DNA from: Atopobium fossor DSM 15642
GTDB taxonomy: Bacteria; Actinomycetota; Coriobacteriia; Coriobacteriales; Atopobiaceae
Assembly: GCF_000483125.1 (NCBI RefSeq)
Contig: NZ_KI519553.1
Coordinates: forward strand, 407,124 to 471,123
Reading direction: 5' to 3'
DNA: 64,000 nt
A model generated the notes under the pieces. That model did no database searches, was not told the origin of the DNA, and saw nothing but the letters and a program-made list of their open reading frames with translations. Below are positions 1 through 64,000 of this stretch, piece by piece (within the stretch, counting starts at the first letter, position 1; each line of letters starts with the position of its first letter). Both the position numbers and the translations under genes were made by a program.

Positions 1-730
1 CAATGCGATAAAGCAAATCGGGCATAATGATACGTGTCCATGCAAGTCCCAGCATGCCCCAGAAAAACAAAAAGCGCCAGGCAACCCACTGGGTAATATG
101 ATCTGGAAGGTATATATAGGTCCAACTTGATGCATGAAAAAAGGTTTCCATACCCCAACCGGTTAGCTGCTCAAGGCTACCGCCAACCAATACTGATACA
201 AAAAAGATAGTCATACTGCTGGCATTGCGATGACGAAGCTCCCAACAAATAATGGTAAGGAGCACTGCCCCAAAGCCATATAACGGGGAAAACGGACCCC
301 ATACCAAGCCCACACGACTTTGTGTAAGGCCAGCCGTTATAAACATCCATATTTCTTCTAGGATGAGTCCAGCAACACTGCCTACCAAGAAGATAATGAC
401 AAGCTGGTAAGGTTTAAGCTTCATGTAGGACAAATAGGCATCACGAGCGCGATCTACCGAGTGTTGGATAGCATCACGTTGCTCACGTGTGAGGTGTTTT
501 TGACCCGTGCGGAGGCTCGCGATAATACCATGCTCATGACGGATTTTCTCAGCCTGCGTTACGTAGGCTCTAATTTGAGCGGCATACTGGGCTTCCACAG
601 GCATGTCTTCGCCCACCATGTGGTACACAGAAGTGCCATGTCCAAGCCAAGAGATAAAACGACGAATGCCAGCAATAATTACCCTGAAAACCAACAGGAT
701 TACAAGCAGTGATATAAGAGCAATAAGCAT
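1..730 (-). CDS. CmpB-like putative ABC transporter permease (C-terminus off window)
   Basis: This is a partial gene running off the left edge. About 243 codons are readable from an ATG at 730, with GGAG about 9 nt upstream on the minus strand. An N-terminal membrane helix (residues 1-20) is followed by a charged cytoplasmic stretch. Then come several hydrophobic segments with the motif WGPFSPLYGFGAV, which is characteristic of the CmpB-like 'putative ABC-transporter type IV' integral membrane family (PF06541-like). The substrate is unknown, and no ATPase is visible beside it. It is transcribed divergently from valS. The family call rests on that single motif plus topology. Confidence 0.7.
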   Translation of the reverse strand, partial: MLIALISLLVILLVFRVIIAGIRRFISWLGHGTSVYHMVGEDMPVEAQYAAQIRAYVTQAEKIRHEHGIIASLRTGQKHLTREQRDAIQHSVDRARDAYLSYMKLKPYQLVIIFLVGSVAGLILEEIWMFITAGLTQSRVGLVWGPFSPLYGFGAVLLTIICWELRHRNASSMTIFFVSVLVGGSLEQLTGWGMETFFHASSWTYIYLPDHITQWVAWRFLFFWGMLGLAWTRIIMPDLLYRI

Positions 731-923
731 ACAGGGCTCCAGAGAGTAGAAAACAGATTTTTATTGTCGCACATGCGTCCAGACTATGGTCTTCCTGCAG
801 TAAAACGCACAGGTACATCATCATGATATGACTGTGCCATGCGGCGTGTTATTCTGCTTGTTATACTTATTTGTTCACAAATCTTTTGTCATGTAATCGC
901 ACCAAGAGAAGGCAGAGTGTATC

Positions 924-3611
924 GTGGAAGAGATGCCTAAAACGTATGATCCACAAACGAGCGAGCCAGAACTTATCCAAAAATGGATGGATGCTGGCTG
1001 CTATCGTCGGAGCAAGGGTGTAGGGGATTGCACAGTTGTTATTCCACCGCCAAACGTTACGGGCATTTTGCATATGGGCCATGCTATGGATGACTCTATT
1101 CAGGATACCTTTGTACGCTATAACCGTATGCGTGGTCGTTCTACTCGCTGGATTGTGGGTACCGATCACGCTGGTATTGCAACACAAACCAAGGTAGATA
1201 AAAAACTCAAGTCCGAGGGGGTTTCTCGTTTGGAAATTGGTCGTGAGAAGTTCTTGGAGGCTTGCTGGGATTGGACGCATGAGTATGGCGGAACCATCTT
1301 AAGTCAGATTAAGCGTATGGGATGTTCGGTAGACTTTGAGGACGAGCAATTTACCATGAGCCCTGCCTATGCACAAGCGGTGCGCAAGGTGTTTGTTCAG
1401 TGGTATCACGATGAGCTTATCTATCGCGGCAAGCGTATTGTTAACTGGTGCCCTCACTGCCTGACTGCCATCTCTGACGATGAAGCAGAGTATCGTGATG
1501 AGAAGGGCCATCTGTGGTATCTGCGCTATCCTCTTACCGAGCCCGTGGATGGTGTTGAATACATTACCGTTGCTACTACTCGCCCAGAGACTATGCTGGG
1601 AGATACAGGCATTGCGGTTTCTCCGTCTGACCCAGACAAGCAAAAGCTGGTGGGCAAGACGGTTATGCTACCCATTGTTAACCGCGAGATTCCTATTTTT
1701 GCAGACTGGCATGTAGACGCTGGTTATGGTACTGGCTTTGTTAAGGTAACACCTGCTCATGACCCCAATGACTTTGCTATGGGTGAAGCTCACGATTTGC
1801 CAAAGATTAACATTTTTGATGAGACTGCCCATGTGGTAGACGGTTATGGTGAGTTTAGTGGTCTGGACCGTGATGAAGCTCGTAAAGCTGTTGTGGCTTG
1901 GTTTGAGCAGCACGAACTTTTGGACCACATTGAGGATCTTGAGCATTCCGTCATGCATTGTTATCGCTGCGATACTACACTAGAACCTTGGCTCTCTGAG
2001 CAGTGGTTTGTAGCTGTCGATAAACTCAAAGATCGAGCAACTGAGGTTGTAAAGAGCGGTGAGGTTAGCTTCCATCCCGATCGTTGGACACAAACCTACC
2101 TTACGTGGATGGAAAACTTAAAGGACTGGTGCATTTCTAGGCAGCTGTGGTGGGGCCATCGGATTCCAGTGTTTTACTGTGATGACTGTGGCTGGCAAGA
2201 TGCGCTTATGGAGGACACGGACGTATGTCCCAAGTGTGGAAGTCATCATGTGCATCAGGATGAAGACGTTTTGGACACCTGGTTCTCCAGTCAGTTGTGG
2301 ACGTTTGCAACACAGGGTTGGCCTTACGATATCGGCCAACTTGCAGACCATCATCCTACCAAGGTACTGGTAACTGCCCGCGATATTATTGCCTTATGGG
2401 TTGCTCGCATGGTTATGAGTTCGCTGTACTTTACGGATGAAATTCCCTTTCATGACGTGTATATTTACGCCACTATTTTGGCTAAAGATGGTAGTCGCAT
2501 GTCCAAATCCAAGGGCAACGGCGTAGATCCTATGGATCTTATGGATAAGTATGGTGCAGACGCCATGCGCTTTAACCTGCTTACTCTTATTACCAACAAC
2601 CAAGACGTCAAGTTTGATGCCAACATAGACAAAAAGACTAAGCAGCTCATCGACTCACCTCGTACTGAGCAAGCTAAATCGTTTGTTACCAAGATCTGGA
2701 ATGCAAGCCGCTTTGTACAGATGAATCTTAGTGATTACACGCCTGGTCCTGCCATGGCGCAAACGCCCGAGGATGCTTGGATGTTGTCACGTTTAGCGCG
2801 TACAGTGGCACAAATCACCAAGCAGCTAGAAGGTTATGAATTTGGCGAGTATGCCCGTAGTATTCAGTCTTTCTTCTGGAACGAGGTCTGTGACTGGTAT
2901 ATTGAGCTGTGCAAAGGTCGTCTATTGGATGGTACTGCAGATGAGCGCTTGCAGGTGCAGCGCAACCTTGTGTATGTACTTGACGTAAGTTTGCGCATGT
3001 TGCATCCCGTTATGCCCTTTGTTACCGAGAAAATCTGGGATGCCTTGCCCGCTTCTGGTTTGGATGCTCATGATGCATCATTCCTTATGCTTGCGCCATG
3101 GCCCGAGCCTTCTAAGCTCACTGCTTTTATCAATGATGAGGCCGAAAACAACTTTGAGCTTGCGCGCCGTGTTATTTCCAGCGTGCGTTCTACACGCGCT
3201 CGTTATCGCCTGTCTCCCAAAACTGAGCTTGCGGTTGTAGTAAAGACATCCGCAAATGAGCTTGCGGCATTAGAGGCTCAGCATGACTTTATTTGTCGTG
3301 TTGGTCGTGTGAGTGAGCTTACGTTGGCAGCAAGCGCAAGTAAGCCTACTGGTAGTGTAACGGTAGCAGATGGCAACCTGGAAATCTATGTTGCTTTGGG
3401 AGGCTTAGTAGATCTTTCTGCGGAGGCAGCGCGCATTCAAAAAGAACTTGCCGGTGCTGAGAAGACCTATGCCTCTGTAGCAAAGACACTTGCCAATGAA
3501 GCTTTTGTGTCTAAGGCAGCAGCTGAGGTTATTGCTAAAAAGCGTAGTCAAGCAGCTGAGCTTGAGGCCACAATTGCAACACTTACGGCACAGGTAGCAG
3601 ATCTCAGTTAG
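924..3611 (+). CDS. valS: Valyl-tRNA synthetase
   Basis: This cytoplasmic class Ia synthetase charges tRNA-Val and edits mischarged Thr. The 895-residue length is normal for bacterial ValRS. The HIGH-type motif HMGH lies at residues 50-53 after PPPNVTGIL. The KMSKS-type loop RMSKSKGNG lies near residue 525. A zinc-ribbon-like set of CxxC pairs is seen near residues 420-440 (CDDCGW...CPKCGS). The C-terminal ~70 residues form the expected tRNA-binding coiled coil. The start is GTG at 924; an ATG three codons later (933) is an equally possible start because both have only modest purine-rich upstream sequence. It is divergent from the CmpB-like gene. Confidence 0.96.
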   Translation: MEEMPKTYDPQTSEPELIQKWMDAGCYRRSKGVGDCTVVIPPPNVTGILHMGHAMDDSIQDTFVRYNRMRGRSTRWIVGTDHAGIATQTKVDKKLKSEGVSRLEIGREKFLEACWDWTHEYGGTILSQIKRMGCSVDFEDEQFTMSPAYAQAVRKVFVQWYHDELIYRGKRIVNWCPHCLTAISDDEAEYRDEKGHLWYLRYPLTEPVDGVEYITVATTRPETMLGDTGIAVSPSDPDKQKLVGKTVMLPIVNREIPIFADWHVDAGYGTGFVKVTPAHDPNDFAMGEAHDLPKINIFDETAHVVDGYGEFSGLDRDEARKAVVAWFEQHELLDHIEDLEHSVMHCYRCDTTLEPWLSEQWFVAVDKLKDRATEVVKSGEVSFHPDRWTQTYLTWMENLKDWCISRQLWWGHRIPVFYCDDCGWQDALMEDTDVCPKCGSHHVHQDEDVLDTWFSSQLWTFATQGWPYDIGQLADHHPTKVLVTARDIIALWVARMVMSSLYFTDEIPFHDVYIYATILAKDGSRMSKSKGNGVDPMDLMDKYGADAMRFNLLTLITNNQDVKFDANIDKKTKQLIDSPRTEQAKSFVTKIWNASRFVQMNLSDYTPGPAMAQTPEDAWMLSRLARTVAQITKQLEGYEFGEYARSIQSFFWNEVCDWYIELCKGRLLDGTADERLQVQRNLVYVLDVSLRMLHPVMPFVTEKIWDALPASGLDAHDASFLMLAPWPEPSKLTAFINDEAENNFELARRVISSVRSTRARYRLSPKTELAVVVKTSANELAALEAQHDFICRVGRVSELTLAASASKPTGSVTVADGNLEIYVALGGLVDLSAEAARIQKELAGAEKTYASVAKTLANEAFVSKAAAEVIAKKRSQAAELEATIATLTAQVADLS

Positions 3612-3676
3612 ACGTTTGAGTAAGTAATTTTGCAGTCTGGCAATTTGTACATCTGCAGCTAAAAGAGGTACTCACG

Positions 3677-4387
3677 ATGAACGAGCGCACATCTTTTATC
3701 CCAATGTGTAAGAAATCTTTACGCACCCAAGCGCATGAGCGCCGTTCATCTTTTTTAGCAGCAGATCGTATGCAGGAGGATGCAGCTATTACAGCGCAGG
3801 TGCTTGCCTTACCCGAATGGCAGCAGGCGCAGACGGTCTTTGCTTATGTATCTTTACCTGAGGAAGTTTCTACCGTAGCTCTTATTGAAGCTGCTTGGAA
3901 TCAGGGTAAAGACGTAGTATTTCCTCGCATGGACCCTCAGACCAAGCGTTTGCTTTGGTATATCATAGCCCCGCAGTCCAACTATGTGCAGCTTGCTGCC
4001 GTGGATGAATTTGCATCTATTGGCTTTGAGCGTAGTGCTTTTGGAGTGTGGGAGCCTATGATAAGTCCCACCGCACAAATACATGTGGGACAGGGCTATC
4101 CACAAGTTCCTGGTGCACGCCCTATACAGGGTCATGCAGCCTACAATTCCGTAACTGAGCCATCACAATTAGCGCTTATACCTGGTCTCGTGTATGACCA
4201 TATGGGCTTTCGTTTGGGATATGGTGCTGGTTGCTACGATAGGTTTTTATCGATATTTCCAGGCTTTAGCGTGGGTGTAGTACACAGCCCTAATTTTATT
4301 GACAACTTAGACAGTGAGCACTGTCTAACCAACAGAGATCTCCCTGTCCGTTGTGTGGTTTGCAATAAGCACGTAATCCGTCCCTAA
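3677..4387 (+). CDS. 5-formyltetrahydrofolate cyclo-ligase family protein (MTHFS)
   Basis: MTHFS converts 5-formyl-THF to 5,10-methenyl-THF using ATP, returning stored folate to the active pool. The 236-residue protein has a basic N-terminus ([12 protein letters not shown]). The C-terminal family signature [25 protein letters not shown] spans residues ~167-191 (GxGxGxYDR-type). The middle section (residues ~118-160) is longer than usual and carries an insertion before the signature. It lies 34 nt upstream of fhs and heads the one-carbon cluster, which fits the assignment. The start ATG at 3677 follows a modest GAGGTACTC sequence. Confidence 0.88.
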
Positions 4388-4421
4388 GTTTTTTGTCCAC
4401 AAGCACCAAGGAAGGTTTGTC

Positions 4422-6089
4422 ATGGCCAAAACTGATATTGAGATTGCTCAAGAAGCACAGTTGTTACCCATTTTTGAAGTGGCAAAAAAAGCTGGTTTGA
4501 CCGAAGAGATGTTAGAACCTTACGGATATACCAAGGCTAAGGTGGACATCCATTCTCTTTCCGACAAGCCTCAAAAGGGCAAGCTTGTATTGGTGAGCGC
4601 CATTAACCCCACACCTGCGGGTGAGGGTAAAACCACTACATCTGTTGGCTTGGCAGATGCCATGAACAAGCTGGGTTACAACACGCTGTTGTGTTTGCGC
4701 GAGCCTTCGCTTGGTCCTGTATTTGGTGTTAAGGGTGGTGCAGCTGGTGGCGGTTATGCTCAGGTTGTTCCCATGGAGGACATTAATCTGCATTTTACAG
4801 GGGACTTTCACGCTATTGGTGCTGCAAACAATTTGTGTGCTGCAATGCTAGACAACCACATTAAGCAGGGTAACGTCTTGGGTATTGATCCGCGCCGCGT
4901 GGTTTGGAAGCGTTGCGTAGACATGAATGATCGTCAGTTGCGCAACATAGTGGATGGCTTGGGTGGCATTGCAGATGGTATGCCACGACAAGATGGTTTT
5001 GATATTACCGTGGCTTCCGAGGTCATGGCCTGTTTTTGCTTGGCAGTTGACTTGCTTGACCTTAAAGCACGTTTGGCTCGCATGGTTATTGCTTACACCT
5101 ATGACCGCAAGCCTGTTACCGTAGCAGATATTAACGCTCAAGGCGCTATGACGGCTCTGCTCAAGGATGCCTTTAAGCCCAATTTAGTGCAAACGCTGGA
5201 GAACAATCCTGCATTTGTTCATGGTGGTCCCTTTGCCAATATTGCTCATGGCTGTAATTCTGTAGAGGCAACCACCACTGCACGTAAGTTGGCAGATTAC
5301 GTGGTAACCGAGGCTGGGTTTGGTGCAGATTTGGGTGCCGAGAAATTCTTGGATATCAAATGTCGTGCTGCGGGTATTGCACCAAGTGCGGTGGTATTGG
5401 TAGCTACTGTTCGTGCGCTTAAGTACAACGGTGGTGTTGCCAAGACAGACCTTACGCAAGAAAATCTGACTGCGCTTGAAGCTGGTATGCCTAATCTGTT
5501 GCGTCATGTGCAAAACATTCGCGAAGTGTATGGTCTGCCTGTTGTTGTGGCCATCAATGCATTTCCTACAGATACTGCTGCGGAGCTGGCGTTGGTGGAG
5601 CAAAAGTGCAATGAGCTTGGTGTAAACGTTGCTCTATCCGAGGTATGGGCTAAGGGTTCTCAGGGTGGCTTGGACCTTGCAGCAGAAGTGGTGCGTTTGT
5701 GTGATGAACCCAGCCAGCTGCAGTATGCGTATAATACGCACGATGGTATCGAACAAAAACTTACAGACATTGCCACCAAGATTTATCATGCAGATGGCGT
5801 GGACTTTACTCCTGCTGCAAGCAAGCAACTTAAGCAGTTAGAAGAGCAGGGCTTTGGTGAACTACCCATCTGTGTGGCTAAGACACAATATTCCTTCTCG
5901 GACGACCAAACTAAGTTGGGTGCGCCTACCAACTTCCGTATTACTGTGCGTAACCTGCGTGTTTCTGCGGGCGCTGGCTTTATTGTGGCACTTACGGGTG
6001 ACATTATGACCATGCCAGGGCTACCCAAGGTTCCTTCTGCCGAGAAGATTGATGTAACTAAAGACGGCAAGATCGTTGGTTTGTTCTAA
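4422..6089 (+). CDS. fhs: Formate--tetrahydrofolate ligase
   Basis: This enzyme makes 10-formyl-THF from formate, THF and ATP. The 555-residue length is typical. The ATP-binding loop [12 protein letters not shown] sits at about residues 63-74, with other family blocks such as [21 protein letters not shown] and [12 protein letters not shown] downstream. A strong AAGGAAGG sequence precedes the ATG. It is the second gene of a folate cluster that also encodes the cyclohydrolase (fchA-like), FolD, FolE and FolC. Formate from fermentation could therefore be fed directly into purine and thymidylate synthesis (inference). Confidence 0.97.
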
Positions 6090-6122
6090 ATAAACCCATC
6101 TTGTTTGCTGGAGGAAAATTTC

Positions 6123-6755
6123 TTGATTACACACGTTACTAACTTACGTTGTACGGACTATGTTCGTGCAGTAGCTTCAAAACAATCTATTCCTGGGGGA
6201 GGCTCGGTTACAGCGCTGGTTGGTGCTTTGGGAGCCTCCTTGGGCTGCATGGCTGCAAACTTTACTAAGGGTAAATCTGCTTTTGTACAACATGAAGATC
6301 GCCTAAGCGAGCTCATTGCCCAGCTAGAAAACCTTGCAGCAGAGCTTATGCTGCAGGTAGACTACGATGCAAAATCAGTAGAGGAACTAGCCTGTGCATG
6401 GGCGCTTCCTCAGTCTGACCCTATGCGAGAAGAGCGCATTCAGTTAGCTACGTTTGATGCTACGAAGGCTCCTTTGGCTATGATGCGTGCTTTGGTGCAG
6501 ACACTTGTGCTGTTAGAAGAACTTGTTGATATATGCTCTAAGCTGCTTTTATCTGATGTGGGCACTGGTGCTTTGTTGTGTGAGACGGCACTACAGGCAG
6601 CAGCGCTTAATGTATTTGTAAATACAAACTGTCTGGTGGATGTTCAGCAGCGTGAGCAGCTTGAATCTGAGTGTGACGAGATATTAAAACGTTGGCTACC
6701 TCGTGCTCAAGAGCTTGCAAAAAACGTGTGCGAACAAATTCGTCATTCTCGCTAA
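6123..6755 (+). CDS. fchA: Cyclodeaminase/methenyl-THF cyclohydrolase family protein (FchA-like)
   Basis: This 210-residue protein of the formiminotransferase-cyclodeaminase (FTCD_C) family is all-helical, with the conserved N-terminal loop SIPGGGSVTALVGALGASL at residues ~21-39. In clostridia and acetogens the stand-alone form (FchA) hydrolyses 5,10-methenyl-THF to 10-formyl-THF. Its position between fhs and folD strongly supports that role here. The start is TTG at 6123, because GGAGG lies 8 nt upstream; the in-frame TTG at 6105 precedes that Shine-Dalgarno and is rejected. A formimino-THF cyclodeaminase activity cannot be excluded, but no histidine-degradation genes are nearby. Confidence 0.86.
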   Translation: MITHVTNLRCTDYVRAVASKQSIPGGGSVTALVGALGASLGCMAANFTKGKSAFVQHEDRLSELIAQLENLAAELMLQVDYDAKSVEELACAWALPQSDPMREERIQLATFDATKAPLAMMRALVQTLVLLEELVDICSKLLLSDVGTGALLCETALQAAALNVFVNTNCLVDVQQREQLESECDEILKRWLPRAQELAKNVCEQIRHSR

Positions 6756-6791
6756 TCTGCGGTTTTCTCGCTTGGTAAAAGAAGATTTAGT

Positions 6792-7646
6792 ATGACACAG
6801 TTACTTCGCGGCGCTCCTGTCGCAAAACAGATGCAAGAACAAAGTGCTGCTCGTGTGGCAGCTTTGGTGCAAGAGGGTATTACGCCAACGCTTGCTTTGG
6901 TGCGTGTGGGCAATCGTCCAGATGACCTATCCTACGAACGCGGCATACTCAAGCGTGCACATGAGGCGTGTGTGCAAATACAAACCATTATGCTGCCGCA
7001 GGACTGCATTACACAAGATGTATTAGATGCTGTGGTGTCTATAAATAAGGACCCTCATATTCATGGGGCACTACTGTTTCGTCCTATGCCACATCATATT
7101 GATCAGCGTGCCGTTTGTGCGGCGTTGGATCCTCAAAAAGATGTTGATGGTATTACACAAGATTCTCTTTATGGTACGTTTGCTTGTGAGCCTGTGGGAT
7201 TTGCGCCTTGTACGGCAGAAGCCGTTATTCGTATGCTTGATTTTTATGAGGTTGTCTTAGAGGGTACACAGGTGGCAGTGGTTGGTCGCTCACTGGTGGT
7301 GGGACGTCCACTGGCTGCACTGTTGTTGGCGCGCAATGCTACTCCTACCATATGTCATTCCAAGACGCAGCACTTAGAACAGGTCTGTGCACATGCGCAG
7401 GTAGTAGTGGTTGCTACAGGACATCCACAAAGTTTTTCGGCAGTAGGCACCAATGCAAAGCAAGTTGTTGTAGATGTGGGCATACACTGGGACGAAGATG
7501 CTCAAAAACTGGTTGGTGATGTAGACTTTGCCAATGTAAAACCCATAGTTGCTGCGATTAGTCCTGTGCCTGGTGGCGTGGGATCGCTTACAACTGCTGT
7601 GCTTATTGATCATGTTGTTACTGCTGCTGAGCGCAGCATAAAATAA
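6792..7646 (+). CDS. folD: Methylenetetrahydrofolate dehydrogenase (FolD), cyclohydrolase site apparently lost
   Basis: FolD interconverts 5,10-methylene-THF and 5,10-methenyl-THF using NAD(P), and in most bacteria also hydrolyses the latter. The 284-residue protein keeps the dehydrogenase features: KDVDGI at ~115-120, the Rossmann loop VVGRSLVVGRP and the C-terminal PVPGGVGSLTTA. In the cyclohydrolase site the usual Tyr-x3-Lys motif reads Y48 E R G I52, so the lysine position is Ile. The usual VQLPLP reads LFRPMP, so Gln is Phe96. This suggests a monofunctional dehydrogenase working with the adjacent FchA. A weak Shine-Dalgarno (AAAAGAAG) precedes the ATG. Confidence 0.93.
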   Translation: MTQLLRGAPVAKQMQEQSAARVAALVQEGITPTLALVRVGNRPDDLSYERGILKRAHEACVQIQTIMLPQDCITQDVLDAVVSINKDPHIHGALLFRPMPHHIDQRAVCAALDPQKDVDGITQDSLYGTFACEPVGFAPCTAEAVIRMLDFYEVVLEGTQVAVVGRSLVVGRPLAALLLARNATPTICHSKTQHLEQVCAHAQVVVVATGHPQSFSAVGTNAKQVVVDVGIHWDEDAQKLVGDVDFANVKPIVAAISPVPGGVGSLTTAVLIDHVVTAAERSIK

Positions 7647-7656
7647 AGGAAGTTAT

Positions 7657-8229
7657 ATGGCTGTAGATAAACCCCGTGCAGAGGCTGCAATACGTGAACT
7701 TTTGCTGGCAATTGGAGAAAATCCAGATCGTGAAGGTTTGCAAGGCACGCCAGATCGCGTGGCACGTGCGTGTGAAGAGCTGTTTGCAGGCATGTCAGAA
7801 AACCCTGCCAATCATTTGCTCAAGCAATTTCACGAGCAAGATAATCAAGAAATGGTCATTGTACGCGACATCCCCTTTTCTTCCATGTGTGAGCACCATA
7901 TTTTGCCTTTTGTGGGACGTGCACATGTTGCCTACATCCCACAAGAAGGTCGCATTACTGGTCTTTCCAAAATTGCTCGCTGCGTAAGTGGATATTCTCA
8001 TCGCCTGCAGGTGCAAGAGCGCATGACAGCACAGATTGCAGATGCGCTGGTAGATACCCTCAATCCGCTTGGTGTGTTAGTAGTGCTCCAAGCAGAGCAT
8101 ACCTGTATGACTATGCGTGGTATCCGTGCAGCAGGATCAGAAACGGTTACCTCTGCGGTGCGTGGTTGCTTTAAAACCAATGCAAAAACGCGTGAAGAGG
8201 CCATGGGTTTGTTAGGGCTGAGGGGTTAG
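7657..8229 (+). CDS. folE: GTP cyclohydrolase I
   Basis: FolE catalyses the first step of tetrahydrofolate synthesis, GTP to 7,8-dihydroneopterin triphosphate, in the cytoplasm. The 190-residue protein has the zinc-binding and active-site signature SSMCEHHILPFVGRAHVAYIP at residues ~69-89. It also has GLSKIARCVSGYSHRLQVQERMTAQIA and the second zinc Cys in EHTCMTMRGI. It starts 10 nt after folD with AAGGAAG in front of the ATG, and ends 3 nt before folC, so it is clearly in the same operon. folP, folK and folB are not in this window. Confidence 0.96.
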   Translation: MAVDKPRAEAAIRELLLAIGENPDREGLQGTPDRVARACEELFAGMSENPANHLLKQFHEQDNQEMVIVRDIPFSSMCEHHILPFVGRAHVAYIPQEGRITGLSKIARCVSGYSHRLQVQERMTAQIADALVDTLNPLGVLVVLQAEHTCMTMRGIRAAGSETVTSAVRGCFKTNAKTREEAMGLLGLRG

Positions 8230-8232
8230 TAC

Positions 8233-9642
8233 ATGAGCTATTCTCTTCCGTTTGCCGTAACCGATTTTACCTATGATCAAGCACTAACGTATTTGCACGC
8301 TGCACTACGATTTGGCATAGAACCCCTGCTAGAAACTGTGCAGGATATGCTGGTTGAGCTAAATAATCCAGACCTTGCGTTTAAGTCATTACAGATTGCA
8401 GGCACTAATGGTAAGACATCAACTGCCCGTTTTGCGGCAGCTTTGTTGCGAGGTGAGAGGTATAAAACTGCGTTGTATACCTCTCCTGAACTGGTGTATT
8501 ACACCGAGCGCATGGAGATTGATGGCAAGCCGGTAAGTCCTGAGGATTTTGGACACGGTGTAGCTGCTGCCGCAGAGGCAGGCCGCCGCGTAAACGAGCG
8601 CCGTCGTGCTGAAGGCTTGCGTCCATATGACATTACGGAATTTGACACGCTTACGGTGGCTGCCTGCGTTCTTTTTGCCGAGAAGGGCGTGGAGGTTGCT
8701 GTTTTGGAATGTGGAATGGGAGGGCGTTGGGATGCAACCAGTGCCGTTAAGTCCATTTGTTCCGTTGCCATTACAGGTGTTGGTTTGGATCATACGCGCA
8801 TTCTAGGAGATACGCTTGAGGCTATTGCGCAGGAAAAGGCTGCCATTATTAAGCCTGGTAGAACCTGTGTGTTAGGTGTAGGCACTGCTACGCCTGCATT
8901 GGTAGAAGATGTCTTTTTGCAACGGTGTTTGCATGCGGGGGTAACGCCAACTTTGCTGCGTCCAGCTAAGCGTGAGGATGCAGAAGGACAGATGCACTGC
9001 GGTGAATTGCGCGTTCATCCTGAGTTTCCTTTGGCAACCTATGATATTACACACTATCCCAACAAAATTGGTGACACAGTATTGGTGCAACTAACTACAC
9101 CATATGCAAGCTATGGTAGTTTGGGTGCTCTTAAGCCTAGTTATCAAGCAGCAAATTTTTCTTGTGCCACCGTGTTAGTAGAGCAGTTCTTGGATTGTGC
9201 TCTAGATGAACTTACGGCAGAGCGTAGCATTGTGCAATGTCCTACGCCAGGTAGATTTGATCTTGTACGTTCCTATCCACCTGAATTGGTAGATGCTTGC
9301 CATAACCCACAGTCCGTTCAAACATTCCTTACAGCCGTGCGTGCCATTGCACCAAAGAAAGAAGATCGTCCACAGCTTTTGTGTGCGGTTCTTGCTGATA
9401 AGGATGTAAAGGGCATAGTAAAATTGCTGGCAGCAGAGTTTTTTCAGGTTTGCGTTACGCAAACACAATCACCGCGTGCACTGCCCGCATCTGAGCTTGC
9501 ACAGCTTTTTGAGCAGGTAGGATGTACACCTATGCAGGTTTTCTCAACAGTAGGGGAGGCTGTTAAGGCCTTGGAGGGTACTCCATGGGTGGCGTGTGGC
9601 TCCATTACGCTTGCGGGCGAAGTTGTTGGAATCCTGCGATAA
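8233..9642 (+). CDS. folC: Bifunctional folylpolyglutamate/dihydrofolate synthase
   Basis: FolC adds glutamate to dihydropteroate and/or to reduced folates, retaining them in the cell. The 469-residue length fits the Mur-ligase-related family. It has the P-loop IAGTNGKTSTARF near residues 55-67, the central LECGMGGRWDATSA block near residues 156-169 and the C-terminal ligase domain. It is separated from folE by only 3 nt, with AGGGG upstream of the ATG. It closes the one-carbon/folate cluster. Whether it has DHFS, FPGS or both activities cannot be told from sequence alone. Confidence 0.93.
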   Translation: MSYSLPFAVTDFTYDQALTYLHAALRFGIEPLLETVQDMLVELNNPDLAFKSLQIAGTNGKTSTARFAAALLRGERYKTALYTSPELVYYTERMEIDGKPVSPEDFGHGVAAAAEAGRRVNERRRAEGLRPYDITEFDTLTVAACVLFAEKGVEVAVLECGMGGRWDATSAVKSICSVAITGVGLDHTRILGDTLEAIAQEKAAIIKPGRTCVLGVGTATPALVEDVFLQRCLHAGVTPTLLRPAKREDAEGQMHCGELRVHPEFPLATYDITHYPNKIGDTVLVQLTTPYASYGSLGALKPSYQAANFSCATVLVEQFLDCALDELTAERSIVQCPTPGRFDLVRSYPPELVDACHNPQSVQTFLTAVRAIAPKKEDRPQLLCAVLADKDVKGIVKLLAAEFFQVCVTQTQSPRALPASELAQLFEQVGCTPMQVFSTVGEAVKALEGTPWVACGSITLAGEVVGILR

Positions 9643-9726
9643 GAGCGCGTGGACTATAATCTCTGCTAAAATCGTTGAGAAGCGCGTACGCGCGTTTGGA
9701 ATCGTACATCAAAGGAGCACTTCCAC

Positions 9727-10161
9727 ATGTCTGACCTTATCAATCAGCTTATTACGCCTGAAGTACGCATGGTTATTTATCTTATGCTCGCGTGCGTTGT
9801 TATGTTGTACGTCTTGTCCATTGTGTATGTTATCCGTGACGCTCAGCGCCGTGGTGCAGAGCCTTGGTGGCTCTGGGCAATTATTTCTGTCATTCCTATT
9901 GTGGGCTTGCTTGCCTATGTAATCTTGCGTCCAAGCAGCTATTTAGTAGATCGAGAAGAGCAGGATTTGGATATTGCTTTGCGTGAGCACCAGCTTTCTC
10001 ACTATGGCATTTGCCCTAAGTGTGGCACGCCTATTGACCGTGACTTTATTGTGTGCCCTATTTGCAATACTCAGGTGCGCAATGTTTGTCCTACCTGCCA
10101 TCGTCCTCTTAATGCGGATTGGAAGGTTTGTCCTTACTGTCGCACGCGCATTCAGCAGTAA
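9727..10161 (+). CDS. Membrane protein with C-terminal double zinc ribbon
   Basis: This 144-residue protein has two N-terminal transmembrane helices (residues ~14-34 and 49-66) joined by a short loop ending RRGAEPWW, resembling the phospholipase-D nuclease N-terminal membrane module. The C-terminal half carries four CxxC knuckles (CPKCG, CPICN, CPTCH, CPYCR), which should form two zinc ribbons facing the cytoplasm. A good Shine-Dalgarno (AAGGAGCAC) precedes the ATG. A strong intrinsic terminator follows at 10209. No enzymatic motif is visible; it may be a membrane-tethered adaptor (inference). Confidence 0.8.
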   Translation: MSDLINQLITPEVRMVIYLMLACVVMLYVLSIVYVIRDAQRRGAEPWWLWAIISVIPIVGLLAYVILRPSSYLVDREEQDLDIALREHQLSHYGICPKCGTPIDRDFIVCPICNTQVRNVCPTCHRPLNADWKVCPYCRTRIQQ

Positions 10162-10208
10162 GGTACTGCTCTGCACTCACGTGCTCCGTATCTCTAATTA
10201 ATATGTGT

Positions 10209-10238
10209 AATGCCGAGAGTAATGTCTCGGCATTTTTT
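10209..10238 (+). terminator. Intrinsic terminator after the zinc-ribbon gene
   Basis: A perfect 10-bp stem (AATGCCGAGA at 10209-10218 with TCTCGGCATT at 10225-10234) has a 6-nt loop and is followed by a T-run. It ends the folate/zinc-ribbon transcription unit and isolates the surface-protein genes downstream. Confidence 0.9.
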
Positions 10239-10403
10239 GTAGTTCTAGTGCGGCTTATTAAGAAATCTGAAAATACATATACGGGTAACGACGTTACATG
10301 ATAGTGTTATTCATATTTGACCTTAATTTAAAAAGAGTCTGAATAGATGTCTAAAGGTACTTATAGCTTGGTTATGTGGAATTAAATGTGAGGAGATGCT
10401 ATT

Positions 10404-13400
10404 TTGAGCAAAAAGATGAAAAAGTCTACTCAGGCAATTGCCGTAGCAACCAGTGCCATTACAGTGATGTCATCTATGCCTGTTGGTGCTTTTGCGCAGC
10501 AGGATAGTGAGAATCCCACACCTCCTGTATCGATGGCAGTCTCTACGGCTGATTCCACAAGCCCTAAGACTCATATTGATCGTACGCCTGCCAATAATCT
10601 TGCTGCAGCTCAAGCTGTGTTAGATGAAGCAAAACAATTTTCTTCAGAAGCGCAGCAGGGGATGCAAAAAGCTCAGCAAGCATATGATGAGGCTGCTGCC
10701 TCTGAGCAAACACACAAAGAAAAAAAGATAGCTTCTGATACGGCTGTGGTAGAGGCAGATCATGCAGGAGCTCAGGCAGTACAAGATATTAAGACCAATG
10801 CAGACAAGAAGTTTTTAGAGGCAAGTCAGCTCGTTGATCAGCAAAAGCAAGAAGTAGATAAGGCTCGCCAAGAGCTAGAGCAGGCCCATGCCCAAGAAAA
10901 GCAGGCGCAACAAGCAAAGAAAAAAGCCGAAGAGGAGCTTGCCGCTGCACAAAAAGCAAATCCAGAAGCATCTAAGCAGATAGAAGAAAAAAATACCCAG
11001 ATTGCTACTTTAGAACAAGAGCTTGCCCGTAAAACAAAGGATCACAGCACAGCTGCTGAAGCCAAGAAACAGGCAGAGCAGCTTGTAAAGCAGGCAGAAG
11101 ATGCTTATAGCCAGAAAAATGCAGAGCATGCTGCTGCTACTCAAAAAGTAGAAGAGGCAACAGCTGCTCGCAATCAGGCACAAGCTCGAGTTACAGATTT
11201 GCAAGCACGTTATGAGGCGGCAAAGAAGGCTGCCGAGAATGGCTCTCAGCAGGGTGATGAAGCCGCTTTACAGCAGGTAAAAGAGGCTCAAGAGCTTGTT
11301 ACTGCTCGTCAAGCACAGCTTAATCAGGCAAATCAGGCCCTTTCGGCTGCCGCAAGCACGCTTAAAGATGCCGAAGCTCAACTGAACACCCATAAGCATG
11401 CTTTGGATGAGGCAACTGCTGCATTACAAACACAAGAGCAAGAGGTGCAAAAAGCTACCGATGCACTTAAAACGGCTCAGGCTAATCGTCAGCAGGCTGG
11501 CAGTACAGTATTGGGTCTTCAGGATCGTCTTAAAGATGCTGAGGATAGGCTCAAGGATGCACGCCAGCGGGTAACTCAAGCAGAATCTAAGATAGCTCAG
11601 GCAGAGCAGAGCCTTGATACTTTGACTAAGCAGCTCGAAGAAGCCCGTAAAGAGCGTGACGCTATTCAAGCTCGTCTCAAAAATACTTCTGACAGCAGCG
11701 CTGGAAATACTGAGGCAGCAAAGAAGGCTCGTAGCTCGCGCGGTTTCTTTGAGCATAATGGTTCTACTATTGCCGCTCAAACGTTTGATCAGACCACTCC
11801 ATACTCGGTAGATGCATGGAAATCAGACTGGTCAGGTAAAGAGCGCATGCAAGGTGCTCGTGCCGAGGACTTTACCCATGTGGGCGAGAAGGGCGATGCT
11901 ACAACTCTTGATAACATGAGAGATGCTCTTATGCTGCTCAAGAATGCTGCGTATGTGCATGACAAGATGCCCCTTGATGATGACATTCAAGAAGGCACGC
12001 AAAATAAATGGTATGTTTCTGATGCCATGATGGCTCGTGCTCAAGTAAATGCAAACTTCTCGCGCAATGTTATGTACCATCTTGGATCTGCTTCAACCAA
12101 GAGCGGAGCGCACTCAACAGATACTGAGCCAATCCAAGCCCACGAGACTGGCGAAATCTTGGCATGGGATCGCTATAACGTAAACGGCACAGGTATGACT
12201 GAGGATACGTGGAAGTTAAACAATACCGGCGATAAGCTTAAGGCCAATACAAAAACTGATACATATTACAAGGATTCACCTGTATTTGCATGGTATCAAT
12301 TTGAGGCCAATACCTATTACGAGACTCAGCGCAATAAAGACCAAGATGGTGATAACGTTATAGGACAAACTTCCTATACACCAAAGAATGGTTCTGCTAC
12401 CGATAGGCAAACAGGTCATTACACCTTCTTTAGAGATAACCCTCAATATAAGGGCAAAATGGCCATGGGTGCTGCTGTTACTACCTATAATAAGGATCGT
12501 TCAGCTGGTAGGCTCGTACACGATGCAGAGATTATTGACAGCTACTATGCTGAGCAATATAGGGCAAAACCTCAAAGCGATCCTTCGTTTAAGCTCTATA
12601 CCATTGACGATTACATTGCCCGTCTTGACTCTTATATCAATAGTCTTAAGACTGGTAACAATCAGCAAGACAAAGATGCGCTTATAGAGGTTAATAACCG
12701 TATTGCAGATCTTGAGAAGCAGATTAAAGAAAAAGAATCTGATAGAAATTTGGCACAGTCTCAATCGACCGAAGCCGCGAGTGCAGTTCAGTCTGGCGAG
12801 AAGGAAGTAGACAACCTTATTCAACAACTACAGGCTGCTACTAATCGTCGTGACAATGCACAGCGCACGGTAAACCAGCGAGAAAATCAACTGAAGGCTG
12901 CTCAGGAAAAGCAGCAGCAGCTTGTTGAGCAAAAAGAACAAGCCCAACAGAAGGTGCAAGAAGCTCAACAAACAGTTGATAGCCAAAAATCTTTTGTAGA
13001 GCAATTGCAAAGCAAGGCAACCGAAGCTCAGAAGAATTTGCAGGAAGCTCAAGCAAAGCTTGCTCAAGCACAGCAGCAGGCACATGATGCTGCCGGTCTT
13101 GTTGAAACACTCAAGAAGCAACTTGATGAGGCAAAAGATGAGCTGTCTCAGAAAGAGCAGGAGCTTGTAAAGCTTACACAACAGCAGAATCAGGCTCAAA
13201 AGCAGCGTGAGGATGCTCAGCAACAGCTCAACGCACAAAAACAAAAACTTAATGACGCAACAGCAGATGAACAGCTTAAGGCCAATGAGCTTGCTCAAGC
13301 ACAGGCTGAAATCACTACGCTTACCAAGCAACGTGATGATTTGATTGCTGCAAACGATCGTATTACACAGGCACAGGCTGGTGTGAAGCAGGCTTCCAAG

Positions 13401-13985
13401 CAGTTGCAAGATGCTACTGCTCAGGTAGCTACTTTGCAGCTTGCTGTTGACGCTCAGGATAAAAAGCTAACAGAAGCGCGTGCACAACTACTTGCCGCTC
13501 AGACTGCCGTTGATGAGGCTAAAACACTTGATTGGGATGTTGACAAAAACAAGCAGGATGACAATCCAACTGCTTTTGCAAATATCAACACTCTTATTAA
13601 GGATTTGCACGCAAGGCATCAAGAGGCTTCTGCAGCTTCGCTTGCGTATACTCAGTCTGTCAATCAACTGCAAGATGCAATGGCAGTTCTTGGTACTGCT
13701 CGTCAATATCTTGCCGAGGCTCTGGCCGATCAGGCATGGGCTCAAGATCAGGTTAATCGTCTAACAGCTAAACCTGCTGTACAGCCTGATGACTCTGCTA
13801 ACCAGAGCACACAGGTAGTAGATAAAACACCACAGCACATGGCAGACTCTCATATGCAGGCAAAGCAGGGGAGCCTTCCCAAGACAGGAGATACGTCTGC
13901 AGACCTTGCTTTTGGTATGAGCGCGGCAGGTGCCGTGACGATTGCGGGATTAGCTTTGAAGTTTCGTAAGAAATACGAAGAGTAA
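10404..13985 (+). CDS. LPxTG-anchored coiled-coil surface protein with SEC10/PgrA-like central domain
   Basis: This is a 1193-residue cell-wall protein. It has a signal peptide (basic KKMKKS start, hydrophobic core, cleavage near AFAQQ at ~32), a short HIDRTPANNLA repeat-like segment, and a long Ala/Gln/Lys-rich coiled coil (~60-430). A globular domain (~440-770) contains HETGEILAWDRYN and FFRDNPQYKGKMAMG blocks, reminiscent of CAP/SCP-like SEC10/PgrA surface-exclusion domains. A second coiled coil (~780-1100) follows, then LPKTGD at 1158, a hydrophobic helix and a RKKYEE tail. The start is TTG at 10404, 8 nt after GGAG. Its likely role is adhesion or aggregation (inference). It is paralogous to the next gene. 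Confidence 0.88.
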   Translation: MSKKMKKSTQAIAVATSAITVMSSMPVGAFAQQDSENPTPPVSMAVSTADSTSPKTHIDRTPANNLAAAQAVLDEAKQFSSEAQQGMQKAQQAYDEAAASEQTHKEKKIASDTAVVEADHAGAQAVQDIKTNADKKFLEASQLVDQQKQEVDKARQELEQAHAQEKQAQQAKKKAEEELAAAQKANPEASKQIEEKNTQIATLEQELARKTKDHSTAAEAKKQAEQLVKQAEDAYSQKNAEHAAATQKVEEATAARNQAQARVTDLQARYEAAKKAAENGSQQGDEAALQQVKEAQELVTARQAQLNQANQALSAAASTLKDAEAQLNTHKHALDEATAALQTQEQEVQKATDALKTAQANRQQAGSTVLGLQDRLKDAEDRLKDARQRVTQAESKIAQAEQSLDTLTKQLEEARKERDAIQARLKNTSDSSAGNTEAAKKARSSRGFFEHNGSTIAAQTFDQTTPYSVDAWKSDWSGKERMQGARAEDFTHVGEKGDATTLDNMRDALMLLKNAAYVHDKMPLDDDIQEGTQNKWYVSDAMMARAQVNANFSRNVMYHLGSASTKSGAHSTDTEPIQAHETGEILAWDRYNVNGTGMTEDTWKLNNTGDKLKANTKTDTYYKDSPVFAWYQFEANTYYETQRNKDQDGDNVIGQTSYTPKNGSATDRQTGHYTFFRDNPQYKGKMAMGAAVTTYNKDRSAGRLVHDAEIIDSYYAEQYRAKPQSDPSFKLYTIDDYIARLDSYINSLKTGNNQQDKDALIEVNNRIADLEKQIKEKESDRNLAQSQSTEAASAVQSGEKEVDNLIQQLQAATNRRDNAQRTVNQRENQLKAAQEKQQQLVEQKEQAQQKVQEAQQTVDSQKSFVEQLQSKATEAQKNLQEAQAKLAQAQQQAHDAAGLVETLKKQLDEAKDELSQKEQELVKLTQQQNQAQKQREDAQQQLNAQKQKLNDATADEQLKANELAQAQAEITTLTKQRDDLIAANDRITQAQAGVKQASKQLQDATAQVATLQLAVDAQDKKLTEARAQLLAAQTAVDEAKTLDWDVDKNKQDDNPTAFANINTLIKDLHARHQEASAASLAYTQSVNQLQDAMAVLGTARQYLAEALADQAWAQDQVNRLTAKPAVQPDDSANQSTQVVDKTPQHMADSHMQAKQGSLPKTGDTSADLAFGMSAAGAVTIAGLALKFRKKYEE

Positions 13986-14062
13986 GTAAACGAAACTATA
14001 TGTAGTTAATATAGTAACTACATAGTATGTGTTGAAAAAGCTTCTAAGCATGTTTTTAATAC

Positions 14063-14097
14063 ATAAGGCTAGGTTGTTTTATGCAGCCTAGCCTTAT
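14063..14097 (+). terminator. Probable terminator hairpin between the two surface-protein genes
   Basis: An 11-bp perfect stem (ATAAGGCTAGG at 14063-14073 with CCTAGCCTTAT at 14087-14097) has a 13-nt loop. The trailing T-run is weak (TTGCGC), so termination efficiency is uncertain. The rest of the 13986-14272 spacer holds the presumptive promoter of the downstream gene and a 14-bp palindrome at 14209. Confidence 0.6.
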
Positions 14098-14208
14098 TGC
14101 GCTGTTTGTACCTTAGCTATTATGCGCAGGTACATCGGAACCTATGAAGTATTTATATAATTACGTTACATACAAAGTGAATCAAGCCAAAATATAGTAT
14201 TTTCTACT

Positions 14209-14222
14209 CTGATTTAAATCAG
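14209..14222. promoter_or_regulatory. 14-bp perfect palindrome upstream of the second surface protein
   Basis: CTGATTTAAATCAG is a perfect palindrome about 50 nt upstream of the ATG at 14273, in an otherwise AT-rich intergenic stretch. It could be a repressor operator. No exact second copy was noticed upstream of the first surface gene, although an AT-rich TTAATTTAAAA lies at a comparable place there. Confidence 0.35.
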
Positions 14223-14272
14223 TCAGAAGATATTGATTGATGATTGTAGTAGTTCGCGAAGTAAGGCATTTT

Positions 14273-16822
14273 ATGAAAAACACACGTACGGTAAGCAAAA
14301 CCACCAAAGCTGTTGCTGTAGCAACGAGCGCACTTACGGCATTTTCCTCACTGCCTACTGCTGCGTTGGCGCAGCCAGATGTAGATACTCCTAGGACTTC
14401 TGCAGATCAGGGAGCAATGTCTGTTACCGGAGATGTAAAGAACCATATTGACCGTACTCCTGCCAAGGATTTGGATTCTGCTCAGCAAAAGCTTAAAGAA
14501 GCAAACGATTTTGTTGAGCTTGCCAATAAAAAGCAAAAGGATGCACAAGAGTCCCTTGATAAAGCTACCGAGAGTGAAAAGAACACTGGTCGTGAAGAGG
14601 CCGAGGCTCAGCAAGCAGTCGATGACGGCAATAAAGCTGGAGACAAGGCTGTACAGGCAATTAAAAATGAGGCTAATTTAAAGCAGAGTACTGCTGAGAA
14701 TGAGCTGAAGCAAGCTCGCGAAAAGGTCGCCGCTGCTCAAAAGGAATTTGCAGAGGCTCGTACCGAGCATGAAAATGCTGCAAAGCAGAAGGCAGCCGCC
14801 GAGAAGGCTCTTGAAGAGGCCAAGAAAAAGAATCCTTCAGCTGCTGATAAAATTGAGCAGGCTAAGAAGGAGAAGGACCAAAAGAAGCAACTGCTTGACG
14901 AGGCAACAAAGAATTACGAGCAGGCTCAACAGGCCAAACAACAAGCTCAGGCTCAGGTAGACAAGACGGCATCTGCACTTAAGCAGTCTGAGCAGGATTT
15001 AGCTGCAGCGAAGAAAAAAGTTCAGGATGTAACTTCTCAGCGTGATGCTGCTAAGAATCGTTTTGAAAAGGCCAAATCTGCTTATGATAAGGCGCTCAAA
15101 GATAGCCAAACCCCTGGTGCCCCTATGCCTCATCCAGAGCTTAAGGATGCTGAAGATGATGTAAAGCGCCTTGAGGGTCAGGTGCAGGGACTAACAGTTC
15201 AAAAAGAACAGCTGACTGAAGAAGTTAAAAAGCAAGAAGGCCTGCTTCAAGATCATAAGAACAAGCTTAATGAGGCACAAAAGAACGAAAATACCCTTAA
15301 GCAAAAATATGATGACGCGGCTGCTAATGAGAAGAAGGCTGCTAGTCAGCACGATCAGGTTGGTAATGAACTTAAACAGGTGAGAGAACAGCTTACTTCT
15401 TTGGAGCAGCAAGCTACAGAAGCAATTCAGCGGTCTGAGGCTGCTGAAAAGAATCTTGCACAAAAAGTGACTAAGCTTGCTGAACTTAAAGAAAAACTTA
15501 GGCAACTGCAGGGACAAGCTAATAAGGCACAAGAGATTGAAGCTCTGCAAAAGCAGATTAATCAGGCAGATGCTGAGGCTGAAACAGCATCTCAGCAGGC
15601 AATAAATGCAACAAATGAAGTAAAGCGCATTACTAAAGAAACTCAAGTGGTAGAGCAGAAGCGTAATCAGGTTGAAGAAAAACTTGGTCGTAGCCAAAAG
15701 AAACTTGTAGACGCTCGTAATGAAAAAGAACAGGCTGAAAAAGCGCTCACTGCTGCTAAAGAGAATACTAAGAAAGAGCAGATGGATGTTAGCTGGTTTG
15801 AGATTACTATCAAGCGCAACAACGAGACTCTACAGAAGCTAGCAAGTGATATCCAGCAGCATAATGATCGTCTCCAAAAGGCAAAGGATAAGGTAGAGCA
15901 GCTCAAGAAGGCTCAAGACCCTGCTGCTATACTTGAGAAGCTCAAGCAAGAGCGAGATAACGCCGAGAAGGAACTTCAAAAGCAGGAAGCTGCACTTGTT
16001 GATTCAAATAAAGAGCAGCAAAAACAGGAGCAGAAAGTTACTACTGCACATAATGAGAACAATCAGGCTCAGCAACAGCTCACTCAGCGCACTACCGATG
16101 CAACCGATAAGCAAAAGAAGCTGAGCGATGCAACCAAGAATCATCAGGACGCAACTCAGGCGTATGATAACTTGCTTGCTGCAAATGAAAACCTGCAAAA
16201 GCTTGCAAAGGAAGTACAGCAGGCAGAAGAGCGCTTTAACAAGGCTGTCGATACTGTTTCTCAAAAGACTAAGGCCGAGCAGGCTGCTAAGCAGCAAGAG
16301 AAGAAAGCCACCGACGAGCTTACCGCTGCTCGCACTGCAGCACAGCAAGCTGCACAGTTGGAGTGGAAGGGCTCTGATACTGACTTAGGTAATGCCTATC
16401 CCGAGGTTAATAAGCTTGCTGCCGCTCTTCGCATGAGCAAGCAGCGCCTTGCTGCAGCTCATACCGCTCATGAGGCTGCAATCACTAAGCTTGAGGAAGC
16501 TCGTGTTGAAGCTCAGAATGCTCGTCAGTACCTTGCTGAGGCTCTGGCCGACCAGGCATGGGCGCAAGATCAGGTTAATCGTCTAACGCCTAAGCCCAAC
16601 ACCAAGCCTAGTACTCCTGGCACAAAGTCTTCTCAGAAGGCTCAGGCTCAAAAGACTACTAAGTCCATGCCTAAGCATATGTCCGAGAAGAAGGTTCAAC
16701 CTGCAAAGCAGGCACTCCCCAAGACAGGTGATGAGTCTACTGCGTTGGTTATGACCATGGGCATGGCAAGCATTGTAGCTATTGCTGGTTCTGTTATGGC
16801 TCGTCGTAAGAAGGATATGTAA
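14273..16822 (+). CDS. LPxTG-anchored coiled-coil surface protein (paralogue)
   Basis: This 849-residue protein begins with a signal peptide (KNTRTVSKTTKAVAVATSA, cleavage near ALAQ). A KNHIDRTPAKDLDSAQQKL segment shared with the upstream protein follows. The body is almost continuous Ala/Gln/Lys/Glu coiled coil without the globular central domain. The C-terminus has ARQYLAEALADQAWAQDQVNRLT shared with the upstream gene, a Pro/Thr/Lys linker, LPKTGD at ~815, a hydrophobic helix and RRKKDM. I chose ATG 14273, which has TAAGG 7 nt upstream, over an in-frame TTG at 14237. A strong terminator follows. No sortase gene is in the window. Confidence 0.87.
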   Translation: MKNTRTVSKTTKAVAVATSALTAFSSLPTAALAQPDVDTPRTSADQGAMSVTGDVKNHIDRTPAKDLDSAQQKLKEANDFVELANKKQKDAQESLDKATESEKNTGREEAEAQQAVDDGNKAGDKAVQAIKNEANLKQSTAENELKQAREKVAAAQKEFAEARTEHENAAKQKAAAEKALEEAKKKNPSAADKIEQAKKEKDQKKQLLDEATKNYEQAQQAKQQAQAQVDKTASALKQSEQDLAAAKKKVQDVTSQRDAAKNRFEKAKSAYDKALKDSQTPGAPMPHPELKDAEDDVKRLEGQVQGLTVQKEQLTEEVKKQEGLLQDHKNKLNEAQKNENTLKQKYDDAAANEKKAASQHDQVGNELKQVREQLTSLEQQATEAIQRSEAAEKNLAQKVTKLAELKEKLRQLQGQANKAQEIEALQKQINQADAEAETASQQAINATNEVKRITKETQVVEQKRNQVEEKLGRSQKKLVDARNEKEQAEKALTAAKENTKKEQMDVSWFEITIKRNNETLQKLASDIQQHNDRLQKAKDKVEQLKKAQDPAAILEKLKQERDNAEKELQKQEAALVDSNKEQQKQEQKVTTAHNENNQAQQQLTQRTTDATDKQKKLSDATKNHQDATQAYDNLLAANENLQKLAKEVQQAEERFNKAVDTVSQKTKAEQAAKQQEKKATDELTAARTAAQQAAQLEWKGSDTDLGNAYPEVNKLAAALRMSKQRLAAAHTAHEAAITKLEEARVEAQNARQYLAEALADQAWAQDQVNRLTPKPNTKPSTPGTKSSQKAQAQKTTKSMPKHMSEKKVQPAKQALPKTGDESTALVMTMGMASIVAIAGSVMARRKKDM

Positions 16823-16874
16823 GACCTGTACTCATACAAAGGGTACTAGCGCAATTCTTCACATAGGTAATTAC

Positions 16875-16908
16875 AACCAAGCTGCCCTGTTGGGTGGCTT
16901 GGTTTTTT
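16875..16908 (+). terminator. Intrinsic terminator after the second surface protein
   Basis: AACCAAGC-T-GCCC pairs with GGGT-G-GCTTGGTT (16875-16904), using G-U pairs in the upper stem and a TGTT loop. It is followed by TTTTTTCT. It separates the surface-protein gene from the DXS-like gene. Confidence 0.88.
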
Positions 16909-17043
16909 CTTAGGTATACAACGTTGTTTTACAGTTTTACTGTTACATCTTTGTGATTGTTGCATGAGAGCGTATATGTGCGGGAAAACTAGCTACTGGT
17001 TTTGCCTGTATGATGCTACAACTCGAAAGGTGGACATGTTCAC

Positions 17044-18804
17044 ATGATTATTGAAAACATTCATGGTCCCCAAGACGTAAAGGATCTTCCTCAAGAAGAT
17101 TTGCCTGCATTGGCAGAGGAGATTCGTTCCGCTTTGCTTTTGCGTGCGAGTGTACATGGCGGTCACTTTGGTCCCAATTTTGGCTTTGTCGAGGCAACTA
17201 TTGCACTACATCGTATTTTTAATTCTCCTGTCGATAAGATCGTGTATGACGTATCGCATCAAACATATCCCCATAAGATGATTACTGGTCGTGCACAGGC
17301 ATATCTCGATCCAGATCACTATGATGATGTGTCTGGTTATACTAACCCTGCAGAATCTGAACATGACTTCTTTGAGGTGGGCCATACCTCAACTTCCATT
17401 GCTCTAGCACTTGGTTTGGCTAAGGCTCGTGACCTTGCTGGTGGTAAGGAAAATATCGTTGCGGTTATTGGCGATGGTTCTCTGTCTGGTGGTGAGGCGC
17501 TAGAAGGTCTTGATATAGCAGGCGAACTCAACTCTAACTTCATCATTGTGTTTAATGACAATCAGATGTCTATTGCAGAAAATCACGGTGGCATGTATGA
17601 CGAATTTGCGCGCTTGCGCGAGTCGCATGGTACCGATGGACATAATTTGTTCCGTGCTATGGGCTTGGACTACATCTATGTAGAGGATGGTAACAATATT
17701 GACTGTCTTCTCGAGATTTTTGAGACGGTCCATAATATTGATCATCCCATTGTAGTGCACCTTAATACTAAAAAAGGTAAGGGCTACGGTCCTGCAGAGG
17801 CAGATCCAGAGCATTGGCACTGGGCGAGCCCATTTAATGTGGTGACGGGTGAGCAGCGCAGCTTTAGCGGAGAAAGCTACGGTGCACTTATGGGTGAGCA
17901 CTTGGAAAAGCTTGCGCAGTTTGACAAGAAATTGCTCATTGTTTCTTCTGCTGTACCTGGCATGATTGCCATGAACCCCGAGCGTCGTCAGCGTATGGGC
18001 CTTCAATATTTGGATGTGGGCATTGCAGAGGAAGCTGCAGCTGCAATTATTTCTGGTGCAGCAAAAGGCGGCGCCCATCCTGTGTGGGCAAGTTCTGCCA
18101 CTTTTATCCAGCGTGCCTATGATCAGATGTTCCAAGACATTAGCATTAATGGTAATGCTGCTACGATTCTTGCAGGCAATGGCTCTGTTTTTGGTGGTAA
18201 CGATGTCACACACTGTGATTTAAGTTCCATTGCTATGGTCTCTAGCATTCCTGGCATGAAGCATTTGGCACCCTCTAATTTTGAGGAGTATGTTGCCATG
18301 GTAGATTGGTCCATCAAACAGGATGCTGAGCCTGTATACATCAGCGTACCTGCTGGTCCTGTGGTTCATGCCCCAGAAGGTCATCGTGTGCGCACAGACT
18401 ACTCCGAGCTATCTTGGGAGTTGGTACACGAGGGTTCCAAGGTGGCAGTTATTGCACTTGGTGATTTCTTTGGTATTGGACAAAAGACTATCGAGAAGTT
18501 CGCAGCAGCTGGTATTGATGCCACGTTGGTAAAGCCTTTGTTTGCATCGGGCTTGGACAAAGCAACGCTTGACGCTTTGGCCCAAACACATGATGTAATT
18601 CTCACCATCGAAGACGGTATTGCAGATGGCGGCTTTGGTCAACGTGTTGCTGCTTATTTGGGGGCCGATACTTCCACTAAGGTTTTGGTTCGCGGTTTTA
18701 AGCGCAGGTTCTATGATCGTTTTAAAGCTTCTGACCTACTTGAAGAAGCTCGCATTACCCCAGAAAAACTTACAGAGGATGTTATGGCTGTTCTTGAGAA
18801 CTAG
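17044..18804 (+). CDS. DXS-like transketolase-family thiamine-diphosphate enzyme
   Basis: This 586-residue protein has DXS/transketolase architecture. The TPP-binding domain carries GGHFGPNFGFVEATIALH, DVSHQTYPHKMITGR, GHTSTSIALALG and GDGSLSGGEALEG. A pyrimidine-type domain follows, then a C-terminal domain. It resembles 1-deoxyxylulose-5-phosphate synthase but is shorter than the usual ~620 residues. Where DXS has a conserved DGHD it reads DGNN. The post-motif linker also looks reduced. Similar short paralogues exist in lactic acid bacteria lacking the MEP pathway. DXS activity is possible but not assured. ATG 17044 follows AAAGGTGG. It stands alone between two terminators. Confidence 0.72.
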   Translation: MIIENIHGPQDVKDLPQEDLPALAEEIRSALLLRASVHGGHFGPNFGFVEATIALHRIFNSPVDKIVYDVSHQTYPHKMITGRAQAYLDPDHYDDVSGYTNPAESEHDFFEVGHTSTSIALALGLAKARDLAGGKENIVAVIGDGSLSGGEALEGLDIAGELNSNFIIVFNDNQMSIAENHGGMYDEFARLRESHGTDGHNLFRAMGLDYIYVEDGNNIDCLLEIFETVHNIDHPIVVHLNTKKGKGYGPAEADPEHWHWASPFNVVTGEQRSFSGESYGALMGEHLEKLAQFDKKLLIVSSAVPGMIAMNPERRQRMGLQYLDVGIAEEAAAAIISGAAKGGAHPVWASSATFIQRAYDQMFQDISINGNAATILAGNGSVFGGNDVTHCDLSSIAMVSSIPGMKHLAPSNFEEYVAMVDWSIKQDAEPVYISVPAGPVVHAPEGHRVRTDYSELSWELVHEGSKVAVIALGDFFGIGQKTIEKFAAAGIDATLVKPLFASGLDKATLDALAQTHDVILTIEDGIADGGFGQRVAAYLGADTSTKVLVRGFKRRFYDRFKASDLLEEARITPEKLTEDVMAVLEN

Positions 18805-18853
18805 GAAAGCTGTTTCTTATACAACAGCGTATAACATGACGGAGCACTATGAC

Positions 18854-18890
18854 AAAACCGGTACCCCTCTTATAGGGGCACCGGTTTTTT
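18854..18890. terminator. Bidirectional terminator between the DXS-like gene and metQ
   Basis: A 15-bp stem with a single A/C mismatch (AAAACCGGTACCCCT at 18854-18868; AGGGGCACCGGTTTT from 18874) has a CTTAT loop. It is flanked by A- and T-tracts, so it can serve the convergent plus-strand gene and the minus-strand metNIQ operon. Confidence 0.9.
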
Positions 18891-18916
18891 GTACAGGAAG
18901 GAACTATAGATAAAAT

Positions 18917-19747
18917 TTAAAATGCAGGTAAGACATCCTTGTCGTATGTCTTACTTAAATAGGTCTTGAAATCATCGGAGGTTAGTACCTCAACAAGCGC
19001 CTTGATGCGCTCATCATCTTTGTTGGAAGGCGTTGTAACAATGTAGTTGGCATACTGTTCAACTGCTTTACCATCGGACTTTTCTACAGCTTGTGCATCT
19101 GCAACGTGAAAGCCTGCTTCAATGGCATAGTTGCCATTAATAACAGCAAAGTCAACATCCTGAAGCTGGCGAGCAACAGCTGCTGCTTCTACCTCTACAA
19201 ACTTGATGTTATGAGGGTTATCTGCCACGTCTACAGGAGTTGCTTCTAGGTTGTTGGGATCTTTGAGTGTAATAAGACCTTCCTGAGCCAGCAGCAAAAA
19301 GGCACGACCTTCGTTGGTGGGATCGTTGGGAACAGCAATCTGAGCACCATTGGCAATATTTTTAAGGTCCTTAGACTTCCCAGCAAAAATACCCATGGGT
19401 TCATAGTGAATAGCAGCAACACCTACGAGGTCTGTACCATTTTGTTTGTTGTAGTTGTTGAGATAGTTAATGTGTTGGAAGTAATTGGCATCTACCTCAC
19501 CGGAGCTAGTTACCTGATTAGGAATAATGTAATCCGTATACTCCTTAACCGTAAGCTCAATGTCTTTTTTGGCAAGCTTATCCTTGGCAAACTTGGTGAG
19601 AATTTCTGCGTGGGGAGAAGGACTTGCAGCAATGGTGAGCGTCTTGGCATTGGCACCAGCATTGGGTGTGTTACCTCCACAAGCACTCAGAGCTCCAGTG
19701 GCAATAAGGGCAGTGGCAGAGGCAATAAAGGTACGACGAGAAATCAT
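18917..19747 (-). CDS. metQ: Methionine ABC transporter substrate-binding lipoprotein
   Basis: This 276-residue lipoprotein has a signal peptide of mixed Tat/Sec look (SRRTFIASATALIATGALSAC) with a lipobox LSAC, so the mature protein starts at Cys ~23. The NlpA/MetQ family pattern follows: TIAASPSPHAEIL, DYIIPNQ, DANYFQHINYL, HYEPMGIF and VPNDPTNEGRAFLLL. It binds methionine outside the membrane and delivers it to MetI/MetN. GGAGTAAC precedes the ATG at 19747. It is the last gene of the metN-metI-metQ operon. Confidence 0.93.
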   Translation of the reverse strand: MISRRTFIASATALIATGALSACGGNTPNAGANAKTLTIAASPSPHAEILTKFAKDKLAKKDIELTVKEYTDYIIPNQVTSSGEVDANYFQHINYLNNYNKQNGTDLVGVAAIHYEPMGIFAGKSKDLKNIANGAQIAVPNDPTNEGRAFLLLAQEGLITLKDPNNLEATPVDVADNPHNIKFVEVEAAAVARQLQDVDFAVINGNYAIEAGFHVADAQAVEKSDGKAVEQYANYIVTTPSNKDDERIKALVEVLTSDDFKTYLSKTYDKDVLPAF

Positions 19748-19813
19748 GGTGTTACTCCTAAAGATATTTAAACTTTGGTCAGTTACTTACTAAATGGGTA
19801 TACACAAAAACAT

Positions 19814-20488
19814 TTACTTGCGATGATCAATTGTATTGGCAATAAAATTGCAGCTCGATTGAATGATTTGTACAAGCACAATCATCAGAACAACGGTTAC
19901 AAACATAACGTTATCTTCGTAGCGGTAATAACCGTAGCGAATGGCAATGTCACCTAGACCACCAGCACCAACTGCGCCGGCAATAGCGGTGTAGCCTAAC
20001 ACGGCAATAAGTGTGATGGAGATGCCGCGCACAATGGAGGGCAGGGCTTCGGGCAACAGGGCACTTACTACAATACGAGGAATCGATGCACCAAAGGAAA
20101 TAGCTGCTTCAACAGCAGCAGGGTCAACTTCTGCCAAACTTTGTTCAATCATGCGCGCAACAAAAGGTGTGGTGGAAAGCACGAGGGGAGGAATAACTCC
20201 CAAAACGCCAGTGGTAGTGTTAACCAAAGCGCGTGTGGCGGGCATAACGGCAACCAGCAAGATAATAAACGGAATAGAGCGTCCCATATTAATTATCCAG
20301 CCAAGTACTGCATTAAGGATGCGGTGAGGTCTGAGGCCACCTGGCGCGGTTACCGTAAGTATTACACCCAAAGCCAGACCAAGTATGTAGGCAAGAGCTG
20401 TAGAAGCAAAGAGCATAATAAGAGTATCTATGATGCCAGAGCCAATAAGTCCGGCGTAGGCTTCAAGAAATGCACTGATGTTATTCAT
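19814..20488 (-). CDS. metI: Methionine ABC transporter permease
   Basis: This 224-residue MetI-type permease has about five membrane helices. The EAA-like cytoplasmic loop (EAAISFGASIPRIVVSALLPEALPSIVRGI) contacts the ATPase. The start is ATG 20488 with GGAGGAC just upstream; a longer in-frame reading to 20542 lies inside metN and is rejected. It overlaps the end of metN by 8 nt, indicating translational coupling. Most of the length matches MetI of MetNIQ transporters. Confidence 0.92.
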   Translation of the reverse strand: MNNISAFLEAYAGLIGSGIIDTLIMLFASTALAYILGLALGVILTVTAPGGLRPHRILNAVLGWIINMGRSIPFIILLVAVMPATRALVNTTTGVLGVIPPLVLSTTPFVARMIEQSLAEVDPAAVEAAISFGASIPRIVVSALLPEALPSIVRGISITLIAVLGYTAIAGAVGAGGLGDIAIRYGYYRYEDNVMFVTVVLMIVLVQIIQSSCNFIANTIDHRK

Positions 20489-21227
20489 GCCAGTCCTCCA
20501 CACCCAACAGCTGCTTGGTAATCTCGTGTGTGGGATGAGCAAATACTTGTTCTACACTGCCTTTCTCGACAAGCTCACCGTGGCTTAAAACCGCCACATT
20601 GTTGCAAGCTTCACGAACAACGTCCATGGAGTGCGTAATGATAATAACGGTCACACCAGTTTCTTTATTGATAGTCTTGAGAAGCTCTAAGATAGAAGCA
20701 GTAGAAGCGGGATCGAGCGCACTGGTTGCCTCGTCACATAAGATGTATTCCGGATTGCAGGCAAGTGCTCGTGCAATGGCTACACGTTGCTGCTGACCAC
20801 CAGAAAGCTGAGCCGGGTAGACCTCTGCTTTTGAGGAAAGTCCAACGCGCGCAAGGAGGTTTTCTGCAATCTGCCTGTCTTGAGGACTTACGGTACCTTT
20901 GCTTGCCAAGAAGGGAAAATATACGTTGTCCAACACCGTTTTTTGGGAAAGTAAGCCAAATCCTTGAAAAATCATAGCAACACGGTGGCGGTACTCGCGC
21001 AATGCGCGCCCTTCCAGATTACAAATTTCTACACCATCTACCTCAATAGAGCCAGAGGTTGGACGCTCCAATAAATTAAGGCAACGTACTAGCGTAGACT
21101 TGCCAGCACCACTAATGCCAATAATGCCAAAGATATCCCCCTTGTTGATGTCCAAAGAAACATCCTTAAGTGCATGTACATCAGAGGCACCTTCAAAGGT
21201 TTTAACGAGGTGAGAAATACGAATCAT
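20481..21227 (-). CDS. metN: Methionine ABC transporter ATP-binding protein, short form
   Basis: This 248-residue ABC ATPase has Walker A GISGAGKST, signature LSGGQQQRVAIARAL, Walker B ILCDEATSALD and the switch H in IITHSMDV. Typical MetN proteins are about 340 residues with a C-terminal NIL/ACT-like domain that binds methionine and inhibits transport. Here the protein ends right after the ATPase fold. I chose ATG 21227 (MIRISHLVKTFEG). An in-frame GTG at 21287 would start inside the leader's hairpin and is rejected. Expression is probably controlled by the upstream leader. Confidence 0.92.
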   Translation of the reverse strand: MIRISHLVKTFEGASDVHALKDVSLDINKGDIFGIIGISGAGKSTLVRCLNLLERPTSGSIEVDGVEICNLEGRALREYRHRVAMIFQGFGLLSQKTVLDNVYFPFLASKGTVSPQDRQIAENLLARVGLSSKAEVYPAQLSGGQQQRVAIARALACNPEYILCDEATSALDPASTASILELLKTINKETGVTVIIITHSMDVVREACNNVAVLSHGELVEKGSVEQVFAHPTHEITKQLLGVEDWHE

Positions 21228-21277
21228 GTACTGAGCTGCTTTCAGAGATAGCAAGCGTGTAGAACAAACAAAAGAGC

Positions 21278-21305
21278 GTTGCTCCACACCTATGTGTGCA
21301 GCAAC
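21278..21305 (-). terminator. Terminator-like hairpin in the metN leader (attenuator)
   Basis: On the minus strand GTTGCT-G-CACAC pairs with GTGTG-G-AGCAAC: 6 + 5 bp, one mismatch, ATAG loop. CTCTTTTGTTTGTT follows. It lies 50 nt upstream of the metN start and downstream of a Met-rich leader ORF, as expected of an attenuator. The T-run is interrupted, so strength is moderate. Confidence 0.65.
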
Positions 21306-21308
21306 TTA

Positions 21309-21416
21309 TCAATAACGCCCAAACACCGAGCTTTCGCTCAAAACGATAAGGTGCTTGGGCTTAAGCATCTGCATTGGAGCAAGCATTTGGGGAGAATATG
21401 TCGTAAAAGTTTTCAT
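21309..21416 (-). CDS. Putative methionine-rich leader peptide of metNIQ
   Basis: This is a 35-codon ORF starting at ATG 21416 and ending in tandem stops TGA TAA. Codons 11, 15 and 17 are ATG, giving the run QMLAPMQML just before codons that form the 5' arm of a helix (21350-21360 with 21317-21327). No Shine-Dalgarno is present. A promoter-like TTGTGT/17 nt/TATAGT ends only 7 nt before the ATG, so the mRNA is probably leaderless. It is too short for standard gene callers. Its role as a Met-sensing attenuator is inference; an in-frame ATG at 21446 is the alternative start. Confidence 0.45.
   Translation of the reverse strand: MKTFTTYSPQMLAPMQMLKPKHLIVLSESSVFGRY
21317..21360 (-). promoter_or_regulatory. 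Nested stem in metNIQ leader overlapping the leader ORF
   Basis: GCCCAAGCACC (minus strand, 21360-21350) pairs with GGTGTTTGGGC (21327-21317) with one mismatch. A second hairpin, GAGC-GAAA-GCTC (21339-21328), lies inside. A ribosome paused on the upstream Met codons would cover or crowd the 5' arm, so this helix and the terminator at 21278 could be alternative folds. No SAM-I, SAM-IV or T-box consensus was recognised. Confidence 0.5.
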
Positions 21417-21423
21417 GGGAACT

Positions 21424-21452
21424 ACTATAGAGTGGTGGAGAAGCATACACAA
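21424..21452 (-). promoter_or_regulatory. Probable metNIQ promoter giving a leaderless leader ORF
   Basis: On the minus strand TTGTGT (21452-21447), a 17-nt spacer and TATAGT (21429-21424) sit 7 nt before ATG 21416. Seven-bp inverted arms ACTACTA (21421-21427) and TAGTAGT (21462-21468) flank this promoter and may form an operator. Confidence 0.45.
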
Positions 21453-21519
21453 CCATCAACGTAGTAGTAATTTATGCCAACAGGTTATCTGTTTTATCGA
21501 TAATAAATATAAGTATGCT

Positions 21520-21549
21520 TTGTAAACACTGATTAAACTTAGCTATAAG
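21520..21549 (+). promoter_or_regulatory. Probable thrS promoter
   Basis: TTGTAA (21520-21525), an 18-nt spacer and TATAAG (21544-21549) predict a transcript start near 21556 and a thrS leader of roughly 290 nt. This is long enough for the leader ORF and hairpins downstream. Confidence 0.45.
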
Positions 21550-21611
21550 GCTGCAAAATACCTCCCGTATGTGGTAAACCTGTATATACGCAAAAGGAAG
21601 GTTTTCTTGTT

Positions 21612-21665
21612 ATGTATTGTTACAGGCTTTGGTCTGCAAACAGCACTCAAACTCAGACTATGTAG
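21612..21665 (+). CDS. Putative threonine-rich leader peptide of thrS
   Basis: This is a 17-codon ORF reading MYCYRLWSANSTQTQTM, then TAG. Three ACT threonine codons (12, 14, 16) are bunched at the end, and the stop codon abuts the 5' arm of a 10-bp stem at 21665. AAGGAAGG (21594-21601) lies 10 nt before the ATG. This is the layout of a ribosome-mediated attenuator peptide. An overlapping frame from TTG 21607 also passes through ACA ACG...ACG ACT codons in the stem's loop, but runs through the terminator and is less likely. Function is inferred. Confidence 0.5.
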   Translation: MYCYRLWSANSTQTQTM

Positions 21666-21709
21666 GCGTCTGTCTCCTACAACGGCAACGACTGCCCTGG
21701 ACAGGCGCC
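21665..21709 (+). promoter_or_regulatory. Stem-loop following the thrS leader ORF
   Basis: GGCGTCTGTC (21665-21674) pairs with GACAGGCGCC (21700-21709), 10 bp with one G-U and a 25-nt loop. The loop segment ACGAC..CC (21688-21696) can instead pair with GGGTCGT (21731-21737) inside the downstream terminator. This gives a plausible antiterminator when the first stem is blocked. Confidence 0.5.
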
Positions 21710-21717
21710 CTATAGCT

Positions 21718-21752
21718 CGCTCTCACGCTTGGGTCGTGGTGAGCGTTTTTTT
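21718..21752 (+). terminator. Terminator/attenuator in the thrS leader
   Basis: CGCTCTCACG (21718-21727) pairs with CGTGGTGAGCG (21735-21745), about 10 bp with one bulge and a CTTGGGT loop, followed by seven T residues. It sits about 90 nt before the thrS start, so transcripts must read through it. No T-box motif or specifier loop was recognised upstream. Confidence 0.75.
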
Positions 21753-21843
21753 GTAGTGCAACATCGTCTTACGACAGTGCACAAAAGATATGTGTTCTAG
21801 GTCGTGGGTTTGAAAATAACATCGATTCAAGAAGGATATGCTC

Positions 21844-23607
21844 ATGAAAGCATTATTTAACGATGGTCATGTAGCCGAGATTAGCGAGGATGAAGAGCTT
21901 CATGTACTGCGTCATTCCGCTTCCCATATTTTGGCGATGGCAGTAAAGCGTTTATATCCCGAGGCAGATTTTGGTTATGGTCCTGCTACAGACAATGGTT
22001 TTTATTACGATATTGATTTACCAGAGGGCGTAAAAATTTCTGAGGATGATTTTCCTGCAATCGAGGCAGAGATGCGCAAGATTTGCAAGGAAAACCTCAA
22101 GTTTGAAACCTATGAGCTGCCTCGCCAAGAGGCTATTGCTCATATGCAGGAGCGCGGCGAGAAGTACAAGGTAGAACACATTGATGATTTGCCACAGGAT
22201 GCGCGCATCACTTTTTACAAGCAAGGTGAATACGTAGATATGTGCGTGGGTCCCCACATCATGTATACCAAGGCACTTAAGGCATTTAAGTTAACTGGTG
22301 TTTCTGGTGCATATTGGAAGGGCGATAAGGACAACAAGATGCTTACGCGCATTAACGGCGTAGCATTTCGCTCTAAGGAAGAGCTTGTCCAGTATGAGGA
22401 GCTTTTAGCGGAGGCCGAGAAGCGCGATCACCGTAAGATTGGTCGCGAGATGGACCTATTTATGATGTCCGAAGCTGGTCCTGGTTTCCCGTTTTGGTTG
22501 CCCAATGGTATGCGCGTGCGCAATGCTCTTATGCAGTACTGGCAGGAGATGCAAGATACATACGGCTACGAGCAGGTTCAAACGCCAATCATTCTGTCTC
22601 GCAGCCTGTGGGAAACCTCTGGTCACTGGGATCACTACAAAGACAATATGTACACCACCACCATTGATGATGAAGAGTTTGCTATCAAGCCTATGAACTG
22701 TCCTGGTGCCTGTTTGGTGTACAAGAATCGCCCTCGCAGTTACCGTGATTTACCCTTGAAGCTTGCGGAGGCTGGTCTTGATCATCGTCATGAGCTTAAG
22801 GGTGCCCTGCACGGTTTGTTCCGTGTACGTGAATTTACACAGGATGATGCTCATCTCTTTATTATGCCTGATCAAATTACCGAGCAGGTAATGGACACGG
22901 CTCATCTTATTACCACCTACTATGCTCAGTTTGGCTTCCCGTATCGCATTGAGCTTTCTACCCGTCCCGAGGACTCTATGGGCTCAGATGAGGATTGGGA
23001 GCGTGCCGAGCAGGGCTTGCGTGATGCTTTGGACTCCATGGGTGCTGAGTATATTGTAAATGAGGGCGATGGTGCCTTTTACGGCCCCAAGATTGACTTC
23101 CATCTGCAGGATTGTCTCAGCCGTACTTGGCAGTGCGGTACCATTCAGCTGGACTTCCAGCTTCCCGAGCGCTTTGAGCTTGAGTACACCGCTTCCGATG
23201 GTTCCAAGCAGCGCCCCATTATGATTCACCGTGCTGGTTTTGGTTCTTTTGAGCGCTTTATTGGTATGCTCATCGAGCAGTATGCTGGCAAGTTCCCAAC
23301 CTGGTTGTCCCCGCTACAAGTTAAGGTGCTTCCCGTTTCCGAGAAGACCCGCGAATATGCCAATGAGGTTGCCTCTAAACTCCGTGCTGCTGGTGTGCGC
23401 GTTAAGGTAGACAATCGTGACGAGAAGATTGGCTATAAAATTCGCGAAGCTCGTTCCATCGATCGCGTTCCTTATATGCTCATTTTGGGCGAGAAGGAAG
23501 TCGAGGCCGGCAATATCTCTGTTCGTGACCGCTCTAATGAAACACACCAAACGTCGGTGGAGGAGTTTGTTGCTTCTATCATTAAGGAAATTTCTGAACG
23601 TAGCTAA
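21844..23607 (+). CDS. thrS: Threonyl-tRNA synthetase lacking the N-terminal TGS domain
   Basis: ThrRS charges tRNA-Thr and edits Ser-tRNA-Thr. The 587-residue protein begins almost directly with the editing domain: HxxxH at 24/28 in LRHSASHIL and Cys ~133 in CVGPH. The class II core follows, with zinc ligands Cys ~285 (MNCPGAC), His ~315 (HRHELKG) and His ~461 (MIHRAGFGSFERF), then the anticodon-binding domain. Most bacterial ThrRS are ~640 residues with a TGS domain that is absent here. The start is ATG 21844 (GAAGGA 7 nt upstream); the in-frame ATG at 21838 touches the Shine-Dalgarno. Confidence 0.95.
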   Translation: MKALFNDGHVAEISEDEELHVLRHSASHILAMAVKRLYPEADFGYGPATDNGFYYDIDLPEGVKISEDDFPAIEAEMRKICKENLKFETYELPRQEAIAHMQERGEKYKVEHIDDLPQDARITFYKQGEYVDMCVGPHIMYTKALKAFKLTGVSGAYWKGDKDNKMLTRINGVAFRSKEELVQYEELLAEAEKRDHRKIGREMDLFMMSEAGPGFPFWLPNGMRVRNALMQYWQEMQDTYGYEQVQTPIILSRSLWETSGHWDHYKDNMYTTTIDDEEFAIKPMNCPGACLVYKNRPRSYRDLPLKLAEAGLDHRHELKGALHGLFRVREFTQDDAHLFIMPDQITEQVMDTAHLITTYYAQFGFPYRIELSTRPEDSMGSDEDWERAEQGLRDALDSMGAEYIVNEGDGAFYGPKIDFHLQDCLSRTWQCGTIQLDFQLPERFELEYTASDGSKQRPIMIHRAGFGSFERFIGMLIEQYAGKFPTWLSPLQVKVLPVSEKTREYANEVASKLRAAGVRVKVDNRDEKIGYKIREARSIDRVPYMLILGEKEVEAGNISVRDRSNETHQTSVEEFVASIIKEISERS

Positions 23608-23657
23608 GCCTCAACGTTGAGATGTGCGCTTAGGTGTTTGTACAGGTAAGGATGTAG

Positions 23658-24290
23658 TTGAACCACTTTTGTGCTTACATATCGGCTTTACCAGCAATAA
23701 CGCAATTTCTGCAAGCTCCTCATCTGTGCAGTTGCACAGCTTTGGGGGGCTTGCCTCTTTATTGTGCAGATGCACGTAGCGATATTGCCGTGGTTCACAA
23801 GCAAGGCAAACTTGCTTTGTATGACCTACGCGAGTTGGGTTTTGGGGCTTTAACGGGTGTGCCTGTTGCGCGTTTAGGGGCAGATATAATAATTGTTGCT
23901 ACCGATGTTCCCAAGCAGTTTATTGTGTTGTTGTCAGGGGAGGGCTTAAACCTGTGCGGGCAATTAGAAGCTACGGGCGCTGTGCGTTTATCGACAGATG
24001 AACTAGAAAACTACCAAAAATTGGCTCGTACGCAATGGCGTAAGCTCAGCGATGTTGCAAGCATAGTTGCTTCGTACTTGCAGGCACATCCCAAAATTGC
24101 AGAGGTACGCTGGCCTGGTTTGAAGACAGATTCTTCATTCAAAATTGCAGCTCAGACACTCGAAGGTGGTTTTGGAGCGCGCATTGATTGGCGAGTAAAA
24201 AACTCTAGTCAGTGGCATTCGTACTTTGCTCAAGCACAAGATTGGCAAGTGCAAGTGCTTGAATTTGAGTGTAAGCTCAAAACTTTGTAA
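23658..24290 (+). CDS. Truncated, catalytically dead Cys/Met-metabolism PLP-fold protein
   Basis: This 210-residue protein matches the middle and C-terminal part of the cystathionine gamma-synthase/beta-lyase fold. It has GVPVARLGADIIIVATD (67-83), HPKIAEVRWPGL (144-155) and GGFGARIDWRV (170-180). In active enzymes GADIxxHSxTK carries the PLP lysine; here the lysine position is Asp83/Val84, and the N-terminal cofactor region is missing. The reading frame is open and has a Shine-Dalgarno (GTAAGGA before TTG 23658), so it may be an expressed relic or regulator rather than a pseudogene. It lies 50 nt downstream of thrS. No substrate can be assigned. Confidence 0.6.
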   Translation: MNHFCAYISALPAITQFLQAPHLCSCTALGGLPLYCADARSDIAVVHKQGKLALYDLRELGFGALTGVPVARLGADIIIVATDVPKQFIVLLSGEGLNLCGQLEATGAVRLSTDELENYQKLARTQWRKLSDVASIVASYLQAHPKIAEVRWPGLKTDSSFKIAAQTLEGGFGARIDWRVKNSSQWHSYFAQAQDWQVQVLEFECKLKTL

Positions 24291-24306
24291 GAGGGGTAGG
24301 GCACAC

Positions 24307-24807
24307 ATGGTTCTTAAATGTTCCAAACGAATGAATCTCGTGTTGTTTGTACTTACCTTGTTGGGCTTTTTGCTGCCCTTTGGAATTCTTTCTATGGGAC
24401 AAACCTTTAATCTTTTTGATGCTACGGATTTAGCTGCTGCTGTTATTGCCATAATTTGGATACCCATCCTTATTTTTCTTATGTGGTTTAATCTCTTTTG
24501 TTCAGGGCGAGCAGTTGAAATTCATAAAGATGGGTCTGTGAAAGTCTTTGCACCCTCTCAAAATGGGCATCCTATGATAAATCTTACGTACACGGTTAAA
24601 GACATTCAAAAGGTCTCGGTAAAAAAATTACCGTTTCTTACTGTGTATCTTATTTCAATTACCACAACTAACCCTACATACTACATAGATGCGCGCGAAG
24701 ATGGAGATATACGAATGCTTAAATGCGCGACACGCGGGGTACTTGTGAACAAATGCATGATGGAGTCTTTTACTGACTGGATGTATTATTTTGGCATCAG
24801 TGTATAA
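24307..24807 (+). CDS. Hypothetical membrane protein, two TM helices
   Basis: I do not recognise this 166-residue protein. Two hydrophobic helices (residues ~11-31 and ~42-63) are followed by a soluble C-terminal ~100 residues with beta-like alternation (VEIHKDGSVKVF, KVSVKKLPFLTVYLISI). That resembles the bPH/PH-like membrane proteins in topology only. The start is ATG 24307 after GAGGGGTAGGG; an upstream in-frame ATG (24226) lies within the preceding gene. It follows the PLP-fold gene by 16 nt and is probably co-transcribed. Confidence 0.65.
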   Translation: MVLKCSKRMNLVLFVLTLLGFLLPFGILSMGQTFNLFDATDLAAAVIAIIWIPILIFLMWFNLFCSGRAVEIHKDGSVKVFAPSQNGHPMINLTYTVKDIQKVSVKKLPFLTVYLISITTTNPTYYIDAREDGDIRMLKCATRGVLVNKCMMESFTDWMYYFGISV

Positions 24808-24851
24808 AAAATTAGGTTGATTCCAATCTGAGTGTAATCGCAATCCATAGC

Positions 24852-26207
24852 TTACAAACACATAGTCATGTAAAGTGGTAGATATGTCAGATTGCCCTCA
24901 CGAGCGAGATTTTTTGTATACACTATAAAACGCTCATTAATCTTCGTGTCGTACTTTTCAATAAAGTAATCGAACGACTTGTGACTTTTGTATCCAGATG
25001 ATTTAACCTCAATAGGACAGATACGCTTGCCGCGAACGATTAGGAAGTCAACCTCGTAGGTGTTCTCTTTCGTCGCCTCAGTAGGACAGTAGGTGAACCT
25101 GTGAAAATAGAGTCTATGTCCGTTCGCAGCAAGGGCTTGTGCAACGGCGTTTTCTACCAACATACCCTCATTTATGCCAAGCCGATCCGTGACAAGTGCC
25201 CTGTACAGCTCATCGCCCGCCTGAGGGTCACCCCGCATCACTTGGGTTATGAGTAAACCGGTATCGCATAAATACACTTTGAGATCATCTCGGTTCTCAT
25301 ACAGACCGAGTGCCACTTCAGGTGCGGTTACGTTACAGCACATATTAACCATCATCGACTCACGGAGAAAGGCCATCGACCTCGCTAAGCTTCTTGCCCG
25401 TGCCGCCTTGCTAACGGTCGCAAACTGAAAGTGTGAGTTGTGGTGTGAGAGCTGGCTTGGGATGGACTTAAAGAGCTCTGCAACACGCTCTTTGGTATCT
25501 TCATCGTGCTTGCCCAGGTCTTCCTCGTAAAGGTCAAGAATCGTTCGCTTAATCCTGTCGATGCCAGTAAAGTTATCGCCCTGAACAAGCAGTTCCACTG
25601 CCTGTGGCATACCACCAACTGCCATATAGGTGCGAAAGTCGCGCATAATACGGCGATGAATAGCGTCTGGTAGAGGCTTACGTGATTCAAACGCATCCCA
25701 GATTGCCGGTATACTTACCTTGTCGTCCATAGCCCAGAGAAATTCCTCGAAATCCATAGGATACATCTTGATTCGCTCCTCTTCCGAAGGAATGAGGATA
25801 TCCTTAACGTTTTTATGGATTGAAATAAGTGACCCAGTCTCGATGTAGTGGTAGCGCCCATCCTTCACGAGAGCCTTGATAGCTTGACGGGCTGGCGGAT
25901 ATAGTTGAACCTCATCAAATATGATGACAGAATCACCTATGGGCAGACTCTTTCCCTTCAACAGAAACAAATTCCTAAAGAAAGCATCAAGGTTGTCTAT
26001 ATTGCTGAAGTTGTCGCGCACGTCAGTTCCCTCAAGCGAGAAGTCAATGAGCAGATAATCGGTATAATTCTCTTGGGCAAAGCGCTCCGCGACGGTACTT
26101 TTTCCGATGCGTCGTGCTCCTTCAATTAAAAGCGCTGTTCGACCGTCCGAGACCCTTTTCCATTCTGCAAGTTTGTCGTAAGCTTTTCTTCTGAAAAAAT
26201 CGGTCAT
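24852..26207 (-). CDS. AAA_14/DUF4143-type ATPase
   Basis: This 451-residue protein belongs to the archaeal/bacterial AAA_14 plus DUF4143 family. It has Walker A EGARRIGKST (~30-39), Walker B SVIIFDEVQLYPPARQAIK (~93-111) and sensor ETGS. A winged-helix section follows, then a C-terminal PD-(D/E)xK-like nuclease core (NTYEVDFLIVRGKRICPIEVKSSGYKSHKSFD). Such ATPases are widespread, often multi-copy and of uncertain function. AAAGGAGAAGCG precedes the ATG. The upstream region has a palindrome and three 33-bp spaced repeats. It opens the AT-rich accessory patch. Confidence 0.88.
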   Translation of the reverse strand: MTDFFRRKAYDKLAEWKRVSDGRTALLIEGARRIGKSTVAERFAQENYTDYLLIDFSLEGTDVRDNFSNIDNLDAFFRNLFLLKGKSLPIGDSVIIFDEVQLYPPARQAIKALVKDGRYHYIETGSLISIHKNVKDILIPSEEERIKMYPMDFEEFLWAMDDKVSIPAIWDAFESRKPLPDAIHRRIMRDFRTYMAVGGMPQAVELLVQGDNFTGIDRIKRTILDLYEEDLGKHDEDTKERVAELFKSIPSQLSHHNSHFQFATVSKAARARSLARSMAFLRESMMVNMCCNVTAPEVALGLYENRDDLKVYLCDTGLLITQVMRGDPQAGDELYRALVTDRLGINEGMLVENAVAQALAANGHRLYFHRFTYCPTEATKENTYEVDFLIVRGKRICPIEVKSSGYKSHKSFDYFIEKYDTKINERFIVYTKNLAREGNLTYLPLYMTMCL

Positions 26208-26217
26208 CGCTTCTCCT

Positions 26218-26235
26218 TTATCGAAATCGATAAAT
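26218..26235. promoter_or_regulatory. Palindrome immediately upstream of the DUF4143 ATPase
   Basis: TTTATCGA-AA-TCGATAAA is a perfect 8-bp-arm inverted repeat starting 11 nt before the ATG and abutting the Shine-Dalgarno. A regulator bound here would block expression; self-regulation is possible but inferred. Confidence 0.45.
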
Positions 26236-26306
26236 GTTTATAGCGATTATTGCACGAAATCAATGAATGTTAAAATCGATTGTTTCACGATATCGATAAA
26301 TGTTTA
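26226..26306. repeat. Three 15-bp repeats at exact 33-bp intervals upstream of the ATPase gene
   Basis: ATCGATAAATGTTTA occurs at 26226-26240 and 26292-26306. A variant, ATCAATGAATGTTAA, is at 26259-26273. The first two units also share CGATT.....CACGA in their spacers. The spacing of 33 bp is three helical turns, so protein bound at all three would lie on one DNA face. Confidence 0.75.
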
Positions 26307-26355
26307 GGAAAAACACGATTTTTTAGTATCATCCAATTGTGCTCATGGTCGAGAA

Positions 26356-26387
26356 GAAGAAAGAAGAACGGTTACTTCTTCTTTCTT
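26356..26387 (-). terminator. Hairpin after the small membrane protein
   Basis: AAGAAAGAAGAA pairs with TTCTTCTTTCTT around a CGGTTAC loop, an A/T-purine-rich 12-bp stem. It overlaps the 3' end of the 26372-26641 gene. It could end that minus-strand transcript, but is low in GC and only moderately convincing. Confidence 0.45.
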
Positions 26388-26641
26388 AAGCCAAAGATTA
26401 TGAAAAGCGTAGCAATAATGAACTGCAAGACAGATGCAGGAATAATACCAAAGGCGTCATAGAAAAACGACATTATGCGTGGAATAGTAAAGGAGCTGCC
26501 TAGATCTCCACTCATGTACAGAGTAAAGATGAGCACTGCACCCGCCAGCCAGATAAAACCTATGAAGGCCAAAAACCAGTCACGCTTGCCTTCTTTTTCT
26601 GGGGAGTTTTGTTCTATTTGCTGGTTGTCTAAAGGTTCCAT
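26372..26641 (-). CDS. Small hypothetical membrane protein
   Basis: This 89-residue protein has an acidic/polar N-terminus (residues 1-20), two hydrophobic helices (~21-44 and ~58-83) and a RKKK basic C-terminal tail. AAGGAG precedes the ATG at 26641. I recognise no family. It is AT-rich like its neighbours. Confidence 0.6.
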   Translation of the reverse strand: MEPLDNQQIEQNSPEKEGKRDWFLAFIGFIWLAGAVLIFTLYMSGDLGSSFTIPRIMSFFYDAFGIIPASVLQFIIATLFIIFGLRKKK

Positions 26642-26808
26642 CTCGGCTCCTTATCGAGACAGGTGCATGTATCTTCATGACCACTTAAACGATATAAAAA
26701 ATATATCAGAGAAAGAAAAAATCAATATCAGGCTTGCATATCATTCTTTCGAGACACATTGCTTTGCTGCCGCTTTGTAGCCATCACTGTTGTGCCCTAC
26801 GGTTTCAC
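26642..26808. other. Non-coding AT-rich spacer in the accessory patch
   Basis: No ORF with family similarity is seen. It contains the Shine-Dalgarno and likely promoter of the minus-strand small membrane protein (TTGATT...TATTTT on the minus strand). Otherwise it is featureless A/T-rich DNA ahead of gene remnants. Confidence 0.5.
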
Positions 26809-27045
26809 TTAGATGCGAAAAGCTTCCAAGTTCACCACAGCATCCACGGTAGTATTGAGGAACTCTATGTTGTGAGACACAATAAAGATGATATTATCAG
26901 CGTGAGAAGCTCCTTTAATAAGGCGAGAAATGCTCAACATGTTCTCATAATTCATACCAAAAGTCGGTTCGTCAAAGTAGATGAAACGAGAACTTTTAAG
27001 GAGTGTGGCCGCGATAACCACGCGCTGCTTGCCCCGGAAAACCAA
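26809..27045 (-). pseudogene. C-terminal fragment of an ECF-type ABC ATPase
   Basis: About 78 codons encode the part of an ABC ATPase after the signature motif. It reads FRGKQRVVIAATLL (degraded LSGGQ), Walker B FIYFDEPTFGMNYEN, then the switch His in IIFIVSHNIEFL and DAVVNLE. This matches the second half of energy-coupling-factor style ATPases (DEPTSGMD/N pattern). The Walker A half is missing, and the preceding sequence (27046-27160) has lost any consistent frame: FSG occurs in one frame and GKQRVV in another. It is a decayed gene. Confidence 0.7.
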
Positions 27046-27179
27046 CAGAAAGAGATGGAATAAAAATGCCGTTTTGCAACGGGCCTAAACCACGTGTACA
27101 CCTTTCCAAAGAGCGGAAGACTATCCCGTCTTTCCATCTCGCCTTTGGGCCCCATAGCCAAAATAGCGCCTCTCTGAAA

Positions 27180-27290
27180 TCAGCAACCTACAAGTGTTTC
27201 TCCGTCACTTGCAAACGTAAGAGCTCCGATAAGGTTCGAGTGATATTTGGTGTAATAGACTGCCATTTCTCGCATCTCCGCAGAGAGCAT
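27180..27290 (-). pseudogene. N-terminal fragment resembling O6-methylguanine-DNA methyltransferase (Ogt)
   Basis: This is a 36-codon reading, minus strand, from ATG 27290 to TGA 27180. It contains VYYTKYHSNLIGALTFASDGETLVG. That resembles the first ~30 residues of Ogt/MGMT proteins (YxxxxSPIGxLxLASDGExLxGL). It stops before the catalytic PCHR part, which is not found nearby. It is next to the ABC fragment, so the stretch looks like a junction of deletions. Confidence 0.5.
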
Positions 27291-27374
27291 TCTGTCAAGT
27301 ACTTTTTTGATTTATTGACACTTTTTTGTTAGACATTTTCAATGTTCTTTAGCAAAAATATTTCATCTTCGTAT

Positions 27375-28343
27375 TCATAAAAACCCATTGTCTCGTGCAA
27401 TTTCACTTGAAATTTCAAATGAGGTCATATTCTTATTCCAGTCATAATTGATATATGAATAATATTCGTTCCAAAACAGATGATTGCTTCCGGTTGACCA
27501 CTTTATCCCATAGTGCAGTTCCGTTATATCTTTTGGGTTGTCTGGAGCAAGCCAAAGTTTATTTCCGAATGCTTTTTTCACTTCCTCAGACTCAATCGGC
27601 GCAATCAAATCTAATCCGTTAAGTTTACAACTGATAGAATTTGCTCGTAATGCTTTTATACTGTCTTCATTAAGTTCAATATGAACAACTTTACAGTCTT
27701 CAAGAATAATGTCCTTATCATCATTACCATAAAGCCAAACAGATCCTATAACAACACCGCCCTTTGCGAATAGATATGGAGAATACTCAACAGCTGCATC
27801 ATTACGCCGAAAACCTTTTTCTACATAAACACTTCTATCTGCAGAATATTTCTTAAAACTCCCTGAAGAAATCAATTCGTTATAGTCTGCATGAGAATTC
27901 TCATTTTTATTTATATAAATATCGAATCCGTTATCTATCAATTCTTTAGCCGTTGTATGTGCCAGCTTAATTTCCGTATTATTGACGGTAAAGACTGGCG
28001 CTTTTGTTGGAATGCCGACTATCATTCCTATGATGAAAAGATAAAGCAAAGTTACTATAGCGAACATCAGCACAGCTACTGAGCCACCACGCTTTATAAC
28101 TATATTAAGTGCAATAACAAGGAGAGCAAGGATAAAACTTCCCACAGAAATAAAGTCAATTCCGTATCCTGTAAAATACCTTATAGTTCCCATCAAGCTG
28201 GTAATCAGTACAGCTCCACCACTAAGGCTAATCTCCAACCAGGACATTTTGCGTGTCTTGGCTTTCTTCAGCTCCCATTCTCCGTAATTCTTTTTATAGT
28301 AACGAATGTGTGGTGAAGGATGTAGAGTACAGACGATTAGCAA
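27375..28343 (-). CDS. Hypothetical membrane protein with soluble C-terminal domain
   Basis: I do not recognise this 322-residue protein. A basic N-terminal segment (RYYKKNYGEWELKKAKTRK) precedes three to four hydrophobic helices (~45-130). A ~190-residue soluble region ends YINYDWNKNMTSFEISSEIARDNGFL. The start is uncertain: TTG 28343 has no Shine-Dalgarno, and ATG 28247 (MSWLEI) is the next candidate. Codon use is notably A/T-rich compared with the core genes, supporting recent acquisition. Confidence 0.55.
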   Translation of the reverse strand: MLIVCTLHPSPHIRYYKKNYGEWELKKAKTRKMSWLEISLSGGAVLITSLMGTIRYFTGYGIDFISVGSFILALLVIALNIVIKRGGSVAVLMFAIVTLLYLFIIGMIVGIPTKAPVFTVNNTEIKLAHTTAKELIDNGFDIYINKNENSHADYNELISSGSFKKYSADRSVYVEKGFRRNDAAVEYSPYLFAKGGVVIGSVWLYGNDDKDIILEDCKVVHIELNEDSIKALRANSISCKLNGLDLIAPIESEEVKKAFGNKLWLAPDNPKDITELHYGIKWSTGSNHLFWNEYYSYINYDWNKNMTSFEISSEIARDNGFL

Positions 28344-28427
28344 TAAAGAACTTAGTTTTCTTGAATGTCCAGAATACCTTGATTTGTGTGAAATGCTCGA
28401 TTTTTATTTACTAAAGGAATATGCGTA

Positions 28428-29687
28428 GTGGAGAAAATTAAAAGCGAAAGATGCATAGTCGTTCTCTATATGCTGTTTGTTTTCCTTTCTAACTTCACCA
28501 CAATTTTGTATTTTTTAACGTTCTATCTTTCCCAAGTGGGATTTAGTGTTGCTACAGTTTCTTTGGGTATTTTAGTCTATCAAGTTTGCAGGCTCATTCT
28601 TGAGGTTCCCAGTGGATTAATAAGTGATCGATTTGGGCATCGTTTTGTTGGTTTGTTGGGTCTTAGTTTTATGGCCTTATACTACATTTTGCTTCTTAAC
28701 GAGCAAAACTTCGTGCTTTTAGTGGCAACTTTTATTTCTAAAGGTATAGGCGTGGCCTGCTTAAGCGGATCGTTTGAAGCAATCTATATTGCACACGTTA
28801 ATGAGAAAAAACTTGTGCAGTACAATTCCATTGAGAATGCAATTTTTTATGTTTCATATGGTATTACTGCACTATTAGGTGGCATTTTTGCTCAAGCAAC
28901 TCTTTTTAACATTGGCATTACAGTAGATTTAATTGCGGTGGTTCTAAGTTTTGGTGTAGGTCTTGCATTTCCCGTTAATGATGCTTTGTCCGTAAAGCCT
29001 TGCGGTAATAATCAAGCTATGCAAGCTGAAATAGCTATAGCAACCAATAAAACGTCTCATGATAGTTTTGCAAACAGGGATATTTCTTTTATGGGACTTC
29101 TTCAGCACATAAAAGTAAATCATATCTTATGTTGTCTTTTGCTCATGGATTTTGCTCAAGCTGTTTTCTTTGTTGGATTTGAAGACTTTTATTCAGTGGT
29201 ACTCAAACAAAACGGATTGGGAGCAAATTTGGCAGGAATAAGTCTTGTTGTTCAACTTATAGTTTCTGCATTGATTGGTTTGTTTGTTCCTCATATTGTA
29301 ACTTTTATGAGCGAGCGCAAATTACTTGCAGGTGGATATGTGGGTCGTTTGCTTTGCATGTCTTTGTTCTTCATGCCCTTTGTAGCTCCAATAGTTCTGC
29401 CTATTGTATACATCTTTGAATCTGTCTTCTCATGTTTTTGCGCTCCAATTAAGCGTATGATTTTCCAGCGTAATTTGGCTGAGGGATATCGTGCTGCGGT
29501 ACTTTCTGCTCAAAGTCAATCTGTTGCACTTGGTGCTATTTGTTTTTCGGGTTTAAACGCATTACTTTCTTCTTTAATTGGCTTGCAAGGTGTTCTTATT
29601 CTTACATTGGTGCTTGGCTTTGGTGTTATTTACGGGGGATGTATTTGGTATCTAGAAAAACAGGTACCAAAAGACATATTGAACTAA
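28428..29687 (+). CDS. MFS transporter
   Basis: This 419-residue major facilitator has about 12 predicted helices. The motif-A-like loop EVPSGLISDRFGHRFVGLLG (~64-83) lies between helices 2 and 3. There is a central cytoplasmic loop near residues 190-220, and a final helix with GVIYGGCIWYLEKQ. Substrate is unknown; drug/metabolite efflux relatives share this loop. The start is GTG 28428, about 11 nt after AAAGGAA. It is divergent from the hypothetical membrane gene and is the last gene of the AT-rich patch. Confidence 0.85.
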   Translation: MEKIKSERCIVVLYMLFVFLSNFTTILYFLTFYLSQVGFSVATVSLGILVYQVCRLILEVPSGLISDRFGHRFVGLLGLSFMALYYILLLNEQNFVLLVATFISKGIGVACLSGSFEAIYIAHVNEKKLVQYNSIENAIFYVSYGITALLGGIFAQATLFNIGITVDLIAVVLSFGVGLAFPVNDALSVKPCGNNQAMQAEIAIATNKTSHDSFANRDISFMGLLQHIKVNHILCCLLLMDFAQAVFFVGFEDFYSVVLKQNGLGANLAGISLVVQLIVSALIGLFVPHIVTFMSERKLLAGGYVGRLLCMSLFFMPFVAPIVLPIVYIFESVFSCFCAPIKRMIFQRNLAEGYRAAVLSAQSQSVALGAICFSGLNALLSSLIGLQGVLILTLVLGFGVIYGGCIWYLEKQVPKDILN

Positions 29688-29720
29688 TGACCCTAAAATC
29701 ATGGTCAACTTTGGGGTAAA

Positions 29721-29742
29721 TTGACTAGCATACACTAGTCAA
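29721..29742. promoter_or_regulatory. Perfect 8-bp-arm inverted repeat upstream of adhE
   Basis: TTGACTAG (29721-29728) and CTAGTCAA (29735-29742) flank CATACA. The 8-bp palindrome CCTGCAGG follows directly at 29743. No T-run follows, so an operator is more likely than a terminator. It does not match the Rex consensus TTGTGAAnnnnTTCACAA. Confidence 0.55.
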
Positions 29743-29870
29743 CCTGCAGGTAGATGGCATAATTTATTATAAAAAAGAGCAAAAGTCCAACTTTTCGGTA
29801 AGCGTATTTTGTATCATTAAGAAGACAGCAAAAAGCTTAAGTAAGTCACTGGATACCCTGGAGGTAAAAC

Positions 29871-32489
29871 ATGGCTAAAGCACTGCCGCCTATTGATAGC
29901 GTAGATGCGCTTACCGAGCGACTCGCGTCTATGCGTAAGGCGCAAGCGGAGTTTGCAAAGTTTTCTCAAGAACAAGTAGATAAGATTTTTTACGAGGCAT
30001 CTCTTGCTGCAAACAAAGCTCGTATTCCTCTAGCTAAGCTTGCGGTAGAGGAAACTGGCATGGGCATTGTGGAAGACAAGGTTATTAAGAACCATTATGC
30101 CTCCGAGTATATTTACAACAAATATAAGGACATGAAAACCTGCGGCGTCATTGAGGATGATCCTGCCTATGGTTACAAGAAGGTAGCAGAGCCTCTGGGT
30201 GTTGTAGCTGCTGTTATTCCTACTACCAACCCAACCTCTACGGCAATTTTTAAGGCGCTTATCTGCCTTAAGACGCGCAATGCTATCCTAATTTCTCCGC
30301 ACCCTCGCGCTAAGGGCTGCACCATTGCCGCCGCCAAGATTGTGCGCGAAGCAGCAGAGAAGGCCGGTGCACCTAAGGGCATTATCGACTGGATTGATGT
30401 TCCTTCTTTGGAGCTTACCAACACTCTTATGAGCTCTGCGGACATGATTTTGGCAACCGGTGGTCCTGGTATGGTTGCTGCGGCTTACTCTTCTGGTAAG
30501 CCTGCTTTGGGCGTAGGACCTGGCAATACCCCCGCTATTATCGATAGCACGGCAGATATTAAGCTAGCTGTTAATTCCATCATCCATTCCAAAACCTTTG
30601 ATAACGGTATGATTTGTGCTTCTGAGCAATCCGTTACTATTTTGGAGGATGTATACAACGAGGCAAAGGCTGAGTTTGAGCGTCGTGGCTGCTACTTCCT
30701 TAAGGGAGACGAGCTGGATAAGGTTCGTAAGACCGTTATTATCAACGGCGGTGTTAATGCCAAGATTGTTGGTCAGTCTGCGTATACCATTGCTCAGATT
30801 GCTGGCGTAGAGGTACCTAAGTCCACCAAGATTCTTATTGGTGAGGTAAGCTCCGTTGATCCTTCTGAGGAAATGGCACACGAGAAGTTGTCTCCTGTTT
30901 TGGGCATGTATAAGGCCAAGAACTTTGATGATGCTCTTGCCAAGGCAGAGCGTTTGGTTGCAGACGGCGGCTATGGTCACACCTCCTCTTTGTATGTAAA
31001 CGTTAATGAAGCCGAGAAGCTCGAGAAGCACCGCAACGCTATGAAGACCTGCCGTATTTTGGTTAATACGCCATCTTCTCAGGGTGGTATCGGTGATTTG
31101 TATAACTTTATGATGGCTCCTTCGCTTACGCTGGGCTGTGGCTCCTGGGGCGGTAACTCCGTTTCTGGCAATGTAGGCCCTCAGCACTTGCTTAACATCA
31201 AGTCCGTTGCAGAGAGGCGTGAGAACATGCTGTGGCTTCGTACCCCCGAGAAGGTTTACTTCAAGAAGGGCTGCATGCCCGTTGCTTTGCAAGAACTCAA
31301 GGATGTATATGGCAAGAAGCGCTGCTTCATTGTTACCGACCAGTTTTTGTACAAGAGTGGCTTTACCAAGAAGGTAGAAGAGTCTCTGGATGCTATGGGT
31401 ATTGTTCACTCAAGCTTCTGGTCTATCTCTCCTGATCCTAAACTTCAGGATGCCCTGAAGGGTCTTGAGCTACTCAAGGCATTTGAACCCGATTGCATCA
31501 TTGCCATTGGCGGCGGTTCTGCTATGGACGCAGGCAAGATCATGTGGTCTATGTACGAGAACCCCGAGGAGAACTTTGAGGATATGTCCATGGACTTCAT
31601 GGATATTCGTAAGCGTGTGTATCAGTTCCCTAAGATGGGCAAAAAAGCCTTTTTTGTGGCTATTCCAACAAGTTCCGGCACTGGTTCTGAGGTAACACCT
31701 TTTGCCATCATTACGGACGCAGATACTGGTGTAAAGTGGCCAATTACAGACTACGAGCTCATGCCCAATATGGCAATTGTGGATACAGACAATATGATGA
31801 GCCAGCCTAAGGGCCTAACTGCTGCATCTGGCGTAGACGTTTTGACTCACTGTCTTGAGGCTTTTGTTTCTGTTATGGCATCTGATTACACAGATGGTAT
31901 GGCTTTGCGTGGCATGAAGCTTGTCTTTGAATATCTTGGTCGCGCTTACGATAACCCCAACGATGTTGAGGCTCGTGATCACATGGCTAATGCATCTTGC
32001 TTAGGTGGTCTTGCCTTTGCAAATGCCTTCTTGGGTGTTAACCACTCCATGGCTCACAAGTTGGGTGCATTCCATCATATTCCTCACGGCTTGGCAAATG
32101 CTGTGCTTCTGCCTCGTGTTATGCGTTACAACTCTGCCGAGCGTCCCACCAAGATGGGCACCTTCCCTCAGTATGATCATCCCAAGACACTTGCTCGCTA
32201 TGCCGAGGCTGCGCGCTTCTGCGGTGTAACTGGCAAGGATGACCAGGAAGTCTTTGAGAAGTTTATCAAGAAGATTTACGACCTGTTTGATCATGTAGGT
32301 GTTAAGCGCACTATTGCTGAGTACAATGTAGACGAGAAGTACTTCCTCGATACCTTGGATGATATGGCAGAACAGGCCTTTAACGATCAGTGCACTGGTG
32401 CTAATCCTCGCTATCCTTTGATTTCTGAGATTACCAGTTTGTATCAGGATGCATATTATGGTCGTGAGGCTTCTACCTACGAGGACTAA
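29871..32489 (+). CDS. adhE: Bifunctional acetaldehyde-CoA/alcohol dehydrogenase
   Basis: AdhE reduces acetyl-CoA to acetaldehyde and then ethanol, reoxidising NADH, and forms spirosomes. At 872 residues it is full length. The N-terminal aldehyde dehydrogenase half has PTTNPTSTAIFKA and the catalytic Cys in DNGMICASEQSV (~247). A linker follows. The C-terminal iron-dependent alcohol dehydrogenase half has GGGSAMDAGK, DVLTHCLEAF and HSMAHKLGAFHHIPHG with iron-ligand histidines. CTGGAGG precedes the ATG. Its long upstream region carries an operator-like inverted repeat. It suggests mixed-acid/ethanol fermentation in an anaerobe. Confidence 0.97.
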   Translation: MAKALPPIDSVDALTERLASMRKAQAEFAKFSQEQVDKIFYEASLAANKARIPLAKLAVEETGMGIVEDKVIKNHYASEYIYNKYKDMKTCGVIEDDPAYGYKKVAEPLGVVAAVIPTTNPTSTAIFKALICLKTRNAILISPHPRAKGCTIAAAKIVREAAEKAGAPKGIIDWIDVPSLELTNTLMSSADMILATGGPGMVAAAYSSGKPALGVGPGNTPAIIDSTADIKLAVNSIIHSKTFDNGMICASEQSVTILEDVYNEAKAEFERRGCYFLKGDELDKVRKTVIINGGVNAKIVGQSAYTIAQIAGVEVPKSTKILIGEVSSVDPSEEMAHEKLSPVLGMYKAKNFDDALAKAERLVADGGYGHTSSLYVNVNEAEKLEKHRNAMKTCRILVNTPSSQGGIGDLYNFMMAPSLTLGCGSWGGNSVSGNVGPQHLLNIKSVAERRENMLWLRTPEKVYFKKGCMPVALQELKDVYGKKRCFIVTDQFLYKSGFTKKVEESLDAMGIVHSSFWSISPDPKLQDALKGLELLKAFEPDCIIAIGGGSAMDAGKIMWSMYENPEENFEDMSMDFMDIRKRVYQFPKMGKKAFFVAIPTSSGTGSEVTPFAIITDADTGVKWPITDYELMPNMAIVDTDNMMSQPKGLTAASGVDVLTHCLEAFVSVMASDYTDGMALRGMKLVFEYLGRAYDNPNDVEARDHMANASCLGGLAFANAFLGVNHSMAHKLGAFHHIPHGLANAVLLPRVMRYNSAERPTKMGTFPQYDHPKTLARYAEAARFCGVTGKDDQEVFEKFIKKIYDLFDHVGVKRTIAEYNVDEKYFLDTLDDMAEQAFNDQCTGANPRYPLISEITSLYQDAYYGREASTYED

Positions 32490-32543
32490 TTCGAGCTCAT
32501 AAGGTTTGGATACTAGACATTTTTGGATTAAGGATGTGCCGCT

Positions 32544-33302
32544 ATGGAACTCTCTAACAACAAGCAAGAGATTGTTCGTCGTGGTAATAAGGTTGTATGG
32601 GATTGTGGCGATACGGTTGTTAAGTCATTTAACAGCAGTAAGCCCGCTTCTGATGTACTCAATGAGGCGCTTAACCTTACTCGTGTATACGAGGCGGGTG
32701 TGAAGGCTCCTAAGCTTCTTGAAGTGTCTGAGCTTGGCGAAGGCTGGGCTATGAAGACCGTTCGTGAGCAGGGGACCATGTTGTCTGAGCTTATGGCTCA
32801 AAACCCTACAAAGCTTGCTGAGTATATAAGTAACTTTGTTGGTCTTCAACTTGATATCCAAAGCCATTCTGCTCCCTTACTTCCTCGTCAGAGGGATAAG
32901 TTTGCCCGTATGATTAACTCTTTATCCAACATTAGTGCTACTACGCGCTATGACCTTCTTATGCGCTTGGATGGCATGAAGGTGGAAGAGAAGATCTGTC
33001 ACGGTGACTTTAATCCCACTAATGTATTGGTGCAGGAAGATGGCGGCTGTGTTGTGCTGGACTGGGCTCATGCTACACAGGGCACCCCTGCTGCAGATGT
33101 GGCTATGACCTACATGCTTTTCTCGTTTGATGATCAAAAGCTTGCAGACACCTATTTGGAAATGTACTGCGACCGTGCAGATTTGGCAAAGCAGGTTGTG
33201 TATCGCTGGCTTCCTATTGTTGCTGCAGCAGAACTTGCACGTGGTCATAAGGAACACGAGAAAGCTCTGCTCTCTTGGATTGATGTAGCAGACTGGCAGT
33301 AA
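32544..33302 (+). CDS. Aminoglycoside phosphotransferase/choline-kinase-like protein
   Basis: This 252-residue kinase-fold protein of the APH family has the catalytic loop CHGDFNPTNVLV (~152-163) with Brenner-type HGDxxxxN. The metal-binding segment VVLDWAHATQGTPAADVAM (~170-188) corresponds to the DxD/DW region. AAGGATG precedes the ATG by 9 nt, and it begins 54 nt after adhE. The family phosphorylates small hydroxyl compounds. Residues alone do not say whether the substrate is a drug, choline or a sugar. A resistance role is not implied. A terminator follows. Confidence 0.8.
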   Translation: MELSNNKQEIVRRGNKVVWDCGDTVVKSFNSSKPASDVLNEALNLTRVYEAGVKAPKLLEVSELGEGWAMKTVREQGTMLSELMAQNPTKLAEYISNFVGLQLDIQSHSAPLLPRQRDKFARMINSLSNISATTRYDLLMRLDGMKVEEKICHGDFNPTNVLVQEDGGCVVLDWAHATQGTPAADVAMTYMLFSFDDQKLADTYLEMYCDRADLAKQVVYRWLPIVAAAELARGHKEHEKALLSWIDVADWQ

Positions 33303-33351
33303 GCTTTCAGAAATATGAACTTGTTGCGTTTACGTTTTATATAGCACGTTG

Positions 33352-33384
33352 AACGGAGTCGTTTGTAACACGGCTCCGTTTTTT
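33352..33384 (+). terminator. Intrinsic terminator after the APH-like gene
   Basis: AACGGAGTCG (33352-33361) pairs with CGGCTCCGTT (33371-33380) with a 9-nt loop, followed by a T-run. Confidence 0.88.
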
Positions 33385-33456
33385 AGATACCTGAATGGTA
33401 AAATTTGTTTAATAAGCCAACGGCTTGTCACTACACCTTCGTAATGAGGAGATGCT

Positions 33457-34050
33457 ATGCGTAAGACCAGTGCTTTGTTGAAGACCGCCTTAGCCTTTGT
33501 GCTTGCACTTGGGGTTGTGGGCGGTTTAACTGCCTGCAAAGGCAATACAGACGCAGACAAGAAAGAAATCAGTACTGTCATTAGTAAGACCTACGATGAT
33601 GCTATGGCTTTTGATGAAACCATAGTGAATGAGATTCTTGCAGAGGCTCAGTTTGAGGATATGTCTGAGCTGGGCGTAGATGGTAAAGATATTCTTGCTG
33701 CAGTTTTTAAGAATTTTAAGTACAACATTGTTGATGTCAATGTTAATGGTGATAAAGCCATTGCCACCGTTCATGTTTCTAATATTGATCTCACGGTTGC
33801 TTTAAGCAAATTCCAAGATGCTTTTATTCAGTGGGCACAAACAGAAGAGGGCATGAAAGCTTTTATGGGCGAAGACGCTAGTGCTATTGGTGCTGGTGTA
33901 AAGAGTGCTTTGGATACTGGTTTTGGTGATTCTAGTCTTGAGACCAAGGAAGGCGATGTTACCATCAATATGGTTAAGAAGGATGGTAAGTGGGAGCCTG
34001 TAAATCGTGTTGAGCTGTATGACAGCATGGTTATTGGTTTTGAGGGATAA
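33457..34050 (+). CDS. Hypothetical lipoprotein
   Basis: This 197-residue secreted protein has a lipobox LTAC at residues 24-27 after a hydrophobic signal segment (TALAFVLALGVVGG). The mature part is helical and acidic, with alternating strands VDVNVNGDKAIATVHV and DVTINMVKKDGKWEPV typical of small DUF-type lipoproteins resembling the NTF2/cystatin-like fold. AGGAGATG precedes the ATG. It forms its own transcription unit between two terminators. No function is assignable. Confidence 0.8.
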   Translation: MRKTSALLKTALAFVLALGVVGGLTACKGNTDADKKEISTVISKTYDDAMAFDETIVNEILAEAQFEDMSELGVDGKDILAAVFKNFKYNIVDVNVNGDKAIATVHVSNIDLTVALSKFQDAFIQWAQTEEGMKAFMGEDASAIGAGVKSALDTGFGDSSLETKEGDVTINMVKKDGKWEPVNRVELYDSMVIGFEG

Positions 34051-34077
34051 TCAAACACTGCTTCTTTAGATAAAACT

Positions 34078-34124
34078 AAAAAATGTCGTCCATGTACTTC
34101 TGTGCAGGGACGACATTTTTTGTA
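34078..34124. terminator. Bidirectional terminator between the lipoprotein gene and folA
   Basis: AAAAAATGTCGTCC pairs perfectly with GGACGACATTTTTT across a 16-nt loop. The A- and T-tracts at its two ends suit both convergent transcripts. Confidence 0.88.
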
Positions 34125-34161
34125 ACTCATTTTTGTTTATATGTGGTTACCTATGTGTAGC

Positions 34162-34653
34162 TTATACCTGTTTATAGGTCACAAAACGAAAAGAGATATC
34201 TGAGGGAGTATTAAATTTCTCTGAACTTGCCGTAATCATCCAGTGGGGATCTTCATCAAGATTAGGGAAGTAGGCGTCTGCGGGAACAATTATGTCATGC
34301 ATGGTTACTATGACTTCATCACAGTATCTGAGCAATTGCTCATAGACACTCATGCCGCCAATGCACCACACCTTATCAGGGTTATCAGTAGACGCTGCCG
34401 TAAGTGCCTCAGAGACACTGTGAACTACCTCTGCACCCTTGCAAGACCAATTTGTATCATGGGTGAGGACAATATTGCGTCTCTTTGGCAGGGGATTGGC
34501 GCCTGGAAAGCTTTCCAAGGTGGTGCGCCCCATAATAACGGTGCCGTCTTTGGTGTGTTGCACAAAATGTTGCATATCTGCTTTGTTAGAAATGAGCAGA
34601 TTTCCCTTACAACCAATAGCCCAATTACTAGTAACAGCTACGATAGCGCGCAT
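34162..34653 (-). CDS. folA: Dihydrofolate reductase
   Basis: DHFR regenerates THF from the dihydrofolate produced by ThyA. The 163-residue protein has AVTSNWAIGCKGNLLIS (~5-21), the NADPH segment VIMGRTTLESFPG (~39-51), the WCIGGMSVYEQLL block (~95-107) and the C-terminal strand ISFRFVTYKQ. It follows thyA after only 2 nt, so the two form an operon. The catalytic acidic residue lies in the NKADMQHF helix (Asp). Confidence 0.93.
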   Translation of the reverse strand: MRAIVAVTSNWAIGCKGNLLISNKADMQHFVQHTKDGTVIMGRTTLESFPGANPLPKRRNIVLTHDTNWSCKGAEVVHSVSEALTAASTDNPDKVWCIGGMSVYEQLLRYCDEVIVTMHDIIVPADAYFPNLDEDPHWMITASSEKFNTPSDISFRFVTYKQV

Positions 34654-34655
34654 AA

Positions 34656-35504
34656 TTACACCGCAATAGGAATGTTTTTGACTTGTGGACCGTGTTGGTA
34701 ATTCTCGATAATTAAATCGTCAGTGGTGAAGTCATAAAAATTGGAGACCTCAGGGTTAAGACGAACTGTTGGTGCGGGATAGGTGGGCCGGGCGATGAGC
34801 TCCTTAATAATATCTACGTGACGATCATAAATATGGGCATCACTAATAACATGAACAAGTTCACCAGCAATCATACCAACGGATTGAGCAACCATCATAA
34901 GAAGAATAGAGTACTGGCATACATTCCAGTTGTTAGCTGCCAAAATATCTTGACTGCGTTGCATAAGGAGCATATTGAGTGTAGGTTTATCATCACCTGC
35001 ATGTTGCGTTACGTTGTATGTAACTGAATATGCGCAGGGATAAAGGTTCATCTCAGACAGGTCTGCAAAGGTGTACATGTTGGTCATAATGCGGCGAGAA
35101 TATGGAGTGTGTCTAAGGTCATAGAGCACCTTGTCCATCTGGTCCATATCACCTTGGGGATAGTGGCTTTTTTGGGCAATCTGGTAGCCGTAGGCCTTAC
35201 CAATAGTGCCATCTTCGTTAGCCCATTCATCCCAAATATGGGAATTAAGATCATTAATATTATTTGATTTGCGCTGGTAAATCCATAAAATTTCGTCCAT
35301 AGCACTCTTAAGAGCGGTTCGACGCAAAGTCAAGGCAGGAAATTCCTTACGTAAGTCATATCGATTGCATACACCAAACTGTTTAATGGTGTAGGCAGGC
35401 ATACCATCTTCCCAATGAGGACGTACAAGCTGACCTTCTGTGGTGGTGCCGTTTTGTATGATGTCAGAGCACATAGAGATAAACAGAGTATCTGCTTTAC
35501 TCAC
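34656..35504 (-). CDS. thyA: Thymidylate synthase
   Basis: ThyA methylates dUMP to dTMP using methylene-THF. The 282-residue protein has the catalytic Cys in NLYPCAYSVTYNV (~143-155). This replaces the common LPPCHxxxQF pattern, so it belongs to the divergent ThyA branch. It also has PYSRRIMTNMY, QRSQDILAANNWNVCQYSILL and HIYDRHVDIIKE. It is upstream of folA in the same minus-strand operon, pairing the DHF producer with its reductase. The ATG at 35504 is preceded by GAAGGAGAC. Confidence 0.92.
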   Translation of the reverse strand: MSKADTLFISMCSDIIQNGTTTEGQLVRPHWEDGMPAYTIKQFGVCNRYDLRKEFPALTLRRTALKSAMDEILWIYQRKSNNINDLNSHIWDEWANEDGTIGKAYGYQIAQKSHYPQGDMDQMDKVLYDLRHTPYSRRIMTNMYTFADLSEMNLYPCAYSVTYNVTQHAGDDKPTLNMLLMQRSQDILAANNWNVCQYSILLMMVAQSVGMIAGELVHVISDAHIYDRHVDIIKELIARPTYPAPTVRLNPEVSNFYDFTTDDLIIENYQHGPQVKNIPIAV

Positions 35505-35552
35505 ACAAGTCTCCTTCTTCGTTGTAAATGCTAGATGCTATAAGAGCATCGC

Positions 35553-35909
35553 TTAAGACAGCTGGTAGGAAGTGGTGCTTATATCGCTGTCATCCAAGAA
35601 ATTCTCGATAGTCTTACGGTCCAAATAGCTGTGATTACTATCATCGCTCGAAAGGCGCTCTTTATTCATTTCTTCGTTAAAGTAGGCAATGTCTTCTTTA
35701 GTGAGGTTGCTACCAAGATATTGAATGTGAAAGGCAATAGCATCGGCCAATTGGAGAGCTCCAAACCAAAGAATTACCGCAACTGCAACAAAAACAATGT
35801 AGACCGTTGGGCCTGCTGGGTTTTTTGCATTGGAGGTAGTGGCGCTTGCGGACTCAACTACCTGATCTTCTGTATCTTGAAACTGAGGTGTATTTGGTTG
35901 CTCGGTCAT
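35553..35909 (-). CDS. Hypothetical single-pass membrane protein
   Basis: This 118-residue protein has a Thr/Gln/Glu-rich N-terminus (1-31), one transmembrane helix (~35-57, YIVFVAVAVILWFGALQLADAI) and an acidic C-terminal tail with DSNHSYLDRKTIENFLDDSD. I know no family. It sits between nudix and thyA on the same strand with a 48-nt gap to thyA. Confidence 0.6.
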   Translation of the reverse strand: MTEQPNTPQFQDTEDQVVESASATTSNAKNPAGPTVYIVFVAVAVILWFGALQLADAIAFHIQYLGSNLTKEDIAYFNEEMNKERLSSDDSNHSYLDRKTIENFLDDSDISTTSYQLS

Positions 35910-35987
35910 GACTAGTATCCTTATGCCCGTGACTGATAGGTATCTTATTTGGTCTATTATACGTGGCTTTGTGGCGGGTCTCTATTT

Positions 35988-36401
35988 TTACAAATGCTCT
36001 GCCCAGAATAATTGCTCCCACATAACACCAAGCCCACGAACAAGTTCGGTATCTGCGGCAAGCCACTTTACATCCATAAGTTCATTGCGAGAAAGCCAAC
36101 GCAGTTCAGAGTGTACACGAGGCAAAGGTGTTTGGTCTGCTGTAAGTTGGCTGATAAAAACATCCATATGTAGGTGAAAATCTGGATAATCATATTCCAC
36201 GGTGTCGTAGTAGAACATAGGACCAAGCTCAACATTAAGCTCTTCTTTGATTTCACGTAGACAGGTTTGCTCGGGCTTCTCATGAGGTTCTACTTTACCT
36301 CCGGGAAACTCCCAGCCATTCATGTGGTTATCGGAGCGTTTGCATGCTAAAATTGCGTCCCCTTTGTGGATAATAGCTGTACAAACATGAACAGTTTTCA
36401 T
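35988..36401 (-). CDS. Nudix hydrolase (MutT-like)
   Basis: This 137-residue Nudix protein has the box GGKVEPHEKPEQTCLREIKEELNVEL (~32-57), with REIKEEL catalytic glutamates intact; the usual Gly after EEx is Asn. The small size, N-terminal VHVCTAIIHKGDAILACKR and WEFPGGK match the 8-oxo-dGTP diphosphatase (MutT) group, which removes oxidised nucleotides from the pool. AGGAGG lies upstream of the ATG at 36401. It is divergent from the phosphatase gene. Confidence 0.85.
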   Translation of the reverse strand: MKTVHVCTAIIHKGDAILACKRSDNHMNGWEFPGGKVEPHEKPEQTCLREIKEELNVELGPMFYYDTVEYDYPDFHLHMDVFISQLTADQTPLPRVHSELRWLSRNELMDVKWLAADTELVRGLGVMWEQLFWAEHL

Positions 36402-36504
36402 ATATCCTCCTGCGTTTTTCTCTATACAAGACTAACAGAACAGGGGCATTGTGGTAGTCTTTTTCATACCGATTTATGTTTATGCAGGATAGGCGGGTAG
36501 TGCG

Positions 36505-37299
36505 ATGGCAACATATGTCTTGAGTGACATTCATGGTCGTTTGGCCCCGCTTGACCGGGTGCTCAATCGTATTTCTGCGTCTGAGGATGACATATTCTTT
36601 GTTTTAGGTGATATGGTTGATCGTGGTCCACATCCTGTAGGCGTTATGCAGCTTGTACGTACACTTCCGCACGTGCAGGTACTTATGGGTAATCATGAAC
36701 GCCTTATGTTGGATGCTCTATATTTTCCTGACGATAATACCGCTGCATATAACTGGGGTATGAATGGTGGAGAAACCACTCGTAGTGAGCTTGCTGCTAT
36801 GGAGCTTGATCCACGTATTGAGATTGTGGAATGGGCAGCCAATTTGCCCCTCTATGCTCATACATCTGTAGCTGGGCAACTATACTTTTTTGCTCATGCG
36901 GGTATTCGTACAGGTACTGTTGCAGTTCCTCACAACTGGACAAACGAGTCTATTGAGGCATACTTACATGCCCAAAATCCCGATGATTTACTGTGGATAC
37001 GTGAGGATTTTTGGGGCACCAAAACTCATCTTGCCGATAGTGATGGACTAACACCTCGCATTGTAGCAGGTCATACGCCTACGCCTATTGCATACAGTTT
37101 GGTAGATATTGCTGCAAACCAGCCCGTTACACCAGAAGGTCGTGCGCTTATGTTGGCTTGTGGAGACACAAATTCTCAGCTTGCAGATCGCTTTGCAATT
37201 GATTGTGCTTGTGCTGCAGGTTCGGAAATGGGGCAGGTGTTTGTGTGGCGCTTAGACGATAATGAGCAATTTTACGAAGCCGTACAAGATGGAGAGTAG
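36505..37299 (+). CDS. Calcineurin-like serine/threonine protein phosphatase / ApaH-like
   Basis: This 264-residue metallophosphoesterase has the PPP-type motif series DIHGR (~8-12), GDMVDRGP (~35-42), GNHE (~64-67), HAG (~133) and GHTPT (~191). These residues bind the two metal ions. It is related to bacterial PrpA/ApaH proteins that dephosphorylate proteins or cleave Ap4A; the sequence does not distinguish them. GATAGGCGGG lies upstream of the ATG. It overlaps the next gene by 11 nt. Confidence 0.85.
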   Translation: MATYVLSDIHGRLAPLDRVLNRISASEDDIFFVLGDMVDRGPHPVGVMQLVRTLPHVQVLMGNHERLMLDALYFPDDNTAAYNWGMNGGETTRSELAAMELDPRIEIVEWAANLPLYAHTSVAGQLYFFAHAGIRTGTVAVPHNWTNESIEAYLHAQNPDDLLWIREDFWGTKTHLADSDGLTPRIVAGHTPTPIAYSLVDIAANQPVTPEGRALMLACGDTNSQLADRFAIDCACAAGSEMGQVFVWRLDDNEQFYEAVQDGE

Positions 37300-37816
37300 G
37301 CTTGTTCAGTCGTTTGACCCTATCATCGACGCCCAGTGTCGCGTGCTTATTTTAGGCACAATTCCCAGCCCAAAATCGCGCGAAGTGCATATGAATTATG
37401 GTAATCCACGTAACCGATTTTGGCCGGTTATGGCTCGCTTGTTTGATGAGCCTATTCCAACTTCAAATGACGAGAAAATCACGCTTATGTTACGCCATCA
37501 CATAGCATTGTGGGATGTACTGAAAAGTTGTGACATTGTAGGTGCCCGTGATGCCTCCATTGCAAATCCCGTACCCAACGATATAAGCCGTGTACTTAGT
37601 ATGGCGCCCATTCATACGGTGTTTTGTACTGGCTCTACAGCAGCACGTCTATATAAAAAGCTCTGTGAGTCTAGCTGTGGTTTATCTGCTATTACACTTC
37701 CGTCTACAAGCCCCGCCAATGCTCGGTGGAGCTTAGATGAGCTGGTTAAAGCCTATAAACCTGTAAAACAAGCCGCGTTATCTACCTCTGCTTTAGTAGG
37801 TGTTCATCGTGGATAG
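37289..37816 (+). CDS. DNA-deoxyinosine/uracil glycosylase-like protein
   Basis: This 175-residue uracil-DNA-glycosylase superfamily protein resembles the deoxyinosine/HMU glycosylase branch. It has ILGTIPSPKSREVHMNYGNPRNRFWPVMARLF (~19-50) as motif 1 with the pocket residues, ALWDVLKSC and a C-terminal LPSTSPANARWS motif 2. It presumably excises deaminated bases. Start ATG 37289 overlaps the previous stop; an in-frame ATG at 37262 would add nine residues. No strong Shine-Dalgarno exists for either, so translational coupling is likely. Confidence 0.78.
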   Translation: MESRLVQSFDPIIDAQCRVLILGTIPSPKSREVHMNYGNPRNRFWPVMARLFDEPIPTSNDEKITLMLRHHIALWDVLKSCDIVGARDASIANPVPNDISRVLSMAPIHTVFCTGSTAARLYKKLCESSCGLSAITLPSTSPANARWSLDELVKAYKPVKQAALSTSALVGVHRG

Positions 37817-39014
37817 CAGTTGGATTTTTGCTTTTGCGCGTGATTTTTTGCATGGATGTCTTGCTTTTGAAGAGCGGGCAGATGGATGGGTTTGTCCGCA
37901 GCGATTTACAGATAACCAACGTGTTGTATTAGGAAGTTGTTTAGCTTGGCACCCTGGCCTATATAAACAGATGGCTACTTGTACTTCGGGGGCAACGCTT
38001 GAATTTGTGACTGATGCTACCTTGGTGGATATTGAACTCTCTTTTGGAGAAGAACCTGTGGGAACAGGGAATTCTCGTAAACTAACTGAGCAGTTTGCAT
38101 GTCAAGAAGGGAAGGAAAGGCAAAGCACCCAGGTCTTTGATGGTGTTTCCCATGAGGTAAATGGTAAACATAAGGGTATGTTGTTTGTTGCTATGCAAGA
38201 TGGACAAACAGCTCAAGTACATATTGCGTTACCTGAGTCAAAAACTACTGCGCCCACCCTGTTTGATATACACAAACTTACCCGTGTTCGCGTGTTTTTA
38301 CCGGCATTGCGTTCTTGTGCAGTGCGTACGATTGCATGTAATGGTAGCGTGCTTAAACCGCTTGAGAAAAAAGACCAGCTACTTGTTTTAGGAGATTCTC
38401 TTACGCAGGGTTTTGTAAGTGGAGACCCAGCAAAAACATGGGCTCATCAGCTGGCGCATCACAAGAAGCTGGATGTGCTCAATCAGGGCATTGGGGGACA
38501 GGTGTTTTTACCTGAAACCTTGCAAGATTTTTCTGCACTGCCCGAATTTACGCCTCAGTCAATCGTGGTTGCTTTTGGCATTAATTATCGATATGAGCCT
38601 TGTACTGCACATCGTGTTTCAAAAGACATACATCGCTACTTTTCTGTACTACATGCCTTGTGGCCAGCAATATCAACATATGTACTTACACCTCTATGGC
38701 ATCAGGTAGGCCCATATCCCACGCATAAACACAGCTGCTTTGACCAGATACCACAGCTTATTGAGCATGCAGTAGCAACTCATTCCAATATGACCTTAAT
38801 TGATGGCACCACGCTCTTGGATGCTAACATATCGCTTTTGTCGGATGGGTTTGAACATCCCAATACGGCTGGTCATACACAGATTGCTGAGCGTTTGTTT
38901 GAGAGTATGCGTACTCAAAATCCTTCTTATAAGGTGCGAATATCTGCGTCTGAAAAGACTCAAAAACCAGTTGTGCTACCTGCACAAATAGAGCAAATGA
39001 ACTTTGATTTTTAA
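37809..39014 (+). CDS. SGNH/GDSL-type hydrolase with N-terminal accessory domain
   Basis: This is a 401-residue protein. A ~190-residue N-terminal beta-rich domain resembles the carbohydrate-esterase accessory domain. The C-terminal SGNH hydrolase has block I GDSLTQGF, block II GIGGQVF, block III VVAFGINYRY and block V DGFEHPNTAGH (Asp/His of the triad). The enzyme is likely an esterase/deacetylase on cell-wall or glycan material. No signal peptide is seen, so it may act inside the cell. I favour GTG 37809 because AGTAGG lies ~9 nt upstream; GTG 37800 is in frame. It overlaps the glycosylase gene. Confidence 0.78.
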   Translation: MDSSWIFAFARDFLHGCLAFEERADGWVCPQRFTDNQRVVLGSCLAWHPGLYKQMATCTSGATLEFVTDATLVDIELSFGEEPVGTGNSRKLTEQFACQEGKERQSTQVFDGVSHEVNGKHKGMLFVAMQDGQTAQVHIALPESKTTAPTLFDIHKLTRVRVFLPALRSCAVRTIACNGSVLKPLEKKDQLLVLGDSLTQGFVSGDPAKTWAHQLAHHKKLDVLNQGIGGQVFLPETLQDFSALPEFTPQSIVVAFGINYRYEPCTAHRVSKDIHRYFSVLHALWPAISTYVLTPLWHQVGPYPTHKHSCFDQIPQLIEHAVATHSNMTLIDGTTLLDANISLLSDGFEHPNTAGHTQIAERLFESMRTQNPSYKVRISASEKTQKPVVLPAQIEQMNFDF

Positions 39015-39070
39015 TAGTGTCCGAGCGCTGTTGTATGCTGGGAACATAAAATCAAAAGGAAAGGCTTACT

Positions 39071-40303
39071 ATGGCAATTCAAACAAATCCACTTGCCCCA
39101 CATATGCAGCTTGAACTTTCTTCTACTAATGCTGAGCTGGTACAACAATATCAGACGGGTAAAGTGATTAATCCCTTCCGCTGTAACAATGAGGACGTTA
39201 TTCGCCGCGAGCAAACCAATCATGATTTTGCGTCAGTCATGCGTCCTTCTTTTGTTCGTGATACAGAAAAGATTATGCACTTACAGGCATACAATCGTTT
39301 GGCTGGTAAAACACAGGTCTTCTCGTTTAGATCCCACGATGATTTAACACGTCGTGGCTTGCATGTACAGCTTGTAGCTCGCATTGCACGCAATATTGGT
39401 CGTGCGCTGGGACTTAATATAGATCTCATTGAAGCCATTGCTTTGGGTCATGATATTGGGCATACGCCGTTTGGACATGCGGGAGAACGCTTTCTCAATG
39501 ATGAATATCATGCACGCACTGGTAAATATTTCTTCCACAATGTTATGAGTGTACGTGTGCTGGATACGTTATACGGTCGCAATTTGAGCCTGCAAATGCT
39601 TGATGGAGCCATTTGCCATAACGGAGAATTTGAACAACAGGTGTTAGAGCTGAGCAATCTGTCTACGTTTGAGGACTTTGACGTTGTGGTTCAGAGCTGC
39701 TGGAATGATGCACCTCATGTGATTGAACACTTACGTCCTATGACGCTTGAGGGATGTGTTGTACGCATCTCTGACATTATTGCTTACATTGGTAAAGATC
39801 GTCAGGATGCCATTCGTGCTGGCATTGCTACCGAGAAGACCTTTGATGATGGTATGGGTGGTGCCTACAATGCTTGGGCACTTTCTGCTTTTGCAATAGA
39901 TATTGTATCTCACAGCCTTGGTGCTTCTCGCATCTCTATGAGCGAGGAAAGCTTTGAAGAAATGCGTCGTGCTAAGCGTGAGAACTACAAAAAAATTTAT
40001 TTAGCAAGTGAAGTAGCAGGGGACTTATCACAAAATATTGCACAAATGTTTGCTATGGTTTATGCAAAATGTCTTGAATGGATGCGTTGTGGTGATACAA
40101 CTACACCTATTTTTGAGCATCATATTTTGCCGCTTGAACGCTCACTTTCTTATTATAAAAAGGAGTATGACTGGCAGAAGGATCTAGATTTGACTGCTGT
40201 GGATTACATTTCTGCCATGACAGACGATTACTTTGCAGCTCTCTGCCAATATATAGATCCTTCTACAGCAAAATTCTTTCCGCAGTACAGCTACTTTGCA
40301 TAG
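39071..40303 (+). CDS. HD-domain deoxyguanosinetriphosphate triphosphohydrolase-like protein
   Basis: This 410-residue dNTPase-family protein has the HD metal-binding motif. A first His occurs in TRRGLHVQLVARIARNIG, followed by HDIGHTPFGHAGE (~136-148) and a distal Asp in ISDIIAYIGKDRQDA (~233-247). It hydrolyses dNTPs to nucleoside plus tripolyphosphate, limiting dNTP pools. The start ATG 39071 has AAAGGAAAGG before it. It is convergent with the OPT transporter, whose stop is only 7 nt away. Confidence 0.88.
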   Translation: MAIQTNPLAPHMQLELSSTNAELVQQYQTGKVINPFRCNNEDVIRREQTNHDFASVMRPSFVRDTEKIMHLQAYNRLAGKTQVFSFRSHDDLTRRGLHVQLVARIARNIGRALGLNIDLIEAIALGHDIGHTPFGHAGERFLNDEYHARTGKYFFHNVMSVRVLDTLYGRNLSLQMLDGAICHNGEFEQQVLELSNLSTFEDFDVVVQSCWNDAPHVIEHLRPMTLEGCVVRISDIIAYIGKDRQDAIRAGIATEKTFDDGMGGAYNAWALSAFAIDIVSHSLGASRISMSEESFEEMRRAKRENYKKIYLASEVAGDLSQNIAQMFAMVYAKCLEWMRCGDTTTPIFEHHILPLERSLSYYKKEYDWQKDLDLTAVDYISAMTDDYFAALCQYIDPSTAKFFPQYSYFA

Positions 40304-40310
40304 ATAGCAG

Positions 40311-41978
40311 TTAGCGCATAAACGAGAAGAGAGCAACGAGGGCAATGAGTACGCCTACCAAGCTCTCTCCACCCAAAATGCCAGAGACAGTGCTATCTGC
40401 CTTGGAGTTTTGTAGCTTACCGGTTTTCTCAAGAACAAACTTGAGAGTTGCTCCAATGGCTGCACCACAAGACATGTAGAAGGGAAGGTAAACACCTAGG
40501 CCAAGTGTCATTACGGGAAGACCACAGGCAGCTAAAATACCGCCAATACCAAGACCTGCGATAAAAGCAGGAAGATGTGCAATACCACCGGCCATAGCTG
40601 CAACGTTAGCGGCCTGTACTGCTACAAAGGTGCTCTGAGGACCAAAGGCGTTCCCGCCATACACTTGGTACATGCCCATAAGCAACAAAGAAGCTACTAC
40701 CACACCAACCAAAGCACCAACAATCATGCCCGTCATTTGGTCTTTAGGATTGGTGGCAAGACGGTCTCCAGCCTTAAGATCATTCATAACATCGCCGCCA
40801 ATGCCGCAGGCAACAGCAACCATAGCCGCAATTAAAAACAGGAGTTTCATGCTTGTGATTCTAAAGAGTGCTTGTACGAGTAACAGCACAAGCATGCCAA
40901 AGACTTCCATGGGATTGATGCCTGTGGTGCCGGTAAGCCAAGCAGATAGGTAAATGCAGAACCAAGTTGCTGCTACAGCAACCGTAGAGACCAGAATGCT
41001 CAGTTGCAACACTGTGCAGATAAGAGCAACGGCAAGCGCACAAACAATAGCAATAATGCGAGGGCTGGTGCTCAGCCGCATAGATGTTTCGGTGTTTGTG
41101 TTGTTGCTAGGAGTGGCCGAAGCTGCATTCTCCATGGGTTTCTCGTCAGAATGGGTGGAGCGCATCTTCTTGTTGCGTAGGGTGGAGGCAACAATAGTTC
41201 CTGCACCAGCACCCAACATAAGACCAAGGCCTAAGCTTGTGCGGATGTCCAATGCTGTTGCGGTTTCAACCATGCCGGCTGCGGGTAGAGCACCAACAAT
41301 ACCAAGGTGGCCAACGGCGGCACCGATAAACCAAACAGCAGTAGGAACGACGCCTACAGCAAAGCCCATAGCAATGCTCATAGGGGAGTTATAGATTCCT
41401 AAAACTACGCCAGGAATGGCATCTGATTTAAATAGAATTGCTGGAATAAGGTGTAAAACGTCGCGTACAGCAGCGTATGCGCCCGACAGACCAAGTCCCC
41501 AAAACAAAGCAGGGGCATCTTCAGCACCGTTGTTACCAACGGCAGTTAAGGTATCTGCCGCAGCCGTACCAATGGGGTAGGCAAGTTTTTTCTCACGAAT
41601 AAAGTAGGGCTGGAAGGCTGCACATGCAACTAGGCCAACAATAGTACCAGCAAATGCAGCAATAAGAACCTCATGAATGGCAAGGTCTTGCCCCAGACCC
41701 ATTATCCAAAGACCAGGAATGGTAAATGCAAGTCCACCTGCAATCATGGAACCAGCGCTCATGGCTGCATGCATAACGTTTGCTTCATGGAGGTTATTGG
41801 ACTTAAATAATTTAAGTGCTAACACGCTAGCGATGGCGGCAAACGAAATAGGCCAGGGTAGCATACCCATTCGTAGCGCAATAAACAAAGAGCTTGCGGT
41901 AAGGATTACAGATCCAACTGCTCCAATGATAACTGCGCGAAGGGTAAGTGCTTTGTTGTTTGAATCAGTAGAACTCAT
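40311..41978 (-). CDS. OPT/YSL-family oligopeptide transporter
   Basis: This 555-residue polytopic protein has about 14 hydrophobic helices and the OPT family's PIGTAAADTLTA segment (~132-143). A charged central cytoplasmic loop (RNKKMRSTHSDEKPMENAASATPSN, ~265-290) is followed by NPKDQMTGMIVG. Members import oligopeptides or metal chelates. The start is ATG 41978 (AAAGG 7 nt upstream); a longer in-frame reading from 42014 has no Shine-Dalgarno. It follows the amidotransferase gene by 76 nt on the same strand. Confidence 0.88.
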   Translation of the reverse strand: MSSTDSNNKALTLRAVIIGAVGSVILTASSLFIALRMGMLPWPISFAAIASVLALKLFKSNNLHEANVMHAAMSAGSMIAGGLAFTIPGLWIMGLGQDLAIHEVLIAAFAGTIVGLVACAAFQPYFIREKKLAYPIGTAAADTLTAVGNNGAEDAPALFWGLGLSGAYAAVRDVLHLIPAILFKSDAIPGVVLGIYNSPMSIAMGFAVGVVPTAVWFIGAAVGHLGIVGALPAAGMVETATALDIRTSLGLGLMLGAGAGTIVASTLRNKKMRSTHSDEKPMENAASATPSNNTNTETSMRLSTSPRIIAIVCALAVALICTVLQLSILVSTVAVAATWFCIYLSAWLTGTTGINPMEVFGMLVLLLVQALFRITSMKLLFLIAAMVAVACGIGGDVMNDLKAGDRLATNPKDQMTGMIVGALVGVVVASLLLMGMYQVYGGNAFGPQSTFVAVQAANVAAMAGGIAHLPAFIAGLGIGGILAACGLPVMTLGLGVYLPFYMSCGAAIGATLKFVLEKTGKLQNSKADSTVSGILGGESLVGVLIALVALFSFMR

Positions 41979-42054
41979 GAGGTGCCTTTCAATACAGTTG
42001 TTTTGCCTCTGCAAGTATAGAGGTAATTTTTAAACTGTGGATAAAAAATTATAG

Positions 42055-42804
42055 TTACTGTTTTTTATAGGTAGTGGCTGCAACAACAAATGCCTCAAAG
42101 AGCTCTGGTTGCGTACCTAGTATTTCTGGGTGCCATTGAACACCAACCACAAAGTCCTTCTCTGGACATTCCAGTGCTTCGGGTGTGCCATCGGTGGCCC
42201 AGCCAACAAATGTTATGCCTTCACCTGGAGCACTAATGGCCTGGTGGTGATAGGAGTTTACACCTAAGCGCGTGGAGTTATAAATACCTGCCAACTTGCT
42301 GTTTTTATCAAGAGTAACAGCGTGACAAGGCATATCAAAGGGGGGAGCAACATGGGTTTGCGAACTTGCTGTAATGTTTGGCTGTTCAGATACATCGCGT
42401 ACCATGCGCCCACCACGAGAGACATTAAGTAACTGCATGCCTCGGCAGATTGCAAGTATAGGAAGATTGCGCTTCCAAGCTTCTGCACACAGTGCTTCTT
42501 CCATACGGTCACGTATGGCGTCAGTAAATAGAATCTCTGCCACTGAGTATGGTTCATAAACGTTGCCATTAAAAGACTCGGCAGCAATGTCTCCGCCACC
42601 AGTAAGAAGCAAGCCATCTACAAGGTCAAGCAAACGAGAAACCATAGCAGGACCTTGCTCGGCCAAGGGAAGTACAACGGGAATACCACCTGCTGCAATA
42701 ACGCAGTCTGCATACCTTTGATTAATCCAGGTATGCCCTTCTTCGCCTGGGCGAGACGTAATGCCAATAATGGGGGCAAAATCGTACGCGGTATCCACCG
42801 TCAC
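42055..42804 (-). CDS. Class-I glutamine amidotransferase, gamma-glutamyl-GABA hydrolase (PuuD)-like
   Basis: This 249-residue peptidase C26 protein has nucleophile Cys in ILAICRGMQLLNV (~115-127). The catalytic His-Glu pair is in VGVQWHPEILG (~220-230). The N-terminus GITSRPGEE with INQRYADCVIAAGGIPVVLP is characteristic of PuuD-like hydrolases rather than biosynthetic amidotransferases. It cleaves gamma-glutamyl amides. No polyamine genes are nearby. With the following peptide transporter it may form a peptide/gamma-glutamyl salvage unit (inference). Confidence 0.86.
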   Translation of the reverse strand: MTVDTAYDFAPIIGITSRPGEEGHTWINQRYADCVIAAGGIPVVLPLAEQGPAMVSRLLDLVDGLLLTGGGDIAAESFNGNVYEPYSVAEILFTDAIRDRMEEALCAEAWKRNLPILAICRGMQLLNVSRGGRMVRDVSEQPNITASSQTHVAPPFDMPCHAVTLDKNSKLAGIYNSTRLGVNSYHHQAISAPGEGITFVGWATDGTPEALECPEKDFVVGVQWHPEILGTQPELFEAFVVAATTYKKQ

Positions 42805-42937
42805 TCCTTCCTAAAGTTACGAAGTTTCAATCATAGGTCAAAATGCGTTTAAATGTGCGAAAAATAACGCAAGTTAACAACTTCTTATTGTTATTACGTA
42901 AAACAACACTGCGGCTCTCTTAGTGAGAAAACCAGCG

Positions 42938-42954
42938 TTTTACTGCGGTAAAAT
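42938..42954 (+). promoter_or_regulatory. Promoter/inverted repeat giving a leaderless rarA transcript
   Basis: TTTTAC-TGCG-GTAAAA (42938-42953) is a perfect inverted repeat whose right half contains the -10-like TAAAAT (42949-42954). The rarA ATG is only 6 nt further on, with no Shine-Dalgarno, so the transcript probably starts at or near the initiation codon. Confidence 0.45.
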
Positions 42955-42960
42955 ACGCAT

Positions 42961-44340
42961 ATGGATACTTTATTTAGTAGCGCTCAGCGCATTATTAAAA
43001 ATAATAACGCTCCGATGGCCGCTAGAATGCGACCTACAAATTTGGATGATTTTGCTGGCCAAGCTGCGGCAGTTGGACCAAATTCGTGGTTGCGTCGTGC
43101 CATTGAGCATGATGTTTTATCGTCTGTTATTTTATATGGTCCAGCAGGTACGGGTAAGACAACCCTAGCTCGTATTGTTGCCAACTCTACTCATGCAGAG
43201 TTTGTAGAAGTCTCTGCTATTACGGGTACGGTTAAGGATTTACGCCGTGAGATTGAGCTGGCAGAATCGCGTCTACTTACCGGTGGACGCAGGACCATTT
43301 TGTTTGTGGATGAGATTCATCGTTTTAATCGTGGGCAACAAGATGCCTTACTTCATGCTGTTGAGGATCGCATTGTCATACTCATTGGTGCTACAACAGA
43401 AAACCCTTACTTTGAAGTTAACCAAGCACTTATTTCTCGCTCACGTGTGGTTGAGCTTACGGCACTTTCGGATGAGGAAATTACTTCTGTCATTAATCGT
43501 GCGCTTGAGTCACCGCTTGGCTTGGATGGCAGGTTTACGCTAACAGATGATGCGCTTGCAGAAATCGTATTGCTTTGTGGTGGAGATGCCCGTGCCGCTC
43601 TTACCACGTTAGAGCTGGCAAGCCAATTGGCAACGCCTCGTATGTCAGGTAAGACTGCCGAGAAGCCCGTTGAGTCTACAGAAAAAAATACCTCATCCTC
43701 TACAGAACCTCTCGTTATTACAAAAGAGCATATTGCTGATGCAAATCCGCGCCATGGCCTACCATATGACAAGTCAGGTGATATGCACTATGACATTATT
43801 TCTGCGTTTATTAAGTCCATGCGCGGTTCTGATCCTGATGCAGTGCTGTACTGGTTAGCGCGCATGATTGATGCGGGTGAAGACCCCAAGTTTATTGCAC
43901 GTCGTATTATGATTGCTGCTTCCGAAGACATTGGCAATGCGGACCCGCAGGCACTTCTTGTGGCAGAAGCTGCCTTTAGGGCAGTTGAGGTTATTGGCTA
44001 TCCGGAGTGCCGCATTAATTTGGCGCAGGCTGCGGTGTATAACGCACTAGCGCCAAAATCTAATGCGAGCTACGCAGGGCTTAATGCAGCAATGGCAGAA
44101 ATTCATAACGGTCCTTTGCGGGATGTACCATCGCATTTGCGTGACCGTCATCGTCCGGGAGCGGAAAGTTATAAAGATTATTTTTATCCGCATGATTATG
44201 CAAAGGGATGGGTTTCTCAGCAGTATTTACCCGATGGGCTTTCTAAAGGAGCCTTCTTTACGCCTTCGGAGCGTGGTTGGGAAGCATGGCGTTATGAGGC
44301 ATCAAATCGCGATCACGTGGACATACCGCCCGAAGAGTAA
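42961..44340 (+). CDS. rarA: Replication-associated recombination protein A (MgsA/RarA ATPase)
   Basis: This 459-residue AAA+ clamp-loader-like ATPase acts at stalled forks. It has Walker A YGPAGTGKTTLA (~59-70), Walker B ILFVDEIHRFNRGQQDALLHAVEDR (~113-137), sensor 1 IGATTENP and a C-terminal tetramerisation domain with PRHGLPYDKSGDMHYDIISAFIKSMRGSDPDA. The N-terminus MDTLFSSAQ matches the family's usual MEDLFSSAL beginning. The ATG at 42961 is therefore almost certainly correct, although no ribosome-binding site precedes it. Confidence 0.95.
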   Translation: MDTLFSSAQRIIKNNNAPMAARMRPTNLDDFAGQAAAVGPNSWLRRAIEHDVLSSVILYGPAGTGKTTLARIVANSTHAEFVEVSAITGTVKDLRREIELAESRLLTGGRRTILFVDEIHRFNRGQQDALLHAVEDRIVILIGATTENPYFEVNQALISRSRVVELTALSDEEITSVINRALESPLGLDGRFTLTDDALAEIVLLCGGDARAALTTLELASQLATPRMSGKTAEKPVESTEKNTSSSTEPLVITKEHIADANPRHGLPYDKSGDMHYDIISAFIKSMRGSDPDAVLYWLARMIDAGEDPKFIARRIMIAASEDIGNADPQALLVAEAAFRAVEVIGYPECRINLAQAAVYNALAPKSNASYAGLNAAMAEIHNGPLRDVPSHLRDRHRPGAESYKDYFYPHDYAKGWVSQQYLPDGLSKGAFFTPSERGWEAWRYEASNRDHVDIPPEE

Positions 44341-44433
44341 ATGTAATTGCCTTTAAATGCTAGTGTGCGTTAAGGCATGCGTCTCAAACGGGTAGAATTA
44401 AAAAGATTATTGTTCTGAGGGAAGGTTGACGCG

Positions 44434-45027
44434 ATGTCACCAATGGAAATTGCACTTATCGTTTTGGTGGTAGCTGGTATTTGGGCAGTTATTGAGCTTG
44501 CTGTGACCCTGCGTTCTTCGCGCAAGTCTATGAGTGAGCTTACCAATACGGTTAACGATGCTGTGGCTGAGGTTAAGCCTGTGGTGCAAAAATTGGATGG
44601 TGTGATAGATGAATTGCAGCAGTCTTCCAAACAGCTTGAGCCACTTCTAGAGAAGACCTCGGTAGCTGTGGATGCTATTACAGTTGATTTGATTCGTGTA
44701 GACGATATTTTATCTGATGTGTCCACCGTTACTGCTACGGGCGCAAATCTTTCGAGTGCTGTAAGCAAGGTTACTGCAGGTGCAGCAGATAGTGTTGCTG
44801 GCATTGTAGGCAAACTTACTACTACAGCAAGCAAGACAGTGAGTTCTAAGCTTGGGCTTTCTTCCTCACAAACAACCGCAGCTCTGCAAGACAGTGCTTC
44901 TGCTGACACGCAGGATGTTAATGACGCAGATTCTATGAAGCCACACAAGCAATCCAAACCTGCATACTTTACCTATCCAGATGTATCCAATGGTACAGCT
45001 GGAGCAGACGAGGCTTCCAAAGAATAG
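44434..45027 (+). CDS. DUF948-type membrane-anchored protein
   Basis: This 197-residue protein has an N-terminal helix (ALIVLVVAGIWAVIELAVTL, ~5-24) in the membrane. A long amphipathic/coiled region (~30-140, LDGVIDELQQSSKQLEPLLEK) follows, then a polar tail. This is the pattern of DUF948/YtxG-like general-stress proteins. It lies directly upstream of the RsbW-like and sigma-factor genes, consistent with a stress-related role (inference). GAGGGAAGG precedes the ATG. Confidence 0.72.
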   Translation: MSPMEIALIVLVVAGIWAVIELAVTLRSSRKSMSELTNTVNDAVAEVKPVVQKLDGVIDELQQSSKQLEPLLEKTSVAVDAITVDLIRVDDILSDVSTVTATGANLSSAVSKVTAGAADSVAGIVGKLTTTASKTVSSKLGLSSSQTTAALQDSASADTQDVNDADSMKPHKQSKPAYFTYPDVSNGTAGADEASKE

Positions 45028-45093
45028 TACGCAAATCGCGCGTTCTTGCCGGGTTTCTTAACAGGTATAAAACGCGCACGTAAAAGGAGAGAT

Positions 45094-45465
45094 ATGTCCC
45101 AACAAGTTGTCTGTTTGAGTGTTCCTGCTCAACCTCTGTTTGCTCGTTCGGTTCGTATGATGGCAGCTAACTTAGCGGTTGTTATTAATATGGACGTGGA
45201 CGATGTAGAAGATTTGCGTATGGCAGCAGAAGAAGGTTTTGTATACGCCTGTGCAACTAAGCCCGAAGCTTGCGATATTGTGTTTGAGTTGGATGAGTCC
45301 AGCATTGCAATTAACTTTACTTTAGGAGATAACACATCGTCTGATGATGATGCATTGCAGTATGCAAACTTGCTTCTTTCTGCTATTTGCGATGAGTATG
45401 ATGTCGATCACGCCAACAAGAAACTTCGCTTGGTAAAGGTTTCGGGCGGTGCACATGCCAACTAG
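45094..45465 (+). CDS. RsbW-like anti-sigma factor with degenerate ATP-binding site
   Basis: This 123-residue relative of SpoIIAB/RsbW has VPAQPLFARSVR at 10-21 and VEDLRMAAEEGFVYAC at 38-53, which align with the family's VPAQPEY and EDLKIAVSEACTNAV. The N-box Asn is Tyr51. The DxGxG (G1) box and GGLGL (G2) loop are absent. It should not bind ATP or phosphorylate an antagonist, but could still bind the sigma factor encoded immediately downstream. I chose ATG 45094 (AAAGGAGAG upstream) over an in-frame start at 45046. It overlaps the sigma gene. Confidence 0.72.
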   Translation: MSQQVVCLSVPAQPLFARSVRMMAANLAVVINMDVDDVEDLRMAAEEGFVYACATKPEACDIVFELDESSIAINFTLGDNTSSDDDALQYANLLLSAICDEYDVDHANKKLRLVKVSGGAHAN

Positions 45466-46243
45466 TACACGACGCTCTTCGAGCAGGCTTGCGTGGGATA
45501 AGCAGCGTACCCACGCGCTTTTTCGTAAGTATAAAGAGAAGGGCGATGAGGATGCACGTGAGCAACTCATTGTTAATCACCTTAATTTGGTGCGCTTCTT
45601 AGCTGCTAAGTTTAAGAATCGCGGTGAACCGTTAGACGATCTTATCCAGGTTGGTACCGTAGGACTTATTAAGGCAATTGATCGCTTTGATATTGAGCGT
45701 GGCTTAGAATTTACTACCTTTGCTACTCCTACCATTCTGGGTGAGATAAAGCGTCACTTCCGAGACAAGGGTTGGTCTGTACGCGTTCCTCGTCGTTTAC
45801 AGGAGCTTTCTGCTAAGGTCAACCAGGCAACCGATACTTTGACCGAGCAGCTTCAGCGTAGTCCTTCTGTAGAAGAAATTGCTGAATATCTTGAAACATC
45901 GGTGGATGAAGTATTAGAGGCAATGGAATCTTCGAGTGCGTATAGCTCGGTACCTTTGGAGGGCGGCTCAAGTGATGATGAAGAGGCACCTTCCGTTATC
46001 GATAAGTACGTAAGTGAAGATACGGCACTTTCTACTGCGGATGATCGCATGGTAATCGAAGAGACTATTCGTGATTTTTCTCCGCGCGAGCAAGAAGTTA
46101 TTCGCATGCGCTTTGTAGAAGGTCTTACACAGGTAGAGATTGCCGAAAAACTTGGTGTGTCACAGGTACAAGTTTCCCGATTACTTCGCCGTACGCTTAG
46201 GAAGATTCAAGAAAAGATTGATCCTGAGTCTTTGATGCAATAG
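45455..46243 (+). CDS. SigB/SigF-type RNA polymerase sigma factor
   Basis: This 262-residue group 3 sigma-70 factor carries region 2 (LVRFLAAKFKNRGEPLDDLIQVGTVGLIKAIDRFD), region 3 (GWSVRVPRRLQELSAKVNQA) and region 4 with FSPREQEVIRMRFVEGLTQVEIAEKLGVSQVQVSRLLRRTLRKI. An acidic insert (GGSSDDEEAPS, ~168-178) precedes region 4. ATG 45455 lies inside the end of the RsbW-like gene, with GTG 45449 also possible. The overlap implies coupled translation with its presumed anti-sigma factor. Confidence 0.9.
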   Translation: MPTSTRRSSSRLAWDKQRTHALFRKYKEKGDEDAREQLIVNHLNLVRFLAAKFKNRGEPLDDLIQVGTVGLIKAIDRFDIERGLEFTTFATPTILGEIKRHFRDKGWSVRVPRRLQELSAKVNQATDTLTEQLQRSPSVEEIAEYLETSVDEVLEAMESSSAYSSVPLEGGSSDDEEAPSVIDKYVSEDTALSTADDRMVIEETIRDFSPREQEVIRMRFVEGLTQVEIAEKLGVSQVQVSRLLRRTLRKIQEKIDPESLMQ

Positions 46244-46255
46244 GAAGGTATCCGG

Positions 46256-47701
46256 GTGAGCACATCTTTTAATTCGCAACAGGAGAATAACCATATATCC
46301 CATAGCCGTCGCATGCTTACCCTTGTATGGGCGGCTATTGGCTGTTTAGTGCTGTTTTTTATTACCATCCAAATTTTGGGAAAAGTTTGGCCAGCAGTAC
46401 AGCTCATGTTATGGGGTATCATTATTGGCTTTATTTGCAGTCCTGTTACAAATTGGCTTGAAGATCATAAGGTTCCCCGCGGTCTTGCTGCATTTTTATC
46501 GTTGCTTTTTACGCTTAGTGTGGTTGCAATGGTTTTTACTATGTTGTTGCCACCTTTTATTGAGCAAACACTTAATTTACTACGCAGTGTGCCTGGATAT
46601 ATCACGTCTTTGCAAAACATGTTTATTCAATTTATGCAGCAGCATCAAACTATTGCAGGGACAGATGTTCAGGCTATGGTGTCGTCAAGTTTAAATTCAT
46701 TGTCTGATGTGTTAAGTCGTTTAGCAACCGATATGGCAGGAAAGCTATCTGGCGGCATAGTTACTAATATTATGGGTACGCTGTCGGACTTATTCACCAT
46801 GTTTTTAGGCTTAGTCATGGCCTATTGGCTGGCTAAAGACTATCCCGTTATTATTCGAGAAATTGCAATTTTGGTTGGTCCTAAGCATCGCGAGGGTATG
46901 ACCATGCTGTTTGCTGTTATGAGTCGTTCTATGGGCGGCTATATGCGCGGCATTGTTATTACGTCATTTGTGGGTGGTTTTCTCAGCTATCTGGGCTTTG
47001 TGCTCATTGGTCATCCTTACGCAGGACTTATGGGTATCACCGTAGGAGTTCTGCATCTTATCCCTGTTATTGGTCCTTGGATTGCGGCCGGTCTTGCCAT
47101 GCTGCTTGCCTTGTTTACAAGTCCAGCTTTAGCGCTCTTCTCGCTTATTGTTTCTGTGGTTGCGCAAAATATTACGGATAACGTGGTTTCACCTTTAGTT
47201 ATGCAGTCTGCGGTTAAGGTTCATCCCATTATGTCGCTTACGGCAATTATTGTGGGAAATGCTTTAGGTGGCGTTTTAGGAATGGTGTTGGCCATTCCTC
47301 TTTCTGCAGCTCTTAAAGGTATTTTTGTATACGACTTTGAAGCACGTACGGGCAGACAAATTGTGTCGTATGAAGGTGCTATTTTTAAGTCCACACCCTT
47401 CCATGATAGTGAAGGAAATATTCTTCCATCCTTTGATGCATTGGATGACGATAGTTTTTTTGAACGTACAAGGCTTGTGCCCCGTGTAAAGAACGTGAAT
47501 GTTACGGCAGAAACACCCCCAGATTCTATTCGTCCCACCATTGCGGACGTCGTTCGCAGGTACAATGAACAACTTGGAACGACACCGTTTCATATTGGAT
47601 TGTCGCGTGATGCAAACAATTCAGAAGAAACAACTAATACACGTACTGTGACATCAGATACACCTACTACCGGTACCGAGGAGCACCATGACAACGTCTG
47701 A
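46256..47701 (+). CDS. AI-2E family transporter (UPF0118)
   Basis: This 481-residue membrane protein has about eight helices. The family blocks include LMWGIIIGFICSPVTNWLEDHKVPRGLAAFLSLLF (~45-79), GGYMRGIVITSFVGGFLSYLGFVLIG and GVLHLIPVIGPWIAAG (~262-277). A polar ~110-residue C-terminal tail follows. Export of autoinducer-2 or ions has been proposed for members; the substrate here is unknown. The start is GTG 46256 after GGAAGG. Its end overlaps alaS by 14 nt. Confidence 0.85.
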   Translation: MSTSFNSQQENNHISHSRRMLTLVWAAIGCLVLFFITIQILGKVWPAVQLMLWGIIIGFICSPVTNWLEDHKVPRGLAAFLSLLFTLSVVAMVFTMLLPPFIEQTLNLLRSVPGYITSLQNMFIQFMQQHQTIAGTDVQAMVSSSLNSLSDVLSRLATDMAGKLSGGIVTNIMGTLSDLFTMFLGLVMAYWLAKDYPVIIREIAILVGPKHREGMTMLFAVMSRSMGGYMRGIVITSFVGGFLSYLGFVLIGHPYAGLMGITVGVLHLIPVIGPWIAAGLAMLLALFTSPALALFSLIVSVVAQNITDNVVSPLVMQSAVKVHPIMSLTAIIVGNALGGVLGMVLAIPLSAALKGIFVYDFEARTGRQIVSYEGAIFKSTPFHDSEGNILPSFDALDDDSFFERTRLVPRVKNVNVTAETPPDSIRPTIADVVRRYNEQLGTTPFHIGLSRDANNSEETTNTRTVTSDTPTTGTEEHHDNV

Positions 47702-50339
47702 CTACAAGACAATGACCACCGCAGAGATTCGTGAGCACTATCTGCGCTTCTTTGAAGCAAAGGGCTGCAAGTTGTATCCCAGCTCATCACTTATTCCTGA
47801 CGATCCTTCTTTGTTGTTGGCAAATGCTGGCATGAACCAGTTTAAGGAGTACTACCAGGGAACCAAGACCATGCGCGAGATTGGTGCAACGTCTTGTCAG
47901 AAGTGTTTGCGTACCAATGATATTGATAACATCGGTGACGCCCGTCACCTGTCCTTCTTTGAAATGCTGGGCAACTTCTCCTTTGGTGGTTATTCCAAGG
48001 CTGATGCTATTGCTTGGGCGTATGAGTTTATTACCAGTCCAGAGCATCTGGGTCTTCCCAAGGACCGTCTCTACATGACCGTTTTTGAGGATGACGATGA
48101 AGCCATTGAGCTGTGGCATGAGCAGGGTGTAGAGTATGACCACATCTCTCGCTTGGGTGAAGAGGACAACTTCTGGGCAGCTGGTCCCACAGGTCCTTGT
48201 GGTCCTTGTTCCGAGATTTACTTTGACCAAGGTCCAGAGTTTGAGGGCGAGAAACCCGGTGATGATGGTGACCGTTACCTTGAATTTTGGAATCTCGTGT
48301 TTACGCAGTATGACCGCCAGGAAGACGGCTCTATGCCTGATTTGCCTCACCGCAATATTGATACCGGCATGGGACTTGAGCGCATTGCTGCCATTATGCA
48401 ACATGAGGGTTCCAATTATGAGGGAGACGTCTTACGCTCGCTTATCCATGTGGGCGAAAAACTTGCTGGGGTAACCTATCACAGCTCTGAGTCCATAGAT
48501 AAGTCTTTGCGTATTTTGGCAGATCATTCCCGTGCCGTATCCTTCATGATTGGTGACGGCATTCTTCCCTCCAATGAGGGCAGGGGTTACGTTCTTCGTC
48601 GTTTGCTCCGTCGTGCTGTATATCATGGTCGCCTGATAGGTATTAAGGGTGCGTTCCTCAACACGTATTTCCATGAGGTTCAGACTTTGTTGGGCGATGT
48701 GTATACCACTCTTGTTGATAACCAGGCACTCATTGAAGGTATCATTTCTGCAGAGGAAGAGCGTTTTTCTGCAACCTTAGATGCAGGTGAAAAAAGTCTT
48801 ACTTCCGAACTTGCGTCTTTGGATGCTGGTGCCGTGCTTTCTGGTGAAGTGGCTTTTAAGTTGCACGATACATACGGTTTCCCCATTGATCTTACGCGTG
48901 AAATTGCAGAGAATGCTGGTCACTGCGTAGATATGGAAACCTTTGATAAACAAATGACTGCACAGCGCGATCGTGCCCGTGCAACCGCAAATCGTGATGC
49001 GTGGGGACAGGCCAACAATGTATGGAGTGCTCTGTCTGACGAGCATGAGCCTACGCGCTTTGAGGGTTACGACTCTGATGTGGTAGAAGCCGCCAAGGTA
49101 ATTGCTTTAGTTATTGATGGACAGTCGGTCGATTCTGCTCCTGTAGATAGCCAGGTAGAAGTTGTTTTGGACGCTACGCCTTTCTATGCAGAAATGGGCG
49201 GCCAGGTGGGAGATACAGGCACCATTGCTGGTCCGGCCTTTACTATTGAGGTTACAGATACCAAAAGCCGTGGCGATGGCTTGGCAGCGCATATTGGTAT
49301 TGTTCGCGAGGGAACTGTTGGTGTTGGCGCTACGGTAACCGCTACGATTGATCACAATCGCCGCGAGCTTATTCGCCGCAATCATACGGCAACTCATCTG
49401 CTGGATTCTGCCCTCAAGATTGTTTTGGGTGAGCATGTGAGCCAGGCTGGCTCTTTGGTAACCCCTGATCGTCTGCGTTTTGACTTTACCCACTTTGAAG
49501 CCATGACTGCAGATGAACTTGCTCGTGTAGAAGGGCTTATCAATGCAGAGATTTTTGCTGCAGAGCCTGTGATTACTCAAATCATGAGTTTGGATGAGGC
49601 TAAATCTTCGGGTGCTGTTGCTCTATTTGGCGAGAAGTACGGTGATACGGTACGAGTCCTTTCTACAGGCACTTCCGAGAAGCCCTTCTCGCGTGAGCTT
49701 TGTGGTGGTACTCACGCTCATAATACGGCAGACCTTGGTTTGTTCAAGATTGTTTCTGAGGGCTCTGTTGGCTCCAATGCTCGACGTATTGAGGCTGTTA
49801 CCAGTGCTGGTGCTATAGAATATGTAGATGAGCGCTTGCTTGAACTATCCGAGATTGCCTCTGAACTTAAGTGTCGTCCTTCCGAGATTTTGTCTCGTGT
49901 AGCTCAGCTACAACAGGAGGTTCGTGACGCTAAGAAGCGTGTAGCTGAGCTCATGAGCGGAGCTGCTTCTGATGTGATAACTGACGCTCTTAAGAATGCT
50001 GTGGATGCTGGTGGTTACAAATGCGCTCTTGTTAAGCTTGATGGTGTATCCAGCAAGGAACTGCGTGGTGTTTGGGATGGTATCCGCGAAGGCGCTAAGG
50101 GACAGCCCATTGCCTGCGTTTTGGCTTCGGCTACTCCTGATGGTCAGGTTGGCTTGCTTGCAGCGGGTACCGATGCAGCCGTAGCTGCGGGATTTGCTGC
50201 CGGTGATATTGTCCGTAGTCTAGCCGAAAAAGTTGGTGGCCGTGGCGGTGGCCGTCCCACTATGGCACAAGCTGGTGGCAAGAATGTAGCCGGCATTGAT
50301 GCTGCTCTTGAAGCTGCTCGCCACATGATTGGTGCATAA
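47688..50339 (+). CDS. alaS: Alanyl-tRNA synthetase
   Basis: AlaRS charges tRNA-Ala and edits Ser and Gly mischarging. At 883 residues it is full length. It has the class II core (LLLANAGMNQFKEYYQG, RHLSFFEMLGNFSFGGY, GPCGPCSEI), the editing-domain zinc motif HTATHLLDSALK and later CGGTHAHNTADL (HxxxH...CxxxH). The C-terminal C-Ala domain has a Gly-rich GGRGGGRPTMAQAGG block. GAGGAGCACC precedes the ATG. It begins an overlapping run alaS-ruvX-mltG-yqeG. Confidence 0.97.
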   Translation: MTTSDYKTMTTAEIREHYLRFFEAKGCKLYPSSSLIPDDPSLLLANAGMNQFKEYYQGTKTMREIGATSCQKCLRTNDIDNIGDARHLSFFEMLGNFSFGGYSKADAIAWAYEFITSPEHLGLPKDRLYMTVFEDDDEAIELWHEQGVEYDHISRLGEEDNFWAAGPTGPCGPCSEIYFDQGPEFEGEKPGDDGDRYLEFWNLVFTQYDRQEDGSMPDLPHRNIDTGMGLERIAAIMQHEGSNYEGDVLRSLIHVGEKLAGVTYHSSESIDKSLRILADHSRAVSFMIGDGILPSNEGRGYVLRRLLRRAVYHGRLIGIKGAFLNTYFHEVQTLLGDVYTTLVDNQALIEGIISAEEERFSATLDAGEKSLTSELASLDAGAVLSGEVAFKLHDTYGFPIDLTREIAENAGHCVDMETFDKQMTAQRDRARATANRDAWGQANNVWSALSDEHEPTRFEGYDSDVVEAAKVIALVIDGQSVDSAPVDSQVEVVLDATPFYAEMGGQVGDTGTIAGPAFTIEVTDTKSRGDGLAAHIGIVREGTVGVGATVTATIDHNRRELIRRNHTATHLLDSALKIVLGEHVSQAGSLVTPDRLRFDFTHFEAMTADELARVEGLINAEIFAAEPVITQIMSLDEAKSSGAVALFGEKYGDTVRVLSTGTSEKPFSRELCGGTHAHNTADLGLFKIVSEGSVGSNARRIEAVTSAGAIEYVDERLLELSEIASELKCRPSEILSRVAQLQQEVRDAKKRVAELMSGAASDVITDALKNAVDAGGYKCALVKLDGVSSKELRGVWDGIREGAKGQPIACVLASATPDGQVGLLAAGTDAAVAAGFAAGDIVRSLAEKVGGRGGGRPTMAQAGGKNVAGIDAALEAARHMIGA

Positions 50340-50759
50340 GTGCGTGCACTTGCCCTAGATATTGGAGAGGTTCGTATTGGCATCGCCGTATCTGATGCTA
50401 CAGGAACCGTTGCGTCGCCCGTCAAAGTACTTCCTAGTCAAGAAGTACTTTTGGGTGCGCGTTCTTTTAGATATATTTTGGAAGACTACGAGCCAGATAT
50501 TTTGGTGTGTGGTCGTCCTAAGACTATGACAGGTGAGGATGGTCCACAGGCACAGTGCGTGATGGATCAGGCTCAACAGATTGCAAAGCAATGTGGTCTG
50601 CCGCTGGAATTTGTTGATGAACGCCTATCATCCAGCGAGGCTAAGCGTATCTTGCGTGAACAAGGACTTTCCGAGAAAGACATGCGCGGCAAGATAGACA
50701 TGATTGCTGCATCGTTGTTTTTGCAATCGTGGTTGGACGCTCAATCTGTAGAGCACTAA
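50340..50759 (+). CDS. ruvX: Putative Holliday junction resolvase / pre-16S rRNA nuclease
   Basis: This 139-residue YqgF/RuvX protein has the RNase H-like fold: ALDIGEVRIGIAVSDATG (~3-20), VCGRPKTMTGEDGPQA, and VDERLSSSEAKRIL with Asp/Glu metal ligands. A C-terminal KIDMIAASLFLQSWLD follows. It most probably trims 16S rRNA 5' ends. Its GTG start follows the alaS stop codon directly, so expression is translationally coupled. It keeps the common alaS-yqgF-mltG order seen in many Gram-positives. Confidence 0.9.
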   Translation: MRALALDIGEVRIGIAVSDATGTVASPVKVLPSQEVLLGARSFRYILEDYEPDILVCGRPKTMTGEDGPQAQCVMDQAQQIAKQCGLPLEFVDERLSSSEAKRILREQGLSEKDMRGKIDMIAASLFLQSWLDAQSVEH

Positions 50760-50770
50760 AGGAGAAGCGT

Positions 50771-51973
50771 ATGGCTACCCCTCAAGAATCTCAATCGCCT
50801 CAACAACGTATGTCACGCGGCGCACACTTTGATAATACTCAAACAAACAATCCGAGGCAGTCGTCACGTGTGCAAAGTCCTCGTTCCTATCAACGTCCTA
50901 CGGCGCCCAAAAAATCAAATGGTCTGCAACTTAGAATTATTGCCATTGTAATTGCACTTGTATGTGTAGCTGTTGCTGGGTTTGTTATTCATAGTTGTAT
51001 GAATAGTCAGCAGGGCAACAACGGTGGGTTGTCCGCAGGTAAAGAAGTTACGGTAACTATTGCAGAGGGTTCTGGCGCTCAGGTGGTAGCCAAGTCTTTA
51101 CTGGATGCCGGTGTAATTTCTAGTAGCGAGGATTTTCTGAAAGAGCTTACGCTTAAAAATGCAGACTCAAATCTTAAGCCGGGCACCTATTCTTTTGTAA
51201 CAGGTATGTCGGTCAAAGATGTTGTGCGTCAGCTTGTAGAAGGTCCTAATACAGGTGCTAATAAACTTTCGGTTCCCGAGGGGCTTACGGTAAAAAAGAC
51301 TGCCGCACTGGTAGAGAAGTCCTTAGGTATTAAGGCTGATGATTTTCTCGCCCAGGCTAAAGCTTCAAAATATGTACATGATTTCCCGTTTTTGCAGGGT
51401 GTTGCAGACGACTCTCTTGAGGGTTTTTTGTGTCCTAAAACCTATGACTTTAGTGGTAAGGAAATCACGGCCGATAGCGTTATTCGTGCCATGCTCAATC
51501 AGTATGAGTTGGAGTATGGAAGTTTAAATTTTGAGGCCGCACGCGCCAATATTCAGAGTTCGTATGGCATATCTATGAGCGATTACCAAATTCTTACGCT
51601 TGCCTCCATGGTTGAGCGCGAAGCTGTAACACAAGATGATCGTCCGTTGGTTTCATCGGTTTTTTATAACCGTCTTAAGCAGGGGATGGCTTTGCAGTCG
51701 GATGCCACTATGGGCTACGTGCTTGAGCGCGAAGTCAAGGCAGATGATCTTAAGACACAAAGCCCTTATAACACCTATCTTAATAAGGGTTTGACGCCTA
51801 CACCTATTTGTACACCAAGCATTGCTTCCCTTAAGGCTGCAATGGAGCCAGCAAGTACGGACTACTTGTACTTCTTTATTGTCGAGAATGGCAGCTATTC
51901 AAACCACAGCTTCTCTAAAACGTATGAGGAGCATCAGCAGGTAATCGAGGCTGCTAAAAAGGCTCAGTCATAG
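50771..51973 (+). CDS. mltG: Endolytic murein transglycosylase MltG
   Basis: This 400-residue membrane-anchored enzyme cuts nascent peptidoglycan strands. A polar Gln/Ser/Arg-rich cytoplasmic tail (~1-55) and one TM helix (IIAIVIALVCVAVAGFVIHSC) precede the LysM-like subdomain. The YceG domain has the catalytic Glu in LASMVEREAVTQDDRPLVSSVFYNRLKQGMALQSDAT and the closing PTPICTPSIASLKAAMEPASTDYLYFF. I chose ATG 50771 (AAAGGAGAAGCG) over an in-frame upstream GTG at 50729. Confidence 0.93.
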   Translation: MATPQESQSPQQRMSRGAHFDNTQTNNPRQSSRVQSPRSYQRPTAPKKSNGLQLRIIAIVIALVCVAVAGFVIHSCMNSQQGNNGGLSAGKEVTVTIAEGSGAQVVAKSLLDAGVISSSEDFLKELTLKNADSNLKPGTYSFVTGMSVKDVVRQLVEGPNTGANKLSVPEGLTVKKTAALVEKSLGIKADDFLAQAKASKYVHDFPFLQGVADDSLEGFLCPKTYDFSGKEITADSVIRAMLNQYELEYGSLNFEAARANIQSSYGISMSDYQILTLASMVEREAVTQDDRPLVSSVFYNRLKQGMALQSDATMGYVLEREVKADDLKTQSPYNTYLNKGLTPTPICTPSIASLKAAMEPASTDYLYFFIVENGSYSNHSFSKTYEEHQQVIEAAKKAQS

Positions 51974-51991
51974 CGTTGATGTTTTGGCGAC

Positions 51992-52516
51992 GTGGTGGAT
52001 GCTATGGGTTTCTTACAAGCTACAAAATATGTGGCGTCTTTGCCACAGGTAAACATAGATGAGCTTGTTTGTGCAGATGTGCACTGCGTCTTGTTAGATC
52101 GTGATAATACCTGTGTACCTCAAGGTACTAAGCAGGTGCCACCAGAGGTTAAATCATGGGTTGAGCGAGCAAAACATGCTGGTTTACGTATTTGCTTGAT
52201 ATCTAATAACTTTTTTAGTACCGATGTGGCACAAACGGCCGATGAGTTTGGTGTTCTCAAAATTGATCACGCCATGAAGCCTGCACCATTTGCCCTATGG
52301 AGAGCTCTTAGGCGCATGGGCGTATCACGCGATAAAGCTGTGTTGATTGGAGATCAAGTCTTTACTGATGTCCTTGCAGGTAATCTAGCAGGTGTTTCTA
52401 CCATTCTTGTTAGACCGCAGTCAGTCACCGATTTGTTTTACACCAAACTCTTCCGTATAGCAGAACATAGAGTCCTCAATAACGTGACGTTTGAAGGGGA
52501 TGAGTTACAACAGTGA
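51992..52516 (+). CDS. YqeG-type HAD IIIA phosphatase
   Basis: This 174-residue HAD phosphatase has motif I LLDRDNTCV (Asp nucleophile replaced in spacing as DRDNT, ~34-42), motif II LISNN, a Lys in MKPAPFALWRAL and motif III IGDQVFTDVLAG. The YqeG group includes mitochondrial-PGP-phosphatase-like proteins. The start is ambiguous: GTG 51992, or ATG 52004 with GGTGGA just upstream. It overlaps the prepilin-peptidase-like gene by 4 nt. Confidence 0.85.
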   Translation: MVDAMGFLQATKYVASLPQVNIDELVCADVHCVLLDRDNTCVPQGTKQVPPEVKSWVERAKHAGLRICLISNNFFSTDVAQTADEFGVLKIDHAMKPAPFALWRALRRMGVSRDKAVLIGDQVFTDVLAGNLAGVSTILVRPQSVTDLFYTKLFRIAEHRVLNNVTFEGDELQQ

Positions 52517-52926
52517 TAGTAGCCGTTCTTATATCGCTATTGGCTTCTGCTCAGGATATAAGAACGCGCAGTATTGCAAATGTAATTCCACTATCGTTAG
52601 CTGTTGTGGGTCTGATATGGCGTTTTACCTGTGCGCCACAAACACTTCTATTGTATATGGGCTTCTCGGCAGCATTGTGTGTGCTTATGACTGTAGGAGA
52701 GATGGCGTTTCGTAAACTGAATAGACGCATGGCTATAGGCATGGGCGATATTAAATTTATTACTGCATGGAGTATATGGCTGGGACTTCCCGTATTTTTT
52801 GGTTTTGGTGCGGGATGCTTTTTAGCCGCAATGTTTGGCGTTATAACAAAGCAAAAAACAATAGCACTTGTGCCCTGGCTTACAGCAGGTTTTGTGTTCA
52901 CCATTGTGCTGTGTTGGTTTATGTAG
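52513..52926 (+). CDS. A24 prepilin-peptidase-like membrane protein
   Basis: This 137-residue aspartic protease of the type IV leader peptidase family has about four helices. The two catalytic aspartates lie in SAQDIRTRSIAN (Asp ~14) and MAIGMGDIKFITAW (GxGD, ~76). It lacks the N-terminal methylase domain of full PilD, like CpaA/TadV. It presumably cleaves class III leader peptides of pilins, but no pilin or Tad genes are in the window. The start is GTG 52513, overlapping the yqeG stop (GTGA). Confidence 0.8.
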   Translation: MIVAVLISLLASAQDIRTRSIANVIPLSLAVVGLIWRFTCAPQTLLLYMGFSAALCVLMTVGEMAFRKLNRRMAIGMGDIKFITAWSIWLGLPVFFGFGAGCFLAAMFGVITKQKTIALVPWLTAGFVFTIVLCWFM

Positions 52927-53049
52927 GGTGCTTGCAGTCTTTGTGACCTGCTGGAGGATGATAGAATCTAAAAACTAAGAACTTGTGCAGACTAAACGTA
53001 ATGTTTTTGGATAAGTCAAGATAAATGTACGCTGCGTGCGAGGAGTATT

Positions 53050-53598
53050 GTGCAAACGCTGAATGACGGATATGTTGTGCATGAAGGGTGTGACCACGTC
53101 TTTTTTGTGGGATTCCTTGGTGCTGGCAAATCCACGCTAGCGCGCAATATTGGACGCTTGTTTAGTCGGCCATTTACGGATACAGATCGCATTGTAGAAC
53201 GCATGTATCATTGTTCTTTGGCGCAGATTTATGCAGATGGTGGAGAGCAAGCTATGCGCAATGCAGAAACACACGCACTTAAAAGTCTGCAGTCGCAAAA
53301 AAGTTTGCTAGTAAGTTGCGGTGGCGGGATTGTAGAAAGTGAACATAATTGTCAGCTCATGCATGAAATGGGCACTATTGTGTATTTAGAAGGCAAGCTG
53401 TCTGACTCACTTAAGCAAATTCAGCGAACTGATCGTAGGCCAGATTTGGATTTATGTTCCAGCCCAGAAGAATTGTTTGAAAAACGTCGTCCGCTGTATC
53501 AAAAAGTCTCTGATTACTCAGTTAGTATTACTAACAAAACATTTGACGAGGTTGCACAAATTACTGCACAACTCTTGTGGGAGAAGGGCTTGTTATGA
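53050..53598 (+). CDS. aroK: Shikimate kinase
   Basis: This 182-residue P-loop kinase has Walker A VGFLGAGKSTLAR (~20-32), the shikimate-binding Asp-Arg pair in FTDTDRIVERM, and SCGGGIVES (~93-101) with the Gly-rich shikimate loop. The lid region TDRRPDLDLCSSPEELFEKRRPLY follows. All key residues look intact. The start is GTG 53050, 5 nt after AGGAG. It overlaps the next gene (ATGA), which encodes an AroB-fold protein without zinc ligands. The pathway context is therefore unclear. Confidence 0.9.
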   Translation: MQTLNDGYVVHEGCDHVFFVGFLGAGKSTLARNIGRLFSRPFTDTDRIVERMYHCSLAQIYADGGEQAMRNAETHALKSLQSQKSLLVSCGGGIVESEHNCQLMHEMGTIVYLEGKLSDSLKQIQRTDRRPDLDLCSSPEELFEKRRPLYQKVSDYSVSITNKTFDEVAQITAQLLWEKGLL

Positions 53599-54722
53599 GT
53601 CAGGAAGAAGCTCAGCAATCAGTTATTCGCCAGTCCATAACCTTGCCTGGCAGTTCATGTGATATGCGCATTGGTAAAGACGCACTCTACAACATGGGGC
53701 GAGAACTTCGTTTATTGGTTGGTAAACCTCGTAAAGCAGCGCTTATTTGTGGTGCAGATGTTTCTGGTGATTTGGCAGAAGAGCTTTGTCGCCAACTGTC
53801 GGATGGTGGTTTTGCTGCTGCGGAAGCAGGTCTTCCTGCCAATGAGCACATAACAACCCTTGATATTGCTCACGAATTATTTATTTTCTTAAGCAATGAA
53901 GGCATTACAGCAGATGATGTGCTAGTTTTTGCAGGTAACGAACAGGTAGCCGGCCTTGCCTCTTATATTGCAAGTGCTTGGTGTGGTGGGATGGAATTTG
54001 CTTTTGTTCCTACTACAGCTCTTGGAGCAGTACAGGGTATTACTACACCTCCTGCATTGAGTGCCACAGCAGTCTCTGCTCCTGTGGTAGCAACTAAGGC
54101 TCGTCCTCGCATGGCTTTTTGTGATTTAACTTATATGGATCTGACTGGAGAAGAACAGTTCCAAACTGCTTTGGCATACGCTGTTTCTACTGCAGTGTGT
54201 GACAACACAGATGCCTTTGGCCGTCTAGCGGAAAAGGCTCAGAAAATCATGGAACACGATGAACAAACTATCGTAGATCAGCTAGTGGATACTATTAAAT
54301 GTCGTGGTCGCATTGAAGCTTCCACCTCTTTGGCAATACGTCAAAGTAACTCCTACGGTTTTATTTTTGAAGCTGCATTAGATCATTTGTTTGATGGCAT
54401 TCCACGTGCACTTAAGATTGCAGAGGGTTTACGTGTAAACGCACGCTTATCTGTAGGTCTTGAAGAAGCGGATATGGATTTGATGTATAGCCAAGATGCA
54501 CTTCTTACCAGCTTGGGTATTGGTCAGATTGCGTGTGAAGTACAAGCACAAGAACTTATTGATGCACTTAAGGCAGTTTGTTTTGCACGTACCAATCGTT
54601 TTTTGTTGCCCTTGCCTTTAGCAATGGGTCGTGTGCGTTATACGGCTGTACCAGATGAGCTGCTTTACGAACACCTCCAGGCTTGGTGTGTGTTGCACAA
54701 GCAGTTGCTTTCTAACACATAA
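53595..54722 (+). CDS. AroB-fold protein lacking 3-dehydroquinate synthase active-site residues
   Basis: This 375-residue protein aligns along the DHQ synthase fold: an N-terminal nucleotide-binding half with FAFVPTTALGAVQGIT at 134-150, and a C-terminal helical half. In true AroB the corresponding segment is PTTLLAQVDSSVGGKT. The zinc His pair in GHTFGHA reads GFIFEAA (255-261), so both histidines are lost. HGEAV reads DGIPRA, and the AEVIK Glu is missing near 193-198. The ORF is intact and overlaps aroK by 4 nt, so it is expressed, but catalysis is improbable. Confidence 0.75.
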   Translation: MSQEEAQQSVIRQSITLPGSSCDMRIGKDALYNMGRELRLLVGKPRKAALICGADVSGDLAEELCRQLSDGGFAAAEAGLPANEHITTLDIAHELFIFLSNEGITADDVLVFAGNEQVAGLASYIASAWCGGMEFAFVPTTALGAVQGITTPPALSATAVSAPVVATKARPRMAFCDLTYMDLTGEEQFQTALAYAVSTAVCDNTDAFGRLAEKAQKIMEHDEQTIVDQLVDTIKCRGRIEASTSLAIRQSNSYGFIFEAALDHLFDGIPRALKIAEGLRVNARLSVGLEEADMDLMYSQDALLTSLGIGQIACEVQAQELIDALKAVCFARTNRFLLPLPLAMGRVRYTAVPDELLYEHLQAWCVLHKQLLSNT

Positions 54723-54804
54723 GCAAGTAGTAATGCAGGCCATCAGTAATCTAGGTCGTACGCTTAACATATTTGGATCTTATCATCGGAAAGGATGTTT
54801 ACTT

Positions 54805-55929
54805 ATGGCAGATGCACAAGTGTGTATGGCACGCATCAATCGTTTGCGTGAGGTAATGGCGCAGCGTGGTTATGATGCAGTAATCTTGAGAAATAATGCA
54901 GATTTGCGCTGGCTTACGGGTTCTGAACGTACCTTTGACAACGAAATCGCACACACTGCATTTATTACGGCAACAAACCAATATATACATACAGACTCTC
55001 GTTATTACAATACCTTTATTACACGCATGGGTGCGGATACTGCGTGGACTATAGATATGGAGCTTGTAGACCCAGCAATGTGGGCTGCAAATCTTATTAT
55101 TCAGACGCAAAGTCGTATGGTTGGTATAGAAGATACTTGTGATTTGGCGTTTTACGATGACCTCACAATGAGCGTACATCGGCTTTCTGGTGCTTGTATG
55201 TTACCTCGTTTACATGGTGACATCGCGTCTTTGCGCATGGTTAAGGATGTAGAAGAGTTAGAACTTATGCAGCATGCCCAGGATATTACCGATGCTGCTT
55301 TTGAGTACATTTGTAGCTATATCAAGCCCGGTATGACCGAGCAAGACATTCGTGTAGCGCTGGAAAATTATATACTCACACATGGCGCAGACGCGCTATC
55401 GTTTGACACTATCATTGCTACAGGCGCAAATGGTGCAAATCCTCATGCGCAACCTGGCTCTACCGTAGTGCAGGTAGGCGATCTTATTGTTATTGATTAT
55501 GGTGCTGGCTATCACGATTATCATTCCGATATGACACGTACTGTATGCATAGGCACTCCCTCTGAAGAACAGAAGAAGGTATACGATATAGTACGTTTAG
55601 CTCACGAGACTTGCGCGGAGTATGTAAGGCCTGGTGTTATTGGTAAGGATGTCCATAACCTAGCCGTTAAGGTTATTACAGATGCTGGGTATGGTGACTA
55701 CTTTAAACACGGTTTAGGTCATGGCGTTGGTCTAGAGATTCATGAGAAACCTAATTTTGGTCGCCTGTATGATCTGCCCATTGCCGAGGGTTCGGTTGTA
55801 ACCATTGAGCCCGGTATTTATTTGCCTGGTAAATTTGGCATTCGCCTGGAGGATTTTGGCGTGGTTACTGCAGATGGCTATAAGCCCTTTACTAAATCAT
55901 CGCATGACCTTGTTTGTATCTCCTGTTAA
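54805..55929 (+). CDS. M24 family Xaa-Pro aminopeptidase
   Basis: This 374-residue pita-bread metallopeptidase removes N-terminal residues before proline. A creatinase-like N-domain comes first. The catalytic domain has dinuclear metal ligands in VIDYGAGYHDYHSDMTRT (two Asp), GLGHGVGLEIHEKPNF (His), VTIEPGIYLPG (Glu) and IRLEDFGVV (Glu). I chose ATG 54805 (AAAGGA 9 nt upstream); a longer in-frame reading from 54631 lies in the preceding gene. It precedes efp, as in many Gram-positives. Confidence 0.92.
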   Translation: MADAQVCMARINRLREVMAQRGYDAVILRNNADLRWLTGSERTFDNEIAHTAFITATNQYIHTDSRYYNTFITRMGADTAWTIDMELVDPAMWAANLIIQTQSRMVGIEDTCDLAFYDDLTMSVHRLSGACMLPRLHGDIASLRMVKDVEELELMQHAQDITDAAFEYICSYIKPGMTEQDIRVALENYILTHGADALSFDTIIATGANGANPHAQPGSTVVQVGDLIVIDYGAGYHDYHSDMTRTVCIGTPSEEQKKVYDIVRLAHETCAEYVRPGVIGKDVHNLAVKVITDAGYGDYFKHGLGHGVGLEIHEKPNFGRLYDLPIAEGSVVTIEPGIYLPGKFGIRLEDFGVVTADGYKPFTKSSHDLVCISC

Positions 55930-55991
55930 GTCTGTATCGCGCTTCTCGATAAGTGGGCATACAACGGTATACTAAAATGTACCTGTGAATA

Positions 55992-56011
55992 ATTTGCCTC
56001 AATAGGCAAAT
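55992..56011 (+). promoter_or_regulatory. Hairpin in the efp 5' leader
   Basis: ATTTGCCT-CAAT-AGGCAAAT is a perfect 8-bp stem with a 4-nt loop, 23 nt upstream of the efp GTG. A TATACT -10-like box lies at 55968-55973. The hairpin could stabilise the mRNA or be an operator. Confidence 0.4.
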
Positions 56012-56033
56012 ATCAAATAGAAAGTGAGTTATT

Positions 56034-56597
56034 GTGGCAAGCATTAGCACTGCTGATTTTAAGAACGGTATGGGTCTTAAGATTGATAACAAGTATTACA
56101 CCATCGTAGAGTTTCAGCATGTAAAGCCTGGTAAGGGTGGCGCATTTGTTCGCTACAAGATTAAGGACTTGCGCGATGGTCGCACTATTGATCAGACTTG
56201 CAACGCTGGTTCTAAGTTTGAGAGCGTGCAACTTATCACCAAGGAGATGCAGTATCTCTACAATGATGGCGATGCATATAACTTTATGGATATGGAAACC
56301 TACGATCAGATTCCTGTTTCCGATGATTACATTGGTGATAACGCAAAGTGGCTCAAAGAGAATGATGTGTGTCAGTTGCTGTATGCAGACACTGAGCTTT
56401 TGGGCGTTAATCCTCCCATGTTTATCGAGGTAGAGGTAATCGAGACCGACCCCGGCTTCAAGGGCGATACCGTACAGGGTGGCAGCAAGCCTGCTGTTAT
56501 TGAGACCGGTGCAACTATTCAGGTTCCTATGTATCTTAATCAGGGCGAGCGTGTAAAGGTTGATACCCGCACTGGCAAGTTTGTGCAGCGCGTCTAG
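56034..56597 (+). CDS. efp: Elongation factor P
   Basis: EF-P rescues ribosomes stalled at polyproline. The 187-residue length is standard: KOW-like N-domain, then two OB domains. The loop that enters the peptidyl-transferase centre reads HVKPGKGGAFVRYK (~29-42), with Lys in the modification position. No EpmA/EpmB or EarP gene is in the window. The start is GTG 56034 with GAAAGTGAG upstream. Confidence 0.97.
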   Translation: MASISTADFKNGMGLKIDNKYYTIVEFQHVKPGKGGAFVRYKIKDLRDGRTIDQTCNAGSKFESVQLITKEMQYLYNDGDAYNFMDMETYDQIPVSDDYIGDNAKWLKENDVCQLLYADTELLGVNPPMFIEVEVIETDPGFKGDTVQGGSKPAVIETGATIQVPMYLNQGERVKVDTRTGKFVQRV

Positions 56598-56654
56598 TAC
56601 GATAGTAAGGCGTTGCCCAGAGTGAGTGTGGCTCGTAGTGTGAAAGGAACTCCT

Positions 56655-57017
56655 ATGGAACAGACCGAGATTTTGATCTCTGGCATTGGTATTTCTAAGA
56701 GTGTTATTGGTACCGTTGTTACATCTGCTGTAAACAAGGTAGAGGGCGTTGCTCGCGTAGGCGGCAACGATATTACGTCGAGCCTCATTTCTGTATTTAC
56801 GAGTAAGACGGTACAGTCTGGTCGTGCGGTAGAGTGCGAATCTGACGAGCATGGTCTTATCGTTACGGTTCATTTGGCAGTCTTCTTTGGCTACACCTTT
56901 ACCAAGTTGGCTGAGCAAGTTCGTATTGCAGCATCTCAGGCTATTACCGAGCAGATTGGCGTAAATGTAAGTGCCGTTAATGTTTGCATTGATAGTCTCG
57001 TATTTCCCAAGGAGTAG
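56655..57017 (+). CDS. Asp23/Gls24 family envelope stress protein
   Basis: This 120-residue DUF322/Asp23 protein has ISKSVIGTVVTSAVNKVEGVARVGG (~15-39), VTVHLAVFFGYTFTKLAEQVRIAASQAI (~74-101) and VNVCIDSLVF. Such proteins accumulate at the membrane during alkaline or wall stress in Gram-positives. I chose ATG 56655 after AAAGGA; an upstream TTG reading from 56613 is unlikely. It precedes nusB in the common Gram-positive order efp-asp23-nusB. Confidence 0.88.
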   Translation: MEQTEILISGIGISKSVIGTVVTSAVNKVEGVARVGGNDITSSLISVFTSKTVQSGRAVECESDEHGLIVTVHLAVFFGYTFTKLAEQVRIAASQAITEQIGVNVSAVNVCIDSLVFPKE

Positions 57018-57019
57018 GT

Positions 57020-57547
57020 TTGAGCACTCCCGCTTATCAAACACGTAGGCTTGCACGTAGTCAGGCACTTCAGATTTTATTCCAGGCTGAGGCAACTGGT
57101 CGCAGTGTCTTAGATGTGCTATCGGGTGATTATGCGTTGTCCGATGGACCTCTTAACCCATATGCCCAAACCCTCGCATTAACAGTGAGCGATAAGATTC
57201 CTGCGCTTGATGGCATTATTAGTCGTTTTTCTAAGCGTTGGGAAGTTATGCGCATGCCGGCAGTGGACCGCAATTTACTGCGTTTGACTGTGTGTGAGAT
57301 GCTATGCATCGACGAGGTAGACATTGCTGTTTGCATTAACGAGTCTGTAGAGCTCGCTCGCGATTATGGTACAGATGAGTCTTCTCGTTTTATTAATGGT
57401 GTATTAGGAGCTATAGCTCTTGCAGCTCAGGCTGGTGAGGATTTGTTTGCTACGACGCCAGAGCTTGATGTGAGTGTACGATCAGTCAAACATACAGATT
57501 CTGCTTTGGAACATGCAGCTCAAGTTTCTGATGAGGTAGAGGAATAG
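57020..57547 (+). CDS. nusB: Transcription antitermination factor NusB
   Basis: This 175-residue helical protein binds NusE and boxA RNA in rRNA antitermination. It has RRLARSQALQILFQAEATG (~9-27), MRMPAVDRNLLRLTVCEML and INESVELARDYGTDESSRFINGVLGAI (~107-133). A variable ~35-residue C-terminal tail extends beyond the core. The start is TTG 57020 after GGAG, only 2 nt after the Gls24 stop. Confidence 0.94.
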   Translation: MSTPAYQTRRLARSQALQILFQAEATGRSVLDVLSGDYALSDGPLNPYAQTLALTVSDKIPALDGIISRFSKRWEVMRMPAVDRNLLRLTVCEMLCIDEVDIAVCINESVELARDYGTDESSRFINGVLGAIALAAQAGEDLFATTPELDVSVRSVKHTDSALEHAAQVSDEVEE

Positions 57548-57549
57548 CT

Positions 57550-57798
57550 ATGGCAAGGGTTGATACCTCTACATACAAATCTTTTGATGATATTGTTGGT
57601 CGCTTAGATGAGATTGTGGGTGTTGTCCGCGATAAGGATACATCTCTTGAGCGGTCTTTGGATTTGTTTGAAGAGGCCATTAGTTTGGGCTCTAAAGCAG
57701 TAGATATGGTAGATAAAGTAGACTTTACGGCTCAGGAGTTGGCTCAAATGGAGGAAGAGGCTCAGGCTGATTCTGACTCTGATTCTGAGATTGAGTAG
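57550..57798 (+). CDS. xseB: Exodeoxyribonuclease VII small subunit
   Basis: This 82-residue two-helix protein has the XseB pattern: FDDIVGRLDEIVGVVRDKDTSLERSLDLFEEAISLGSKA. A C-terminal acidic Ser/Asp/Glu tail follows. It would be the regulatory subunit with XseA, which is not in this window. It begins 2 nt after nusB, and the acidic tail is longer than usual. Confidence 0.9.
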   Translation: MARVDTSTYKSFDDIVGRLDEIVGVVRDKDTSLERSLDLFEEAISLGSKAVDMVDKVDFTAQELAQMEEEAQADSDSDSEIE

Positions 57799-57803
57799 TT
57801 AGT

Positions 57804-58589
57804 ATGGCTCGTGTTCGTCTTGATGTGGAGCTGGTTAATCAAGGTTTTTTTGCAACGACCAGCGATGCCATGCGAGCCGTAATGGCTGGCGATGTATTTA
57901 CCACTAACCGCAAGCTCACCAGTGCAGGTGAGCAGGTTAAACCAGGAATAGAACTCCATGTTCGTGGAGGAAATGTATATGTAAGCCGCGGCGGGATAAA
58001 ACTCGAGCGCGGCTTAACTGCATTTAAAGTTGATCCTGCAGGTTGTGCTTGTGTGGACGTAGGCTGTTCCACCGGTGGCTTTACAGATTGTTTATTGCGC
58101 CATGGAGCTGCGTCGGTTTTATCGGTAGATGTAGGTTATGCTCAATTTGATTGGTCTTTGCGTAACGATAAACGTGTAACGCTTTTAGAGCGAACTAACA
58201 TTGTGGACGTTGCAACACCCGAGCGTGTAGGTACTATTGATTTGGCTGTTTGTGATGTTTCGTTTACCTCGGTACGTGCTGTTGCGGGCGCAGTATGGGA
58301 TTTACTGCGTGAGGACGGGACATTTCTTACTCTGGTAAAGCCTCAGTTTGAGACCGCTCGCAATCAAGTGGAAGAGGGCGGCGTGGTGCGCAGCCCCACT
58401 GTTTGGTTGGAGTGTTTGGAAACGGTAAGTCAAGACCTTTTGCACAAAGGTTTTGCTGTGCTTGATGTGTGTGCCAGTCCTATTGTGGGGCACAAAGGAA
58501 ACCATGAGTTTTTGCTGCTTGCAAGTAAAGGCGAGCAAAGAAGCTCCGTAGATTTTTCTAAAGCGATTGCTCAAATCACCACTTCTTAG
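57804..58589 (+). CDS. tlyA: TlyA family rRNA 2'-O-methyltransferase
   Basis: This 261-residue protein has an N-terminal S4 RNA-binding domain (VRLDVELVNQGFFATTSDAMRAVMAGDVF...) joined to an FtsJ-like Rossmann methyltransferase. SAM-binding motif I is VDVGCSTGGFTDCLLRHGA (~73-91). The catalytic Lys is in LVKPQFE (~173-179). TlyA methylates 16S/23S rRNA cytidines and in some species influences capreomycin sensitivity. It starts 5 nt after xseB. Confidence 0.93.
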   Translation: MARVRLDVELVNQGFFATTSDAMRAVMAGDVFTTNRKLTSAGEQVKPGIELHVRGGNVYVSRGGIKLERGLTAFKVDPAGCACVDVGCSTGGFTDCLLRHGAASVLSVDVGYAQFDWSLRNDKRVTLLERTNIVDVATPERVGTIDLAVCDVSFTSVRAVAGAVWDLLREDGTFLTLVKPQFETARNQVEEGGVVRSPTVWLECLETVSQDLLHKGFAVLDVCASPIVGHKGNHEFLLLASKGEQRSSVDFSKAIAQITTS

Positions 58590-58639
58590 TATGCGGTGAT
58601 ACACTTTTTATGTCTGTCGTGTAGCTAAGGAGGAGCTTC

Positions 58640-59494
58640 ATGAAGGTCCTTTTGGTGCCAAATTATTCTCGTCCCGTTGCTGTAGAAGCTGCTTCGGAAA
58701 TTTCTAACTGGCTTGAGGCTCAGGGTATAGAAGTTAGCTGGGCTCACGATAAGAAAAAATATCCTACCTGTGTTACTTCCGCCCAGGGAAGTGACTTGGT
58801 AGTTTCTCTTGGTGGAGATGGTACATTGCTGCGCGCGGCAAATATTGTTTCCTATGCAGAAATTCCTTTGCTTGGTTTATCGTTTGGGCACCTTGGGTTT
58901 TTGACTGCTGGAGATTCAGAAAACGTGGTGGGCAGCGTTGCTTCTGCTTTAGCAGGAGAGATGCATGTTTCTCGTCGTACCGCTTTGGATGTTGAGTTGC
59001 ATATGACGGATAAAGAAACAGGTGAGGCTGAGGTTACTCATTATTTTGCCCTTAATGAATTGGCGGTTACTCGTGGTGCCGATGGTGACATGATTGAGTT
59101 TGATGTTGAGGTTTCTGGCCACCATATTGATCGCTTGCGCGGTGATGGTGTGGTTGTTTCTACGGCTACAGGTTCTACGGGTTATGCTTTGGCAGCTGGT
59201 GGTCCCATTGTGCATCCTGATTTTAAGGGTATGCTCATTACTCCCATTGCACCGCATACTATTTTGGCGCGTTCGTTTATGACGGGTGCTTCTGATGTGG
59301 TAGAGATTGCTACTTCGCATGATCGCCCTGCTGATCGTTCCGCATTTGTCGATGGTCAGCTTGCAAATAGGGGGAAGGCTGTGGAGCTGGCATGTGTACG
59401 TCGAGGTCCTGGTGACATTGTGCTGCTTGATGGTGGTCCTTCTAGCTTTTACAATTCTGTCTCCCGTGTATTTTACGGAAGGACGAGAAAATAG
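58640..59494 (+). CDS. nadK: NAD kinase
   Basis: NadK phosphorylates NAD to NADP with ATP or polyphosphate. The 284-residue protein has the GGDGT loop in VVSLGGDGTLLRAA (~53-66) and the NE motif in FALNELAVTRG (~136-146). It also has GDGVVVSTATGSTGYALAAGGPIVHP and a C-terminal HDRPADRSAFVDGQ region. AAGGAGGAGC precedes the ATG. The tlyA-nadK-recN order is conserved in Gram-positives. Confidence 0.95.
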   Translation: MKVLLVPNYSRPVAVEAASEISNWLEAQGIEVSWAHDKKKYPTCVTSAQGSDLVVSLGGDGTLLRAANIVSYAEIPLLGLSFGHLGFLTAGDSENVVGSVASALAGEMHVSRRTALDVELHMTDKETGEAEVTHYFALNELAVTRGADGDMIEFDVEVSGHHIDRLRGDGVVVSTATGSTGYALAAGGPIVHPDFKGMLITPIAPHTILARSFMTGASDVVEIATSHDRPADRSAFVDGQLANRGKAVELACVRRGPGDIVLLDGGPSSFYNSVSRVFYGRTRK

Positions 59495-61132
59495 ATGATT
59501 GATCAGCTACATGTTCAAAATGTGGCGCTCATCAAGGATGCGTCACTTGAGTTCTCAAGTGGTCTTACTGTTCTGACGGGCGAGACAGGTGCGGGTAAAA
59601 CAGCATTGCTAGGTGCGCTTAAGCTACTCATTGGCGAGCGCGCAGATAGCTCTTCTGTGCGCGAGGGTACCGAGGAGTTGTTGGTAGAAGGTCGGATATT
59701 CTCGTCAGATGATCCCGATGGACACGTGATTCGTCGTCGTGTAAGTACAACGGGTCGTGGTCGTATAGATATTGATGGACAAATGGCTTCCGTGCATGAG
59801 CTGGCACAAGGTATTGGTGCAACAGTAGATTTGTGTGGTCAGCATGAGCATCAGCAATTACTATCCTTAGCAGCACATGTGGAGCTTTTGGATAATTGGG
59901 CAGCTCAAACGGTCAATCCTGCCAAGGAGAAGTTTTGTGAGGCTTTGATTGCTGCTCGCGCAGCAGCACAAGAATTAGAACACATACAAACGGCTGCGCA
60001 AGAAAGCTCTAGTCGTTTAGATGAGGCTCAGTTTGTGCTTGCTCGTATTGATGAAGTTGCACCTCAAGAAGGTGAACTCGAGCAGCTACAATCTACGCTT
60101 GATATTGCACAGCATGCGGAGTCTTTATTTGTCAATGTAGAAAGTGCTCATAGTGCGCTTTCTGACGATGATGCAGCACTTGATAAGCTTGCGGAGGCAA
60201 TTACGAGCCTTGAGACTGCAGCGCGTTATGATACAGCCTTGATACATAAGATTGAGATTCTCAAAAGTTCGCTTTTGGACGCGGAAGATGTATCTCGTGA
60301 ATTGCGAGACTATCGTTCGTCAATGGAGTTTGATCCTGCGCAACTTAATACCATGCAAACTCGCATGTCACGTTTGCAAGGTCTATTACGTAGCTATGGT
60401 CCAAGTATGGAGCACGTGTTTGAACGTCGTGCATGGGCTGCGGGTGTCGTAGATGCTTCAGGTGATAACGGCCAAGCTTTACGTGATGCTCAGGCTGTCC
60501 TTGATGCTGCCGAGAAAACCTTAGCTCATGCAGCTGATGCTCTTGATGCAGCACGTTTAGCGGCTGCCCCCTTACTTGCACAGCGCATTACTGAGCAAAT
60601 GCATCGCTTAGAAATGGGTACGGCAGAGCTTCAGATTGATGTGGAACGTCTTGAGCGTAATCAGTGGACGAGTACAGGTCCTAGCAGAGTAGAACTTTTG
60701 TATAAACCTGCCGCTGGTATGAGCGCGCGTCCCTTACGTCGCATTGCCTCTGGCGGTGAGGTTAGTCGTGTTATGCTTGCCTGCAAGGTGGTTTTGGGTG
60801 AGGCAGATGCAGTAGATACCTTGGTGTTTGATGAGGTAGATGCAGGTGTTGGTGGTGCTACAGCAGTAGCATTGGCAGCAGTACTGTCAGATTTGGCACG
60901 CACACATCAGGTGTTAGTAGTTACTCATTTGGCTCAGGTTGCTGTTGCAGCAACACGTCATTACGTAGTGCACAAAACAGATGGCACCAAGCAAGATACC
61001 ATTCCTCAGACCTTTATTGATGAAGTAGTAGGAGAAGATCGCGTGGCGGAGGTTGCACGGTTGTTATCTGGAGATACCAACGCTGCTTCTTTGGAACATG
61101 CTCGTGCGCTGCTTAATGGGGTTTCTCACTAA
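59495..61132 (+). CDS. recN: DNA repair protein RecN
   Basis: This 545-residue SMC-like ATPase is for double-strand-break repair. It has Walker A TGETGAGKTALLGALKLLIGERAD (~29-52), the Q-loop region CGQHEHQQLLS and a central antiparallel coiled coil (~150-360). The signature is IASGGEVSRVMLACKVVL and Walker B TLVFDEVDAGVGGATA (~442-457). Its ATG immediately follows the nadK stop. It also lacks a separate promoter, so it is in the same operon. Confidence 0.95.
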   Translation: MIDQLHVQNVALIKDASLEFSSGLTVLTGETGAGKTALLGALKLLIGERADSSSVREGTEELLVEGRIFSSDDPDGHVIRRRVSTTGRGRIDIDGQMASVHELAQGIGATVDLCGQHEHQQLLSLAAHVELLDNWAAQTVNPAKEKFCEALIAARAAAQELEHIQTAAQESSSRLDEAQFVLARIDEVAPQEGELEQLQSTLDIAQHAESLFVNVESAHSALSDDDAALDKLAEAITSLETAARYDTALIHKIEILKSSLLDAEDVSRELRDYRSSMEFDPAQLNTMQTRMSRLQGLLRSYGPSMEHVFERRAWAAGVVDASGDNGQALRDAQAVLDAAEKTLAHAADALDAARLAAAPLLAQRITEQMHRLEMGTAELQIDVERLERNQWTSTGPSRVELLYKPAAGMSARPLRRIASGGEVSRVMLACKVVLGEADAVDTLVFDEVDAGVGGATAVALAAVLSDLARTHQVLVVTHLAQVAVAATRHYVVHKTDGTKQDTIPQTFIDEVVGEDRVAEVARLLSGDTNAASLEHARALLNGVSH

Positions 61133-61143
61133 AGGATATACAT

Positions 61144-62052
61144 ATGGATCTTGCTCGTGCCCTTAAAGAGTATGTGGCCTATCTTGCGGTTGAGCGGGGA
61201 AGTGCGGCCAATACCGTGGAGGCATACGGGCGAGATTTGTTGCGGTATACAACGTATTTGGCACAGCAGGGCATTTCTCAGCCAGCACAAGTGATGCGTT
61301 CGGATGTTGAACGATACCTCCAAGCGCTTAGTTCGTTGGAGCTGGCATCCTCTTCTGTTGAACGTGCCACCTCTGCAATAAAGGGTTTTCACCGTTTTAT
61401 GGTGGCAGAACAAATTTGTGACTCTCATCCTGCAGTGGATATTCCACTACCCAAAAAGCCCGATCGTCTGCCAGATGTTATTTCTCCTCAACAAGCTGCG
61501 GCGTTGTTAGACCAGCCCTTTTTACAAACGTCTGCATCCCAGCGTGACCGTACTATATTAGAAGTTCTCTATGGTTGTGGACTTCGTGTGTCTGAGCTTT
61601 GTGGCTTAGACTTGCAAAATGTCTTGCTGACAGATGAAGTGCTGCGCGTATATGGCAAGGGTTCCAAGGAACGAATTGTTCCCATTATGGGAACGGCTGC
61701 GTGTGCTCTGCAAGAGTATTTGGAACAGTGGCGTAGTGGACTTGTGCGCTCGCATGTTACTCATGAGAACGCTTCGGCTGTGTTTTTGAATGTACGAGGC
61801 GGACGAATTTCTCGGCAGTCTGTGCATAGCTTGGTCGAGAAGTATGGTCGTGTAGCTGGACTTATGGGGCTGCATCCTCATACGTTGCGGCATAGTTTTG
61901 CTACCCATATGTTGCAGGGCGGTGCAGATTTGCGTGTGGTGCAAGAACTCTTGGGACACTCGGATATTTCCACTACACAGTTGTACACACATGTAGATCG
62001 TACACACGTGCGCATGGCTTACATGGGGGCTCATCCACGCGCTCATTCATAA
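61144..62052 (+). CDS. xerD: Tyrosine recombinase XerD
   Basis: This 302-residue recombinase resolves chromosome dimers at dif sites with XerC. The N-terminal SAM-like core-binding domain is at 1-90. The catalytic set is Arg in LYGCGLRVSELCGLDL (~145-153), Lys in GKGSKERIVPI, HTLRHSFATHML (HxxR), His in LLGHSDISTTQLYTHVD and Tyr in the same block. AAAGGATAT precedes the ATG. Chromosomal context (after recN, before dcw) argues for a housekeeping Xer rather than an integrase; XerC versus XerD is not certain. Confidence 0.9.
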   Translation: MDLARALKEYVAYLAVERGSAANTVEAYGRDLLRYTTYLAQQGISQPAQVMRSDVERYLQALSSLELASSSVERATSAIKGFHRFMVAEQICDSHPAVDIPLPKKPDRLPDVISPQQAAALLDQPFLQTSASQRDRTILEVLYGCGLRVSELCGLDLQNVLLTDEVLRVYGKGSKERIVPIMGTAACALQEYLEQWRSGLVRSHVTHENASAVFLNVRGGRISRQSVHSLVEKYGRVAGLMGLHPHTLRHSFATHMLQGGADLRVVQELLGHSDISTTQLYTHVDRTHVRMAYMGAHPRAHS

Positions 62053-62138
62053 GGTTGCAGTCATAAGCTTGCATCCACCGTGCCTACATATTTGAATCAC
62101 TAATATCATAAAAATTTTTTTAAGTCACCCACCGTCTA

Positions 62139-62171
62139 ACCCACTACTTAACCATACAAGTAGTGGGTCTT
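62139..62171 (+). terminator. Intrinsic terminator after xerD
   Basis: A perfect 11-bp stem, ACCCACTACTT (62139-62149) with AAGTAGTGGGT (62158-62168), has an 8-nt loop and is followed by CTTTTG. It ends the long aroK-xerD transcription unit. Confidence 0.85.
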
Positions 62172-62180
62172 TTGTTGCTT

Positions 62181-62200
62181 AACCACAATATATTGTGGTT
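62181..62200. promoter_or_regulatory. Perfect 20-bp palindrome upstream of the dcw cluster
   Basis: AACCACAATATATTGTGGTT is a perfect palindrome lying between the xerD terminator and the MraZ boxes. It has no loop, so it suits binding by a dimeric regulator rather than RNA folding. Confidence 0.6.
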
Positions 62201-62233
62201 GAAAGGCTGAAAGCATTTTTATCATCCCAAAGG

Positions 62234-62261
62234 TGGGGAATTTGGGGGATAAAGTGGGGGA
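62234..62261 (+). promoter_or_regulatory. mraZ: MraZ-box-like G-rich direct repeats
   Basis: Three TGGGG units (62234, 62243, 62255) lie roughly one helical turn apart, just upstream of the mraZ promoter. MraZ is known to bind TGGGN repeats of this kind and autorepress the dcw operon. Confidence 0.8.
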
Positions 62262-62266
62262 AAGTG

Positions 62267-62295
62267 TTGAGAAATGTTGCAAAAGAACGTATAGT
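62267..62295 (+). promoter_or_regulatory. Probable mraZ/dcw promoter
   Basis: TTGAGA (62267-62272), a 17-nt spacer and TATAGT (62290-62295) lie 60 nt upstream of the mraZ ATG and immediately after the MraZ boxes. Confidence 0.65.
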
Positions 62296-62354
62296 TATGT
62301 ATACGCAACGTGGACACGACTCCACGCAGACCGCAAAGCGAAAGGAGGGTGAGT

Positions 62355-62786
62355 ATGTATTTGACCGACCACTACAATCGAAACCTAGACGTCAAGTCCC
62401 GTCTCACCCTTCCTGCGGACTTCCGCAAGCAGTTTGCTAATAAGGTTTGCTTGGTTCCTTTTCATGGCGCGTTGTGTGGTTTTACCCCTGAAGGACATCA
62501 GGAGTGGATGCAAAGTTTCTTTCCTGAGGGCTTTGACCCAAAGGATAAGGAGCAGGACGCCATCCGTCGTAGGCTCTCGGCGCTTACTACTACAGTTGAT
62601 ATTGATACTGCTGGTCGTATTGCCTTGAGTAAAGTCTCGGAACAAATTCGCGAGAAGTTCGAACTCGGCCGCGAACTCGAGATTGTGGGCAATGTGGATC
62701 ACTTTGAGATCTTCAGTGCCTCTAAATGGGAGCAAATGCAAGCAAGCTTCCTGGATGACGACTTTGATTCACTCCTGTTTGGCTAG
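62355..62786 (+). CDS. mraZ: Transcriptional regulator MraZ
   Basis: This 143-residue double AbrB-like protein has repeat 1 HYNRNLDVKSRLTLPADFRKQF (~6-27) and repeat 2 VDIDTAGRIALSKVSEQIREKFELGRELEIVGNVDHFEIF (~84-122). It oligomerises and binds the G-rich repeats upstream, controlling the cell-division cluster. I chose ATG 62355 (AAAGGAGGG directly upstream) over an in-frame start at 62310. It overlaps rsmH's possible GTG. Confidence 0.94.
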   Translation: MYLTDHYNRNLDVKSRLTLPADFRKQFANKVCLVPFHGALCGFTPEGHQEWMQSFFPEGFDPKDKEQDAIRRRLSALTTTVDIDTAGRIALSKVSEQIREKFELGRELEIVGNVDHFEIFSASKWEQMQASFLDDDFDSLLFG

Positions 62787-62800
62787 TGAAGGGGACCGCT

Positions 62801-63772
62801 TTGACAGAAGAATATCGGCACGTTCCCGTAATGCTTAATGAGGTCCTTCAAGCGTTGGACCCCCAAAAGGGAGACGTTGTATGCGACTGCACGCTGGGCG
62901 GTGCTGGTCACACCATACAGATGGCTAAGCTGGTAGCTCCAGAAGGCTTATCTATAGGAATTGATCAGGACGATATGGCTCTAGCAGCAGCAACACAACG
63001 TTTTGAGAAGGAAGTTCCAGGCGCACATCATACGTTTCTTAAGGGAAACTTTGGCGATTTGGATAACCTCCTCTTGCAAGCCCACGTATCTGGTGTGGAT
63101 TGTTTCCTCTTTGACCTTGGAGTTTCATCTCCACAACTCGATATTCCCATGAGGGGTTTTTCGTATCACGAGGATGCCCCACTCGACATGCGTATGGATC
63201 CGGGTAATAACACCCTAACCGCAGCAGAGGTCGTAAACACCTATAACGAAGCAGATCTCGCTCGGATTCTTCGCGTGTATGGGGATGAGAGTTACGCAAA
63301 AAGCATTGCCAAGCAGATGATTTACCACAGAGCAAAAGCGCCAATTACAACAACGCTTGAGCTGGTGGAGGTTATCAAAGCAGGTATTCCTGCAGCTGCA
63401 CGGCGTCATGGTGGACATCCTGCACGTAAGAGCTTTCAAGCGCTTCGTATTGAAGTAAACCATGAACTTGAAGTACTTGAACAGGGGCTTCGCGCGGCAG
63501 TTCGCTGGGCAAATGAAGGTGGTAGGATTTGCGTCATTAGCTATCACTCGTTAGAAGACCGCATCGTTAAGCATATTTTTTCTCAGCTTTCTCAAGGCTG
63601 TGTATGTCCTCCGGAACTTCCGGTGTGCATGTGTGGCCAGGTGCCGATACTCAACGTTATAACGCGTAAACCACTTGTTGCAACGCAGCAAGAGATCGAG
63701 AAGAACCCTCGAGCTCGCAGTGCAAAGACGCGCGTAGCAGTAAAGCTTTTTGCTCCGCGTAACAACAAGTAG
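62801..63772 (+). CDS. rsmH: 16S rRNA (cytosine(1402)-N4)-methyltransferase
   Basis: RsmH (MraW) methylates C1402 in the ribosomal P site. The protein has HVPVMLNEVLQAL at the N-terminus, SAM motif I VCDCTLGGAGHTIQM, FDLGVSSPQLD, and GGHPARKSFQALRIEVNHELE. ICVISYHSLEDRIVK near the end contains the catalytic-region signature. I favour TTG 62801 (GAAGGGG upstream; 323 residues), with GTG 62786 as the alternative. It is the second gene of the dcw cluster. Confidence 0.95.
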   Translation: MTEEYRHVPVMLNEVLQALDPQKGDVVCDCTLGGAGHTIQMAKLVAPEGLSIGIDQDDMALAAATQRFEKEVPGAHHTFLKGNFGDLDNLLLQAHVSGVDCFLFDLGVSSPQLDIPMRGFSYHEDAPLDMRMDPGNNTLTAAEVVNTYNEADLARILRVYGDESYAKSIAKQMIYHRAKAPITTTLELVEVIKAGIPAAARRHGGHPARKSFQALRIEVNHELEVLEQGLRAAVRWANEGGRICVISYHSLEDRIVKHIFSQLSQGCVCPPELPVCMCGQVPILNVITRKPLVATQQEIEKNPRARSAKTRVAVKLFAPRNNK

Positions 63773-63846
63773 CCACACACTTGCTCTAACACACTATAAA
63801 CGCAGTATCACTACATTTGATTTACACCATAAGGAGCACCAACATC

Positions 63847-64000
63847 ATGGCTTATCCACTTACACAGGCGCAAAGCCTTGAGGCTCAGGAGAGTAGGCGC
63901 GTTGCGCGTCAGACTCGTCCTGCCTTTGAGGTTGTAGAGGGCGCCGGCCTTGATGCGCGTGTACGCCAAGGTGTATCCGATGTATTTTTGTCTCGCGTTC
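63847..64000 (+). CDS. Start of the gene in the ftsL position of the dcw cluster (3' end off window)
   Basis: Only 51 codons are visible. They read a Gln/Arg/Glu-rich N-terminus beginning MAYPLTQAQSLEAQESRRVARQ and ending FLSRV at the edge. ATG 63847 follows AAGGAGCACC. Position immediately after rsmH is where FtsL or a septum-formation-initiator-like protein is normally encoded. The visible part alone does not show the membrane helix needed to confirm it. Confidence 0.55.
   Translation, partial: MAYPLTQAQSLEAQESRRVARQTRPAFEVVEGAGLDARVRQGVSDVFLSRV

Follow-up and report, generated by a model that had tools for sequence, protein, structure and literature searches.

The region ahead of the threonyl-tRNA synthetase gene thrS in Atopobium fossor DSM 15642 raises the question of whether a short open reading frame (ORF) carrying threonine codons, followed by two hairpins, controls the gene, and by what means. 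The window analysed here is a 64,000-nucleotide stretch of contig NZ_KI519553.1 from a genome of 1.65 Mb, and the features of the leader are collected in the table. The downstream ORF, which we take to be thrS by family resemblance and homologs, is 95% identical to its counterpart in Atopobium minutum DSM 20586, and its second ATG (21844) is the thrS start in relatives. A preliminary description had proposed a threonine attenuator with a ribosome-binding site and a 17-codon ORF ending STQTQTM-stop with three ACT codons, which can be read directly in the sequence, and with a T7-tailed terminator upstream of thrS, which is likewise present. The 10-bp stem it placed against the stop does adjoin it, the G of the UAG stop being the opening base of the hairpin here called P1, but counts 11 pairs. 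A sigma-70 scan reported no promoter at the candidate -10 region; in 44 of 96 leaders the motif TGNGGTA[AG] occurs in the 150 nt that precede the leader stop, as against 6 of 96 after a single shuffle per region. The fold of the window leader taken alone is unremarkable (z = -1.66, with 11 of 200 shuffles folding at least as well), so that relatives are needed as the arbiter, and what goes beyond chance are the comparative signals: the score of a covariance model (R1), the covariation of P1, and the kept reading frame.

Features of the thrS leader, numbered from the first nucleotide of the window
Feature	Position	Strand	Basis
Candidate -10 region, TGTGGTAAACCT	21570..21581	+	label by resemblance only
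Ribosome-binding site of leader ORF, AAGGAAGG	21594..21601	+	sequence; SD match score 5
Leader ORF, 17 codons, MYCYRLWSANSTQTQTM-stop (ATG 21612, TAG 21663-21665)	21612..21665	+	sequence; reading frame tested in 96 leaders
Three Thr ACT codons at 21645, 21651 and 21657 (-6, -4 and -2 before stop)	21645..21659	+	sequence; -4 and -2 conserved
Hairpin P1, arms 21665-21675 (5') and 21699-21709 (3')	21665..21709	+	11 pairs; covariation
Intrinsic terminator, stem about 21718-21745, T7 21746-21752	21718..21752	+	terminator scan (inner part) and structure
thrS, threonyl-tRNA synthetase, ORF from 21838	21838..23607	+	ORF and homologs; likely start 21844

Relatives were gathered in two ways. A thrS match was present in 129 genomes of the family, from which the oriented upstream regions of 110 were used; 66 of these 110 hold a Thr codon at position -2 from a stop together with a stem resembling P1 in which 9 or more of the 11 pairs form, Thr at -2 being a condition of that search and one spurious row (G033) having been removed from the 67 returned. 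R1, in turn, was built from 39 diverse leader cores and run on whole genomes; among 40 fetched loci, 10 were left out (nine away from thrS, and L239, which lacks a UAG). The resulting set comprises 96 leaders, 66 from the family upstream regions and 30 from R1-matched loci.

The short ORF that these leaders carry upstream of the gene looks coding. In 79 of the 96 leaders there is an in-frame start codon (ATG or GTG, 30 codons at most) that has a Shine-Dalgarno (SD) match of 4 or more, versus 3 and 1 in the other frames, a test that covers frame and SD jointly, the other frames also being closed by stops. The ORF is conserved, lack of conservation having been part of what the preliminary description said would refute its proposal. 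The modal length is 14 codons, as in MQRIFAHIARTQTI. All 96 leaders end in UAG, a count to be read with the provisos that any stop was allowed for 66 of them, with pairing nonetheless counted from the third base of the stop, and that the remaining 30 were positioned by the string TAGGC. Two leaders of genus g14 lack an SD. In genus g8, L234 and L235 have an eight-codon ORF, MNRRTQTF, without an SD and shortly after TACACT; L307, L308 and L309 of the same genus share this layout, with a -10-like TACACT or TAGAAT ahead, and the eight-codon leaders of g8 are probably leaderless leader peptides, a divergent synthetase (ThrRS) lying downstream in those checked.

The codons near the stop fit the gene that they precede, threonine codons standing before thrS. 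Thr occupies position -2 in 96 of 96 leaders, by search condition in 66 of them (ACT 92, ACA 2, ACC 1, ACG 1), and position -4, which was no condition in the search for those 66, in 90 of 96 leaders and 29 of 35 distinct tails (ACG 52, ACT 27, ACC 9, ACA 2). The share of ACT among Thr codons, a rough figure taken from long ORFs, is 3-15% in 11 of 12 related loci, 23% in the twelfth, and 28% in the window. The most frequent ending is RTQTI, which would suit an arrest peptide, a nascent RTQTI stalling the ribosome on a ligand much as the TnaC nascent chain stalls the ribosome in response to tryptophan; positions -1, -3 and -5, however, are filled by as many as 12, 16 and 19 different codons, with Thr as the constant feature, and such a peptide is very improbable.

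Hairpin P1 was assessed in an alignment (A1) of the 39 diverse cores with a 10-pair stem. Its paired columns match in 97.9% of cells, compared with 91.9% when shuffled, both sides change in 6 of the 10 pairs, and the covariation score is 0.250 versus 0.125 for shuffled alignments; none of 500 shuffles reaches the observed value of pairing or of covariation, and pairing falls to 29-52% when the partner is offset by 1 to 3 columns. One of five measures, that of further pair types, is not exceptional, with 56 of 500 shuffles equal or higher.

The distance from the Thr -2 codon to P1 is a constant 5 nt. Beyond the 96, five leaders have an altered stop, which reads GAG in G024, G025 and G006 and AAG in G023, while in G133 a UAA comes one codon before its usual place. 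ACT, the 5 nt, and P1 with 10 of 10 pairs persist in each of the five, AC at this distance having been a condition of the search; four of them had already been found by R1, and G023 by eye. As these variants retain the arrangement, the distance from Thr to P1 seems to be held more strictly than the stop codon itself. In G023, G024 and G025, of genus g14, the stop is lost and the frame continues through P1.

The same arrangement can be followed across genomes by R1, which scores the window, itself one of the 39 model sequences, at 61.9 bits (E 4.3e-14). Matches at E <= 0.01 occur in 86 of 140 family genomes, and in 79 of these 86 a match lies directly upstream of thrS; every family genome with an E of 7e-6 or better has its match at thrS (75 of 75), and the seven matches off thrS (G005, G008, G034, G048, G070, G072 and G127) have E values of 9.5e-5 or weaker. 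A class sample of 396 genomes gives matches in 100, made up of 73 from the family itself, 21 from a second, Collinsella-like family and 6 others. All 21 matched genomes of the second family carry the element 68-128 nt before thrS, and among the six others the five loci retrieved, that of G270 not being one of them, have no thrS within the retrieved stretch. In a phylum sample of 396 genomes, 21 match at E <= 0.001, 18 of them in the two families and 3, partial and weak, elsewhere, and some second-family genomes there have no R1 match. For a third family of the order, thrS was recovered in 29 of 30 sampled genomes, and R1 at E <= 0.1 finds nothing in those 29 loci. A looser pattern returned two stem-plus-ACN matches there, 408-490 nt upstream (L280, L281), which are taken as chance, and in L299 an ORF end T-F-T-M-UGA without P1, about 283 nt before thrS, taken as chance too, though a different Thr leader is the other reading. 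The element is a real clade-wide regulatory leader, homologous across two families, the family labels given to the relatives (Olsenella, Atopobium, Collinsella) being inferred ones.

The leader can also be compared with the synthetase that it precedes. The five ThrRS compared from genera g8, g10 and g15 share only 43-45% identity with the window protein, whereas their identity to four third-family proteins is 60-69%; yet these genera carry the same leader, with weak R1 scores but in place; conversely, two third-family ThrRS of the window type (81-82% identical) have no such leader upstream. The leader is thus INDEPENDENCE from the synthetase, and since the ThrRS behind it can belong to either of two distant lineages, sensor and enzyme have been recombined in evolution. 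This bears on autoregulation by the enzyme. In Escherichia coli, ThrRS binds a mimic of tRNA-Thr at the thrS operator, a control by protein binding that involves no leader peptide. That operator resembles the present leader in being an RNA element ahead of thrS, and an analogous scheme, in which P1 or the leader would imitate tRNA-Thr and be bound by ThrRS and the ORF would be incidental, draws on the conservation of P1 in sequence as well as in pairing and on the identity of the gene concerned. Against it, the ORF frame, SD and Thr codons are under constraint and one leader serves two ThrRS lineages so far apart; as the leader tracks neither lineage, sensing by the ribosome rather than by ThrRS binding is favoured, and autoregulation has little probability.

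A T-box riboswitch overlooked by the scans would be a further means of sensing uncharged tRNA. The T-box of Bacillus thrS and thrZ binds tRNA directly and has no leader peptide; it shares with the present proposal the control of thrS by uncharged tRNA-Thr, and differs in that no T-box was found in this leader. The Rfam 15 scan of the window gave no match relevant at thrS and no T-box, the model RF00230 having no match at the gene, and a loose search of 21200-21900 returned four matches far below gathering scores, none of them a T-box. T-box-like matches do exist in these genomes, in 28 of 30 genomes at E <= 0.001, with 2 of the 30 exceeding the cut-off, but the single match in the own genome, G000:C2:54862-55134 (-), lies on another contig and scores 43.9 bits against a cut-off of 93. 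A T-box at thrS, which the preliminary description had named as a finding that would overturn the attenuator and had itself not seen, is largely refuted and scarcely conceivable as an explanation. The Bacillus thrS and thrZ T-box appears in the reference list of PMC2494555 and the autoregulation of E. coli ThrRS at the thrS operator is mentioned in PMC2965389; the parts of these two articles available show no thrS leader peptide.

A recognised terminator is not present in every leader. A hairpin followed by at least four T before thrS, as found in the window, is present in 63 of 95 leaders (L265 being left out of this count), and no recognised terminator is found in the other 32 of 95, including all those examined of g14, g17, g23, g24 and g34; by eye, some of the latter show a hairpin with a broken U-tract and others nothing, and they still keep ORF, Thr codons and P1. 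Since some related leaders have no recognised terminator, the output at thrS cannot be the same in every lineage. Where the terminator is present, its base retains GCUC and GGGC, and 52 of 59 distinct leader terminators have GGGC near the end, whereas among terminators elsewhere in the clade the figure is 14 of 86, a comparison of homologous, non-independent sequences whose windows differ slightly between leaders and controls. Directly after the U-tract, CAUG or CUUG is conserved in the leader terminators of g27, g28, g33 and others, 24 of 56 leader terminators reading GTTTTTCA and 7 reading GTTTTTCT.

Coevolution between segments was measured in 61 leaders (the 63 with a terminator less L234 and L235) by comparing each leader's own pairing with mismatched pairing. 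The arms of P1 (-0.95 ± 0.28 kcal/mol) and those of the terminator (-1.63 ± 0.25 kcal/mol) coevolve, and they alone do so, with no sign of antiterminator coevolution among the 61; the values for the P1 loop with the P1 3' arm (-0.53 ± 0.35), as well as -0.39 ± 0.26 and -0.35 ± 0.22 (ORF with terminator 3' arm), were not counted as signals. The antiterminator put forward in the preliminary description, 21688-21696 with 21731-21737, can be drawn in the window, but its pieces ACGAC and GUCGU are both missing from the matching stretches of the nearest relative, G002, and it was dropped as a conserved feature; what stands of that description is the kind of element, a Thr-leader attenuator of thrS, and what is not supported is this particular pairing of loop and terminator.

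Conserved complementarity across the arms is nevertheless present. Among 56 of the 61 leaders (54 distinct sequences), the P1 5' arm AGGCGYCUG complements the terminator 3' arm CGGGCGUUU at 9 positions (mean 95%), the P1 3' arm AGGCGCC complements GGCGUUU at 7 positions (94%), and GGCG complements CGCU at 4 positions (98.6%). In fixed register, AGGCGYCUG and CGGGCGUUU form 9 of 9 pairs in 31 of 59 leaders versus 2 of 86 other terminators, a contrast that is not a probability, resting as it does on one register, on related leaders and on slightly differing GGGC windows. A one-base shift of segments in the L-rows (22) affects the terminator count and the own-versus-mismatched, direct-repeat and fixed-register data, and is absent from the analysis of the 54 sequences. 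By these complementarities arm 1 resembles arm 3 and arm 2 resembles arm 4 (1 and 2 in P1, 3 and 4 in the terminator), which is what classical attenuation calls for, but they share a single GGCG/CGCC theme and may simply follow from it. A further complementarity, of CAGAC in the ORF with GUCUG in the P1 5' arm, can form in the window and many other leaders (over 5 positions, the mean for the 54 sequences being 96%), but it is missing in several genera, is flat in the own-versus-mismatched comparison (-0.13 ± 0.14), and was not adopted. Pairing between the internal loop of P1 and the SD of thrS, judged by eye only, was considered and set aside. A direct repeat of up to 13 nt, ACATATCGCTCGA, flanks P1 in the ORF and the terminator 5' arm of, for example, G094, G083 and L253; it is strong only in g33 and part of the second family, and was rejected as a general feature.

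In folding predictions P1 and the terminator coexist. Predicted pairing of P1 is 0.88-1.00 (in the 41 G-rows only), and that of the terminator, averaged over 63 leaders, is 0.97 in the presence of P1 and drops to 0.80 once the P1 5' arm is masked, which disfavours a simple thermodynamic switch; terminator probability under ribosome masks showed no consistent switch either. An alternative is that the leader ribosome acts through P1 without any terminator/antiterminator switch, the output being Rho-dependent termination, decay of the mRNA or altered accessibility of the ribosome-binding site of thrS. It would accommodate both the want of a supported antiterminator and the terminator-less leaders that keep everything upstream, the intrinsic terminators of the majority tell against it, and we consider it rather unlikely, with the qualification that it overlaps the class of ribosome-mediated control.

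The leader is probably a threonine-responsive, ribosome-mediated attenuator of thrS, a judgement drawn from comparative sequence evidence, and it probably raises synthetase output when charged threonine tRNA is scarce; that there are only two or three Thr codons counts against it. With tRNA-Thr uncharged, the leader ribosome would wait at the Thr codons, and its position would set the pairing of P1 and its neighbours so that polymerase reads into thrS; with tRNA-Thr charged, it would complete the ORF, the default hairpins would form, and transcription would stop early. A ribosome covers about 15 nt ahead of its P-site base. At Thr -4 it would accordingly end at the stop, at Thr -2 it would extend over the GGCG at the base of P1, which is nearly invariant, at the UAG it would extend over the entire P1 5' arm, and from these footprints P1 appears placed to report the position of the ribosome. 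How the report would be read can be stated tentatively at most. Under the classical strand assignment (1 and 2 the 5' and 3' arms of P1, 3 and 4 those of the terminator), stalling would free strand 2 to pair with strand 3, a possible course though not one we would expect. More doubtful is a design in which the hairpin, opening inside the stop codon, would itself read the ribosome position through the 5-nt Thr spacing, with interchangeable outputs and no classical antiterminator; those outputs would be an intrinsic terminator in most lineages and something else in the rest. Such a design would be indifferent to the ThrRS lineage that it controls, and in the five stop variants it would have outlasted the loss or shift of the stop with its Thr-to-hairpin spacing intact.

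Threonine attenuation as such has precedents. The E. coli thrL attenuator of the thr biosynthesis operon has a long run of Thr and Ile codons; it likewise uses Thr codons as the sensor, and differs in controlling biosynthesis and in having no Rfam 15 match in the window. Classical attenuators of synthetase genes resemble the present leader in having leader codons for the amino acid of the synthetase, followed by hairpins and a terminator, whereas here no antiterminator is evident, the hairpin opens inside the stop, and amino acid and clade differ. Such attenuators are described before Streptomyces trpS and leuS, with threonine among the attenuator-controlled pathways elsewhere (PMC1262725), and neither thrS nor Atopobium occurs in the text of that article. 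Closest is ThrL of Streptomyces lividans TK24, reported from RNA-seq (PMC8079986): there too a leader peptide containing Thr, with a hairpin after it, stands immediately ahead of the thrS of an actinobacterium. In the available part of that article, however, ThrL (MKRVRPFLETTPGFVPAR-stop, compared by its printed peptide only) has two Thr far from the stop, and one hairpin is described, with no U-rich stretch. A Thr leader before thrS is thus already known in S. lividans, as far as that part of the source goes, and the element of this clade differs from it in these points. In the phylum sample, which is not known to include S. lividans, R1 gave only the three partial, weak hits outside the two families. 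This clade's element was not found in the full-text literature searched, whose coverage leaves subscription papers largely outside. For Atopobium-, Olsenella- and Collinsella-like bacteria it offers a concrete candidate sensor of threonine starvation without an Rfam 15 match, it raises the question of how a ribosome on the leader could control a terminator in the absence of a visible antiterminator, and its fixed Thr-to-hairpin spacing suits dissection by point mutations.

Some observations concern single genomes. G001, of the window's genus, has no R1 match and carries instead a TGTGGTAAACC motif just before thrS (C10, around 58385), from which the leader seems to have been lost there. The records L117 (a Thermoplasmata archaeon) and L120 (Methanocorpusculum) contain ThrRS 62-63% identical to the window protein, which reflects either transfer or mis-binned contigs. 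In the window itself, divergent genes at 18917-21287 (-) share their intergenic region with the thrS leader; they resemble an ABC importer lipoprotein, permease and ATPase, presumably of the methionine type.
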